DNA from: an uncultured Bacteroidia bacterium
GTDB taxonomy: Bacteria; Bacteroidota; Bacteroidia; J057; CALLMJ01
NCBI GenBank assembly: GCA_938005475.1
Contig: CALLNY010000020.1
Location: forward strand, 1-42,868
Length of the DNA stretch: 42,868 bases
Direction of reading: 5' to 3'
Shown here piece by piece: positions 1 to 42,868 of the stretch. Positions within the stretch are counted from its first letter, which is position 1, and the number at the start of each line of letters is the position of its first letter. The position numbers were made by a program, and so were the translations under genes. Under the pieces are notes generated by a model, which saw nothing but the letters and a program-made list of their open reading frames with translations, had not been told where the DNA came from and did not search any database.

Positions 1-744
1 AAGTTGTATTTCTTTATCTAATTCACCATACATTTCATCATAAACCATCTCTAAATACTCTTCATCCTCCATTTTCTCGCGTATTTTTTCATCCGCATTC
101 GCTCTCTCTAAACGCTGATAAATTTTTATCAAATCCTTATCTCGCGGTATATACGGTATACCTAAAATCTTACAACCTATTTTGTCATTAGATTTCCTAT
201 AATCTTGATTAAATATTTCCAATAGCTCCGATAACTTACTTCTTAATATCAATTTCAATCTCGGTACTTGTATAACATAGCTATCATGAGTTAATTTTTC
301 TATAAATTCGCTCTTGATATTCAATTCTTTACCTGTATAAGCATCAATGTATTTACGATTAACATGAGTTACAGCTTGGGGTAAATCTTCTAACTTAAAT
401 CCCAAAATGTATATGGTAATAATAGGTAGGTCATCCATTTGATATTGTTTGGCTAAATATCCACGAAAACGTAATAAATCAGCATGATAGCTTTTATTCG
501 ATTTTTGTATTTCTATCAATACTTTGGACAAATTCCCTTGTTGATTTTTTATTTGGGCAATAAAATCTAAACGTTGTACTCTAATCGGCAAGTCTTCTTT
601 TTGGATACTTTTCTCTTGGGGTAGTAATTGGATATCAACGATTTTTTGGTTAATAATAATACCGATGAAACGTTTTGCGACCTCGGGGTCTTCCATCATG
701 TACTTAAATACAGCATCGTAAAGAGGATTGGCTATGTAAATCAT
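1..744 (-). CDS. Rpn/PD-(D/E)XK nuclease-family protein, C-terminus cut by window edge
   Basis: The frame is open from the ATG at 744 to the window edge (248 codons, no stop). The N-terminus has the NPLYDAVFKYMMED signature of the Rpn / PD-(D/E)XK nuclease family (often annotated 'transposase'). Asp60 (RLDF) and the IEIQ segment around Glu78-Gln80 match the D...ExQ core of these nucleases. The family is linked to RecA-independent recombination and, in some members, to defence or toxin-like activity. It is not a classical transposase, and no terminal inverted repeats are seen here. The C-terminal part visible is charged and helical (ERANADEKIREKMEDEEY). The start is supported by a -7 box 4 nt upstream. 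The family assignment is solid; the function in this host is not known. Confidence 0.75.
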   Translation of the reverse strand, partial: MIYIANPLYDAVFKYMMEDPEVAKRFIGIIINQKIVDIQLLPQEKSIQKEDLPIRVQRLDFIAQIKNQQGNLSKVLIEIQKSNKSYHADLLRFRGYLAKQYQMDDLPIITIYILGFKLEDLPQAVTHVNRKYIDAYTGKELNIKSEFIEKLTHDSYVIQVPRLKLILRSKLSELLEIFNQDYRKSNDKIGCKILGIPYIPRDKDLIKIYQRLERANADEKIREKMEDEEYLEMVYDEMYGELDKEIQL

Positions 745-748
745 ATTG

Positions 749-756
749 CAAAGTTA
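749..756 (-). promoter_or_regulatory. -7 promoter box of the Rpn-family gene
   Basis: TAACTTTG on the minus strand fits the Bacteroidota TAnnTTTG box. Only 4 nt separate it from the ATG at 744, so transcription would start on or next to the start codon. Confidence 0.5.
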
Positions 757-827
757 AGAAGATATTTCATTAAAGATTATAAATAGTACTTAAAGAGTTT
801 TTAATTGACTTACTCCCTGTTATTAAG

Positions 828-1838
828 TTATTCAATTACAAAATATTCATAAAGAAAAGTTTTTTGCTTTAATTGAAGTTCTTTAATGTTATCTAAATCA
901 TGCCATTTTTGGAAGTTTCCATGCATATTTCTGTAATTAACAATCAATTTAGCGTTTTGTTTGCCAATATATGGGTGTTTTGCTAGTTCTGAATAATCGA
1001 GCAGATTCAAGTTTTTAGGTTTATAATTACTCATTTTTTCAAGAAAAGTGTATTCTTTAAGAACGGATAAAATCGTGTCATTCATCCCATAGATATCGTT
1101 TAATTGGGAGTAATCTATGAAATAAGGTAATAAATTACGGAACTTGATAATTCTAGAAGCCATTTTAGGTCCTATTTTAGGTAATTTTTCTAGTTGTAAA
1201 GAGTCGGCGGTATTCAGATTAAACTTTATTATTTTTGGGGGTTTTGAGATATGAGAATTATGAGAATTAACGGATAAGGTAGTATCTAAATAGGTAAAAT
1301 GTTTGAGGAGTAGTAAATGTTTGTTTTCTAATCCGTAAATGGTATTTAATTCATTCCATGAAGTAAAAGCTTGTTTTTTTAAGCGATATTTATGGATACG
1401 AGCGGCTAAATAACTAGGAAGGAATAGAGCAAACTGAGTTGAGTCTGCGGTGTTTAAATTGATTTTATTTGTGTTGGGCAACGAGAAATCTAAACAATGT
1501 TGGATTTGAGGGTATATTTTATCTATGCCATAAATATTTTGGAAGTCTTCATTATTTAAAAAAAACTTTATTTTGTTTCTGTATTTCAAAATATTAGAGA
1601 TGATTTTGGGAGGGATTGCTAAATTGGATTGGAAGATAAGACTATCTGCGATATTAACTTTTACAATTTTACATTGAGTGATAGAATCTTTTGGATAGGA
1701 TTGGTCATAAATGAATTTAGGATTTTGTGTAATTCCTGGTAGATTAGGAGAGTAAAAGTACAGGAGGTATAATTTATAGAGTATTAGTAAAAAAATTAAG
1801 CCAATAACAACCCAAAGACCTTTTTGATGGGAAGTCAT
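828..1838 (-). CDS. ComEA-like helix-hairpin-helix protein
   Basis: 336 residues. One N-terminal membrane segment (about residues 9-28, GLWVVIGLIFLLILYKLYLL) is followed by four helix-hairpin-helix modules. Each is introduced by a variant of N(L/I)NTADS: about residues 60-110, 128-180, 206-262 and 273-320. The third has the best HhH core (LPKIGPKMASRIIKFR). ComEA-type modules bind DNA without sequence specificity, and in naturally competent bacteria such proteins sit on the outer face of the inner membrane during DNA uptake. Long multi-HhH versions are common in Bacteroidota, and most have no tested function. The start lies 11 nt after the stop of the response regulator gene, so it is probably the last gene of that operon. 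A competence role is inference. Confidence 0.8.
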   Translation of the reverse strand: MTSHQKGLWVVIGLIFLLILYKLYLLYFYSPNLPGITQNPKFIYDQSYPKDSITQCKIVKVNIADSLIFQSNLAIPPKIISNILKYRNKIKFFLNNEDFQNIYGIDKIYPQIQHCLDFSLPNTNKINLNTADSTQFALFLPSYLAARIHKYRLKKQAFTSWNELNTIYGLENKHLLLLKHFTYLDTTLSVNSHNSHISKPPKIIKFNLNTADSLQLEKLPKIGPKMASRIIKFRNLLPYFIDYSQLNDIYGMNDTILSVLKEYTFLEKMSNYKPKNLNLLDYSELAKHPYIGKQNAKLIVNYRNMHGNFQKWHDLDNIKELQLKQKTFLYEYFVIE

Positions 1839-1849
1839 AGCAAGAAATT

Positions 1850-2512
1850 TTATACGATATTATGCTTAATGGCATATTTAATAAGTTCTGCGGTATTTTT
1901 TACGTTGAGTTTTTGGAGGAGATTTCTTCGGTGGGTATCAACGGTTCTGGGGGAGATAAATAATTTATCGGCTATATCTTGTGAAGTTAAACCTTCCGCA
2001 ATGAGTTTAATGACTTCAATTTCGCGTTTGGTAAGTTGGGAATTATCGTTATCTTTGTTTATGTCAATATCGTCATTATTTTTATTGGGCATAAACTTGG
2101 TCATCATCTTAGTAGCTACTTCAAGACTAAAATAGTTTTCGCCTTTAAAAATTTTTTGGATAGCAGTAACAAATTCTTCTTTACCAACATTTTTGAGGAG
2201 ATATCCTGATGCTCCTGCTTGTAACATTTTTGAGATAAAAGCTTCTTCGTCATGCATAGTGAGCGCTAAAATTTTCACGTTGGGGTAATTTTCAGTTAAA
2301 TATTTCGTAGTTTCTATACCGGACATTTCAGGCATGCGTATATCCATAATAACCACCTCAGCGAATTGGTTTTTAAAAAACTCAATAGCTTCCACACCAT
2401 TAGAAGCTTCACCTATGATTTTTATGTTAGGGACATCTTCTAGTAAGGATTTTATCCCGTCCCTTATGATTTTATGATCATCTACAATAAGTACAGTAAT
2501 TATATTATTCAT
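1850..2512 (-). CDS. LuxR/NarL-type response regulator
   Basis: 220 residues from the ATG at 2512. The receiver domain (about 5-122) has the acidic pair Asp11-Asp12, phosphoacceptor Asp57 (VVIMD), Thr85 and Lys107. A LuxR-type helix-turn-helix lies at about 155-215 (LTKREIEVIKLIAEG, ISPRTVDTHRRNLLQKL). It follows the histidine kinase gene with a 13-nt gap and should be its cognate partner, acting as a transcription factor. An upstream in-frame ATG at 2563 would overlap the kinase gene by 38 nt and add a non-conserved leader, so the start at 2512, just before the receiver fold (IITVLIVDDHK), is preferred. Target genes are unknown. Confidence 0.9.
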   Translation of the reverse strand: MNNIITVLIVDDHKIIRDGIKSLLEDVPNIKIIGEASNGVEAIEFFKNQFAEVVIMDIRMPEMSGIETTKYLTENYPNVKILALTMHDEEAFISKMLQAGASGYLLKNVGKEEFVTAIQKIFKGENYFSLEVATKMMTKFMPNKNNDDIDINKDNDNSQLTKREIEVIKLIAEGLTSQDIADKLFISPRTVDTHRRNLLQKLNVKNTAELIKYAIKHNIV

Positions 2513-2525
2513 ACACGAAACAAAT

Positions 2526-5456
2526 TTAAACTTTATTTGAATATGAAGCAATAGGGACTTCAATTATGCATAAAAAACCTTTGTCGGGTTCACTTTCAAA
2601 ATGGATATTTCCTTGAATAAGTTTTATTCTGTGTTCAATATTTCGTAAACCAATACCTCTGGATTTTTGCTGGATAGTTTGTAAATCAAAACCTTTACCA
2701 TCATCTTCATACATTAAAAGTATAGTATTCTCGTAATAAAATAATTGTATATAGATATTATGGGCATCTGAATGTTTAAAGGAGTTATTTAGAAGCTCTT
2801 GTACAACTCTATATAAGGTTATCTCATAGGATTTATCAATAGGTATTTCTTGCCCATAGGCTTGATAATGAACTTTGATTGTATTAACACCGTTCATAAT
2901 TTTAGTGAGTTCTTTTAAAGCACTATTTATGCCTAGCTGTTCCAAAGAGCTGGGCATCAAATTATGAGAAATAGAGCGTAATTCTTGAATCGCGGCATCT
3001 AACAAATTTAGAGATTTGCGGTACAGTTCTGAATTTTCTTGATTATGACAATCGGATTCTAATGCACCGATATTGATTTTCAAAGCGGATAACATTTGCC
3101 CAAGCGAATCATGTAAATCTTGTGCAAAACGTTGTCTTTCAAACTCTTGGGTATCTACAATAGCTTTAATAATTAGATTTTGCTGATTTAATTTGGTTTG
3201 CATGAGCTCTTGTTCTTGTCTTTTTCTTTCTGTAATATCTCTTACAATAATAAGCCAATAAGTTTTATTATTCACGAATTGAATAGGAGAAAATTCCATT
3301 TCACAAATATAAGTAGAGCCGTCGGCTCTTAAATTTTCAAATTCTACTTTTGTTATTTCATAACTTTTTAGTTTTTTTAGGGTTTCGGGTGGTATTCTTT
3401 CAAGAACTTGATTAACTTCCCAGAAGGGTCTATGAAGGAAATTTTCTTTATTTCGTTTTGAGATATTAAAATAAGCATTATTTGCATAAACAATAATAGG
3501 AGGGTTTTCATCATTTAGGATAAGTACTCCGTCTGAGGTATTAGCAATAGCAGTTTCAAGCAATAATCTCATTTCTTCTGCTTGAATTTTTTCAGTGATA
3601 TCTGTAATTCTTGCTAAAACCAGTTTTTCATGACCGGCAGTAATGTGTTTAAAGGTTAAATCTAACCATGCTGATTTAGATTGTCCTTCATAGAATACTT
3701 CTCCTTGCCAATCTTCCTTTTCGAGAATTTTTTTTATAATAGTTCTTCTTAAAGATTTTGGTAATAAATTCTCTTTCTTGTTATGTTCAATAAGCTCATT
3801 TAATGAAGTAAAACCCAATATTTTTAAAAGTCTTTGATTGCATTTAATAATATTTCCATTATAATCGAAGATAGCTAAACCATCTCCACTCTGGCTAAAA
3901 ACAGCATCTAGTAGATCTAGGGTTTTTTGTTTTTCTATTTGTTGTAATTTTTTTTCAGTAATATCGTTAGCGTAAATTGTAATAGCTTCAATCTTATTAT
4001 TTAAGTTTGGGATAGGATAAAAATGAGTATCATAGTAATAATTAGAACCTTTCACAGAGAAGAATATTTCTTTTGAAAATTTTTCTCCTTTAAATGCGGC
4101 TTGATAATATTTTTCCCAGAATTTTATATGTTTAGAGCCCAATAGTTGTAAATTATAACCTTGAATGGGATAAAACCCAAATACTTTATAGAAGAGTTCG
4201 CTGTATTGTTTATTAAAAGATACTAATTCATAATTTTTATTGATAGACCAAATAATAATATTAGTATGCTCGATAAGGGATAATAAATTAATTTGGGATT
4301 TTTTTAATTCATTTTCAATAATTTTTTTATCAGTTATATCAATGACGGTAGCTTCAATAATTTTTTCGTTAGTTAACAAAGTGGTTAAATGAATGTTTTC
4401 TAGTACCCAGATGGGAGAGCCATCGGCTTTTTTTTGATATAGTTCAATATTTTTTAAGAAACCTGTTTCTTGTAGTAAGTCTATTAAGGCGTTTCTTTCA
4501 AGCGGGGATTGATAAAATTGGACAGCGTTCTTACCTATAAGTTTCTCTGCGCTTGAGAAACCGAAAATTTTGGCATAAGCATCATTACAATGAATAATCG
4601 TTCCATCTAATTTTTTTTGGACAACTCCTGCTAAATTACGTTCAAATAGCGAACGATATTGCCTTTCTGATTTTTGTAGTTCCTCTAGAAATTTTAATTT
4701 TTCACTTACATCATGAGCCGCTAATACTAATCCCTTTACTTCAAATTCTTCATCGTGAAAAGGAAATATGCTTAAATCAAAAGCTAATTTTTTATTATAC
4801 CATTCAATTTTAACATTATCTAACTTATATTGAGATAATTTACTACTCAGTAGGTCAGTTATGAGATGGGTATTATGAGGAATATTTTTAAGGAAGGGTA
4901 ATAATTCTTGGATAGGGGCAAAAGTATTAAGATAAATTTTATCTAATTGAAATAGCTTTCTAGCGGAATCGTTATAAAAAATCACATAACCATCAGCATT
5001 GGTGGCAATGATTGCATCCTTTAGATTTTTTAGAATGTTAAAAAATTGTTTTCTTTCATTAGAAACTTTACTGAAGTTATTATGCTTAAAAAAAGCGATT
5101 TCAATAGTAGTTTCTAATTCTCTTTGGTCGAAGGGTTTGATTAAAAAAGCATAAGCATCAGAAAGTTTAGCTCTTTGAAAAGTCATCTCATCGGAGTAAG
5201 CAGTTAAAAACACAATAGGAATATCCACTATTTCTTTAAATTTTTGAGCAGTTTGTATTCCATCAATATCTCCTTTAATCATTACATCCATAATTATTAG
5301 GTCAGGCAGATAATCAGGTCCTTTTTTAAGAAGGTCTGTTCCATTATCAAAAATTTCGGGGACAACATATCCCATTTCAATAAGCCTTGCTTGTAAATCT
5401 AATGCTACGACTCCTTCATCTTCTAAAATAAGAATAGTTTTAGGTTTATTTTTCAT
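2526..5456 (-). CDS. receiver-multiPAS sensor histidine kinase (HisKA_3)
   Basis: 976 residues with no membrane segment, so a cytoplasmic sensor. The N-terminal receiver domain (about 6-120) has Glu12-Asp13, Asp57 (LIIMD), Thr85 and Lys107, so it looks phosphorylatable. Five PAS modules follow at about 135-255, 262-380, 385-500, 510-625 and 630-745. The HisKA_3 dimerisation domain carries phospho-acceptor His782 in QDLHDSLGQ. The HATPase domain shows an N box (LLNNSFKHSDA), the DDGKGFD segment and GIGLRNIEHR. Putting the receiver at the N-terminus, ahead of the sensors, differs from usual hybrid kinases and suggests that phosphorylation from another kinase feeds in. The gene sits 6 nt after the PRPP synthetase-like gene and 13 nt before its response regulator. 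The signal is unknown. Confidence 0.9.
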   Translation of the reverse strand: MKNKPKTILILEDEGVVALDLQARLIEMGYVVPEIFDNGTDLLKKGPDYLPDLIIMDVMIKGDIDGIQTAQKFKEIVDIPIVFLTAYSDEMTFQRAKLSDAYAFLIKPFDQRELETTIEIAFFKHNNFSKVSNERKQFFNILKNLKDAIIATNADGYVIFYNDSARKLFQLDKIYLNTFAPIQELLPFLKNIPHNTHLITDLLSSKLSQYKLDNVKIEWYNKKLAFDLSIFPFHDEEFEVKGLVLAAHDVSEKLKFLEELQKSERQYRSLFERNLAGVVQKKLDGTIIHCNDAYAKIFGFSSAEKLIGKNAVQFYQSPLERNALIDLLQETGFLKNIELYQKKADGSPIWVLENIHLTTLLTNEKIIEATVIDITDKKIIENELKKSQINLLSLIEHTNIIIWSINKNYELVSFNKQYSELFYKVFGFYPIQGYNLQLLGSKHIKFWEKYYQAAFKGEKFSKEIFFSVKGSNYYYDTHFYPIPNLNNKIEAITIYANDITEKKLQQIEKQKTLDLLDAVFSQSGDGLAIFDYNGNIIKCNQRLLKILGFTSLNELIEHNKKENLLPKSLRRTIIKKILEKEDWQGEVFYEGQSKSAWLDLTFKHITAGHEKLVLARITDITEKIQAEEMRLLLETAIANTSDGVLILNDENPPIIVYANNAYFNISKRNKENFLHRPFWEVNQVLERIPPETLKKLKSYEITKVEFENLRADGSTYICEMEFSPIQFVNNKTYWLIIVRDITERKRQEQELMQTKLNQQNLIIKAIVDTQEFERQRFAQDLHDSLGQMLSALKINIGALESDCHNQENSELYRKSLNLLDAAIQELRSISHNLMPSSLEQLGINSALKELTKIMNGVNTIKVHYQAYGQEIPIDKSYEITLYRVVQELLNNSFKHSDAHNIYIQLFYYENTILLMYEDDGKGFDLQTIQQKSRGIGLRNIEHRIKLIQGNIHFESEPDKGFLCIIEVPIASYSNKV

Positions 5457-5462
5457 TCTGAT

Positions 5463-6389
5463 TTAGCCTTTGATTTGAAAATAGTTCATCAAAAACTTTG
5501 CAAATATAAATGAAACATCATATACTCTTAAAAAATCAGAATGTAGCTGAGTTGATTTAGGGTGCGAATTAGTGGCACAAATTATTTTAATGGTATTAGC
5601 ATTACAAAGTTTTTCAAGAGAGTTATTAGGTAAAATGAGATGGGTAGCAACGGCAAAAATTTCTTTTGCTCCATGTTCTAGATAAGCGTTAGCGGCTTGG
5701 AGAAGCGAACCACCAGTTCTTATCATGTCATCATAAATAATCACTGTTTTATTTTCTACATCTGCGTTAACGCCTGTAATTTTAGTTTCTGAGCCACTTT
5801 GGCGAGATTTGTAAACAAATGCGGCTTCAACTCCTAAATCATTAGCTATAGAAGCGACCCATTTTGCTCTTCCAGCATCTGTTGAAGCTAATATGTAATC
5901 TTTACCTTCACTTATCTCTTGAATAGCCTGAATAATAACGGGCTTAGCGTATAAGTGCGTAGCAGTAATGTGTTCTCCAAAATAATGCGGAATTCCTTCA
6001 GAATGTAAATCTAATAACAAAACTTTATTTCCCTCAGGGGGCTCCGGTATTGCAGATAAAATTTTCGCACGTGTTTTCGCTTTTACAATCTCCCCTTCTT
6101 TTACAGAACGCTCCATCGTACTATACCCAAAATATGGTATTACCAAAGTTAAACTTCTCGCTCCCGCCTTCACTATACCATAGCCTAAATCATATAAATT
6201 TAAAGTACATAAATCATTATGGGTTCCTCCAACTAATATAACATGCTGACCTAATACATTTTGCTCTACTCTGTGATATATCTCACCATCCGGAAAAATT
6301 CGCTCTTCAATCGTTCCAACTGGTATTTTTAAATAGTCTGCTATTCGTTTCGCTAAATAATCATATTCTTTTAAAGAAAATAGTATCAT
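5463..6389 (-). CDS. divergent ribose-phosphate pyrophosphokinase, class-II-like
   Basis: 308 residues, normal length for PRPP synthetase, which transfers pyrophosphate from ATP to ribose 5-phosphate for nucleotide, His and Trp synthesis. Visible family features are FPDGE (about residue 28), IPYFGYSTMER in the position of canonical PYFGYARQDR, LLLDLHSEGIPHYFG, the STDAGRAK pyrophosphate loop, YKSR (canonical DKRR) and the PRPP-binding loop VIIYDDMIRTGGS. The MER...EGEIVKAKTRAKILSAIP stretch resembles the plant class II enzymes (PRS3/4 type) more than the bacterial class I enzyme. It may therefore be a second, phosphate-independent paralogue. It heads the two-component operon, with a 6-nt gap to the kinase gene. 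The family call is firm; the class and substrate are inferred from remembered sequences. Confidence 0.75.
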   Translation of the reverse strand: MILFSLKEYDYLAKRIADYLKIPVGTIEERIFPDGEIYHRVEQNVLGQHVILVGGTHNDLCTLNLYDLGYGIVKAGARSLTLVIPYFGYSTMERSVKEGEIVKAKTRAKILSAIPEPPEGNKVLLLDLHSEGIPHYFGEHITATHLYAKPVIIQAIQEISEGKDYILASTDAGRAKWVASIANDLGVEAAFVYKSRQSGSETKITGVNADVENKTVIIYDDMIRTGGSLLQAANAYLEHGAKEIFAVATHLILPNNSLEKLCNANTIKIICATNSHPKSTQLHSDFLRVYDVSFIFAKFLMNYFQIKG

Positions 6390-6695
6390 GGTTCTAATAA
6401 TGCCAGCAAATTACAAAAAATTTTTTCAAGTTTAAATAAAGAATTCTATTAACCCAATTACGCATCAGAAAAATACATATGTAACAACTAAACTGCTAAT
6501 TAACTAATTTACAATAAGTCCTCCCCAAAAAACAAAATTATAGTAACATACACATACAGAATTGAAACACCTTAAAATTGTTCAATAAATAGTCAAAAAA
6601 ATCCTTCCTTGATATATGAAAAATTGAACTTTGGAATACTTTTTGCTATTATTTGGAATACTTTTTGCTATTAAATATATCAGTCTCCAAATAAA
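6390..6695. other. divergent intergenic region with a tandem repeat
   Basis: 306 bp between two divergent genes. It contains a perfect 22-bp tandem repeat near the YceI gene (separate entry) and one possible minus-strand TAATTTTG box (6533-6540) about 140 nt before the PRPP synthetase-like gene. No reading frame or RNA-like fold was recognised. Confidence 0.5.
6630..6673 (+). repeat. perfect 22-bp tandem duplication in YceI promoter region
   Basis: Two identical 22-bp units, 6630-6651 and 6652-6673, lie head to tail and end 22 bp before the YceI start codon. Each begins with TTTG and contains TACTTTTTG, a -7-like box with one extra base in its spacer. The repeat therefore doubles a near-consensus promoter element, or could be a pair of operator sites. 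The exact duplication suggests recent slippage or selection for two copies. Confidence 0.85.
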
Positions 6696-7253
6696 ATGAT
6701 AAAAAGTTTTTTTATTTTTCTTACAATCAGCTTGATAGGTTATACTTCCTTTACTCAACCTTACTACAAAAGCAATAACTCTAACGTGATTTCTTTTTAT
6801 TCAAAAGCACCATTAGAAGATATTGAAGCAGTTAATAAAGAAGCAACTTCTATAATTGACATACCAACACGTAATGTTGCATTTAAAGTGCCTATAAAAT
6901 CTTTTAAATTTCAAAATAGATTGATGCAGGAGCATTTTAATGAAAATTATATGCATTCCGATAAATTTCCTGATGGTACTTTTGCTGGTAAAATTATTGA
7001 GTATGTAGACCTAAAAAAAGAGGGTGAACACGAGGTAACCGTGTCAGGAAAATTAACTATTCACGGTGTTACGCAAAATAGAACTATTAAAGGTAAAATT
7101 ACAATCAAAAACCAAACCGCTATGATAGATTGTAAATTTGATGTTTATCTAAAAGACCATCATATAGACATTCCTAAAATGGTAATAAAAAAGATTGCTG
7201 AAAAAATAGAAGTTACGGTTCATTCCGAAAATTTTTACACAGAAATAAAATAA
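6696..7253 (+). CDS. YceI-family exported protein
   Basis: 185 residues with a signal peptide (about 1-20, ending YTSFTQ). The mature part is a YceI-like beta-barrel: the opening strand VISFYSKAPLEDIEA, the central FKVPIKSFKFQNRLMQEHFNENY and the characteristic VSGKLTIHGVTQNRTIKG motif. YceI proteins bind isoprenoid or other amphiphilic lipids in the periplasm; many are stress-responsive, but the physiological ligand is usually unknown. The gene lies 28 bp before the M1 peptidase gene on the same strand and may be co-transcribed with it. Its promoter region carries the 22-bp tandem repeat, so expression could respond to a dedicated regulator (inference). Confidence 0.85.
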   Translation: MIKSFFIFLTISLIGYTSFTQPYYKSNNSNVISFYSKAPLEDIEAVNKEATSIIDIPTRNVAFKVPIKSFKFQNRLMQEHFNENYMHSDKFPDGTFAGKIIEYVDLKKEGEHEVTVSGKLTIHGVTQNRTIKGKITIKNQTAMIDCKFDVYLKDHHIDIPKMVIKKIAEKIEVTVHSENFYTEIK

Positions 7254-7281
7254 AAGGAAATTCAATAAATAGCTATTACTA

Positions 7282-9132
7282 ATGTTAAATATTCTGTTAC
7301 AATTTGGTATTTTTTTGTTCTATTATTATTCTTATGCGCAAAACTGTCATCATCTTGCAAAAACCTATCAAGCTCCATTAGCGAATTTATCTCGTCATGT
7401 AGACCTCAAGTACCTAAAATTCCGAATAGAACCTAAAATGAATGTTTTATATTTTGAGAGAGCATCGGCTCGCTGGGGATTTACTATCCATGATACCCTG
7501 CCACTAAAATTGTATTTACACTCTCAATTATTCGTAGACTCCATCACCTACCAAAACCAGATTTTAAGTTTTACCCATCAAAATGACCTTATAGAAATTC
7601 TTTATCCTTTTTCTCTTAATCAGTACCATGAAGTTACGATTTACTATCACGGTATACCAGCTTCTAATGGATTTGGCTCGGTAGGTTTTCAACCTGATAC
7701 TGCATTATGGACACTTTCACAGCCTTATGGTACTTACACTTGGTTACCCAATAAAGAAGATTTGCTGGATAAAATTGATTCAGTAGATATTGAAATAACG
7801 GTTCCGAGTGTTTTTACCGCTGTTGCAAATGGTTTAGATTTTGGATTTACAGAAAATAACACAAAAAAAACCTTCTATAGAAAACATCGCTCCCCTATCG
7901 CTCACTATTTGATTGCTTTTGCTGTCGGGAAGTACTATCAACAAAATTTTACTTTTAATTATCAAAACAAAACTTACCAAGTAACTAATTATGTTTATGA
8001 GCAAGATACCGCTGCCGCAAGGTTTAATACTCAAAATATGATTGCCTTCTTCCCGTATCTTTTTGAAAAATTTGGTGACTATCCTTTCTATCCTGAACAG
8101 TATGGACAAGCCCAATTTGGTTGGAGAGGTGGTATGGAGCATCAAACAATGACTTTTGTAGGTTCTTGGTGGATTGAACTCCTTATCCATGAAGTAGCCC
8201 ATCAATGGTTTGGGGACTTAGTAACCTGTGCTACATGGCAAGATTTATGGTTACACGAAGGCTTTGCTACCTATATCTCCGGCTTATACTATGAAAATTT
8301 AGACCCTCAATGGTGGTACCCATACAAAAAAGCTCGTATGAACTCAACTACTTCTCAGCCTCTTGGTTCTGTTTTTGTCCCTGAACAAGATACCGCAGAC
8401 GTGTCCACTCTTTTTAGTAAAAGGTTACGCTATGATAAGCCCGCTATGGTACTACATCAACTACGTTTCATCATGGGAGATACCGCTTTCTTTAATGCTT
8501 GTTATGACTTCTTACATGACCCCGCTTTGCGTTTCCGACAAGCCCATACCCAAGACCTCAAACGCCATTTCCAAAACCATACTTCATGGGATATCAATAC
8601 TTATTTCCATCAATGGGTCTACGGTGAAGGTTTTCCAAATTTGTACTTAAATGCTCAAATAACTAATAACGTGTTAAGTTTACAATTAGAACAATCCTCT
8701 AATTCTAACATTCATTGGTTTCATGTCCCTACTCCCCTAAAAATCTACGCTAAATATCAAGAAAAACCCGTGGTAATTGATACAGCTATTTATTTTCTTT
8801 CTGCTTCTGATATTCACTACATACCTTACCTTGAAACTATTGATAGCATTCGCATTGACCCTGATTTGTGGACTATCAAAGGCGAAGCTTTCGTCGTTTC
8901 GAATACCGCCATACAACAACCTTGCCAACTTATGGTCTTCCCCAACCCCGCCATTAACGAAATCATAATCAATACACAATCTCCTGAACTTATTACTATC
9001 TACGATGTTCAGGGAAATAAAATATTACAAAAAAAATATCTGCCTAATCAAAAGATGGACCTTACTCAGCTGGTACCCGGAATTTATTATATTGAAGTGA
9101 ATAATACCCACCTAAAACTCGTAAAATTATAA
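7282..9132 (+). CDS. M1-family metallopeptidase with T9SS sorting domain
   Basis: 616 residues. A signal peptide (about 1-20, ending YSYAQ) is followed by an N-terminal beta domain and a gluzincin domain. The zinc site is HEVAHQWFGD at 303-312 with the third ligand Glu326 in LHEGFAT. The substrate-recognition loop is GGMEHQT (283-289) in place of the usual GAMEN. A conserved Tyr lies in RLRYDKPAMVLHQLR. The last ~75 residues (VFPNPAINEIIIN ... GIYYIEV) are a T9SS type A C-terminal sorting domain, so the enzyme should be exported and anchored on or released from the cell surface. Expected activity is release of N-terminal amino acids from peptides. Gene position suggests co-expression with YceI. 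Confidence 0.92.
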   Translation: MLNILLQFGIFLFYYYSYAQNCHHLAKTYQAPLANLSRHVDLKYLKFRIEPKMNVLYFERASARWGFTIHDTLPLKLYLHSQLFVDSITYQNQILSFTHQNDLIEILYPFSLNQYHEVTIYYHGIPASNGFGSVGFQPDTALWTLSQPYGTYTWLPNKEDLLDKIDSVDIEITVPSVFTAVANGLDFGFTENNTKKTFYRKHRSPIAHYLIAFAVGKYYQQNFTFNYQNKTYQVTNYVYEQDTAAARFNTQNMIAFFPYLFEKFGDYPFYPEQYGQAQFGWRGGMEHQTMTFVGSWWIELLIHEVAHQWFGDLVTCATWQDLWLHEGFATYISGLYYENLDPQWWYPYKKARMNSTTSQPLGSVFVPEQDTADVSTLFSKRLRYDKPAMVLHQLRFIMGDTAFFNACYDFLHDPALRFRQAHTQDLKRHFQNHTSWDINTYFHQWVYGEGFPNLYLNAQITNNVLSLQLEQSSNSNIHWFHVPTPLKIYAKYQEKPVVIDTAIYFLSASDIHYIPYLETIDSIRIDPDLWTIKGEAFVVSNTAIQQPCQLMVFPNPAINEIIINTQSPELITIYDVQGNKILQKKYLPNQKMDLTQLVPGIYYIEVNNTHLKLVKL

Positions 9133-9235
9133 TTTTCATGTTTTATTTCAACTGAAATTCAAGTTTTATCATATTTAGCACTTTATTTCATTTTGTATTA
9201 GTGTAACACAAAAGAACAAAAATATAAAATTTGCT

Positions 9236-9243
9236 TATTTTTG
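9236..9243 (+). promoter_or_regulatory. -7 promoter box before small membrane protein
   Basis: TATTTTTG is a perfect TAnnTTTG box ending 9 nt before the ATG at 9253. An alternative start at 9241 would lie inside this box, which argues for 9253. Confidence 0.55.
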
Positions 9244-9252
9244 TATTCGATT

Positions 9253-9504
9253 ATGGAGAAGATTCTCATTGAGATTATTGGTTGGGCAGGCTCTTTTGCG
9301 GTAGTTCTTGCTTATTTATTAGTATCTTACCAAAAAATTCATTCCAACTCTTTTTTTTATCAAATTTTAAACCTTTTCGGTAGTATTTGCTTGATTATCA
9401 ATACTTTTTACAATCATGCTTTCCCATCTATGACCGTTAATATTATTTGGGCTTTTATTGCTATTGCAGTTCTTATAAAACCGCTGTTTCAAAACAAATC
9501 CTAA
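9253..9504 (+). CDS. small three-helix membrane protein, CBU_0592-like
   Basis: 83 residues from the ATG at 9253. Three hydrophobic segments (about 4-24, 30-50 and 56-76) fill almost the whole protein: IIGWAGSFAVVLAYLLVS, FYQILNLFGSICLIINTFY and VNIIWAFIAIAVLIKPLF. The pattern of a Gly/Ala-rich first helix, NLFGS in the second and a Trp in the third matches the small CBU_0592-like membrane proteins of unknown function found in many bacteria. It faces the DUF58 gene, with only 2 bp between the two stop codons. No biochemical role can be read from the sequence. Confidence 0.7.
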   Translation: MEKILIEIIGWAGSFAVVLAYLLVSYQKIHSNSFFYQILNLFGSICLIINTFYNHAFPSMTVNIIWAFIAIAVLIKPLFQNKS

Positions 9505-9506
9505 AA

Positions 9507-10436
9507 TCATTTAGAAAGCATTCTCCGTTTAATCAAATAATCTAAAAGAACCTTATCATAAGGCTTTTGGATATCAACAGGCACTAAATCAATCTTAAAT
9601 TCTCTACAATGCTGAATAAATTGATTCCTGTAATCCTGAAACAATTTCTGATATTCCTTTTGAAGGTATTGCGGTTGTATTTTCAGTTCCTCCCCTGTCT
9701 CCATATCTTTTAGTAGCATTGGTTGATTAGGTAGTTCTAATTGTGCTTCCGTTTTTTCGTCTAACAAATGAAAAATTAAAATTTCATGTTTCTGATGTCT
9801 TAAATGTTGGAGAGCATGAAAATATTCTTTCAACTTACTGGGATTATCCAACAAATCCGAAATAATGACCACAAAGCCCCTACGCCCTAAACGACTTGTA
9901 ATTTGATGTAAAACATTGGGAGAGTTTGTTTTATGAGTGAATAAATCTTTATCTTCTAAAACTTTTTCAAGAGCCGCTAAATTTTTGAGCAACCAAGAGT
10001 ATTGAGCCTTAGCCTGAATAAAAGTTTGTATTTCTTCATCTGCTAAAATCAGACCTACGGCATCACGTTGTTTAAGCATAAGATTTTGTAATGCCGCTGT
10101 CAAATAAATTCCATATTCTAATTTACTTAATCCTCCCTGCGGGTAACGCATTGAATCTGAAACATCTAAATAAACATAGCATTTAAGGTTTGTTTCTTCC
10201 TCATAACGTTTCGTAAATAGTTTATTGGTTTTACCGAAAACTTTCCAATCAATATTTTTAAGGCTGTCTCCTGGATTATATTGTTTATGCTCCGCAAATT
10301 CAACAGAAAACCCATGATAAGGACTTTTATGAAGTCCTGTAATAAAGCCTTCCACAATTAATTTCGCAATAAGTTCCAAATTAGAAACCTTTGAAGCAAC
10401 AACAGGATCCAAGTAACGTGAAATAGTTTGTTTCAT
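9507..10436 (-). CDS. DUF58 domain protein
   Basis: 309 residues, no signal peptide or membrane segment. The DUF58 signature is complete: GLHKSPYHGFSVEFAEHKQY (about 34-53), PGDSLKNIDWKVFGKTNKLFTKRYEEE and the VWA-like YLDVSDSMR metal-site motif (about 90-98). VIISDLLDN follows in the middle. DUF58 proteins usually sit in moxR-batAD gene sets and are thought to act with MoxR AAA+ ATPases in envelope stress or metalloprotein assembly. Here no moxR or bat gene is adjacent, so partners must lie elsewhere. A TATCTTTG box ends 7 nt before the start codon. Assignment is firm; function is inferred from the family. Confidence 0.88.
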   Translation of the reverse strand: MKQTISRYLDPVVASKVSNLELIAKLIVEGFITGLHKSPYHGFSVEFAEHKQYNPGDSLKNIDWKVFGKTNKLFTKRYEEETNLKCYVYLDVSDSMRYPQGGLSKLEYGIYLTAALQNLMLKQRDAVGLILADEEIQTFIQAKAQYSWLLKNLAALEKVLEDKDLFTHKTNSPNVLHQITSRLGRRGFVVIISDLLDNPSKLKEYFHALQHLRHQKHEILIFHLLDEKTEAQLELPNQPMLLKDMETGEELKIQPQYLQKEYQKLFQDYRNQFIQHCREFKIDLVPVDIQKPYDKVLLDYLIKRRMLSK

Positions 10437-10443
10437 TTACAGG

Positions 10444-10451
10444 CAAAGATA
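10444..10451 (-). promoter_or_regulatory. -7 promoter box of DUF58 gene
   Basis: TATCTTTG on the minus strand, 7 nt upstream of the ATG at 10436. This predicts a transcript with almost no leader. Confidence 0.5.
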
Positions 10452-10557
10452 AACTTCTTAATGATAAGAAAAAAATTTAAGCAAAGAACAGGCTCCCATC
10501 CATTTAATAATTCCAAAACTTAATATGAAATTCTTTTTCTTTCAGTAAAATACACTA

Positions 10558-11121
10558 CTACAATAAACTTTTGATAAAATCTATATTTTTCTTGTCCAAT
10601 ATAGATTGGGAGGGAGCGATAGATTTGAGAACTTTTCCCGTTTTATCCACTATAATTTTCTGAAAATTCCATTTTATAGAACAATCTAAATTACCATTAT
10701 GCTTTTTTTGTGTTAGAAACTGATACAAAGGATGGCAATCACTCCCTTTTACAGATATTTTCTCAAACATAGGAAAGGAAACATTATATTTTGTAGAACA
10801 AAATTGAGCAATTGATGCATTATCACCAGGCTCTTGCCATAAAAAGTTATTTGCAGGAAACCCCAAGACGACTACGCCTTGTTCTTTATATTGCTCATAG
10901 AACTTTTGTAGTTCTGCATATTGTGTAGTAAAAGCACATTTAGAAGCAACATTCACAAAAACTAATACCTTACCCCGAAGTTCTGAAACATAAAATGGTT
11001 TTCCATCAATCGTTCTTAATTCAAAATCGTAAATAGATTTTTGTGTGCAAGGATTTTTATAGACGGTCTTGCAACCTAAAAAACTTGAAATATAAACTAA
11101 CATGATAATTATTTTATTCAT
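10558..11121 (-). CDS. lipoprotein glutathione peroxidase (thiol peroxidase type)
   Basis: 187 residues. The N-terminus is a lipoprotein signal with lipobox FLGC (lipidated Cys17), so the enzyme should be anchored in the periplasm or outer membrane. The GPx fold follows: peroxidatic Cys62 in NVASKCAFT, Gln96 in NNFLWQEP and Trp151 in SIKWNFQK, the classical Cys-Gln-Trp set. A second cysteine, Cys108 in QFCSTKYNVSFP, is at the usual resolving position. The enzyme is therefore probably a thioredoxin-dependent 2-Cys peroxidase that reduces lipid or hydrogen peroxides. The gene lies downstream of the CHU_C protein gene but is separated from it by a terminator, so it should have its own promoter, which was not recognised. 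Confidence 0.9.
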   Translation of the reverse strand: MNKIIIMLVYISSFLGCKTVYKNPCTQKSIYDFELRTIDGKPFYVSELRGKVLVFVNVASKCAFTTQYAELQKFYEQYKEQGVVVLGFPANNFLWQEPGDNASIAQFCSTKYNVSFPMFEKISVKGSDCHPLYQFLTQKKHNGNLDCSIKWNFQKIIVDKTGKVLKSIAPSQSILDKKNIDFIKSLL

Positions 11122-11169
11122 GCATCTCTAACAGTGCCCCCAAAAAATAAGTTTCAAAAGCCATTTATT

Positions 11170-11204
11170 AAAAAGCACTGCCTAAATTTTCGATTTCGCA
11201 GTGC
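11170..11204 (-). terminator. Rho-independent terminator after CHU_C protein gene
   Basis: Read on the minus strand, GCACTGC (11198-11204) pairs with GCAGTGC (11175-11181) across a 16-nt loop and is followed by five T (11174-11170). It sits between the CHU_C gene and the glutathione peroxidase gene. Confidence 0.65.
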
Positions 11205-11238
11205 CTCTCCCAATATCAATAAAATCAATAAAAGAATA

Positions 11239-14200
11239 CTACCTTATCAACGTAACTGTTCCTACGAATTCATACAATTGATTATCAAAATCACGCGCTT
11301 TCAAATAGTAAGTATAAACTCCCTCAGGACAAGCCTTTCCTGATTTATCTATACCATTCCAACGAAAGTTCAAATCCTGTGTCTCAAAAACTTCTTGATC
11401 CCAACGATTTACGATAATCATTTGAATAGCAGTAATGTACTTGGTAGTAATAAAAAACTCATCATTGATACCATCGTTATTCGGAGTAAATGCAGAAGGA
11501 ATTAAAACTCTCAAATCTTTCAGTACATGTACTAATTGATTTATCACGATAGAATTTACACAACCGTTAGAGTCCACTACTGTTAAGGTTACATTGTAAC
11601 TGCCTTCTTGAACATACTGATAGACGGGATTAGGATTAGTTGATTGGCTACCATCCCCAAAGGTCCATAACCATGATTTTACATTATTGGGAACATTCGC
11701 ATTAAATTGAGCAATGGCGTTGGGTAAATATAAGGTATCTTCTGCGACCGTGATTTGTATACTTGGAGATGGGAATACCCAAACTCTTAAAGGCGTTCGG
11801 GTTACACTTCTGCAACTATCGGAATTGATTGTGCCTAAATAATAGGTTGTTGTACGATTTAATTGGGGCGTATAATATTGATTACCAATAAAAAATGGGT
11901 TAGGTGCACTAGGAGAACTAAACCATTCAATTAACAGGTTGGGGTCATTTGTAGAAGCATTTAGAATCGTTGCGTATCCCTGACAAATACTATCCGCTAC
12001 TACTTCGGGAGCCTCAGGCGTTGGATATATTATCACATCTTTAATTACTACATTAGAAGTACACCCATTTTCTATTACATAAAAACTTACTGGATAGGTT
12101 CCTGGTGCATTAAAACGAACATTTTGAGGGTTTTCTACATTAGAGGTTTGTGGAGTTGCATTGGGTCCGAAGTCCCAAAAGAAAGAAGGATTACTTCCCC
12201 ATATTCCTTGTCCATCAAAATCAAAACTATGCCCAACAAAGCATTGTGGAGCTGGAGTTGGGAAGGTTACTTGAGGTTTAGGATTTACAAAAAACGTTCT
12301 TCTGACGGTGTCGCTAATACAACCATTGCTGTAGGCAACTAATTTTACTTCTTTGGGACCAGGAGATAAATAGGTTACCGTAACCGTAGATTGAGTAGAA
12401 ATTGCTGGTAAAGCGCCGTATCCAAAATCCCAAAAATAACTATCTCCGCCAGTAGCCGTGAACGTAAAACTATTACCTTCAATACATTGGTCTGCTACGT
12501 TAACAGGAATAACATTGGGGTTAGGAATATTATAAAAGTAGACTGTATGGAAGACAGTATCACCGGGGCAACCATTTGCATTGAACGGAATGACCCAATA
12601 GGTTGTACCATTCGCATTTGGTGTAACAGTAATCGTTGGAGTAGTTGATCCTGTACTCCATATGTAATTATTTGCTCCAAAAGCTGTTAAAGTTAAAGAC
12701 TGATTAGGGCATATTGAATCTGATGCCGCTATTGTTGCTGTAGGTCGTGGATATACCTGAACAAAATAGCTCACAAAGGGACTCAAGCATGCTCCATTAT
12801 CTATAACTGCTAATGATACACTTGTTGAACTGGTTGCCACAAATTCTATGATTTGCGTACTATCACCTGTACTCCAATAATATGCACTCATACCAGCAGG
12901 CCCTTGTAATCTCACAGTATCCCCTATACAATAAATCGGTTGATTAGCAGTTATACTCGCTTGAGGTACGGGATAAACCGTTACATTCACAGTATCTCTT
13001 ACTACACAATTGAATTTTGTAACCGTTAAAACATAAGTTGTAGTAATAGGACTGCTAGTGTTATTGGTGAGATTTACGATAGGATTGGCTATGTTAGGAT
13101 TACTTAGCCCATTAGAAGGAGACCAAACGTATGTTTGCCCTTGAATAGGTGGAGACCCAATAGTAAAAGGACCTGTTCCTGAACAATAAGATAAATCTAA
13201 ACCTGCGTCAAGGATGACACCATCCTGCGGAGTGATAGTAACCGTATCGTTAATAACCAAAGTACAACCTATGCTGTCTGTGATAGTTAGAGTTATGGGG
13301 TAACTACCGGGGCCGCTGAAAGTAAATGTTGGATTTTGAAGAGCGCTATTACCGGCTGGTGTTTGCCAATTATAAGAATAACTACCTAATCCTCCAGTGG
13401 GTTCTACATTAAATAACACGTCATTACATTGAACTATCCATGAATAGGAACTAGTATCAAGTTTAGGAGGCACGTTGATAGTATACGCAAACTGATTAGC
13501 ACCTTGCAAGGGGCAGTGGTCATCTTTTACATTGACTACGAAAGTGTATTGCCCAGAAGCAGTAGGAGTCCAACTAAAAAAGGCTATATTATTTTCTACA
13601 AACACGTTAGAAGTAACAAAAGAAGCTCCTGGAATAGCATTGTTCCAGTTCATTAACACTTTATCAGTGTCGGGGTCAAAAGCATTTATAAAGAAATTGA
13701 CATTATTTCCTAAACATACAGTGGTTGAGTATTGATTAGTGCCATTAATTCCTGATGCAACGGGCGGAGTTTGAGGACCGAACCCAAAAGAAGCAGATAA
13801 AGCATTGCAATCAATTACAGTAACCTGCATATCCCGAGCAATTGTACCAATGAGCACACCATTTCTGTATTCATCAACGCAAATCGTAAAAACCCCATTC
13901 CAGTTATTCAAAGTAGGAGTAAGTGTGATAGTTCCTGTAATCGGGTCAAGAACAGCACCAAAAGCCGCTGGAAAAGGATTATTAAAGCTTAATGGAACTA
14001 CAAAAGGCACTCCTGTAAAGTTATCAGTTAGTGGAGGACAAAAACGAAAGACTAAACTATCACCATCAGGGTCTATTGCCCCCTGATTGATAGAGGCTAA
14101 TATATTTCTACATACATAGGGAGTAGGCCTTTCAGTGAAATAAGGAGAACTATTACAAGCGGCAAGTTGTCTATTTATTACTAGTGAATATCCTATTCCT

Positions 14201-14694
14201 TGACTTCCCGGATTTTGTATATTACTGATGGCATCATTTCTACAACAATTTCCTAAACGAATTTCAAATCGATTACAACCGTTAAGATTAAAATCTCTGT
14301 AAAAAATTATTTCCCTAGTTCCAGGTATAGGGCTTGTCGGACTAGCACATCTTGTAGGGATTGGAGAGTTGGGACATACCGGAGTAACATCCGGATAAAT
14401 AGTGGAATCCGGAGGAATAGTATTAGGTATTTGGGAAGGTAATTTTACCCAAGGACCTAATGGAACAGCACAATTTGCAGGTAGTTGAATAAAAGACTCA
14501 CTCAGCCCCCCTGCACCAGGCGGATCATCTACATCTAAAGAAGACGCACAATCTCCGTAAACTCTTAAATATATTCTATAAACTCCATTACCTAAACATA
14601 CATACCACGCATCTAATCCTTTATAATGTGATGCATTTGATGATTGAATTATCAATAAAAAAAATAAGACAACTTTTAAAAGCAGTTTACACAT
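11239..14694 (-). CDS. giant secreted PKD-repeat protein with CHU_C (T9SS type B) domain
   Basis: 1151 residues. A signal peptide (about 1-21) precedes a Cys-rich N-terminal region starting SHYKGLDAWYVCLGNGVYRIYL (about 22-290). Cadherin/Ig-like and PKD-like modules follow; at least four have the PKD pattern, for example YFWDFGYG, FFWDFGPN and WLWTFGDGSQS, each ending in a V-x-NGC strand. The C-terminus (LIPSAFTPNNDGINDEFFI ... VNRWDQEVFE ... CPEGVYTYYLKA) is a gliding-motility-associated CHU_C domain, the type B sorting signal for T9SS. Such proteins are surface adhesins or matrix components. The gene follows gldJ on the same strand, separated by a strong terminator, so it is independently expressed. 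The specific ligand is unknown. Confidence 0.93.
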   Translation of the reverse strand: MCKLLLKVVLFFLLIIQSSNASHYKGLDAWYVCLGNGVYRIYLRVYGDCASSLDVDDPPGAGGLSESFIQLPANCAVPLGPWVKLPSQIPNTIPPDSTIYPDVTPVCPNSPIPTRCASPTSPIPGTREIIFYRDFNLNGCNRFEIRLGNCCRNDAISNIQNPGSQGIGYSLVINRQLAACNSSPYFTERPTPYVCRNILASINQGAIDPDGDSLVFRFCPPLTDNFTGVPFVVPLSFNNPFPAAFGAVLDPITGTITLTPTLNNWNGVFTICVDEYRNGVLIGTIARDMQVTVIDCNALSASFGFGPQTPPVASGINGTNQYSTTVCLGNNVNFFINAFDPDTDKVLMNWNNAIPGASFVTSNVFVENNIAFFSWTPTASGQYTFVVNVKDDHCPLQGANQFAYTINVPPKLDTSSYSWIVQCNDVLFNVEPTGGLGSYSYNWQTPAGNSALQNPTFTFSGPGSYPITLTITDSIGCTLVINDTVTITPQDGVILDAGLDLSYCSGTGPFTIGSPPIQGQTYVWSPSNGLSNPNIANPIVNLTNNTSSPITTTYVLTVTKFNCVVRDTVNVTVYPVPQASITANQPIYCIGDTVRLQGPAGMSAYYWSTGDSTQIIEFVATSSTSVSLAVIDNGACLSPFVSYFVQVYPRPTATIAASDSICPNQSLTLTAFGANNYIWSTGSTTPTITVTPNANGTTYWVIPFNANGCPGDTVFHTVYFYNIPNPNVIPVNVADQCIEGNSFTFTATGGDSYFWDFGYGALPAISTQSTVTVTYLSPGPKEVKLVAYSNGCISDTVRRTFFVNPKPQVTFPTPAPQCFVGHSFDFDGQGIWGSNPSFFWDFGPNATPQTSNVENPQNVRFNAPGTYPVSFYVIENGCTSNVVIKDVIIYPTPEAPEVVADSICQGYATILNASTNDPNLLIEWFSSPSAPNPFFIGNQYYTPQLNRTTTYYLGTINSDSCRSVTRTPLRVWVFPSPSIQITVAEDTLYLPNAIAQFNANVPNNVKSWLWTFGDGSQSTNPNPVYQYVQEGSYNVTLTVVDSNGCVNSIVINQLVHVLKDLRVLIPSAFTPNNDGINDEFFITTKYITAIQMIIVNRWDQEVFETQDLNFRWNGIDKSGKACPEGVYTYYLKARDFDNQLYEFVGTVTLIR

Positions 14695-14728
14695 TCTTTT
14701 GTTTAAATTATAAATTATAATATGACTA

Positions 14729-14736
14729 CAAATTTA
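14729..14736 (-). promoter_or_regulatory. -7 promoter box of CHU_C protein gene
   Basis: TAAATTTG on the minus strand, 34 nt upstream of the ATG at 14694. Its position downstream of the gldJ terminator supports independent transcription. Confidence 0.5.
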
Positions 14737-14802
14737 GAGAAAAATAAAATTAAACATTCTTATTTTACTAAATATTTTCAAAAGAATATTAAGTTTGCTT
14801 AA

Positions 14803-14834
14803 AAAACAAAACCGCCGTTTGGCGGTTTTGTTTT
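14803..14834 (-). terminator. strong, symmetrical Rho-independent terminator after gldJ
   Basis: A perfect 14-bp stem (14803-14816 with 14821-14834) has a GC-rich core ACCGCC/GGCGGT, a 4-nt loop (GTTT) and A-rich and T-rich flanks. It would work in either direction. Position 21 nt past the gldJ stop shows its main job is to end that transcript. Confidence 0.92.
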
Positions 14835-14855
14835 AAGTAATTTGTTTTTTCTTTA

Positions 14856-16043
14856 CTAAAAAGGACTACCAACTCTAATCATAGCACATCGAAAACCGAC
14901 AGTAGCTGATGAGGAATCAGCATACATCCATCTTCTTGAACCGCAGGTTAAATAATAAGCAATATCAGCCCAAGAACCACCTCTATAAACTTTAACATTA
15001 TCATTAGAACTGTTAGGATAATTAGGATATGGATTATAGAATAAGGATTGCCCGTTGAATTTGTCATCATGATTTATGAGGGTGTAACCTTTATCATATT
15101 TATCATCCATTTCGTAGGGGTCAAGGGTTGCACCATGGCGACGGCAAGGATTTAAATCTTCAACATCTTCATAAGACATTTGTCTGTAAGTATCTAAAGT
15201 CCATTCCGCTACATTTCCAGCCATGTTATACAAACCGAAATCATTAGGATAGAAAGCTTTGACGGGAGCAGGAATCATGTAAGCATCATTTAAGCCACCA
15301 GGCAGGTTAGAACCGCCTTTATTTGAACGTCCTGCATAGTCACCTCTTCCTCTTTTATGATTAGCTCTAAAGAAACCATTTGCATCTCTTAAAGATTTTC
15401 CTTCCCATGGGTAATTTTCTTGTTCTAAACCACCACGAGCAGCATACTCCCACTCAGCTTCAGTGGGCAATCTATAAGCGGGCCATTGAACTGCATCAGG
15501 GTCCTTTGCCAATAAAGCTTCATTCACTTTGGAAGTTCTCCAAACACAGTATTCATTTGCCTGATGCCAGTTAATCCCCACAACTGGATAGGTATTAAAT
15601 CCATCATGTTGGAAATAATAATCGCGATATGGGTCATTAAATGCTAAGTCTCTCATCCATACTGTTGTATCAGGTAATAGAGACTCCCATTTTTGTTGGC
15701 CTGAATCCTTATTAATATAGAATAAAAATTCTTTCCAATCTACATTTGCAACTTCCGTTTCATCTATGTAGAAACTCGCTACCGTAACTTGTCTCTCGCG
15801 GTTATCCATAGCATAAGCGATATCTTTTTCACCTCCGCCCATATGGAATGTACCACCTTCAATAAATACAAGTCCCGGTGCTGTTTCCTGACCTTTAAAA
15901 TTTTTCACCTCAAAATTCCCATCGTTGTATTTTAAGCCCGTTTTAGAACTAGACTTACCTACCATGTTAATGTTCTCCTGTTTACATCCAACGATGTTTA
16001 AAATTGCTACTACTGCTAGCACAGTCCAAAGACTTTTTCTCAT
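14856..16043 (-). CDS. gldJ: GldJ-type lipoprotein with formylglycine-generating-enzyme fold
   Basis: 395 residues. It has a lipoprotein signal with lipobox IVGC (Cys20) and then an SUMF1/FGE-type domain: GLVFIEGGTFHMGGGEKDI, VTVASFYIDETEVANVDWKEF, YPVVGINWHQANEYCVWR, LPTEAEWEYAARGG, NMAGNVAEWT and VYRGGSWAD. The NYFRHP-like spacing before YPVVGINW and the WRTSKVNEALL stretch point to GldJ rather than GldK. GldJ is needed for T9SS assembly and gliding in Flavobacterium and stabilises GldK; it is not thought to be an FGE enzyme. The PorP/SprF gene lies directly upstream on the same strand (93-bp gap), but gldK-L-M-N are not nearby. A TATTTTTG box lies 26 nt upstream. GldK remains the main alternative. 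Confidence 0.75.
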   Translation of the reverse strand: MRKSLWTVLAVVAILNIVGCKQENINMVGKSSSKTGLKYNDGNFEVKNFKGQETAPGLVFIEGGTFHMGGGEKDIAYAMDNRERQVTVASFYIDETEVANVDWKEFLFYINKDSGQQKWESLLPDTTVWMRDLAFNDPYRDYYFQHDGFNTYPVVGINWHQANEYCVWRTSKVNEALLAKDPDAVQWPAYRLPTEAEWEYAARGGLEQENYPWEGKSLRDANGFFRANHKRGRGDYAGRSNKGGSNLPGGLNDAYMIPAPVKAFYPNDFGLYNMAGNVAEWTLDTYRQMSYEDVEDLNPCRRHGATLDPYEMDDKYDKGYTLINHDDKFNGQSLFYNPYPNYPNSSNDNVKVYRGGSWADIAYYLTCGSRRWMYADSSSATVGFRCAMIRVGSPF

Positions 16044-16069
16044 GATTATTACGAGTATTTTAATGTTTG

Positions 16070-16077
16070 CAAAAATA
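16070..16077 (-). promoter_or_regulatory. -7 promoter box of gldJ
   Basis: TATTTTTG on the minus strand, 26 nt before the ATG at 16043, inside the short gap after porP. gldJ may therefore have its own promoter in addition to any read-through. Confidence 0.5.
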
Positions 16078-16136
16078 ATAACTTTTTTTATTCCAAAACC
16101 AAATTCTTCAATTTTTTTTAACTTAAATTCTAACTA

Positions 16137-17123
16137 TTAGAATCTAGGACAAGGCAATACTCTATGTCTCATCTTTTTAGCCCGTTGAGCTTGCTCAAAC
16201 TCATAAATTACAGATATCTCATGCGAACCTGTTGTAACACGATTAGTTAACCGGGATATAGTATAATCATAAGAATAACCAAAACTAAATTGATTATACT
16301 TTAGTCCAACTAATCCAATTACGGCATCTTGATTTCTGTACCATAAACCTACTACCAATGGATCAAAATTTACGTAGCAACCTAAATCTAACTGCCAGAA
16401 TGGTCTTTGTGTTTTGAATAGAAACGCAGGTGTTAAAGTAGTTTTACTATTTTCACCTCCTAATGGTATTTGATGTCCACCAAATACTGAAAACTTCATA
16501 GGTAATTTTACGGTATCTTTTTCGGTAGTTCCTCCCAACATAAATTTTTGTTTGGGCTCAGTGATATGGTTGACATTTAAACCTAACCAAGATCTTCTCG
16601 AGAAATAAGTTAATCCAGCGCTTATATCTTCAATAATACGAGAGTCGACGGGCTTAATTTCACCTGTAGGATTTACAAACCCAAATTGAGGGTCTATCTG
16701 GTCGCTAAAACGCAGTTTAAAGAAATCAATGGAAGCTTGTTGGATACCCCCCGCCAATCCAAAACGAATAGCATGATTATCCCCCAAATCTAATTCGTAA
16801 GCATAATGTAGAATAGCATCCAATTTAGATAGATTTCCTTCTCCTGCTTGGTCTGCCATAAAAGAAACACCTACTCCATGACGGGTATTTCCAAACTGTA
16901 ATGGCATATCAAACGAAGCCGCAAACGTTCTGTAATATCCAGGAATATTTGCCCACTGTCTACGATAATTGAGGGCTATTCTCGGACCTAAACCAGTGCC
17001 CGCAAATGCTGGACTCAATAATAGTTTATTTGAATAAAATTGAGAAAACTGCGGGTCCTGCGCTTTTGCTTTTTCAACTACTATGCATGTGAATGCCAGC
17101 AGTATACATAAAATTTTCTTCAT
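16137..17123 (-). CDS. PorP/SprF-family T9SS outer-membrane protein
   Basis: 328 residues from the ATG at 17123. The signal peptide ends EKAKAQ and the mature protein begins DPQFSQFYSNKLLLSPAFAG, the hallmark opening of the PorP/SprF family. The rest is amphipathic beta-strand sequence of a FadL-like outer-membrane barrel, with R-WANIPGYYRTFAASFD and the late strand FSFGYSYDYTISRL typical of the family. These proteins partner surface proteins, especially CHU_C (type B) cargo, during T9SS secretion. An in-frame ATG 21 nt upstream would only add MINNSCD before the signal peptide, so 17123 is preferred. Lying next to gldJ and close to a CHU_C protein gene supports a shared secretion role. Which porP/sprF paralogue it is cannot be told. 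Confidence 0.9.
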   Translation of the reverse strand: MKKILCILLAFTCIVVEKAKAQDPQFSQFYSNKLLLSPAFAGTGLGPRIALNYRRQWANIPGYYRTFAASFDMPLQFGNTRHGVGVSFMADQAGEGNLSKLDAILHYAYELDLGDNHAIRFGLAGGIQQASIDFFKLRFSDQIDPQFGFVNPTGEIKPVDSRIIEDISAGLTYFSRRSWLGLNVNHITEPKQKFMLGGTTEKDTVKLPMKFSVFGGHQIPLGGENSKTTLTPAFLFKTQRPFWQLDLGCYVNFDPLVVGLWYRNQDAVIGLVGLKYNQFSFGYSYDYTISRLTNRVTTGSHEISVIYEFEQAQRAKKMRHRVLPCPRF

Positions 17124-17178
17124 ATCGCAAGAGTTATTAATCATTTTAACTGAACTGTTATTTTTTTTGTATGAATTG

Positions 17179-17186
17179 CAAATATA
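17179..17186 (-). promoter_or_regulatory. -7 promoter box of porP/sprF
   Basis: TATATTTG on the minus strand, 55 nt upstream of the chosen start at 17123. It lies in the AT-rich gap after ilvE. Confidence 0.45.
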
Positions 17187-17228
17187 ATAACATTTTCTGT
17201 ATTACAAACATTTTTCAAAAAAATTTTT

Positions 17229-18302
17229 TTAACTTATTGGAAATATCCAATGAAAGCGGTCAGGAATTGCTGATATTCTAATAGCATTTAATGTTTTTTG
17301 TAATTGAGGCGCATATTTCCAATTTTTAGGGTCATCTAATTGAATATCAATATTTTCATCATACCCAATTTTAATAATAGGAGAGATAGAAGCCGCTGTT
17401 CCTGTCCCAAAACATTCCTGCAATTTTCCTTGTTGATAACTTTCTAAAATTTCTTCTTTAGAGAGTCTTCTAATCTCAACATTGAACCCTAAATCTTGCG
17501 CTAACTCAATAACACTTTCTCTCGTTATGCCTTCTAATATAGTGCCGCTCGTAGGTGGCGTAATGATGGTGTCATTTATTACAAAGAAAATATTCATGGT
17601 GCCACATTCTTCTACGTATCGATATTCTTGGGAATCTATCCATATTACGTTGTCATAACCTTCTCGCTTAGCTAATTCGGTTGCTAACATAGAACGAGCA
17701 TAGTTGCCACCCATTTTTACGTAACCAACTCCACCAGGTGTTGCTCTAATAAAATTCTTTTCTAACTTTACTTTCACAGGGTTGGCATAATATGCCGAAA
17801 CAGGGCAGGTAAAGATTATAAATAAGTATTCATTAGAGGGGCGCATGCCAACAAAAGTATCAGATGCAATATAAAAAGGTCTTATGTACAAGGATTCCCC
17901 CTCCCCTGATGGTATCCATTGATGATCTATTTTTAGTAGTTCGATAAGACCACCCATAAAAATCTCTTCTGGAACAGGGGGCATAGCTAAACGCTCCGCC
18001 GAAGTGTTCATTCTACGCCAGTTTTTCAAAGGTCTAAACAATTGTATACCTCCCTCAACATTTCGATAAGCCTTCATACCCTCAAATATCGTTTGCCCGT
18101 AGTGTAAAGCTGACATAGCAGGACTAACCAAAATATCCCCATATGGAAGTATCTCTGTACTAATCCATTCTCCCTCCTTGTATTTCGCGACAAACATATG
18201 ATCCGCAAAATATTTCCCAAAACCTAAATCCTTGAAATCTACTTCCTTAATTTTAGATTTAGAAATTAAACTTTTTTTTATATCTATGGAGTAGGTAAGC
18301 AT
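17229..18302 (-). CDS. ilvE: branched-chain amino acid aminotransferase
   Basis: 357 residues from the ATG at 18302. This is a fold-type IV PLP enzyme that interconverts Leu, Ile and Val with their 2-oxo acids using glutamate/2-oxoglutarate. Visible family features are HYGQTIFEGMKAYR, FRPLKNWRRMNTSAERLAMP, SLYIRPF, the PLP lysine in GGVGYVKMGGNYARS and EECGTMNIFFV, with a C-terminal GTAASISPI. Length matches the larger BCAT type (BCAT2-like), about 355 residues. An upstream in-frame ATG (18326) overlaps the FKBP gene stop by 11 nt and adds MQNNLSQV, which is not conserved, so 18302 is chosen. It may be co-transcribed with the FKBP gene just upstream. The fused E1 gene at 22993 could use its 2-oxo acid products (inference). 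Confidence 0.93.
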   Translation of the reverse strand: MLTYSIDIKKSLISKSKIKEVDFKDLGFGKYFADHMFVAKYKEGEWISTEILPYGDILVSPAMSALHYGQTIFEGMKAYRNVEGGIQLFRPLKNWRRMNTSAERLAMPPVPEEIFMGGLIELLKIDHQWIPSGEGESLYIRPFYIASDTFVGMRPSNEYLFIIFTCPVSAYYANPVKVKLEKNFIRATPGGVGYVKMGGNYARSMLATELAKREGYDNVIWIDSQEYRYVEECGTMNIFFVINDTIITPPTSGTILEGITRESVIELAQDLGFNVEIRRLSKEEILESYQQGKLQECFGTGTAASISPIIKIGYDENIDIQLDDPKNWKYAPQLQKTLNAIRISAIPDRFHWIFPIS

Positions 18303-18315
18303 AACCTGACTTAAA

Positions 18316-19002
18316 TTATTCTGCACTTATAATTTCTACTTCAAAGATTAAAGTTGCATTGGGGGGAATAATATTGCCTGCGCCTGCATTTCCATAACCT
18401 AACTCAGGGGGAATTCTTAATATACCTTTGCCTCCCACATTAAATAAAGGTATTCCTTCCTCCCAACCTTTTATTACACGCCCCATTCCTAATGGAAACT
18501 CAAAAGGCTGACCCCTGTCATAAGAACTATCAAATACTGTCCCATCTTCTAAAATTCCCTTATAATGTACCTTTACGTTTTTACCTTTCTCAGGTTTTTT
18601 CCCATTTCCTTGTTCTATAATTTTATATCCTAAACCTGACGCAGTAGTCTGAAATCCTAGCATTTTCTTAGCTTTCTCCCATTGTTTTAAGCCCTCGTAA
18701 ATAAAAATGGCTTCTTTTGCGTTAATCTTGTTTTTTTTATTCACATCTAACCATTCCATATAAGTCTTTATATCTTGATTTTGTGGAAAACTTAATGGAA
18801 CCTGATTCTTCGGTGTACAATCTTTACATAAATAAAATGTAGGCGATTTATCAAAAAACATCAAACAATATCCCGGTAAACCTTGATTTTGATATACATA
18901 ATCTGATAACTTTCCATTAATTTTGCACTCGCATTTTTGTGATTTTACATTATTTAAACTCCAAAAGAACACAATAAAAAATAAAAATAATATTTTTTTC
19001 AT
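18316..19002 (-). CDS. exported FKBP-type peptidyl-prolyl isomerase
   Basis: 228 residues. A signal peptide (about 1-21) precedes a ~100-residue N-terminal part with CECKINGKL and a later CKDCTP, and then a C-terminal FKBP domain (about 122-228). That domain has VKVHYKGILEDGTVFDSSYDRG, FPLGMGRVIKGWEEGIPL, LRIPPELGYGNAGAG, IPPNATLIFEVEI, all conserved active-site segments. The enzyme should catalyse cis-trans isomerisation of prolyl bonds, helping fold envelope proteins in the periplasm. The CxC and CxxC pairs in the N-terminal part are unusual for an FKBP and may form disulfides or bind metal. The gene lies immediately upstream of ilvE (13-nt gap). Confidence 0.9.
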   Translation of the reverse strand: MKKILFLFFIVFFWSLNNVKSQKCECKINGKLSDYVYQNQGLPGYCLMFFDKSPTFYLCKDCTPKNQVPLSFPQNQDIKTYMEWLDVNKKNKINAKEAIFIYEGLKQWEKAKKMLGFQTTASGLGYKIIEQGNGKKPEKGKNVKVHYKGILEDGTVFDSSYDRGQPFEFPLGMGRVIKGWEEGIPLFNVGGKGILRIPPELGYGNAGAGNIIPPNATLIFEVEIISAE

Positions 19003-19032
19003 TACAGTTACTATTTTCTAATATCCAAATGC

Positions 19033-19040
19033 CAAAATTA
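19033..19040 (-). promoter_or_regulatory. -7 promoter box of FKBP/ilvE unit
   Basis: TAATTTTG on the minus strand, 30 nt before the FKBP start at 19002. It lies in the 49-bp gap shared with divergent xerD. Confidence 0.5.
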
Positions 19041-19051
19041 AAACAAATTTC

Positions 19052-19951
19052 ATGAATTTCCAAGAAATTATTCAAAATTATTATTTTTTCCTTCAAATTG
19101 AAAAAGGGTTATCTAAAACCACAATAGATGCTTATCAGGCTGATTTACAAAAATTTATAAATCATTTTCATGTTCTTTCCATGGATAATCTTCGTAATAT
19201 AAATTATCTACAAATCCAAGACTACCTAATGAGTTTAGATACCAATTACCATCTAAACAACTACTCCATCCACAGAAATTTGAGCAGTTTAAATTCCTTT
19301 TTCAAGTGGTTAGAACAAGAAGAATTCATCCCTAACAATCCTTTTGAATTAGTAGATAGACCCAAAATATACCGAAAAATTCCAGAAGTATTGAGTCTTT
19401 ATGAGATTGACCAAATGCTAGAGCAGTGTGATAAAAATGACCCTTTGGGCATACGTAATCGTGCTATGATAGAACTGGCTTATTCCTGTGGGCTACGTGT
19501 CTCGGAATTAGTAGATTTTCATTATCAGAATTACTTTCCCGATGAAGAATTTATTAGAATTATAGGAAAAGGTAATAAAGAAAGGTTAATTCCGTTGGGT
19601 AGCTCTGCAATACGATACATCCAACTCTACTTAGAAACCGTACGCAATCATCAGAAGCCCGTAAAAGGAAATGAAGGTTACTTGTTCTTAAATCGAAGAG
19701 GAAAAAAATTATCGCGAAACATGTTTTTTCTAATCATCAAACAACTAGCTCAAAAAGCAGGAATAACCAAACCCGTTAGTCCACACACTTTTAGGCATTC
19801 CTTTGCTACCCATCTCATTGAAAACGGAGCGGATTTAAGAGCTGTCCAAGATATGCTCGGACACGCCTCCATCACTACCACCGAAATTTATCTCCACCTA
19901 GACAAAAGCTACTTAAAAGAAGTCCATAAAACTTTTCATCCACGAAAATAA
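19052..19951 (+). CDS. xerD: tyrosine recombinase XerD
   Basis: 299 residues, the usual length. The N-terminal SAM-like core-binding domain (about 1-95, FLQIEKGLSKTTIDAYQADL) is followed by the catalytic domain with the full set Arg149 (CGLRVSEL), Lys173 (GKGNKERLIPLG), His245 and Arg248 (SPHTFRHSFATHL), His271 (LGHAS) and nucleophile Tyr280 (TTEIYLH). With XerC it would resolve chromosome dimers at dif before division. The ADLRAVQDMLGHASITTTEIY stretch fits XerD better than XerC. It is a stand-alone housekeeping copy: no integrase-like neighbours, att sites or cargo are seen. It is divergent from the FKBP gene by 49 bp. Confidence 0.88.
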   Translation: MNFQEIIQNYYFFLQIEKGLSKTTIDAYQADLQKFINHFHVLSMDNLRNINYLQIQDYLMSLDTNYHLNNYSIHRNLSSLNSFFKWLEQEEFIPNNPFELVDRPKIYRKIPEVLSLYEIDQMLEQCDKNDPLGIRNRAMIELAYSCGLRVSELVDFHYQNYFPDEEFIRIIGKGNKERLIPLGSSAIRYIQLYLETVRNHQKPVKGNEGYLFLNRRGKKLSRNMFFLIIKQLAQKAGITKPVSPHTFRHSFATHLIENGADLRAVQDMLGHASITTTEIYLHLDKSYLKEVHKTFHPRK

Positions 19952-20014
19952 AACCACAATAAAGCCTACCTAGATTACTCCCAATAGACTATTTTGTTTT
20001 GTATTATGAAGACT

Positions 20015-21211
20015 TTATTCCTTAATAAACTTTAAGGTTTGATGCCTTTCATTTGAAAACACCTTCATAAAATACAACCCTACAGGTAACTCCTCAACAC
20101 GCAAACTAATCTTTTGACCATTTCCATTCCATTCGCTTACTACCCGACCCTCCAAATTCAAAATTTCTACATGATAGTATCCATTATGCGCCATTTGTAA
20201 ATGAAGCCATTGACTTGTAGGATTTGGATATACCTTAACAACCCCTTCTGAAACCATATTTCTACCAACCGAATATCCTAACCAACTATACACATGAGGA
20301 GCTAAAAAGTTAATAGTCGAATCTAAGTAAGTAGCATTATTTACATAAGGAACATGACCTTGACCATAAAAAGTTTTTAATGCACTTTGAACACCGATAG
20401 CATTAGCAAAGGAGTCTATTGCATAAGAACCATCTACCACTAAACCAAGAGGTAATGATTGGAATTTGATTTCAGCAGTACCATACGGAACTGTGGCGTC
20501 CTGGTCACCATGAACGCTTGCCACGGGAATATCTCCGGGTTCAATCCATATTTTTTCTCCTATCGCTCCACATAAATTTATCACTCCATGAATTTTAGAA
20601 GAATAACCTGGTGCCGCATCATTACCCCCTTCTAATCCCCCCAAATTCACAATCAACGAAGAATCCGATTCTATTTGTTGAAATTCTTCCAAAGAAGATA
20701 AATATCCAATATGTAAAGCACTAATTGCTCCCGCTGAAGAACCTCCAAAGAAAATATGCGTAGTATCTATATGATAGGTTGAAGCATTCGCTCTAAAAAA
20801 TCTAACAGCGCCTTTCCCATCTTGAACTGCCCTAATCACTGAACGTAATACAATCTGCTGATTAGGAGGAAAACCATCTAACCCTAAACGATACTGTATA
20901 GATGCACAAACAAAACCCCGTTTCGCAAATCTCTTCGCAAATGGTACTATCTCCGCATTATCTTTTGAGCCTGACATAAATGAACCACCATGCATCCATA
21001 AAATTAAAGGTCTTTTCGTCGCAGTATCATTCGCAGGCAAATAAATATCTAACTTTAAATTTTGAACTTGATTACTCGCATTCGTAGCATTCCCATAACT
21101 TACATTAGTGATAACGGTCACTGAATCAAATACTTCATCTAAATAACGAACCCCTTGTGCATTCGTTTGTTGTAATAATCCTAATAAAACTACTATAATA
21201 ATCCATCGCAT
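20015..21211 (-). CDS. secreted alpha/beta hydrolase (esterase-like) with T9SS sorting domain
   Basis: 398 residues from the ATG at 21211. A signal peptide (ending QQTNAQ) precedes an alpha/beta-hydrolase domain: LDIYLPAN, oxyanion-hole LWMHGGSFMSGSKDN, nucleophile elbow FFGGSSAGAISAL, acid site SVHGDQDATVPYG and catalytic His in YGQGHVPYV. The last ~75 residues (VKVYPNPTSQWLHLQ ... LPVGLYFMKVF) are a T9SS type A sorting domain, so it is a surface or extracellular carboxylesterase/lipase-like enzyme of unknown substrate. A longer in-frame version starting at 21262 would place the promoter box inside the gene and bury the signal peptide, so it is rejected. Confidence 0.88.
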   Translation of the reverse strand: MRWIIIVVLLGLLQQTNAQGVRYLDEVFDSVTVITNVSYGNATNASNQVQNLKLDIYLPANDTATKRPLILWMHGGSFMSGSKDNAEIVPFAKRFAKRGFVCASIQYRLGLDGFPPNQQIVLRSVIRAVQDGKGAVRFFRANASTYHIDTTHIFFGGSSAGAISALHIGYLSSLEEFQQIESDSSLIVNLGGLEGGNDAAPGYSSKIHGVINLCGAIGEKIWIEPGDIPVASVHGDQDATVPYGTAEIKFQSLPLGLVVDGSYAIDSFANAIGVQSALKTFYGQGHVPYVNNATYLDSTINFLAPHVYSWLGYSVGRNMVSEGVVKVYPNPTSQWLHLQMAHNGYYHVEILNLEGRVVSEWNGNGQKISLRVEELPVGLYFMKVFSNERHQTLKFIKE

Positions 21212-21232
21212 ATTGTTTAATAAAATTATCAG

Positions 21233-21240
21233 CAAAATTA
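21233..21240 (-). promoter_or_regulatory. -7 promoter box of secreted hydrolase gene
   Basis: TAATTTTG on the minus strand, 21 nt before the ATG at 21211. It decides the start against a longer frame. Confidence 0.5.
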
Positions 21241-21349
21241 CAAATTCTTTCAAAATATACAAATAAATCTTTTAAAATTTGTTTTATCTTTAAAATTACC
21301 TGAAATTAAAAAATTCTTACTTCAAACTAATTTTTCCTAAATTTCTCCT

Positions 21350-21357
21350 TATCTTTG
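21350..21357 (+). promoter_or_regulatory. -7 promoter box of OmpA/PD40 gene
   Basis: TATCTTTG, only 4 nt before the ATG at 21362. The signal peptide requires that ATG, so a leaderless message is predicted. Confidence 0.55.
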
Positions 21358-21361
21358 CAGT

Positions 21362-22876
21362 ATGAAATCAGTAATATTCTTGATAACATTTAGCATCTTG
21401 GGCAGTACTTTACAAGCGCAAGAGATAGAGCGCCTTTCTAAAAAAGTAAATTCTGAATATTTTGAATTAGCTCCCTATATCACACCAGACGGAAAAAGAT
21501 TGTACTTTGTAAGACGAGGGCACCCCCAGAACACCAAGATTGAATTAACGCAAAAAGCAGAGGATATATGGTATAGCGATTTACAGCCTAACGGCGAATG
21601 GGGAGAAGCCGTTCACATGGAGAAACCTTTTAATCAAGCTAAATATAATGCTATCGTTTCAACTACCGCTGATGGAAATCAAATCTTCATAAGTGGTTAT
21701 TATGAAGACGGTGTATATGTTAAAAAAGGGTATAGTGTTTCTACACTTACAAAAGATGGTTGGAGTTTACCACAAGGGCTTAATATTACGGATTACGACA
21801 AAATGTGTGTAGGAGATTATATCAGCGAAAGTTTCTCCGCAGATGGAACTATATTAATAACCAGTTTCAACGAAATTAATAATGAAAATCGTAACGATTT
21901 ATATGTAAGTTTTAAAACGAAAGATGGTTATACTAAACCTCGCAAGTTGCCTTACCCCATCAACACAGAACACGGAGAAGGTACCCCCTTCCTAGCTCCC
22001 GATAATAAAACCCTTTACTTTTCTTCTAATAGACCTGGAGGGCTTGGAGGTTACGATATGTACATGACCCGCAGACTTGATGACACTTGGGAAAAATGGT
22101 CTGAACCCCAAAATCTCGAAAAACCTGTAAATAGTGAAACCAGTGAAGCATTTTTCACTATCCCCGCAAAAGGTGACTACGTTTATTTTGTCCGTATTTT
22201 TGATGAACAATCAGACATCGTAAGAACTAAAATTAAAAAAGAATTTTTACCTACCGCAGTTACCATCGTTTCGGGCAAGGTTATTCCTGACGTAACCATT
22301 AATTTCAATTTTGAGCAAGTTAAATTAGTTTATGTGAACTTAACCACAAAGCAAGAAATCCGAGTTGATGTTCACCCTCTAACCGGGCAATACCAAATCG
22401 TTTTACCCTCCGGTGCATTCTATGGCTTCAAAGCAGAAGCACCTAACTTCTATCCCGTTAGCCAAAATATTGACCTAACCAAAAGCAAAGATTACAACGA
22501 AATTAAAGTGGATATCCCTTTACATGCTATCAAAGTAGGTAAATCTTTCGTTATCAACAATGTATTTTTTGAATTTGCCAAAGCCGAATTAAAACCCGAA
22601 TCGTATTACGAATTAGACGCTATCGTTGATATCCTTAAACAAAATCCCCAATTTAAAATAGAAATATCAGGGCATACTGATAACGTTGGAACAGATGAGT
22701 CTAACCTTGTATTAAGCCAAAATCGTGCAAATGCGGTTGTAAAATACTTGATTTCTAAAGGAATACCTAAAGAACGACTCATCGCAAAGGGCTATGGCAA
22801 AACTAAACCCATTGCAAATAATCAAACCGAAGAAGGTAGAGCCCAAAATAGACGTGTAGAATTCAAAATTCTATAA
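21362..22876 (+). CDS. PD40-repeat OmpA-family envelope protein, PorE-like
   Basis: 504 residues with a signal peptide (about 1-19, ending LQAQ). The N-terminal ~280 residues hold WD40-like PD40 strands (APYITPDGKRLYFVRRG, APDNKTLYFSSNRPGGLGGYDMY). A short carboxypeptidase-regulatory-like beta domain (about 300-375) follows. The C-terminal OmpA domain (about 385-504) has FEFAKAELKPESYYEL, GHTDNVGTDESN, LSQNRANAVVKYL and GRAQNRRVEF and binds peptidoglycan non-covalently. PD40 + CRD + OmpA recalls PorE of the T9SS, which also has an N-terminal TPR that is missing here. It is thus either a PorE-like anchor or one of the many generic Bacteroidota PD40-OmpA proteins. Confidence 0.85.
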   Translation: MKSVIFLITFSILGSTLQAQEIERLSKKVNSEYFELAPYITPDGKRLYFVRRGHPQNTKIELTQKAEDIWYSDLQPNGEWGEAVHMEKPFNQAKYNAIVSTTADGNQIFISGYYEDGVYVKKGYSVSTLTKDGWSLPQGLNITDYDKMCVGDYISESFSADGTILITSFNEINNENRNDLYVSFKTKDGYTKPRKLPYPINTEHGEGTPFLAPDNKTLYFSSNRPGGLGGYDMYMTRRLDDTWEKWSEPQNLEKPVNSETSEAFFTIPAKGDYVYFVRIFDEQSDIVRTKIKKEFLPTAVTIVSGKVIPDVTINFNFEQVKLVYVNLTTKQEIRVDVHPLTGQYQIVLPSGAFYGFKAEAPNFYPVSQNIDLTKSKDYNEIKVDIPLHAIKVGKSFVINNVFFEFAKAELKPESYYELDAIVDILKQNPQFKIEISGHTDNVGTDESNLVLSQNRANAVVKYLISKGIPKERLIAKGYGKTKPIANNQTEEGRAQNRRVEFKIL

Positions 22877-22969
22877 AAACTTATTCCTATTCACCAATAA
22901 GCGTGCAATATCTTGTTAGCTAAAAGAGATAAATATTTTGAAATCCTCCCTATAAACCACAAAATTACC

Positions 22970-22977
22970 TAATTTTG
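22970..22977 (+). promoter_or_regulatory. -7 promoter box of fused E1 gene
   Basis: TAATTTTG, 15 nt before the ATG at 22993. A TTG start at 22975 inside this box is therefore rejected. Confidence 0.5.
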
Positions 22978-22992
22978 CCTTCATTTTTTACT

Positions 22993-24987
22993 ATGTACGA
23001 AATTCATGACCCTATCCTCTTTGATAGATCCAATCTAACAAACGAAGAGCTTATACACTTATACAAGGCAATATTACTGCCCCGAATGATAGAAGAAAAA
23101 ATGCTCATTTTGTTACGACAAAACAAGATAAGCAAATGGTTTTCAGGAATAGGACAAGAAGCAGTAGCGGTAGGCGTTACCGAGGCTTTAACTCCACAAG
23201 ATTATATCTACCCATTGCATCGCAATTTAGGAGTATTCACTTCGCGTAAAATGCCTTTAAAAAAGTTGTTTTGCCAGTGGCAAGGAAAAAAATCAGGATT
23301 TACCAAAGGAAGAGACCGCTCTTTTCATTTTGGTGCACCTGAATATCGCGTGATTGGTATGATATCTCACTTAGGTGCTATGTTAAGTGTAGCGGATGGT
23401 ACTGCTTTGGCTTCTAATTTATCAAATGAAGACTTTATATCTGTGGCTTTCTCAGGAGATGGCGGCGCTTCGGAAGGGGATTTCCACGAAGCTATCAACA
23501 CTGCCGCTGTCTGGAACCTGCCCGTCATCTTCTTAATCGAAAATAATGGATACGGACTTTCTACCCCCTCCTCCGAACAATTTAAATGCAAAAACTTCAT
23601 CGATAAAGCTATCGGCTACGGTATAGAAGGGTATCTCGTTGATGGTAACAACGTTCTTCACGTCTATAAAACGGTAAAACAAATTGCAGAAAAAATGCGT
23701 AAAGACCGTAAACCCGTGATTTTAGAAGCAATGACCTTCCGAATGCGTGGGCATGAAGAAGCTTCTGGAACGAAATACGTACCCAAAGAACTATTAGAAG
23801 GATGGGCTTTAAAAGACCCCGTCATTAACTACGAAAAATTTTTGCTTGAACAAGGTATCATCAACGAAGAATTTATACAAGCTACCAAAAATGAATTTAA
23901 ACAACAAATACAAGAAGCTTGGAACGCAACCGAGCAAGAGCCCGATTTAGTTCCTAACTTGCAAGAAGAATTAGAGGATGTTTATGCAAAAACCAACTAT
24001 TTCCTAACTACTCCATCAGTAAAGGGAGAAAATAAGCGTTTTATTGATGCCATCTCCGATGGGCTTCGAGAAGCTATGCGAAAGGACGAAAAATTGATTT
24101 TAATGGGGCAAGATATTGCTGAATACGGTGGTGTTTTTAAGATTACGCAAGGTTTTGTTGAGGAGTTTGGGAAGTCACGTGTTCGCAATACCCCTTTATG
24201 TGAGTCTGCTATTATAGGTTGTGGTTTAGGTTTAAGTTTAGAAGGATACCGAGCAATGGTGGAAATGCAATTTGCTGATTTTGTGAGTTGTGGTTTCAAT
24301 CAGATTGTGAACAATTTAGCGAAAACCCATTACCGTTGGGGGCATGCTGTTAAAGTTGTTGTGCGTATGCCTACTGGAGCAGGTACAGCCGCAGGTCCTT
24401 TTCATTCTCAAAGCAATGAAGCCTGGTTTTTTCATGTTCCCGGTTTAAAAATCGTTTACCCTGCCACCCCCGAAGACGCCAAAGGGCTACTAACCTCCGC
24501 TTTTTTAGAACCCAATCCCGTCATCTATTTTGAACACAAATTATTGTACCGAAGTCTTGAGGGATTTGTGCCTCATGGTTATTACAATACCCCTATCGGA
24601 AAAGCAAAAATTGCATACTCCGGTAAAGATGCAACTATAATCACCTACGGAACAGGTGTCCATTGGGCATTAAAAACTATACAAACTAAAAATTTAAACG
24701 TAGAAATCATTGATTTAAGAACATTACTTCCCTGGGATAAAGAAACCGTATCTGAAAGCGTAAAAAAAACAGGACGATGCCTTATTCTCCATGAAGATAC
24801 CTTAACAGGTGGCATCGGCGCAGAAATAGCCGCTTTTGTATCGGAAAATTTATTTCAATTTTTAGATGCCCCTGTTATGCGTTCTGCTTCTCTGGATACC
24901 CCGATTCCTTTCAACCCTAAATTAGAACAACAATTCTTAAATATCAACCACTTTGAAAAAAAATTAAATGAACTTCTTGAATTTTAG
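22993..24987 (+). CDS. 2-oxoacid dehydrogenase E1, fused alpha and beta subunits
   Basis: 664 residues. The N-terminal alpha half (about 1-335) has the thiamine-diphosphate/Mg motif SGDGGASEGDFHEA...NNGYG and the FRMRGHEEASGTKYVP segment. The C-terminal beta half (about 345-664) begins FIDAISDGLREAMRKDEKLILMGQDIAEYGGVF and has VVRMPTGAGTAAGPFHSQSNEAWF and EHKLLYR. Normally these are two genes (bkdA1/A2 or acoA/B); Bacteroidota often fuse them. The best substrate guess is branched-chain 2-oxo acids (Val, Leu, Ile breakdown, branched fatty-acid primers), because IlvE supplies those acids. Pyruvate or acetoin cannot be excluded. E2 and E3 genes are not in the window. Confidence 0.9.
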   Translation: MYEIHDPILFDRSNLTNEELIHLYKAILLPRMIEEKMLILLRQNKISKWFSGIGQEAVAVGVTEALTPQDYIYPLHRNLGVFTSRKMPLKKLFCQWQGKKSGFTKGRDRSFHFGAPEYRVIGMISHLGAMLSVADGTALASNLSNEDFISVAFSGDGGASEGDFHEAINTAAVWNLPVIFLIENNGYGLSTPSSEQFKCKNFIDKAIGYGIEGYLVDGNNVLHVYKTVKQIAEKMRKDRKPVILEAMTFRMRGHEEASGTKYVPKELLEGWALKDPVINYEKFLLEQGIINEEFIQATKNEFKQQIQEAWNATEQEPDLVPNLQEELEDVYAKTNYFLTTPSVKGENKRFIDAISDGLREAMRKDEKLILMGQDIAEYGGVFKITQGFVEEFGKSRVRNTPLCESAIIGCGLGLSLEGYRAMVEMQFADFVSCGFNQIVNNLAKTHYRWGHAVKVVVRMPTGAGTAAGPFHSQSNEAWFFHVPGLKIVYPATPEDAKGLLTSAFLEPNPVIYFEHKLLYRSLEGFVPHGYYNTPIGKAKIAYSGKDATIITYGTGVHWALKTIQTKNLNVEIIDLRTLLPWDKETVSESVKKTGRCLILHEDTLTGGIGAEIAAFVSENLFQFLDAPVMRSASLDTPIPFNPKLEQQFLNINHFEKKLNELLEF

Positions 24988-25143
24988 TTTTTATATTGCT
25001 TGCTAGTTCTATTTATGATATGTATTTTGTTAAATTCCCGTGATTTTAGGTATTTTGAGTAGATAGTCTTTTCCCTTAATCGTTTTTAAGGAATAAGGTA
25101 AAAGTAAAAAATTAAATGTCTGTTTTACAAGTGATTATATTTC

Positions 25144-25815
25144 ATGGAAAAAAGTAGTATTTTTGATATGATAGGACCGATTATGATAGGACCGAGTAGT
25201 TCCCATACCGCAGGAGTTGTGCGTATAGGGAGAGTTGCAAGGCTTCTTCTGAGGGATACCCCTGACCACGTGGAAGTGATTTTTTATAATTCTTTTGCTA
25301 CTACCTATGAAGGGCATGGAAGTGATAGAGCAGTGATTGGTGGTTTATTAGGTTTTGCAAATGACGATGAACGTATTCGTAATGCTCTAGATATTGCCAA
25401 AAAACAAAATATTCAAATACATTTTAAGTCCGTTTTACAGGCATCTACTCTACACCCTAACTCCATCAAAATAAAAGCTTCAAAAGGAAACAAAAGTGTT
25501 GAAATTTTAGGGGTTTCTCGTGGAGGGGGGCTTATTGCTATTAAAGAAGTAGACGGTTTTAATGCTAATTTTACAGGGCAATTACATACCCTCGTCATTC
25601 TTGCCTTAGACGTGAAAGGTTCTATTGCTTTTATTGCTGATGTAATTGCTCATGATGATTGTAATATCGCCACCATGACGGTCTCTCGAAGCAATAAAAA
25701 TGAAGACGCTAAACTTATCATTGAAATGGACTCCCCCATTAGTGAACCTGCTCTAAGTTACTTAAAAAGCCTCAAATGGGTCAAGGAAGTAATTTATTTA
25801 CCTGAAATTGGGTAA
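25144..25815 (+). CDS. sdaAB: L-serine ammonia-lyase, iron-sulfur type, beta subunit
   Basis: 223 residues, the typical beta-subunit length. The N-terminus has SIFDMIGPIMIGPSSSHTAGVVRIGRVAR, the serine dehydratase beta signature (SSSHTAG), and EGHGSDRAVIGGLLGF. The C-terminal ~75 residues (LVILALDVKGSIAFIADVIAHDDCNIATMTVSR) form an ACT-like domain, probably regulatory. With the [4Fe-4S] alpha subunit it deaminates L-serine to pyruvate and ammonia. No alpha-subunit gene is adjacent; it must be encoded outside the window. A TATATTTC sequence abuts the ATG and may be a variant -7 box, which would again give a leaderless message. Confidence 0.92.
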   Translation: MEKSSIFDMIGPIMIGPSSSHTAGVVRIGRVARLLLRDTPDHVEVIFYNSFATTYEGHGSDRAVIGGLLGFANDDERIRNALDIAKKQNIQIHFKSVLQASTLHPNSIKIKASKGNKSVEILGVSRGGGLIAIKEVDGFNANFTGQLHTLVILALDVKGSIAFIADVIAHDDCNIATMTVSRSNKNEDAKLIIEMDSPISEPALSYLKSLKWVKEVIYLPEIG

Positions 25816-25885
25816 CCTAAACATGAAAAAATGCGTTTTAAAACTGATTTTTTGTAATATGTTTGTTGACCGAAATAAAAATTAC

Positions 25886-25893
25886 TAATTTTG
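25886..25893 (+). promoter_or_regulatory. -7 promoter box of FTR1 gene
   Basis: TAATTTTG, 24 nt before the ATG at 25918. A TTG start at 25891 would fall inside it and is rejected. Confidence 0.5.
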
Positions 25894-25917
25894 CAGTTTA
25901 GATTAAGTCTAAATAAA

Positions 25918-26802
25918 ATGAATGAATTTCTTATCACCTTAAGAGAGACTCTTGAAGCCTCATTGATTATTGGTATTATAATGACATTCTTAAATAAACA
26001 AGAGCTACATCACCTAAAAAAATCGGTATGGAGAGGGCTTGTTGCAGCAATACTCGCAAGTTTAATTGTAGCACTCTTTTTTGTTTTAATCCAATCTAAT
26101 ATACATCATGAAGCATATCAAAAATTGTTTGAAGCAATGACAATGTATTTAGCCGCAGGATTTTTAGGATATATGATAGTTTGGATGGCTAAAAATACAC
26201 ACATCAAACAAGAATTAGAAAATCAAATACGACTAAATACTACTCAAAAAGCTATCTTTGCGTTGGTCTTTTTTGCCGTTGTAAGAGAAGGCTTCGAAAC
26301 AGTCTTATTTTTATTTGCTTCCTTCCAAACTACTAAAAGCTTTTCTTACTTCGGTTTTTTGGCAGGAATTGCAATTGCAATTCTCATAGGTTACCAACTC
26401 TTCGTTCTAGGAAAACGTGTTAATATCAAATCTTTTTTTCATGTAACTTCTATATTGTTAATTTTGGTAGCCGCAGGTATGATAGCTTATGGTACACACG
26501 AACTAGAAGAATTTTGCATTAAAATGAATTGGATTAGCGAAGAAAATATCCATAGACCTTACGATATCCTAAAACCACTTAAAGAACAACCTGCTAATAC
26601 TTGGTTTTATACCCAGAAAGGAGAAAAATTTTATCATTGGTTTCACGACAAAGGAACAATTGGAGAATTTTTAAAAGGCTTTTTTGGCTATAATTCCAAT
26701 CCGAACTGGGCAGAATTCATTTTATGGATATTCAGTTTAGGTAGTCTATTTTATTTATGGAAACAATCCCTTTTAAAAGTAACCCAACCAAAAGCCACCT
26801 AA
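25918..26802 (+). CDS. FTR1-family iron permease
   Basis: 294 residues with about seven hydrophobic segments. Both iron-binding REXXE motifs of FTR1/EfeU permeases are present: Arg9-Glu13 (LRETLEASL) in helix 1 and Arg123-Glu127 (VVREGFETVLF) in helix 4. A hydrophilic loop (about residues 200-265, rich in His, Trp and Glu) lies before the last helix, a common feature of bacterial members. The protein would move ferric iron across the inner membrane, usually after oxidation of ferrous iron. No EfeO/EfeB partner or multicopper oxidase is adjacent. The start at 25918 is preferred over an in-frame TTG upstream because of the promoter position. It converges on rlpA with 16 bp between stops. Confidence 0.9.
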   Translation: MNEFLITLRETLEASLIIGIIMTFLNKQELHHLKKSVWRGLVAAILASLIVALFFVLIQSNIHHEAYQKLFEAMTMYLAAGFLGYMIVWMAKNTHIKQELENQIRLNTTQKAIFALVFFAVVREGFETVLFLFASFQTTKSFSYFGFLAGIAIAILIGYQLFVLGKRVNIKSFFHVTSILLILVAAGMIAYGTHELEEFCIKMNWISEENIHRPYDILKPLKEQPANTWFYTQKGEKFYHWFHDKGTIGEFLKGFFGYNSNPNWAEFILWIFSLGSLFYLWKQSLLKVTQPKAT

Positions 26803-26818
26803 AAATTATCTATTCTGC

Positions 26819-27559
26819 TTAATATTTATACACAACCCCTTCTATTCCTTTCTTTTTGATTTCAGCTATATTTTTTCTAGCAACTTGCTCATTTTCGTAG
26901 CTCCCTAAAAGAATGCGATAAAAATATTGCTCTTGCTTGTATATTACTTGTACAAAAACTTTTCGATACCCTGAATTTAAAACAGATTGCAGAGCTTGTA
27001 AAGCAGATTGTAAATTTTGGTAATATCCTATTTGAATACCATAAGGAAATTTTGAACGAAAAGGTTTACCATCATAAGTATACAACCCTGGCGTAGTATG
27101 CCACTTCTCCGCTTGATTTACTTTTAAAGTGTCTTTGGTAGGTATAATCACTGTATCTTTTTTGATTGCATCAGTTACATTATCTTTTCCAGGCTTAGAT
27201 ACTAACTCAATAGCAACACGAGCTACTCCCGATTGTAACATATCTAATTCCTTAGCCGCAGCACGAGATAAATCTATTATGCAACCATTTCCACCATAAG
27301 GACCTCGGTCTATTACCCTCACAATTACCGTTTTTTGATTATTCAAGTTTGTAACTTTTACATAAGAATTAAACGGTAATTTTTTGTGAGCACACACCAT
27401 CTCATTTTTGTTGTATATTTGTCCGCTCGCAGTTTTGCGACCATGAAAAATATCCGAGTAATAAGTGGCATAGCCTTTCTCTTTATAAGTAGATTGAGCG
27501 TAACTTACGAATGAATAAAAAAATACTACTCCAACCCCTAAAAAAAAGATTTTACGCAT
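26819..27559 (-). CDS. rlpA: RlpA-family septal-ring lytic transglycosylase with SPOR domain
   Basis: 246 residues. A signal peptide (about 1-21, ending VSYAQ) has no lipobox cysteine, unlike E. coli RlpA. A double-psi beta-barrel domain (about 22-115) shows KGYATYYSDIFHGRKTASGQIYN and VRVIDRGPYGGNGCIIDLSRAAAKEL, the catalytic core motif. A linker leads to a C-terminal SPOR domain (about 170-246, GIQIGYYQNLQSALQAL) that binds denuded glycan at the septum. Function: cleavage of peptide-free glycan strands during cell separation. It is divergent from the double Ddl gene, so the two cell-wall genes share a 156-bp promoter region. Its own TAATTTTG box is only 4 nt from the ATG. Confidence 0.9.
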   Translation of the reverse strand: MRKIFFLGVGVVFFYSFVSYAQSTYKEKGYATYYSDIFHGRKTASGQIYNKNEMVCAHKKLPFNSYVKVTNLNNQKTVIVRVIDRGPYGGNGCIIDLSRAAAKELDMLQSGVARVAIELVSKPGKDNVTDAIKKDTVIIPTKDTLKVNQAEKWHTTPGLYTYDGKPFRSKFPYGIQIGYYQNLQSALQALQSVLNSGYRKVFVQVIYKQEQYFYRILLGSYENEQVARKNIAEIKKKGIEGVVYKY

Positions 27560-27563
27560 ATTG

Positions 27564-27571
27564 CAAAATTA
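27564..27571 (-). promoter_or_regulatory. -7 promoter box of rlpA
   Basis: TAATTTTG on the minus strand, 4 nt before the rlpA ATG at 27559, predicting a leaderless transcript. Confidence 0.55.
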
Positions 27572-27702
27572 TACACAAAACTTTATTCATCCATCTAAAA
27601 TTATTCAGAGCCTTAAAAATTGATTTAATTCCAATGTGTAAATAGGCCCATTACTTTAAGGATACTGAACAAATGAAATAAAATAATAAAACAAAATCCA
27701 TG

Positions 27703-27710
27703 TAATTTTG
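27703..27710 (+). promoter_or_regulatory. -7 promoter box of double ddl gene
   Basis: TAATTTTG, 5 nt before the ATG at 27716, predicting a leaderless or near-leaderless transcript. Confidence 0.55.
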
Positions 27711-27715
27711 CCGAT

Positions 27716-30349
27716 ATGAGTAACAAAATTCGTGTAGGAATACTTATGGGGGGAAGCTCCCGCGAACGTGAAATCTCTTTTGCAGGTGGCAGAACAGTTT
27801 ATGATAACCTCAATCGCTCCCTCTTTGAGCCTGTCCCTATTTTGGTGGATAGCTTCGGAAACCTTTATCTTTTACATTGGCAGTACCTCTACAAAGGCAC
27901 TATAAGAGACTTCTTCCCGCCGCATTCGTTTTATCCCAGCACCCATTTCCAATACTACCAAGAACAAATCCCTTATCAATCCCCTCAAAATTATAATTCA
28001 ATAGGGCAATGGATACCCCTCCACGAACTTAAAAACTACATAGATTTTGCTTTCCTTACTTTGCACGGACTGAAAGGTGAAGACGGCACTATTCAAGGAT
28101 TATTAGAATGGTTAAATATTCCGTATTCAGGTACTGGAATTCTAGGCTCCGCAATCGGTATTGATAAAACAGCCCAAAAAAAACTTCAACATTCTATGAA
28201 CTATGCTATTTTACCTTATCTCATTTGGAATACCCATAAACCATTTCCTACTTTTGATGTACAATCTAAAATAGGATTTCCTTTTGTCTTAAAAAATCCT
28301 TTACAAGGCTCAAGCATCGGTACTGTGATTGTAAATCATATAAACGAAATAGGACAAGCCATTGACAAAGTAGCCCTCACTACCACCCTTAAATTGAAAG
28401 AATGGAGAACGCTCTCTCCTGAACAAAAAATCCAACAACTTAACCATTGGAATGACCTCAAAAATAGCTTCTCCTTCCCTTTGTATGCCGATAATCATTT
28501 CATACTAAACCCTAACGAACTACTCAACTTTTTAGACAATTATAATGATGATTTCGTAGAACTGAAAGCATTAGATGCCCCACAATATCTCATTATAGAA
28601 AAATTTATAGAAGGAACAGAGTTCTCTGTGATTGTTATTCATGATGAAGAAGGAAATCCAATTGCTTTACCTCCAACAGAAATCCGTAAAAAATCAGTTT
28701 ATTTTGATTACGATAGTAAATACTTGCCCGGTAAAGCTAATAAAATTACTCCGATAGATTTACCTCTTGATAAAATCCAGTTTATTACACAACAAGCCGA
28801 AAAATTGATGCAAGATTTTCAGTTTAATGTCTATGCACGCATTGACGGATTCATAATTAACGATAAAATTTATTTCAATGACCCTAATACTACCAGTGGT
28901 ATGTTACCATCCTCCTTCTTTTTTCATCAAGCCGCTGAAATTGGTCTCAATCCCTCTCAATTCCTAACTTATATTATTTACATTTCTTTGATAACCAGAA
29001 AAAAAGAAGGACGTTTTGTTCACTTAAATCCTCTCATACAAAATTTACAACAAAACCTAACCCACCAACATCAAACCCAAACCTACCAAGAGCGTATAGC
29101 AGTAATTTTGGGAGGCTATTCTGCCGAAAAACATATCTCCGTCGAAAGTGGCAGGAACATAGTAGAAAAATTACAAGCAAGTGGCAAATATCAAGTTATT
29201 CCTTTATTTTTACTAAAATCGGAGCACAGCCCAACAGGTTTTGAATTATACAGCATCCCTCCTAACTTACTCTTTAAAGATAACGCAGACGATATCGCAA
29301 AAAGTATTCAAAAAATCACCCAAAACCCTGAAATCCACCCTTACATTCAATCATTACAAAAAAGAGTTCATAATATTCAGAATCAATTTATTACCAACAT
29401 ACAAACTATACAACACTATCCCGTAAATGAACTTGGTAATCACTTTGATTTTGTTTTTATTGCCATTCATGGTAGACCCGGAGAAGATGGGCAACTACAA
29501 AAAATTTTAGAAAACCAACACATTCCTTATAATGGTTCTAAACCCGTTCCCGCTGAAATTGCTATGGATAAACATCTTTGCAACAGCCTATTAGCCCAAA
29601 AAGGTATGCTAGTTGCACCCCATTATTTAATCAAAAAAGATGATTACTTACAAAACCCTGACCTAATCTTACAATCAGTTGAACAAGTTCTTGGTTATCC
29701 AATGATAGCAAAACCTAACGATGAAGGTTGCTCTGCCGCAGTAAAAAAAATTGACAACCGCCTTAAATTACAATCCTATTTAGAGGCTACTTTCTTCTCT
29801 GAAAAAAATAATTCAAAAGAGCTCAAAGCCTTACTAAAAATTGCCCCAAATGAAGAATTTCCTTTAAAAAACGAATGCCTCTTAGAAAGTTTTATTGGAG
29901 AAACATCAGATTATAAGCTATTAGAAGTAACCGTAGGCTTTTTAACGCATTGGAAAGATGAAGAAATAGTGTATGAAGTATTCTCTCCATCAGAGACTAT
30001 TAGGTCAAGCGATATTTTGTCGTTAGAAGAGAAGTTTTTGGCAGGGCAAGGTATGAACATAACACCTGCAAGATTTTCGGATATACCAAAAGAAAATGCA
30101 CGCATTGAACAGATTGTCAAGCAAGAAATTGAAAAAGCCGCTAAAATTATAGGACTTACAGGTTATGCAAGAATAGATGCTTTCGTAAAAATATTTTATA
30201 GTGGTGTTGTTGAAGTATGGATTATTGAAGCAAATACTTTGCCCGGCATGACACCCGCAACTTGTATTTTCCACCAAGCCGCTTTAAACGGATATACTCC
30301 TTTACACTTCATTGAAAAAATTATAGACTTTGGGAAAAAATCTAATTAG
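27716..30349 (+). CDS. tandem-fused D-alanine--D-alanine ligase (two ATP-grasp halves)
   Basis: 877 residues, more than twice a normal Ddl (~310-350). Half 1 (about 1-458) opens VGILMGGSSREREISFAGG, then LHGLKGEDGTIQGLLEWL, VLKNPLQGSSIGT (~190-202), FDYDSKYLPG, YARIDGF and NDPNTTSGMLPSS (~385-398). Half 2 (about 459-877) opens IAVILGGYSAEKHISVESG, then IHGRPGEDGQLQKIL, IAKPNDEGCSAA (~663-674), LEEKFLAGQG, YARIDAF and EANTLPGMTPAT (~835-847). Using E. coli DdlB numbering, both keep Glu15 and Arg255. Half 1 has Asp for Glu270; half 2 has Cys for Ser150 and Phe for Tyr216. Expected role: D-Ala-D-Ala synthesis for peptidoglycan. One half could instead be regulatory or have a different acceptor. 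No stop or frameshift separates the halves. Confidence 0.85.
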   Translation: MSNKIRVGILMGGSSREREISFAGGRTVYDNLNRSLFEPVPILVDSFGNLYLLHWQYLYKGTIRDFFPPHSFYPSTHFQYYQEQIPYQSPQNYNSIGQWIPLHELKNYIDFAFLTLHGLKGEDGTIQGLLEWLNIPYSGTGILGSAIGIDKTAQKKLQHSMNYAILPYLIWNTHKPFPTFDVQSKIGFPFVLKNPLQGSSIGTVIVNHINEIGQAIDKVALTTTLKLKEWRTLSPEQKIQQLNHWNDLKNSFSFPLYADNHFILNPNELLNFLDNYNDDFVELKALDAPQYLIIEKFIEGTEFSVIVIHDEEGNPIALPPTEIRKKSVYFDYDSKYLPGKANKITPIDLPLDKIQFITQQAEKLMQDFQFNVYARIDGFIINDKIYFNDPNTTSGMLPSSFFFHQAAEIGLNPSQFLTYIIYISLITRKKEGRFVHLNPLIQNLQQNLTHQHQTQTYQERIAVILGGYSAEKHISVESGRNIVEKLQASGKYQVIPLFLLKSEHSPTGFELYSIPPNLLFKDNADDIAKSIQKITQNPEIHPYIQSLQKRVHNIQNQFITNIQTIQHYPVNELGNHFDFVFIAIHGRPGEDGQLQKILENQHIPYNGSKPVPAEIAMDKHLCNSLLAQKGMLVAPHYLIKKDDYLQNPDLILQSVEQVLGYPMIAKPNDEGCSAAVKKIDNRLKLQSYLEATFFSEKNNSKELKALLKIAPNEEFPLKNECLLESFIGETSDYKLLEVTVGFLTHWKDEEIVYEVFSPSETIRSSDILSLEEKFLAGQGMNITPARFSDIPKENARIEQIVKQEIEKAAKIIGLTGYARIDAFVKIFYSGVVEVWIIEANTLPGMTPATCIFHQAALNGYTPLHFIEKIIDFGKKSN

Positions 30350-30581
30350 TTTTCAAAATTACATAATTAATTTTTGTATCTATTTACATAAAATTAAAAA
30401 TTTATTTTATAATCTATTAGATAACCTAATATATTACAAGATTGTATAGTTATTAAAAAAAAATTGATAAACAATGCGATAAAAAGATATATGTAATTAT
30501 CCATAACGCTTCAAATCAATGTGTTGTATAATTGTTCAAAACTCTATTGTGTTTTTTAGATATTAGAAATTTATTTTTGTA

Positions 30582-30589
30582 TAATTTTG
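30582..30589 (+). promoter_or_regulatory. -7 promoter box of unknown exported-protein gene
   Basis: TAATTTTG, 16 nt before the ATG at 30606. A second TATTTTTG lies 10 bp upstream (30572-30579). The rest of the 256-bp gap after ddl is very AT-rich and shows nothing else. Confidence 0.5.
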
Positions 30590-30605
30590 CATTAAGTATA
30601 ATAGT

Positions 30606-31583
30606 ATGAAAAATAAATTGTTCATCGTAGTTACATGTATTTTTTTCAATTATTTACAGGCACAAATGATTATTTCAAACAGTTTTGTTAGAGATTTAGT
30701 AGGTGGCTCTGATAGTGACATTCAAAGTGTTTTTGGGTTAATGGGATGTGGATCTCTTTATAATCAAAATTCTCAAGAAAAACAAAATGTTGCCGCAGCA
30801 GGGGGGTTTGTAGGATCTATACCGTTGCGTGATTTAATAACAAATGGTAGGCTTAATTCTTTGTCAATCATTGCAAAATATAATATGGGGGCATTAAAAA
30901 ATCTCATTTTAAAAGATAGTCTTTATAACATTTCTAATATATCAAACGATATCTCTAAACAAATATTCGGTTTTGATAACGGAAATAATCTTAATTTTGG
31001 ATTGAGATATATTTGGCTTAATAGAAAGGACAATGGAAATTTACACAATTTTAATATTTTTGCTGATTGTAACATCACCAAATATTCTATTCGATTAGAT
31101 ACTGTTCTATATTCTAATGATTTATTAGTAGATCCTTATAGTAATAAAAGCTATAAAATGTCTAGTGGTTTTACTCTTATCAATCCCTTGCTAGGAATTA
31201 GTTATGATTTTTCTGCTAAATTCGGTGCTGACTCTGACCCTCAATATCTTGGTATAAATTTATCTTTGGCAGGCTCAGCCTCCATAATCTATGAAACTGA
31301 CAAAGGAAAAGATTACGTTAGCTCTTGGGCCTATACTCTATTCCATAATCAAGCTTTGCAAAAAGATTTTTCCCTAAATAATAAAATTAATCAATTTTAT
31401 TGTGCTTATTTTAGATTTAATATTTATCTAAATGATATAAATTGTTTCATAGTTTTGCAAAAAAATTTTGTTAATTTTTCTAATAGTCAATTAGAATTAT
31501 CAGGGATTAATAATAGAAATATGTTTTTTAATTGGGGAATAACCTTTTCACCGAGTTTAATTAAATTCCATGCTTTAAAATAA
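30606..31583 (+). CDS. unrecognised exported protein, possibly a surface beta-barrel
   Basis: 325 residues. It has a clear signal peptide (about 1-19, ending YLQAQ), then a mature part rich in Asn, Ser, Tyr and Phe with alternating hydrophobic residues (LNFGLRYIWLNRK, NIFADCNITKYSIRLDT, NPLLGISYDFSAKFG). The last ~60 residues contain several amphipathic strands and end FNWGITFSPSLIKFHALK, compatible with an outer-membrane beta-barrel. No family motif was recognised. The gene looks more AT-rich than its neighbours, which may mean lateral acquisition or weak selection. Its TAA stop is immediately followed by the stop of the opposite-strand oxidoreductase gene, with no spacer and no terminator between them. 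Confidence 0.7.
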   Translation: MKNKLFIVVTCIFFNYLQAQMIISNSFVRDLVGGSDSDIQSVFGLMGCGSLYNQNSQEKQNVAAAGGFVGSIPLRDLITNGRLNSLSIIAKYNMGALKNLILKDSLYNISNISNDISKQIFGFDNGNNLNFGLRYIWLNRKDNGNLHNFNIFADCNITKYSIRLDTVLYSNDLLVDPYSNKSYKMSSGFTLINPLLGISYDFSAKFGADSDPQYLGINLSLAGSASIIYETDKGKDYVSSWAYTLFHNQALQKDFSLNNKINQFYCAYFRFNIYLNDINCFIVLQKNFVNFSNSQLELSGINNRNMFFNWGITFSPSLIKFHALK

Positions 31584-32711
31584 TCAAATCAATTGGACAA
31601 CTTGCTCAGCTGCATGAGAAGCTAAAGCTACGCCCATACCACTGAATCTTATGGCTACATGTAAAGTAGGTCTAATACTTTGAACAATAGGAAGTTTAGT
31701 TTCCCCGAAGCCCATAATCCCTGACCAAGTATCCGAAATAGCTACACTTTCTCCATTTAAAATGACCTGGTGTAAAAAACTTTGTAAGTAAGATATTACT
31801 TCCGAGGTGGTCTCGATGCGGTCAGTTGCTTCTGACATTAGGAATTGATTTCTTGCACCGCCTAATAATATTCGGTTACCAAGGTTTCTGAAATAAATAA
31901 AACCTTCATCATAATGGAAGGACCCTTTAAAAGGTAAATGGTAAATAGGCTCCGTGACTAAAACTTGCCCTCTTCCAGGTTGAACTTTTAATTCAGGGCA
32001 CAGTGCGCTTGCAAATGCATTGTTACAGACAAAAACATGCTCTGCTTCAAAAATCAATGGCTTACGCCATGTCTCATTCGTTACAATTACTTGTTCTGTG
32101 GACTGATTATTTTCAATTTTAGATACATTAGCTCCTGTTAGAACGGTCACTCCTTTTTGTGTAGCTATTTTCTGCAAACGTTTCATTAAATAACCTGAAT
32201 GTAATTGCCCTTCCAGGGGATTGTAAACTAAATGGTTAATAACATTTTGATTAAAACCGTAAGAGGTTATTTTGTTATCCACTACCTGAAAAACAGATTT
32301 TTTAAATAGTGTATATAACTTCTGATTAATCTCCTCTATATGTTGAAAAGCAGCAATATGTTTATCATCAATAAGTTCGTAACCACCAAAAGGCTCATAT
32401 TGAATTGCTTTTTTACCTGTAATTTGAAGTAGTTTTTGGAGTCCACGGAAGCGTTGTTCTACTAACTCTAAAACTTTGGTTTCCCCTTCTTTTAGAAGGT
32501 CATGATAAAGTTCAGATAAGCTACCAAAACAAGCGAAGCCTGCGTTTCGGGTTGTAGCACCAATTGGAAGAATTCCCCGCTCTAAAACGCAAATATCTTT
32601 TTCAGGGAATTTAAAAGCAAGTTCTATTGCCGTCAGAAGCCCTGTTAAGCCTCCACCAATCACGATAAAATCTTTTTTAAGTAAGGCCGTTTTTTCCCAA
32701 AATGAAATCAT
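31584..32711 (-). CDS. DAO-family FAD-dependent oxidoreductase
   Basis: 375 residues, cytoplasmic. The N-terminal Rossmann motif is IVIGGGLTGLLTAIELA (Gly19, Gly21, Gly24) with the FAD-ribose acidic residue in VLERG. GATTRNAGFACFGS follows, a stretch characteristic of this D-amino-acid-oxidase/glycine-oxidase-like branch in Bacteroidota. PGRGQVLVTEP and a C-terminal IRFSGMGVALASHAAEQV (flavin-contacting GMGVALAS) complete the fold. Substrate unknown: an amino acid or other secondary amine is likely. The gene starts 2 bp after the argS stop and should be translated from the argS transcript. Confidence 0.85.
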   Translation of the reverse strand: MISFWEKTALLKKDFIVIGGGLTGLLTAIELAFKFPEKDICVLERGILPIGATTRNAGFACFGSLSELYHDLLKEGETKVLELVEQRFRGLQKLLQITGKKAIQYEPFGGYELIDDKHIAAFQHIEEINQKLYTLFKKSVFQVVDNKITSYGFNQNVINHLVYNPLEGQLHSGYLMKRLQKIATQKGVTVLTGANVSKIENNQSTEQVIVTNETWRKPLIFEAEHVFVCNNAFASALCPELKVQPGRGQVLVTEPIYHLPFKGSFHYDEGFIYFRNLGNRILLGGARNQFLMSEATDRIETTSEVISYLQSFLHQVILNGESVAISDTWSGIMGFGETKLPIVQSIRPTLHVAIRFSGMGVALASHAAEQVVQLI

Positions 32712-32713
32712 AT

Positions 32714-34561
32714 TTACATTCTATTGATAACCTGAATGCCTAATAAATTTAAGGCTACTTTTAAAGTTTCAGCTACTTGGTGGCTCATAAAGAGTTGGAA
32801 TGCTTTCTGGGGGTTCTCTTCGAATAAAATTTTATGATTTTGGTAAAATGTGCTATATAATTGTGCAAGTTCTAAGGCATAATTGGCAATGAGAGAAGGA
32901 TTATATTGTTCAGCGGCAAGAAGTAGCGTAGACTGAAATTTGCTTAAATGAAGGCATATTGATTTTTCTGTTTCATGAAGTTGTGTAAGGGGAAAGGTAA
33001 TATTTTTCCATAGAAAATTCAAAGAATTCGCTTTTGCCAGCAAACTTTGAATGCGTGCGTAAGTATATTGAATAAAGGGAGCGGTGTTACCTGTAAAGTT
33101 AATGGATTCTTGGGGATCAAAAAGGATTTTTTTGATTGGTTCAATTTTGAGTAAGAAATACTTCAAGGCACCTAAACCTAGGGTATCATAGAGATTATGA
33201 AGTTCGTCGGGAGGTAGTCCTTCGGTTTTACCGAGTTCTTGGGAAGTTTCACGAGCTATATTATACATTTCTTGGATGAGGTCGTCAGCATCTACAACGG
33301 TTCCTTCGCGAGATTTCATTTTTCCTGTGGGGAGTTCCACCATACCATAAGACAAATGATACATACCTTCTGCGTGGGGTACGCCTAATTTTCGGCATAT
33401 GGAAATGAGTACTTTCATGTGGTAATCTTGTTCATTTCCAATGACATAAACCGAGCGGTTCATATTGTATTCTTGAGCTTTAAGAAAAGCCGTTCCAATA
33501 TCTTGAGTGATATATACGGAGGTACCATCTGAACGTAGCACTAGTTTATGGTCAAGACCTTCTTGGGATAAATCTATCCAGATAGAGCCGTCGGGCTTTT
33601 GATAAAAAATACCTTGTTCAAGCCCCTTCATCACCCACTGCTTGCCTAAAAGATAAGTTTCAGACTCATAATAAAATTTATCAAAGTGAATATTTAAACG
33701 TTCATAGGTTTGTTCAAAACCATCATAGACCCATTGGTTCATTTGTTGCCACAGCTCACGGATTTCAGGGTCATTTTGTTCCCATTTTTGAAGCATCTCA
33801 CGTGCTTGTTTACCAAGTTCACTATACCTATTAAAATATTGGTCTTTATATTCTTTGAAAAAAGTGCTTTCATTTAAAGAAGGATTGTTTTTTTGGGCTT
33901 TTTCAAATAAGTTTTTCGCAATATCAGATTGTTGCCACTCTTTATATTCTTCTTGAAAACGTTTTTCAAATTCTACGTAATATTTTCCGACGAGGTGGTC
34001 TCCTTTTAATCCAGTATTTTGCGGAGTTTCTTGGTTACCGAAGCGTTTCCATGCCAACATAGATTTACAAATGTGGATACCTCTATCATTGACTAAACAA
34101 ACCTTAATAACTTTATAGCCAAGGAATTCATAAATTCTACTAATGGAGTCACCGAGAAAAATGTTTCGTAAATGTCCAAGATGCAAAGGTTTATTCGTGT
34201 TCGGAGAGGAGTATTCAATCATTATTGTTTGATGGTTTACTTGAGGGATGTTTTGGGGACTGTAATTTAGTAAGAAATCTACCCAGAAGGAAGGTTTAAG
34301 GGATAAATTTAGGAAGCCTTTAATGATTTCAAAATGCTCAAAAATTGAATGCTTTTGCAATAGGTGGCTACCGATAAGGTTACCAATTTCTTGGGGGCTT
34401 CCGATTTTGAGTTTAAGAAGCGGAAATAAAATGATGGTAAGGTCACCCTGGTGATCAGGGTTAGTATATTCAACAGAAAGCGTTTGAGGATCAATGGATT
34501 GGTGATAGTGTTCATAAATAATTTGTGCTACCCAACTTTGTAATTGCGATTTAAGAATCAT
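32714..34561 (-). CDS. argS: arginyl-tRNA synthetase
   Basis: 615 residues, class I synthetase that charges tRNA-Arg. The N-terminal Add-1 domain (about 1-110) is followed by SSPNTNKPLHLGHLRN, the HIGH motif in its HLGHL form. The TGKMKSREGTVVDADDL stretch replaces the canonical KMSKS, as is usual in Bacteroidota ArgS. A C-terminal anticodon-binding helical bundle starts near residue 490 (NTAPFIQYTYARIQSLL) and ends in ALNLLGIQVINRM, the typical ArgS terminus. A TATTTTTG box lies 19 nt upstream. Between that promoter and the preceding gene sits a candidate RNA gene on the same strand. The DAO-family gene is directly downstream. Confidence 0.96.
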   Translation of the reverse strand: MILKSQLQSWVAQIIYEHYHQSIDPQTLSVEYTNPDHQGDLTIILFPLLKLKIGSPQEIGNLIGSHLLQKHSIFEHFEIIKGFLNLSLKPSFWVDFLLNYSPQNIPQVNHQTIMIEYSSPNTNKPLHLGHLRNIFLGDSISRIYEFLGYKVIKVCLVNDRGIHICKSMLAWKRFGNQETPQNTGLKGDHLVGKYYVEFEKRFQEEYKEWQQSDIAKNLFEKAQKNNPSLNESTFFKEYKDQYFNRYSELGKQAREMLQKWEQNDPEIRELWQQMNQWVYDGFEQTYERLNIHFDKFYYESETYLLGKQWVMKGLEQGIFYQKPDGSIWIDLSQEGLDHKLVLRSDGTSVYITQDIGTAFLKAQEYNMNRSVYVIGNEQDYHMKVLISICRKLGVPHAEGMYHLSYGMVELPTGKMKSREGTVVDADDLIQEMYNIARETSQELGKTEGLPPDELHNLYDTLGLGALKYFLLKIEPIKKILFDPQESINFTGNTAPFIQYTYARIQSLLAKANSLNFLWKNITFPLTQLHETEKSICLHLSKFQSTLLLAAEQYNPSLIANYALELAQLYSTFYQNHKILFEENPQKAFQLFMSHQVAETLKVALNLLGIQVINRM

Positions 34562-34580
34562 GAAGCATTAGATTTGGTAA

Positions 34581-34588
34581 CAAAAATA
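34581..34588 (-). promoter_or_regulatory. -7 promoter box of argS
   Basis: TATTTTTG on the minus strand, 19 nt before the argS ATG at 34561 and about 40 nt past the end of the candidate RNA. argS therefore need not depend on the RNA promoter. Confidence 0.55.
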
Positions 34589-34627
34589 GAGGAAAATTTG
34601 TAATTGTAAGATATAAAAATTAAAATA

Positions 34628-34828
34628 GCGTGTGGTTTGATTGGGTTTTTTGATAGCTCCAATCAAGATAGGATTTAAGAGCGTCTATAGCTTTGTAATC
34701 TTCCGTGTAATAACCATTGAAGGTAATTCTTACAAACCTTTTATGAAAGGTTGAAGCCCGCCATTGCTATAGGAATATCTCTATATGATTATTCGTTTGA
34801 AGCTCAAAAAACGAATATTCCCACACGC
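34628..34828 (-). ncRNA. candidate structured small RNA, class not recognised (~201 nt)
   Basis: The RNA would be read on the minus strand from about 34828. The first eight bases GCGUGUGG (34828-34821) pair perfectly with the last eight, CCACACGC (34635-34628), and T-rich sequence (TATTTTAATTTTTATA) follows. Inside are a 9-bp 5' hairpin (34809-34817 with 34790-34798), a long-range stem of seven pairs plus one G-U (34766-34773 with 34684-34691) enclosing a 7-bp hairpin (34735-34741 with 34746-34752), and an 8-bp 3' hairpin (34659-34666 with 34637-34644). Both outer hairpin loops contain the self-complementary AGCU, so a kissing contact is possible. No open reading frame of note is present. Size recalls 6S RNA but the branched fold does not; tmRNA, SRP and RNase P signatures are absent. 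Confidence 0.65.
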
Positions 34829-34833
34829 CATTA

Positions 34834-34863
34834 CAAAGTTAGCTATTATTGCATTAAAATCAA
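34834..34863 (-). promoter_or_regulatory. -33/-7 promoter of candidate small RNA
   Basis: On the minus strand TTG (34863-34861) and TAACTTTG (34841-34834) are spaced by 19 nt, the full Bacteroidota housekeeping promoter. The first base of the RNA closing stem lies 6 nt past the box, where transcription should begin. No gene start lies in this position, so the promoter must serve an untranslated RNA or a very long leader. The remaining ~80 bp up to 34942 show nothing else. Confidence 0.7.
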
Positions 34864-34942
34864 AAAATCTTTTAAATTATTTTTTTGATTTTATCAACAT
34901 TTCTAAATAACCGCTAGTACTGCTTGTTGATAAGTTCTGAAT

Positions 34943-36391
34943 TTAATCTTTTACCAACTTTTGATAATATTTAGCATTCAACGTTTCTATACACAAAATG
35001 TATAGCCCAGGGAGTTGATTGCCCAAATCTATTGGAAAAATGGGATTACTTCCAAGGGAACATTTATTGAAAAAAACTAGTTGCCCTAACGAGTTGGTAA
35101 TTTTAATGTAAAAGGATTTATCAGAAACGGGCAATGTGGTTAAATCTAAATGAAACAAACCATCAGACGAGGGATTAGGGAAGACTTTAATAGGATGGAA
35201 AGCAAAATGGAAGTTTTTAATGGTGGGTTGTAAGATTTTACAGACCCCAGTAGCATGAGTAAGAATATTATGTTGCGTAAAAGTGCCATCTCCAAGTTGC
35301 CCGGAAGCGTTTCTACCACAAGCCCAGAAGGTTCCGTCTTTCTTATACAAGAGAGTAAAATTAGTACCGAGCGCTACTCCCGCAACGTCATGGTTGTTTA
35401 ACATAGGAGTAGGAGAGTTTCTTTGGATTACATCGTCCGTGCCGAGGTTTCCATAAGTATTTCTTCCCCAAGCCCAAGCTGTGCCATCATTTTTGACGAC
35501 CACAGTATGGAAAGCACCACAAGCCGCAATATGAGTAGCATCCTTGAAGTTAGGAACTTGTATGGGAATATTTTTATCAGAGGTTGAGCCATCGCCGAGT
35601 TGTCCGTATAGATTTTGTCCCCAAGTCCAGACGGTGCCGTCCGCTTTAATTGCCAACGAATAAAAACGCCCAGCCGCAATATGAAGGATGTTATTTAGAC
35701 CATGCACTTGAACGGGGGTGTTGCTATCCAAATTAGCACCATTACCGAGTTGCCCGTAAAGGTTATCTCCCCAAGCCCATACGGTACCATCGCTTTTTAG
35801 AGCAAGCGTATGGTAGGTTCCAGCCGCAATCTGAATGACACCATTTAAATTAGGTACTTTTGTAGGAATGGTTCTATCGGTAGTGGAACCATCACCGAGT
35901 TGCCCATCTTGGTTCCAGCCCCAAGCCCATACGGTACTGTCCTCTCTCAAAGCAACAGAATGCCAACCGCCCGCTGAAATGGCTTTTACATTGTTCAACA
36001 ATAAGGTTTGTACAGGACTTTGTGTACTGTTATTAGTGCCTGAGGTTCCGTTTCCTAGAGCTCCATAGAGGTTACTGCCCCAACACCATACAGTCCCATC
36101 TGCTTTAAGTGCCATAGAATGAGCTTCAAGTTGGTCTCCTCCAGCTGAAACTGCTATTACACCGTCTAATCCCATCACTTGAACAGGAACATTGCTATCG
36201 TCCGTAGAATAATTGCCTAACTGTCCTGAAGCATTCTCTCCGAACGCTCTTACTGTACTATCTTCACAAACAACCAAAGAGTGCCAGCCTCCTGCCGCAA
36301 TCGTTTGACCACAAACATACTCGCTCGCAGTCATTATTACTATTACAATCCATAATATAGTAACTTGCTTAATATTTTGATTTGACAACAT
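34943..36391 (-). CDS. secreted seven-repeat RCC1 beta-propeller with T9SS sorting domain
   Basis: 482 residues. A signal peptide (about 1-28) leads into seven RCC1-type repeats of ~50 residues each, following the scheme AAG-x-HSLALK-x-DGTVWAWG-x-N-x-x-GQLGDG. This is exactly one seven-bladed propeller (about 30-385). The last ~80 residues (IKVFPNPSSDGLFHLDL ... LPGLYILCI) are a T9SS type A sorting domain. Bacterial secreted RCC1 proteins are probably binding or adhesion modules; no catalytic site is visible, and the nuclear Ran-exchange role of eukaryotic RCC1 does not apply. The gene starts 21 nt after the TonB receptor stop, so it is probably co-transcribed and could help capture that receptor's substrate (inference). 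Confidence 0.9.
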   Translation of the reverse strand: MLSNQNIKQVTILWIVIVIMTASEYVCGQTIAAGGWHSLVVCEDSTVRAFGENASGQLGNYSTDDSNVPVQVMGLDGVIAVSAGGDQLEAHSMALKADGTVWCWGSNLYGALGNGTSGTNNSTQSPVQTLLLNNVKAISAGGWHSVALREDSTVWAWGWNQDGQLGDGSTTDRTIPTKVPNLNGVIQIAAGTYHTLALKSDGTVWAWGDNLYGQLGNGANLDSNTPVQVHGLNNILHIAAGRFYSLAIKADGTVWTWGQNLYGQLGDGSTSDKNIPIQVPNFKDATHIAACGAFHTVVVKNDGTAWAWGRNTYGNLGTDDVIQRNSPTPMLNNHDVAGVALGTNFTLLYKKDGTFWACGRNASGQLGDGTFTQHNILTHATGVCKILQPTIKNFHFAFHPIKVFPNPSSDGLFHLDLTTLPVSDKSFYIKITNSLGQLVFFNKCSLGSNPIFPIDLGNQLPGLYILCIETLNAKYYQKLVKD

Positions 36392-36412
36392 ATTCGTGAA
36401 TTTTTTAATTTT

Positions 36413-38839
36413 TTAAAATTTTATTCTTAAAGAAGCGATTAAATTTCGCCCAGGTGCATTGATACCTGAAGCGTAGGGTCTATACATTCTATCTAAAATA
36501 TTTTCTAAACCTAAAGCTATTGCCATATTTCTTTTAGGGAAGTAAGCTATTTTGAAGTTGATGGTATACCAACTAGCTACATAAGGTAGCCCTTTTTCAT
36601 CTCTTGCATAGGAATAATTTACTCTTTCAGTTAAGGCTAAGTCTTTGTAGTCCATTTTAGCGTTATAAACGACATAAAAATCAGCCTTAAACGAAGAGTT
36701 TTCGTAAGTAAAATGGGTACTACCGAAAGCGGGAGCGGCGTGCCTTAAGGGATAATAAACCAAACTATCAGGGGTTTGCTCTTTACCTTTTTGGTAAGAG
36801 TAGTAACTTCTTATGCCTACACCTTTATAAAAAATTTCTATTCCCAGCTGAAAGCCGTACACTCTTATTTGTGTAACATTTTGTATTGCTTGGATACGAC
36901 TTTTATTTCCCATGTAGCGAATAGTGGTATCCCCATTAAAAATAAAATCTTTCCTTACCATAGCATCAAAAAGCCAAGTATGATAAATCGTTGCATCTAA
37001 TTTAAACCAGTCCTTTACGGTTTGGATGGTCCCTAATTCATAGTTGTACACTTTTTCAGGTTTTAAATTAGGATTAGGTACTACCAAATAACCGGGAACA
37101 GATTCAAATACTTTTCCTATATCATCTACATTTGGTGCTCTGAAGCCATTTGTTAAGTTGGAATAAAAGTTTAAGGAAGGATTTAGCTTCCATACTGCAC
37201 CAAGACTAGCACTGATATTTTGTGTATTTAGGCGAGCTTCTTGGTAAGGAAAAGGGAAAAGGGTAGTATCGAATGGAGTATAAATAAAAAAGTGGTTAAA
37301 TCGTATACCTGCATGAAGTATCCAGTGGGTATTGAGTTTATATTTTACAGTGGCATAGATACCATTAGAGTGCCAGGCGGAATTATTAGGATAACGCGTT
37401 ACGATGGGCGTAATTTTTTGGGTGATTATATGTGTTAAATGGGCATGGGAACGTACACGGTTGAATACGGTTTCTAATCCATAATTCAAAGAAATTCGGT
37501 TTAGGAGTGATTTTTCAAAATCTAAATTCACAGAGAAAGCGTATACATTTTCTTTTTGCGTGCGGCGTTCACGGAACATAAATTCTCTATCATAGCGGCT
37601 TTCTTCGAAGAATTGATAGGCTAAAATGAAATGAAACGAGTGGAAAAGTTTATTAGGTTTTTGGTATTGAATACTGAGTCGGTGCATTTGCCATTTTTGG
37701 GGTCCGTAGTACCATTCAGCCCAACGCAATTTATCTTTGTAAGGTCCGGAAGTCTGCATCACATACAATCTATCGTAACGATTGAATTTAGAGGTTTCAG
37801 AGAGATGAAAAGCGTACTCAAAATCCCATGATTGATGGGGTTTCCAACGAATTTTTTGCATGAAGTTGATTTGGTGGTATTGAGAGCCTACTTGCAGGGT
37901 AGAGTCGGGGTTAGGTACCATAAAATCCTGGTTATTGAAGGTTATAACATAATGTTTTCGGTAAAAATCGGGGATAGGTTGTTGGGAACCAGATCGTAAA
38001 TCTTTGTAGTCAGCAAAGGTGAAGTTGGTAAGGAAGGAGCATTTTTTTAGTTGGATATTAAAGTCAAGGTGTTGAGTTTTTTCTTGGTTAGCGGTGGAAT
38101 AACGGGAGAAAGCATTACCATGTATTTGGATTTTAGAGGTTTCGTTGGGGCTTAAGAATTTAGGGATAAGAGTTTGAAAGTTCATGACACCGCCAATAGC
38201 ATCGCTTCCATAAATTACTGAACCAGGGCCCAAAAGTACCTCCGCATTTTCCATTGCATTCGCATCTAAAGAAATGATATTTTGAAGATTTCCAGAACGA
38301 AAAATAGCGGTATTCATTCGTACTCCATCCACCACAATGAGCAAGCGATTCGTTGCCATACCTCTAATCATAGGGGAACCACCTCCTAATTGGCTTTTTT
38401 GAATAAAAACGTAACCACTCATTCCGAGTAAATCCGCCGTCGTTTGGGGGTTCTGAAAACTAGCTTCTCGTAAGTTGATAGTCACTATACGATTGGGAGA
38501 ATCCGTCAGTTTTTGCTCCCAACGGCTCGCACTAATTACTACCTCATCTAAACTTATCTTTTTACGGTTTAAAACCAAAGAAAAATCTAATTCTTCCAAT
38601 TGATAGTAACTATAAGTTACCGTTTCGTAGTCAGGATGGTAAAATCTAATCTGATTTGACTGTACCAAAAGGGTAATATCTACCTGCCCCCAGTCATCTG
38701 TCTCTAGAGTATCTTGTAGCCCTTCTGAAAATATATGAACTCCTTTAACAGGGTTTCCATTAGAATTCGTAACCGTCAGTTTTTGACAATATAAAAACTG
38801 TATAGATAAAATCCATATAAAAATTAGTAATCTTCCCAT
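36413..38839 (-). CDS. TonB-dependent outer-membrane receptor, heme/hemoglobin type
   Basis: 808 residues. A signal peptide (about 1-18) is followed by a CarboxypepD_reg-like domain (about 20-100), a plug domain (about 105-225; EVVISASRWEQKLTDSPNRI, GGSPMIRGMATNRLLIVVDG, LGPGSVIYGSDAIGGVMNF) and a 22-strand barrel ending NLIASLRIKF. Two sequence boxes known from heme/hemoglobin receptors are visible, FRAP (~565) and NPNL (~587). The conserved His found between them in several heme receptors is not there. It likely imports heme or a related iron ligand, powered by TonB-ExbBD encoded elsewhere. It is preceded by a small membrane protein gene and followed by the RCC1 gene. Confidence 0.9.
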   Translation of the reverse strand: MGRLLIFIWILSIQFLYCQKLTVTNSNGNPVKGVHIFSEGLQDTLETDDWGQVDITLLVQSNQIRFYHPDYETVTYSYYQLEELDFSLVLNRKKISLDEVVISASRWEQKLTDSPNRIVTINLREASFQNPQTTADLLGMSGYVFIQKSQLGGGSPMIRGMATNRLLIVVDGVRMNTAIFRSGNLQNIISLDANAMENAEVLLGPGSVIYGSDAIGGVMNFQTLIPKFLSPNETSKIQIHGNAFSRYSTANQEKTQHLDFNIQLKKCSFLTNFTFADYKDLRSGSQQPIPDFYRKHYVITFNNQDFMVPNPDSTLQVGSQYHQINFMQKIRWKPHQSWDFEYAFHLSETSKFNRYDRLYVMQTSGPYKDKLRWAEWYYGPQKWQMHRLSIQYQKPNKLFHSFHFILAYQFFEESRYDREFMFRERRTQKENVYAFSVNLDFEKSLLNRISLNYGLETVFNRVRSHAHLTHIITQKITPIVTRYPNNSAWHSNGIYATVKYKLNTHWILHAGIRFNHFFIYTPFDTTLFPFPYQEARLNTQNISASLGAVWKLNPSLNFYSNLTNGFRAPNVDDIGKVFESVPGYLVVPNPNLKPEKVYNYELGTIQTVKDWFKLDATIYHTWLFDAMVRKDFIFNGDTTIRYMGNKSRIQAIQNVTQIRVYGFQLGIEIFYKGVGIRSYYSYQKGKEQTPDSLVYYPLRHAAPAFGSTHFTYENSSFKADFYVVYNAKMDYKDLALTERVNYSYARDEKGLPYVASWYTINFKIAYFPKRNMAIALGLENILDRMYRPYASGINAPGRNLIASLRIKF

Positions 38840-38886
38840 TACAATTCATGAAATTTTAGCAATAGCTTAAGGTATAAAAAATATTT

Positions 38887-38924
38887 CGTATGACAATAAG
38901 TTTACCAACCGTATGATAACGGTT
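38887..38924. promoter_or_regulatory. possible operator: inverted and direct repeats before TonB receptor
   Basis: AACCGT (38907-38912) and ACGGTT (38919-38924) form a perfect inverted repeat around ATGATA. CGTATGAYAA also occurs twice in direct orientation, at 38887-38896 and 38910-38919, 23 bp apart. The site lies 48-85 bp before the receptor start codon, in a 118-bp gap, and lacks the T-run of a terminator. It could be a repressor or activator site. Confidence 0.4.
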
Positions 38925-38957
38925 ATAAATAATTGATATTTTATTACTGTGTGTCAA

Positions 38958-39500
38958 TTATATTTCATTTTCTGGGGGGATAGAGAAATGCTGAATAGGT
39001 AGAAAATCGTAGAAATGGATTTTATGAAATAATTTGTAAATTTTCATAGGGACGAACGCTTTTAAAAAGATTGTTGGGGAGAAAAATAATACTTTAAATT
39101 GGAAATCTGGAGTTGGGGTGTGTTCTAAAGCTAATTTCAGGAGGTTATATAATTTTTGGTTTAATTGAGTTTCTTGGTAATCGCACCAGCACCAAAAGAA
39201 AGTACTGTCGGTTGTTTTTTCTTCATGGACGATGTCATACAGGTATCCTTGATATTCAAATTCTTTGGGATGTTCAAAATGAAGTTTATGGAAAATTTCA
39301 GCGTTAGAAAAAGCAAAATACACTAAATCTTTCTTGGAAATGCCTGCGATAATACTTTGCTTAATTTGGTTTTTGATTTGTTTTTTTTGGTAATGGATAA
39401 TAGTTAGGGAGGTTATAAAAGGGACTACAAAACTTAATGCCAACATCAGACTTACAAAATGTTGTAACCCAAAAGAAGCACAAAGTTTCGTTTTTTTCAT
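38958..39500 (-). CDS. small membrane-anchored protein of unknown function
   Basis: 180 residues from the ATG at 39500. One N-terminal hydrophobic segment (about 12-36, FVSLMLALSFVVPFITSLTII) anchors a soluble domain with KKQIKNQIKQSIIAGISKKDLVYFAF, EFEYQGYLYDIVHEEK and WCWCDYQETQLNQKLYNLL. Similar short proteins with a 'KEF-Y-G-YDIV' core are common in Bacteroidota, often near TonB-dependent receptors, but have no assigned role. A TATCTTTG box 9 nt upstream favours 39500 over an in-frame ATG at 39533 that would overlap the neighbouring gene. It precedes the heme-type receptor gene by 118 bp on the same strand. A link to metal or heme uptake is inference. Confidence 0.7.
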   Translation of the reverse strand: MKKTKLCASFGLQHFVSLMLALSFVVPFITSLTIIHYQKKQIKNQIKQSIIAGISKKDLVYFAFSNAEIFHKLHFEHPKEFEYQGYLYDIVHEEKTTDSTFFWCWCDYQETQLNQKLYNLLKLALEHTPTPDFQFKVLFFSPTIFLKAFVPMKIYKLFHKIHFYDFLPIQHFSIPPENEI

Positions 39501-39509
39501 GGAGTCAAG

Positions 39510-39517
39510 CAAAGATA
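39510..39517 (-). promoter_or_regulatory. -7 promoter box of small membrane protein gene
   Basis: TATCTTTG on the minus strand, 9 nt before the ATG at 39500. It lies just outside the end of the HEPN-like gene and decides the start. Confidence 0.5.
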
Positions 39518-39525
39518 CGACTTTT

Positions 39526-40833
39526 TTATTCAAAAGAAAGTGATTTTACTGGTGCTCGTTTTTTTTCATAAAGTTCAACTAGTAACAGTTTTAAAACCCG
39601 AAAACCAATTTCGCAAATATCAGAATTCATGAAATGTTTAGAATCTTTGTGAGTAATATGAATATGATTTCTAAAATCACGATACGAGTTTAATAAGCTG
39701 ATAGTCACATTAGTTAATAATCCTTTGTTTTTTTCATAAACACTAATCATTTCACTAAAATTTAATATAAAAATGGGTTTACTGGTGGAGTTATCTTTTA
39801 CATTTGCTGGTAAATCTTTAAATTCGTAACCATTTTTTTCAAGTTCTAAAAGATATTTTTTTAGAATACCCTCTAATATGCTTCCAAGAATAACAATAGT
39901 AGCTAAATAACAGTTATTTTTATACACAATTTCTAGTTCATTTAAACGAGCATGAAAAATAGGTAATTCGGGTTCATCTTTCCATAAAAAGTCGATTTTA
40001 TTATGGAAATCTGCAACAGAATTAGCAATATTATCCAAGGCAAAAGTTTGATTTTGAATAGGTAAAGAAGATGTAAGAGGATTTTTTTTCAGGAATTCTA
40101 CCGTTTGATGAGTATCATTGTAAATAATTTGAATATCTTCCGTACTCAAAATTTGATTGAGTGCTTGAATAGTTTCGCCTTGTTGAGCGGAGTTAGTATA
40201 ATGAATAGGGTGAATTAAATATTTGATTATACGTTCTAATGCAAATTCTTGTATTGGAGATTTTAAACTAATAAATTGGCAGCGTAACTCAAAAAAATCA
40301 TTTGTTGAGTACTGATCATAGAACCTCTGGAAGTCCTTGTATAGCAATTGAGAGTTTTCAATATTTTGATTTGAATTATATTCCCAAATTTTTAAACCAG
40401 TTAATATATCAAAATACAGGTAATGATAAACTAATTCAGCAAAATTTTTTAGGGGATTTTTGGGTGATTTTGCATAATGTATCTTTAATATGCCAACTCT
40501 TCTATTTTTTAGTTTATGAAAATGTTCATTTAAATCTATCTCATAAATATCAATTATTTTAGCGTTAATTTTTTCTTTTTCATTTCTAATTAAAAAATTC
40601 TGATGTTGAAAAACTTTTCCTAAATACTTATCTTCATATAGAAACCAATAACCTTTTTCTTGGAAGGATTTTAATAAGCGAATATATTCAGAAATATCGG
40701 TAATGGCATTTTCAGGGAAGAAAACAAACGCATTTTTGAAAAAATGTTCAGGAACAATAAAATGACTTTGAAAGAAATTATTTAAGAAAAAAGCAAAATC
40801 TCTTTGCAGTTCTTGTGTTTTAAGTTCAATCAT
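39526..40833 (-). CDS. unknown protein with HEPN-like C-terminal domain
   Basis: 435 residues from the ATG at 40833; no signal peptide or membrane segment. The N-terminal ~280 residues match nothing recognised. The C-terminal ~155 residues look like a helical HEPN domain: LATIVILGSILEGILKKYLLELE, then LNSYRDFRNHIHITHK. Arg385-Asp-Phe-Arg-Asn-His390 fits the R-x4-6-H ribonuclease motif of HEPN proteins in abortive-infection, toxin and CRISPR systems. HEPN domains also occur in non-nuclease roles, so activity is unproven. No antitoxin-like gene is adjacent. A TATTTTTG box 20 nt upstream favours 40833 over a longer in-frame start at 40920 whose extra 29 residues are a hydrophobic, AT-driven leader. 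Confidence 0.65.
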   Translation of the reverse strand: MIELKTQELQRDFAFFLNNFFQSHFIVPEHFFKNAFVFFPENAITDISEYIRLLKSFQEKGYWFLYEDKYLGKVFQHQNFLIRNEKEKINAKIIDIYEIDLNEHFHKLKNRRVGILKIHYAKSPKNPLKNFAELVYHYLYFDILTGLKIWEYNSNQNIENSQLLYKDFQRFYDQYSTNDFFELRCQFISLKSPIQEFALERIIKYLIHPIHYTNSAQQGETIQALNQILSTEDIQIIYNDTHQTVEFLKKNPLTSSLPIQNQTFALDNIANSVADFHNKIDFLWKDEPELPIFHARLNELEIVYKNNCYLATIVILGSILEGILKKYLLELEKNGYEFKDLPANVKDNSTSKPIFILNFSEMISVYEKNKGLLTNVTISLLNSYRDFRNHIHITHKDSKHFMNSDICEIGFRVLKLLLVELYEKKRAPVKSLSFE

Positions 40834-40853
40834 AAATAGAATAATTTTGATAA

Positions 40854-40861
40854 CAAAAATA
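40854..40861 (-). promoter_or_regulatory. -7 promoter box of HEPN-like gene
   Basis: TATTTTTG on the minus strand, 20 nt before the ATG at 40833. It lies inside the longer alternative frame, which is therefore rejected. Confidence 0.5.
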
Positions 40862-41138
40862 GAAAATTTTTTGTAGAATAACAGCCAATTTGAACAAATA
40901 ATAAAGTTTATGAACAACAATATAAAATATAACGAATTGATTTAAGGTTAGTGAGCATCGTTGAACTATAATTTAAAATTATGGAACAGTAATTTTAATG
41001 GATTTTAATTTTTATTTTTTTCTGTGCTTTTTTGTGTTCTCCGTGATAAGTTTTACTACAAAGAGCACTACAGGTTTTGAGTTCGCTAATAGTTACAAAA
41101 ATTTTTCTAATCCACTTTGCTGTCTAGAATTTAATTTG

Positions 41139-41146
41139 TAATTTTG
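41139..41146 (+). promoter_or_regulatory. -7 promoter box of LamG-type gene
   Basis: TAATTTTG, 50 nt before the ATG at 41197. A TTG frame opening at 41149 is too close to it and would bury the signal peptide. Confidence 0.5.
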
Positions 41147-41196
41147 CTTTGATTTTTAAGAAAACTCGAACAAAAACCGTACATAAATTTGAGTTT

Positions 41197-42321
41197 ATGA
41201 AAATACTTTTTTTATTTTTGATATTCATAAAATTGGGTATTTCTTATTCGCAAAACTATTGTATGCGATTTTATGGTCATGGGACCGGAGATATTGACCG
41301 CGTGAAAATTCCGTTGGATTCACCTGGAAAGCCTATTAATGTAGGGAATGGAGATTTTACGATAGAGTTTGAAATGAAAGCTTTACTTTCCGATAATCCT
41401 AAGGGAGGAAACGCAGTGGAGGGAGCTAACGACGATTGGACATTAGGTCATGTTATCATTGATCGTGATATATTTGGACCGGGAGATTTCGGTGATTTCG
41501 GAGTTGCATTATGTAACGGAAAAATTGCTTTTGGAACTAACAACGGAAACCAATCCCGTACTATCATTGGAACAACAAATGTGGCTGATAATCAATGGCA
41601 TCATATTGCTGTAACACGTCAAGCATCCAACGGGGAAATGCGTATTTATGTGGACGGTACTCTTGATGCTTCCACTGCAACCGGACCAACGGGAAATATT
41701 GCTTACCGAAACGGCAGAACTACTTCCTGGCCAAATGATCCCTTTTTAGTGTTAGGTGCCGAAAAACATGATTATGACAATAATAACTACCCATCCTATA
41801 ACGGATACCTTGATGAACTCAGAATATCGAACGTCATTCGTTACTCGGGAGCCTCATTTACAATTCCCTACTTGCCTTTCAACACAGACTCCAACACGGT
41901 GGCTCTTTATCACTTTGACGAAGGAAGTGGCAATATACTTTACGATGATTCTGGTTTTGCCGGAGGTCCCTCTAATGGGCAAGTAAATTTTGGTGGAAGC
42001 GGAACTGCAGGACCTGTCTGGGTACCAAGAAATACAACCCCTTTACAAGAATGTTTTTATTTAGACCATGATATAAATATTTTCCCTAATCCTTTCCGAC
42101 AGTCCTTTTATATCAGCATGAAAAATTCTACTTTGCTTAAAATCAAAGATATTAAAGCAATTGAGTGTGGATCAGGAAAAACTATATCACTTCAAATTGC
42201 CCATCTTGACAATGGTTTCCTTAAAATAGAATCCTCAGAAGATATCAAAAGTCCCATCATTTTGATTTTAGATTTAGGTGAATTACGTTTCAAAAAAATT
42301 TTGATCTCTGATAATCAATGA
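41197..42321 (+). CDS. secreted LamG/concanavalin-like protein with T9SS sorting domain
   Basis: 374 residues from the ATG at 41197. A signal peptide (about 1-19, ending ISYSQ) precedes a LamG-like jelly-roll domain (about 20-235): GDFTIEFEMKALL, VADNQWHHIAVTR, MRIYVDGTLDAST and YLDELRISNVIRYS, all standard strands of the family. VALYHFDEGSGNILYDDSG follows. The last ~80 residues (INIFPNPFRQSFYISM ... IILILDLGELRFKKILI) are a divergent T9SS type A sorting domain. It is therefore probably exported to the cell surface or medium and may bind glycans or other proteins. No catalytic residues are visible. It stands alone, in the same direction as the right-edge gene. Confidence 0.85.
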   Translation: MKILFLFLIFIKLGISYSQNYCMRFYGHGTGDIDRVKIPLDSPGKPINVGNGDFTIEFEMKALLSDNPKGGNAVEGANDDWTLGHVIIDRDIFGPGDFGDFGVALCNGKIAFGTNNGNQSRTIIGTTNVADNQWHHIAVTRQASNGEMRIYVDGTLDASTATGPTGNIAYRNGRTTSWPNDPFLVLGAEKHDYDNNNYPSYNGYLDELRISNVIRYSGASFTIPYLPFNTDSNTVALYHFDEGSGNILYDDSGFAGGPSNGQVNFGGSGTAGPVWVPRNTTPLQECFYLDHDINIFPNPFRQSFYISMKNSTLLKIKDIKAIECGSGKTISLQIAHLDNGFLKIESSEDIKSPIILILDLGELRFKKILISDNQ

Positions 42322-42534
42322 CTTAAATAATTTTTACCGAAAATTCCCAATTATCAGAATTGCTGAATACTCCACTGAAAGATTTTCCCCATTTATAGAG
42401 TCTGCACCAATGGTAGAACTACCCTCCAAATCATAATCAAAACTAGAAAAGCAACATCTTTAATAAAAAACTAAAAGTCTTTAGAAAAAAAGTCATTTTA
42501 ACAATGGCATTTTTTTAAAATATTTCAAAAAAAC

Positions 42535-42565
42535 TTGTAAAATAAATTTTTATATCTTATATTTG
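42535..42565 (+). promoter_or_regulatory. -33/-7 promoter of right-edge gene
   Basis: TTG (42535-42537) and TATATTTG (42558-42565) are spaced by 20 nt, matching the full Bacteroidota consensus. The box ends 28 nt before the ATG at 42594. Confidence 0.65.
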
Positions 42566-42593
42566 TAACGATATTCATTAAATTTATTGAGTT

Positions 42594-42868
42594 ATGAAAA
42601 ATTATTTGTTACTTATCAGCCTTGCTCTTATGAGCACAATGGGTGCGAAAGCACAGAACGTAGGAATAGGCACAGCAATGCCTGATGCCTCTGCAAGATT
42701 AGATGTATCGGATACACAACGCGGGATATTAATTCCGAGAGTAGCATTAAGTGCCACGAATATAGCGGGTCCGGTAGCTGGTCCAGCAACGAGTTTGTTA
42801 GTTTATAATACCGCAACCGCAGGTGCAGCACCTAATAATGTATGGCCAGGTTATTATTACTGGAATGG
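42594..42868 (+). CDS. exported tail-fibre/endosialidase-like repeat protein, C-terminus cut by window edge
   Basis: 91 codons are visible with no stop. A signal peptide (about 1-20, ending MGAKAQ) is followed by NVGIGTAMPDASARLDVSD, GILIPRVALSATN, LLVYNTATAG and PGYYYWNG. This opening is characteristic of a large family of secreted Bacteroidota proteins that carry tail-fibre-like repeats, often with a chaperone-of-endosialidase or T9SS domain at the far end. Such proteins are thought to be surface adhesins or structural fibres. The full length and C-terminal type cannot be seen. A consensus promoter lies directly upstream, suggesting strong expression. Confidence 0.8.
   Translation, partial: MKNYLLLISLALMSTMGAKAQNVGIGTAMPDASARLDVSDTQRGILIPRVALSATNIAGPVAGPATSLLVYNTATAGAAPNNVWPGYYYWN

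Follow-up and report, generated by a model that had tools for sequence, protein, structure and literature searches.

Introduction

6S RNA is the small RNA by which bacteria keep their main RNA polymerase in reserve. When the downstream helix of E. coli 6S RNA opens, a 9-bp hairpin in the 3′ strand of the bubble drives release, and B. subtilis 6S-1 RNA has a comparable hairpin, the collapse helix (PMC8876501). 6S RNA has also been detected in Flavobacterium psychrophilum (PMC9723704) and, together with two classes of pRNA, by dRNA-seq in Bacteroides (PMC7366714). Besides the 6S family RF00013, Rfam holds 6S-Flavo (RF01685) and Bacteroidales-1 (RF01693), the latter with the description "6S-Bacteroidales RNA suggested"; the Rfam table lists RF01685 and RF01693 without a common clan.

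Here we analyze a segment upstream of argS in the genome of an uncultivated Bacteroidia species, located in a stretch of 42,868 nt that we refer to as the window. A preliminary description had taken this segment for a freestanding structured RNA gene, either specific to Bacteroidota or encoding a divergent 6S RNA. Our results support the second of these guesses, by matches to RF01693 and to a model of our own as well as by a rod-like fold with covariation, and we conclude that the segment is very probably a single-copy, divergent 6S RNA gene (ssrS). The gene is thus of a known kind, a new and divergent 6S member that has escaped standard annotation.

Results

Locus, promoter and ends of the RNA gene

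The intergenic gap 34562-34942 contains no ORF of at least 80 aa and is flanked by two minus-strand genes, argS (32714-34561) and a gene with RCC1 repeats (34943-36391) on the side away from argS. The product of the latter combines RCC1 repeats with a Por secretion C-terminal sorting domain and is probably a type IX-secreted RCC1-repeat protein. Upstream of argS, the minus strand reads directly as the promoter TTG-N19-TAACTTTG that had been noted before, with no gene behind it, composed of a -33 element TTG (34861-34863) and, 19 nt from it, a -7 element TAACTTTG (34834-34841). The -7 element fits TAnnTTTG, the -7 consensus of the Bacteroidota primary sigma factor (PMC7366714). In the sister species of the same genus, TATTTTTG lies 2 nt ahead of the model start and is preceded by TTG at similar spacing, and a TAnnTTTG box thus stands right at the 6S gene start in both genomes.

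The closing stem is formed by a 5′ arm GCGTGTGG (RNA: GCGUGUGG; 34821-34828, minus strand) and a 3′ arm CCACACGC (34628-34635, minus strand), the perfect complement of 34828-34821. Both the 8-bp stem, with its arms 193 nt apart, and the T-rich end were confirmed by sequence, and pairing of the stem is found in 63 relatives. On the minus strand, CTATTTTAATTTTT directly follows the 3′ arm, within a U-rich 3′ end (34610-34627, minus strand) that is a candidate terminator and where the family consensus is GUGCGGGUUUUUUU. The gene, of about 200-210 nt, extends over 34620-34829 of the minus strand, as judged from a full-length match to model R2 (see below) and the RF01693 match at 34776-34665. Like other 6S genes, expected to be freestanding and about 180-210 nt long, it gives one significant match per genome, has a promoter and a U-rich end by sequence, and lies between other neighbors in the sister genome. 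The earlier proposal of an independent gene for a structured RNA, behind a promoter of its own, is right.

Rfam and covariance-model searches

Searching Rfam at curated cut-offs revealed no family anywhere in the window, while below them the outcome was positive: a permissive search of the segment yielded RF01693 (32.6 bits, E 7e-4), which does not reach the gathering score of 60 bits, and in a whole-genome RF01693 search this locus was the best match (E 0.0012; next 0.24). The alignment to the window contains the RF01693 core motifs AAUGGCGGGC and GAUUACaAAG with the flanking stem. RF00013 (cut-off 46.4 bits) has no match in the whole genome, and RF01685 (cut-off 85 bits) none at this locus. 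Other sub-threshold Rfam matches in the segment (S774, Bacteroides-1, mir-308) had E-values above 5 and were discarded as chance. The sister genome carries a copy that is 83% identical over 223 nt (blastn) with a full-length RF01693 match; it is the only real blastn match among 40 relatives, all others being A+T-rich noise.

Among 295 genomes of the class, RF01693 matches 22 at E 0.01, 8 of them above the cut-off; in the order of the window it matches three, none above the cut-off. Model R1, built from an alignment of 17 members including the window, found one match in each of 16 of the 22 genomes of the order and in each of 89/295 of the class (strict filters), and thus recovers members missed by Rfam. 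In several other families of the order, no genome was matched convincingly by R1 or R2, the latter a model built from 41 R1-found loci, none from the window's genus. On the whole genome, R2 recognized the window RNA with 69.4 bits (E 5.3e-9; next match E 1.2), and the sister RNA with 74.6 bits; alignment A3, from which R2 was built, was guided by the window-containing R1, so that these scores are slightly circular, whereas the RF01693 match is free of that. The R2 match to the window RNA covers the full model and is confined to the minus strand. An RNA on the plus strand, whose fold has a z-score of -4.0 compared with -4.9 for the minus strand, was rejected.

Locus L050, which holds the same RNA as L087, gives a sub-threshold match to RF01693 and matches RF01685 with 96.8 bits, above the cut-off of that family. 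RF01685 and RF01693 hence overlap through intermediates and are probably one family.

Gene neighborhood

Of the 63 family members, 26 have a gene for the cell-division protein ZapA immediately upstream in the same orientation, and in 25 of the 26 the RNA gene is followed immediately by rny, which encodes RNase Y. In E. coli MG1655 the gene order is zapA-ssrS-fau, and the zapA neighborhood common to E. coli and the Bacteroidota RNA supports common descent with classical 6S RNA. This neighborhood, a supporting but not a defining feature of 6S genes, is absent from the window. In the window genome, only about 26 nt separate zapA from rny (G000:C101, locus L214: 1776-1441 and 1414-2, minus strand), and this gap holds no RNA. 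Since the two genes nearly abut, while the RNA sits by argS, we infer that the 6S gene has moved away from the zapA locus to the argS side.

Upstream of 34 of the 63 6S genes, a boxA-like box (GTTCTTT, GCTCTTT, GTTCATT) occurs within 80 nt, compared with 4% expected by shuffling; bearers are, e.g., L087, L096, L104, L105, L108, L110 and L116, and the window and L058 have none. In zapA-linked loci the box lies mostly just past the zapA stop codon (within 80 nt in 19/26, farther upstream in six more). In five sampled genomes, 16S rRNA is preceded at about 107 nt by similar GTTCTTTGA..TATTG boxes. These motifs suggest that 6S RNA is often a product of read-through out of zapA, with antitermination of the rRNA type; our literature search found no paper joining boxA, 6S RNA and antitermination. 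The leader between zapA and 6S varies in length, because in L093 an inverted-repeat element (CCCGTCATTGCGAGGGATACCGAAGCAATC...) is inserted between zapA and the RNA, which the close relatives L091 and L094 lack.

We also considered whether the RNA could be a Bacteroidota-specific structured RNA of other function, the 6S label of Bacteroidales-1 being wrong. RF01693 is indeed labeled as "suggested" 6S, and the general 6S model does not recognize the sequence; yet the rod with its central bubble (described below), the single copy, the overlap with 6S-Flavo through L050, the zapA linkage as for E. coli ssrS and the detection of 6S RNA with pRNAs in Bacteroides (PMC7366714) make this very improbable.

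Fold and covariation

The minus-strand RNA folds with -55.3 kcal/mol compared to -36.1 ± 3.9 kcal/mol for shuffled sequences, none of 200 being as good. The supported fold is a 6S rod with an asymmetric central bubble between P2, the downstream duplex, and the terminal arm (all on the minus strand). P2 pairs a 5′ strand GUUUUUUGAGCUUCAA (34797-34812) with a 3′ strand UUGGAGCUAUCAAAAAAC (34645-34662), based on the minimum free energy rod, pairing in 63 relatives and compensatory changes relative to the sister. The 5′ side of the bubble (34773-34796) is unpaired in the consensus and, judging by other 6S RNAs (PMC8876501), would be the region where pRNA starts; the 3′ side GCUCUUAAAUCCUAUCUU (34663-34684) aligns with Bacteroidales-1 CUCAAAUCuUGU. 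The terminal arm (34685-34772), with the stem CUAUAGC/GCUAUAG and small hairpin caps, is backed by the RF01693 and R2 alignments and by covariation, and contains the conserved cores CAAUGGCGGGC (34766-34756) and GAUUACAAAG (34700-34691).

Alignment A4 comprises 63 members including the window. Across its 28 consensus pairs, 91.3% of the cells are standard pairs, compared with 69.8% after shuffling of the 3′ letters and 31-52% after shifting the partners by 1-3 columns, figures to be read in light of A4 being fitted to the structure, which favors paired cells; a comparable result had already come from the initial alignment, made by MAFFT alone (89.4% versus 39-49%). Changes on both sides, which had been set beforehand as a test, occur in 27 of the 28 pairs. 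The closing helix is 100% paired, each of its pairs having changed on both sides, and P2 is 96.1% paired. In the window, P2 reads GUUUUUUGA-GCUUCAA with UUGGAGC-UA-UCAAAAAAC, and its core is AGCU/AGCU (the GCUU/GAGC part) versus ACCU/AGGU in the sister; with pairing read by hand, two pairs differ in both bases and one in a single base. The fold of the window RNA and A4 thus agree on a rod of closing stem, P2, large central bubble and terminal arm, with covariation, which supersedes the earlier view that the RNA has a branched fold different from the 6S rod.

Alternative hairpins

Two hairpins compete with P2. The alternative 5′ hairpin AUUCGUUU/AAACGAAU (34791-34816, minus strand; stem 34816-34809 with 34798-34791) holds the P2 5′ strand in its loop, and the alternative 3′ hairpin UUGAUUGG/CCAAUCAA (34637-34666, minus strand; stem 34666-34659 with 34644-34637), a candidate release hairpin, is predicted to form once the P2 5′ strand is blocked, as pRNA would do. 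Both loops contain AGCU. Since these loops hold the two strands of P2, the outer hairpins exclude the helix. Energies predicted for the two states are -55.3 kcal/mol for the rod and -52.9 kcal/mol for the two-hairpin form, about 2.4 kcal/mol weaker; P2 has a pair probability of 0.90, the hairpins one of about 0.05. The two AGCU-loop hairpins of the preliminary description thus exist, but their branched arrangement is not the minimum, and its AGCU:AGCU kissing contact turns out to be the two strands of the P2 helix, whose pairing is kept through both-sided changes relative to the sister.

In the sister and most order-mates, other stem sequences form a hairpin whose loop likewise holds the P2 5′ strand. 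Compared with shuffled flanks, it reaches p <0.05 in 9/15 sequences of the order and 10/63 overall. Hairpins whose stem includes the P2 3′ strand are enriched within the order (9/15) and less so outside (10/47), both counts ignoring relatedness. A 3′ hairpin whose loop holds the P2 3′ strand was found only in the window's genus and dismissed as an order-wide feature.

That the RNA functions mainly in the branched fold with its AGCU kissing contact could be argued from the existence of both hairpins, the conservation in form of the 5′ one within the order and the small energy gap to the rod. Its low pair probability, the near-complete pairing of P2 (96%) in 63 relatives, of which only ten have a significant 5′ hairpin, and the location of the P2 3′ strand in a hairpin stem in order-mates, where no loop-loop contact is possible, nevertheless leave it highly unlikely. 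By analogy with the hairpins of other 6S RNAs, the branched fold is best viewed as a competing conformer, probably the released one. Speculatively, and with rather low confidence, 6S RNA in this order may act as a bistable switch between P2 and a hairpin pair capturing both of its strands, which a short pRNA would flip cooperatively; for the window's genus, this would leave the two strands of P2 in loops that could still kiss. We know of no such intermediate from other 6S RNAs.

Independence from argS

A cis-regulatory argS leader, T-box-like or an attenuator, would fit the location of the RNA, which precedes argS by about 60 nt in the same orientation, but we regard it as very improbable, considering that the sister RNA is flanked by genes for a methyltransferase (PF05430) and a penicillin-binding protein/transglycosylase (PF00912), that the RNA is absent from the fetched flanks of 68 argS loci from other members of the Bacteroidota (one with a 77% identical protein) and hence has no conserved position ahead of argS, that argS has its own promoter-like TATTTTTG box (34588-34581, minus strand, 19 nt before its ATG), and that T-box and other leader families do not match. 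The RNA is thus very probably no argS leader, a role that had been named in advance as a refuting finding.

Discussion

By analogy with 6S RNAs tested elsewhere, we propose the following course of events. Sigma-A RNA polymerase would start at TTG-N19-TAACTTTG and produce an RNA of about 200 nt, which is predicted to fold into a rod whose asymmetric central bubble may mimic an open promoter, the arm carrying the Bacteroidota cores AAUGGCGGGC and GAUUACAAAG. This rod would bind and sequester the housekeeping sigma-A holoenzyme. On the return of nutrients, the holoenzyme would synthesize a short pRNA that starts on the 5′ side of the bubble and extends into P2; pRNA synthesis would open P2, whereupon the freed 3′ strand could fold as the 3′ hairpin UUGAUUGG/CCAAUCAA, with release of the RNA to follow.

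Our findings show that 6S RNA persists, in one copy, in lineages where curated cut-offs report none; in the order of the window, R1 finds it in 16/22 genomes as opposed to the three of RF01693. Furthermore, they favor placing Bacteroidales-1 and 6S-Flavo together in a single 6S family of Bacteroidota, for whose common descent with classical 6S RNA the zapA linkage common to E. coli provides independent support. The window genome itself would represent a case of a relocated 6S gene behind its own promoter.

Compared with known systems, the window RNA resembles Bacteroidales-1 (RF01693) in the cores AAUGGCGGGC and GAUUACAAAG, in a bubble element resembling CUCAAAUCUUGU, in the presence of closing stem and P2 and in its length class; it differs by scoring 32.6 bits against the cut-off of 60, by extra sequence in the terminal arm and by other sequences of closing stem and P2. 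With 6S-Flavo (RF01685) it shares the same architecture and is linked through L050, which matches both families, although the RF01685 model does not match the window RNA. Finally, unlike the 6S RNAs of E. coli and B. subtilis, the window RNA has no RF00013 match, a Bacteroidota-type promoter and a location away from the zapA locus, but it shares with them the rod of closing stem, P2, central bubble and terminal arm, a hairpin able to form when P2 opens and, at the level of the family, the zapA-6S neighborhood.
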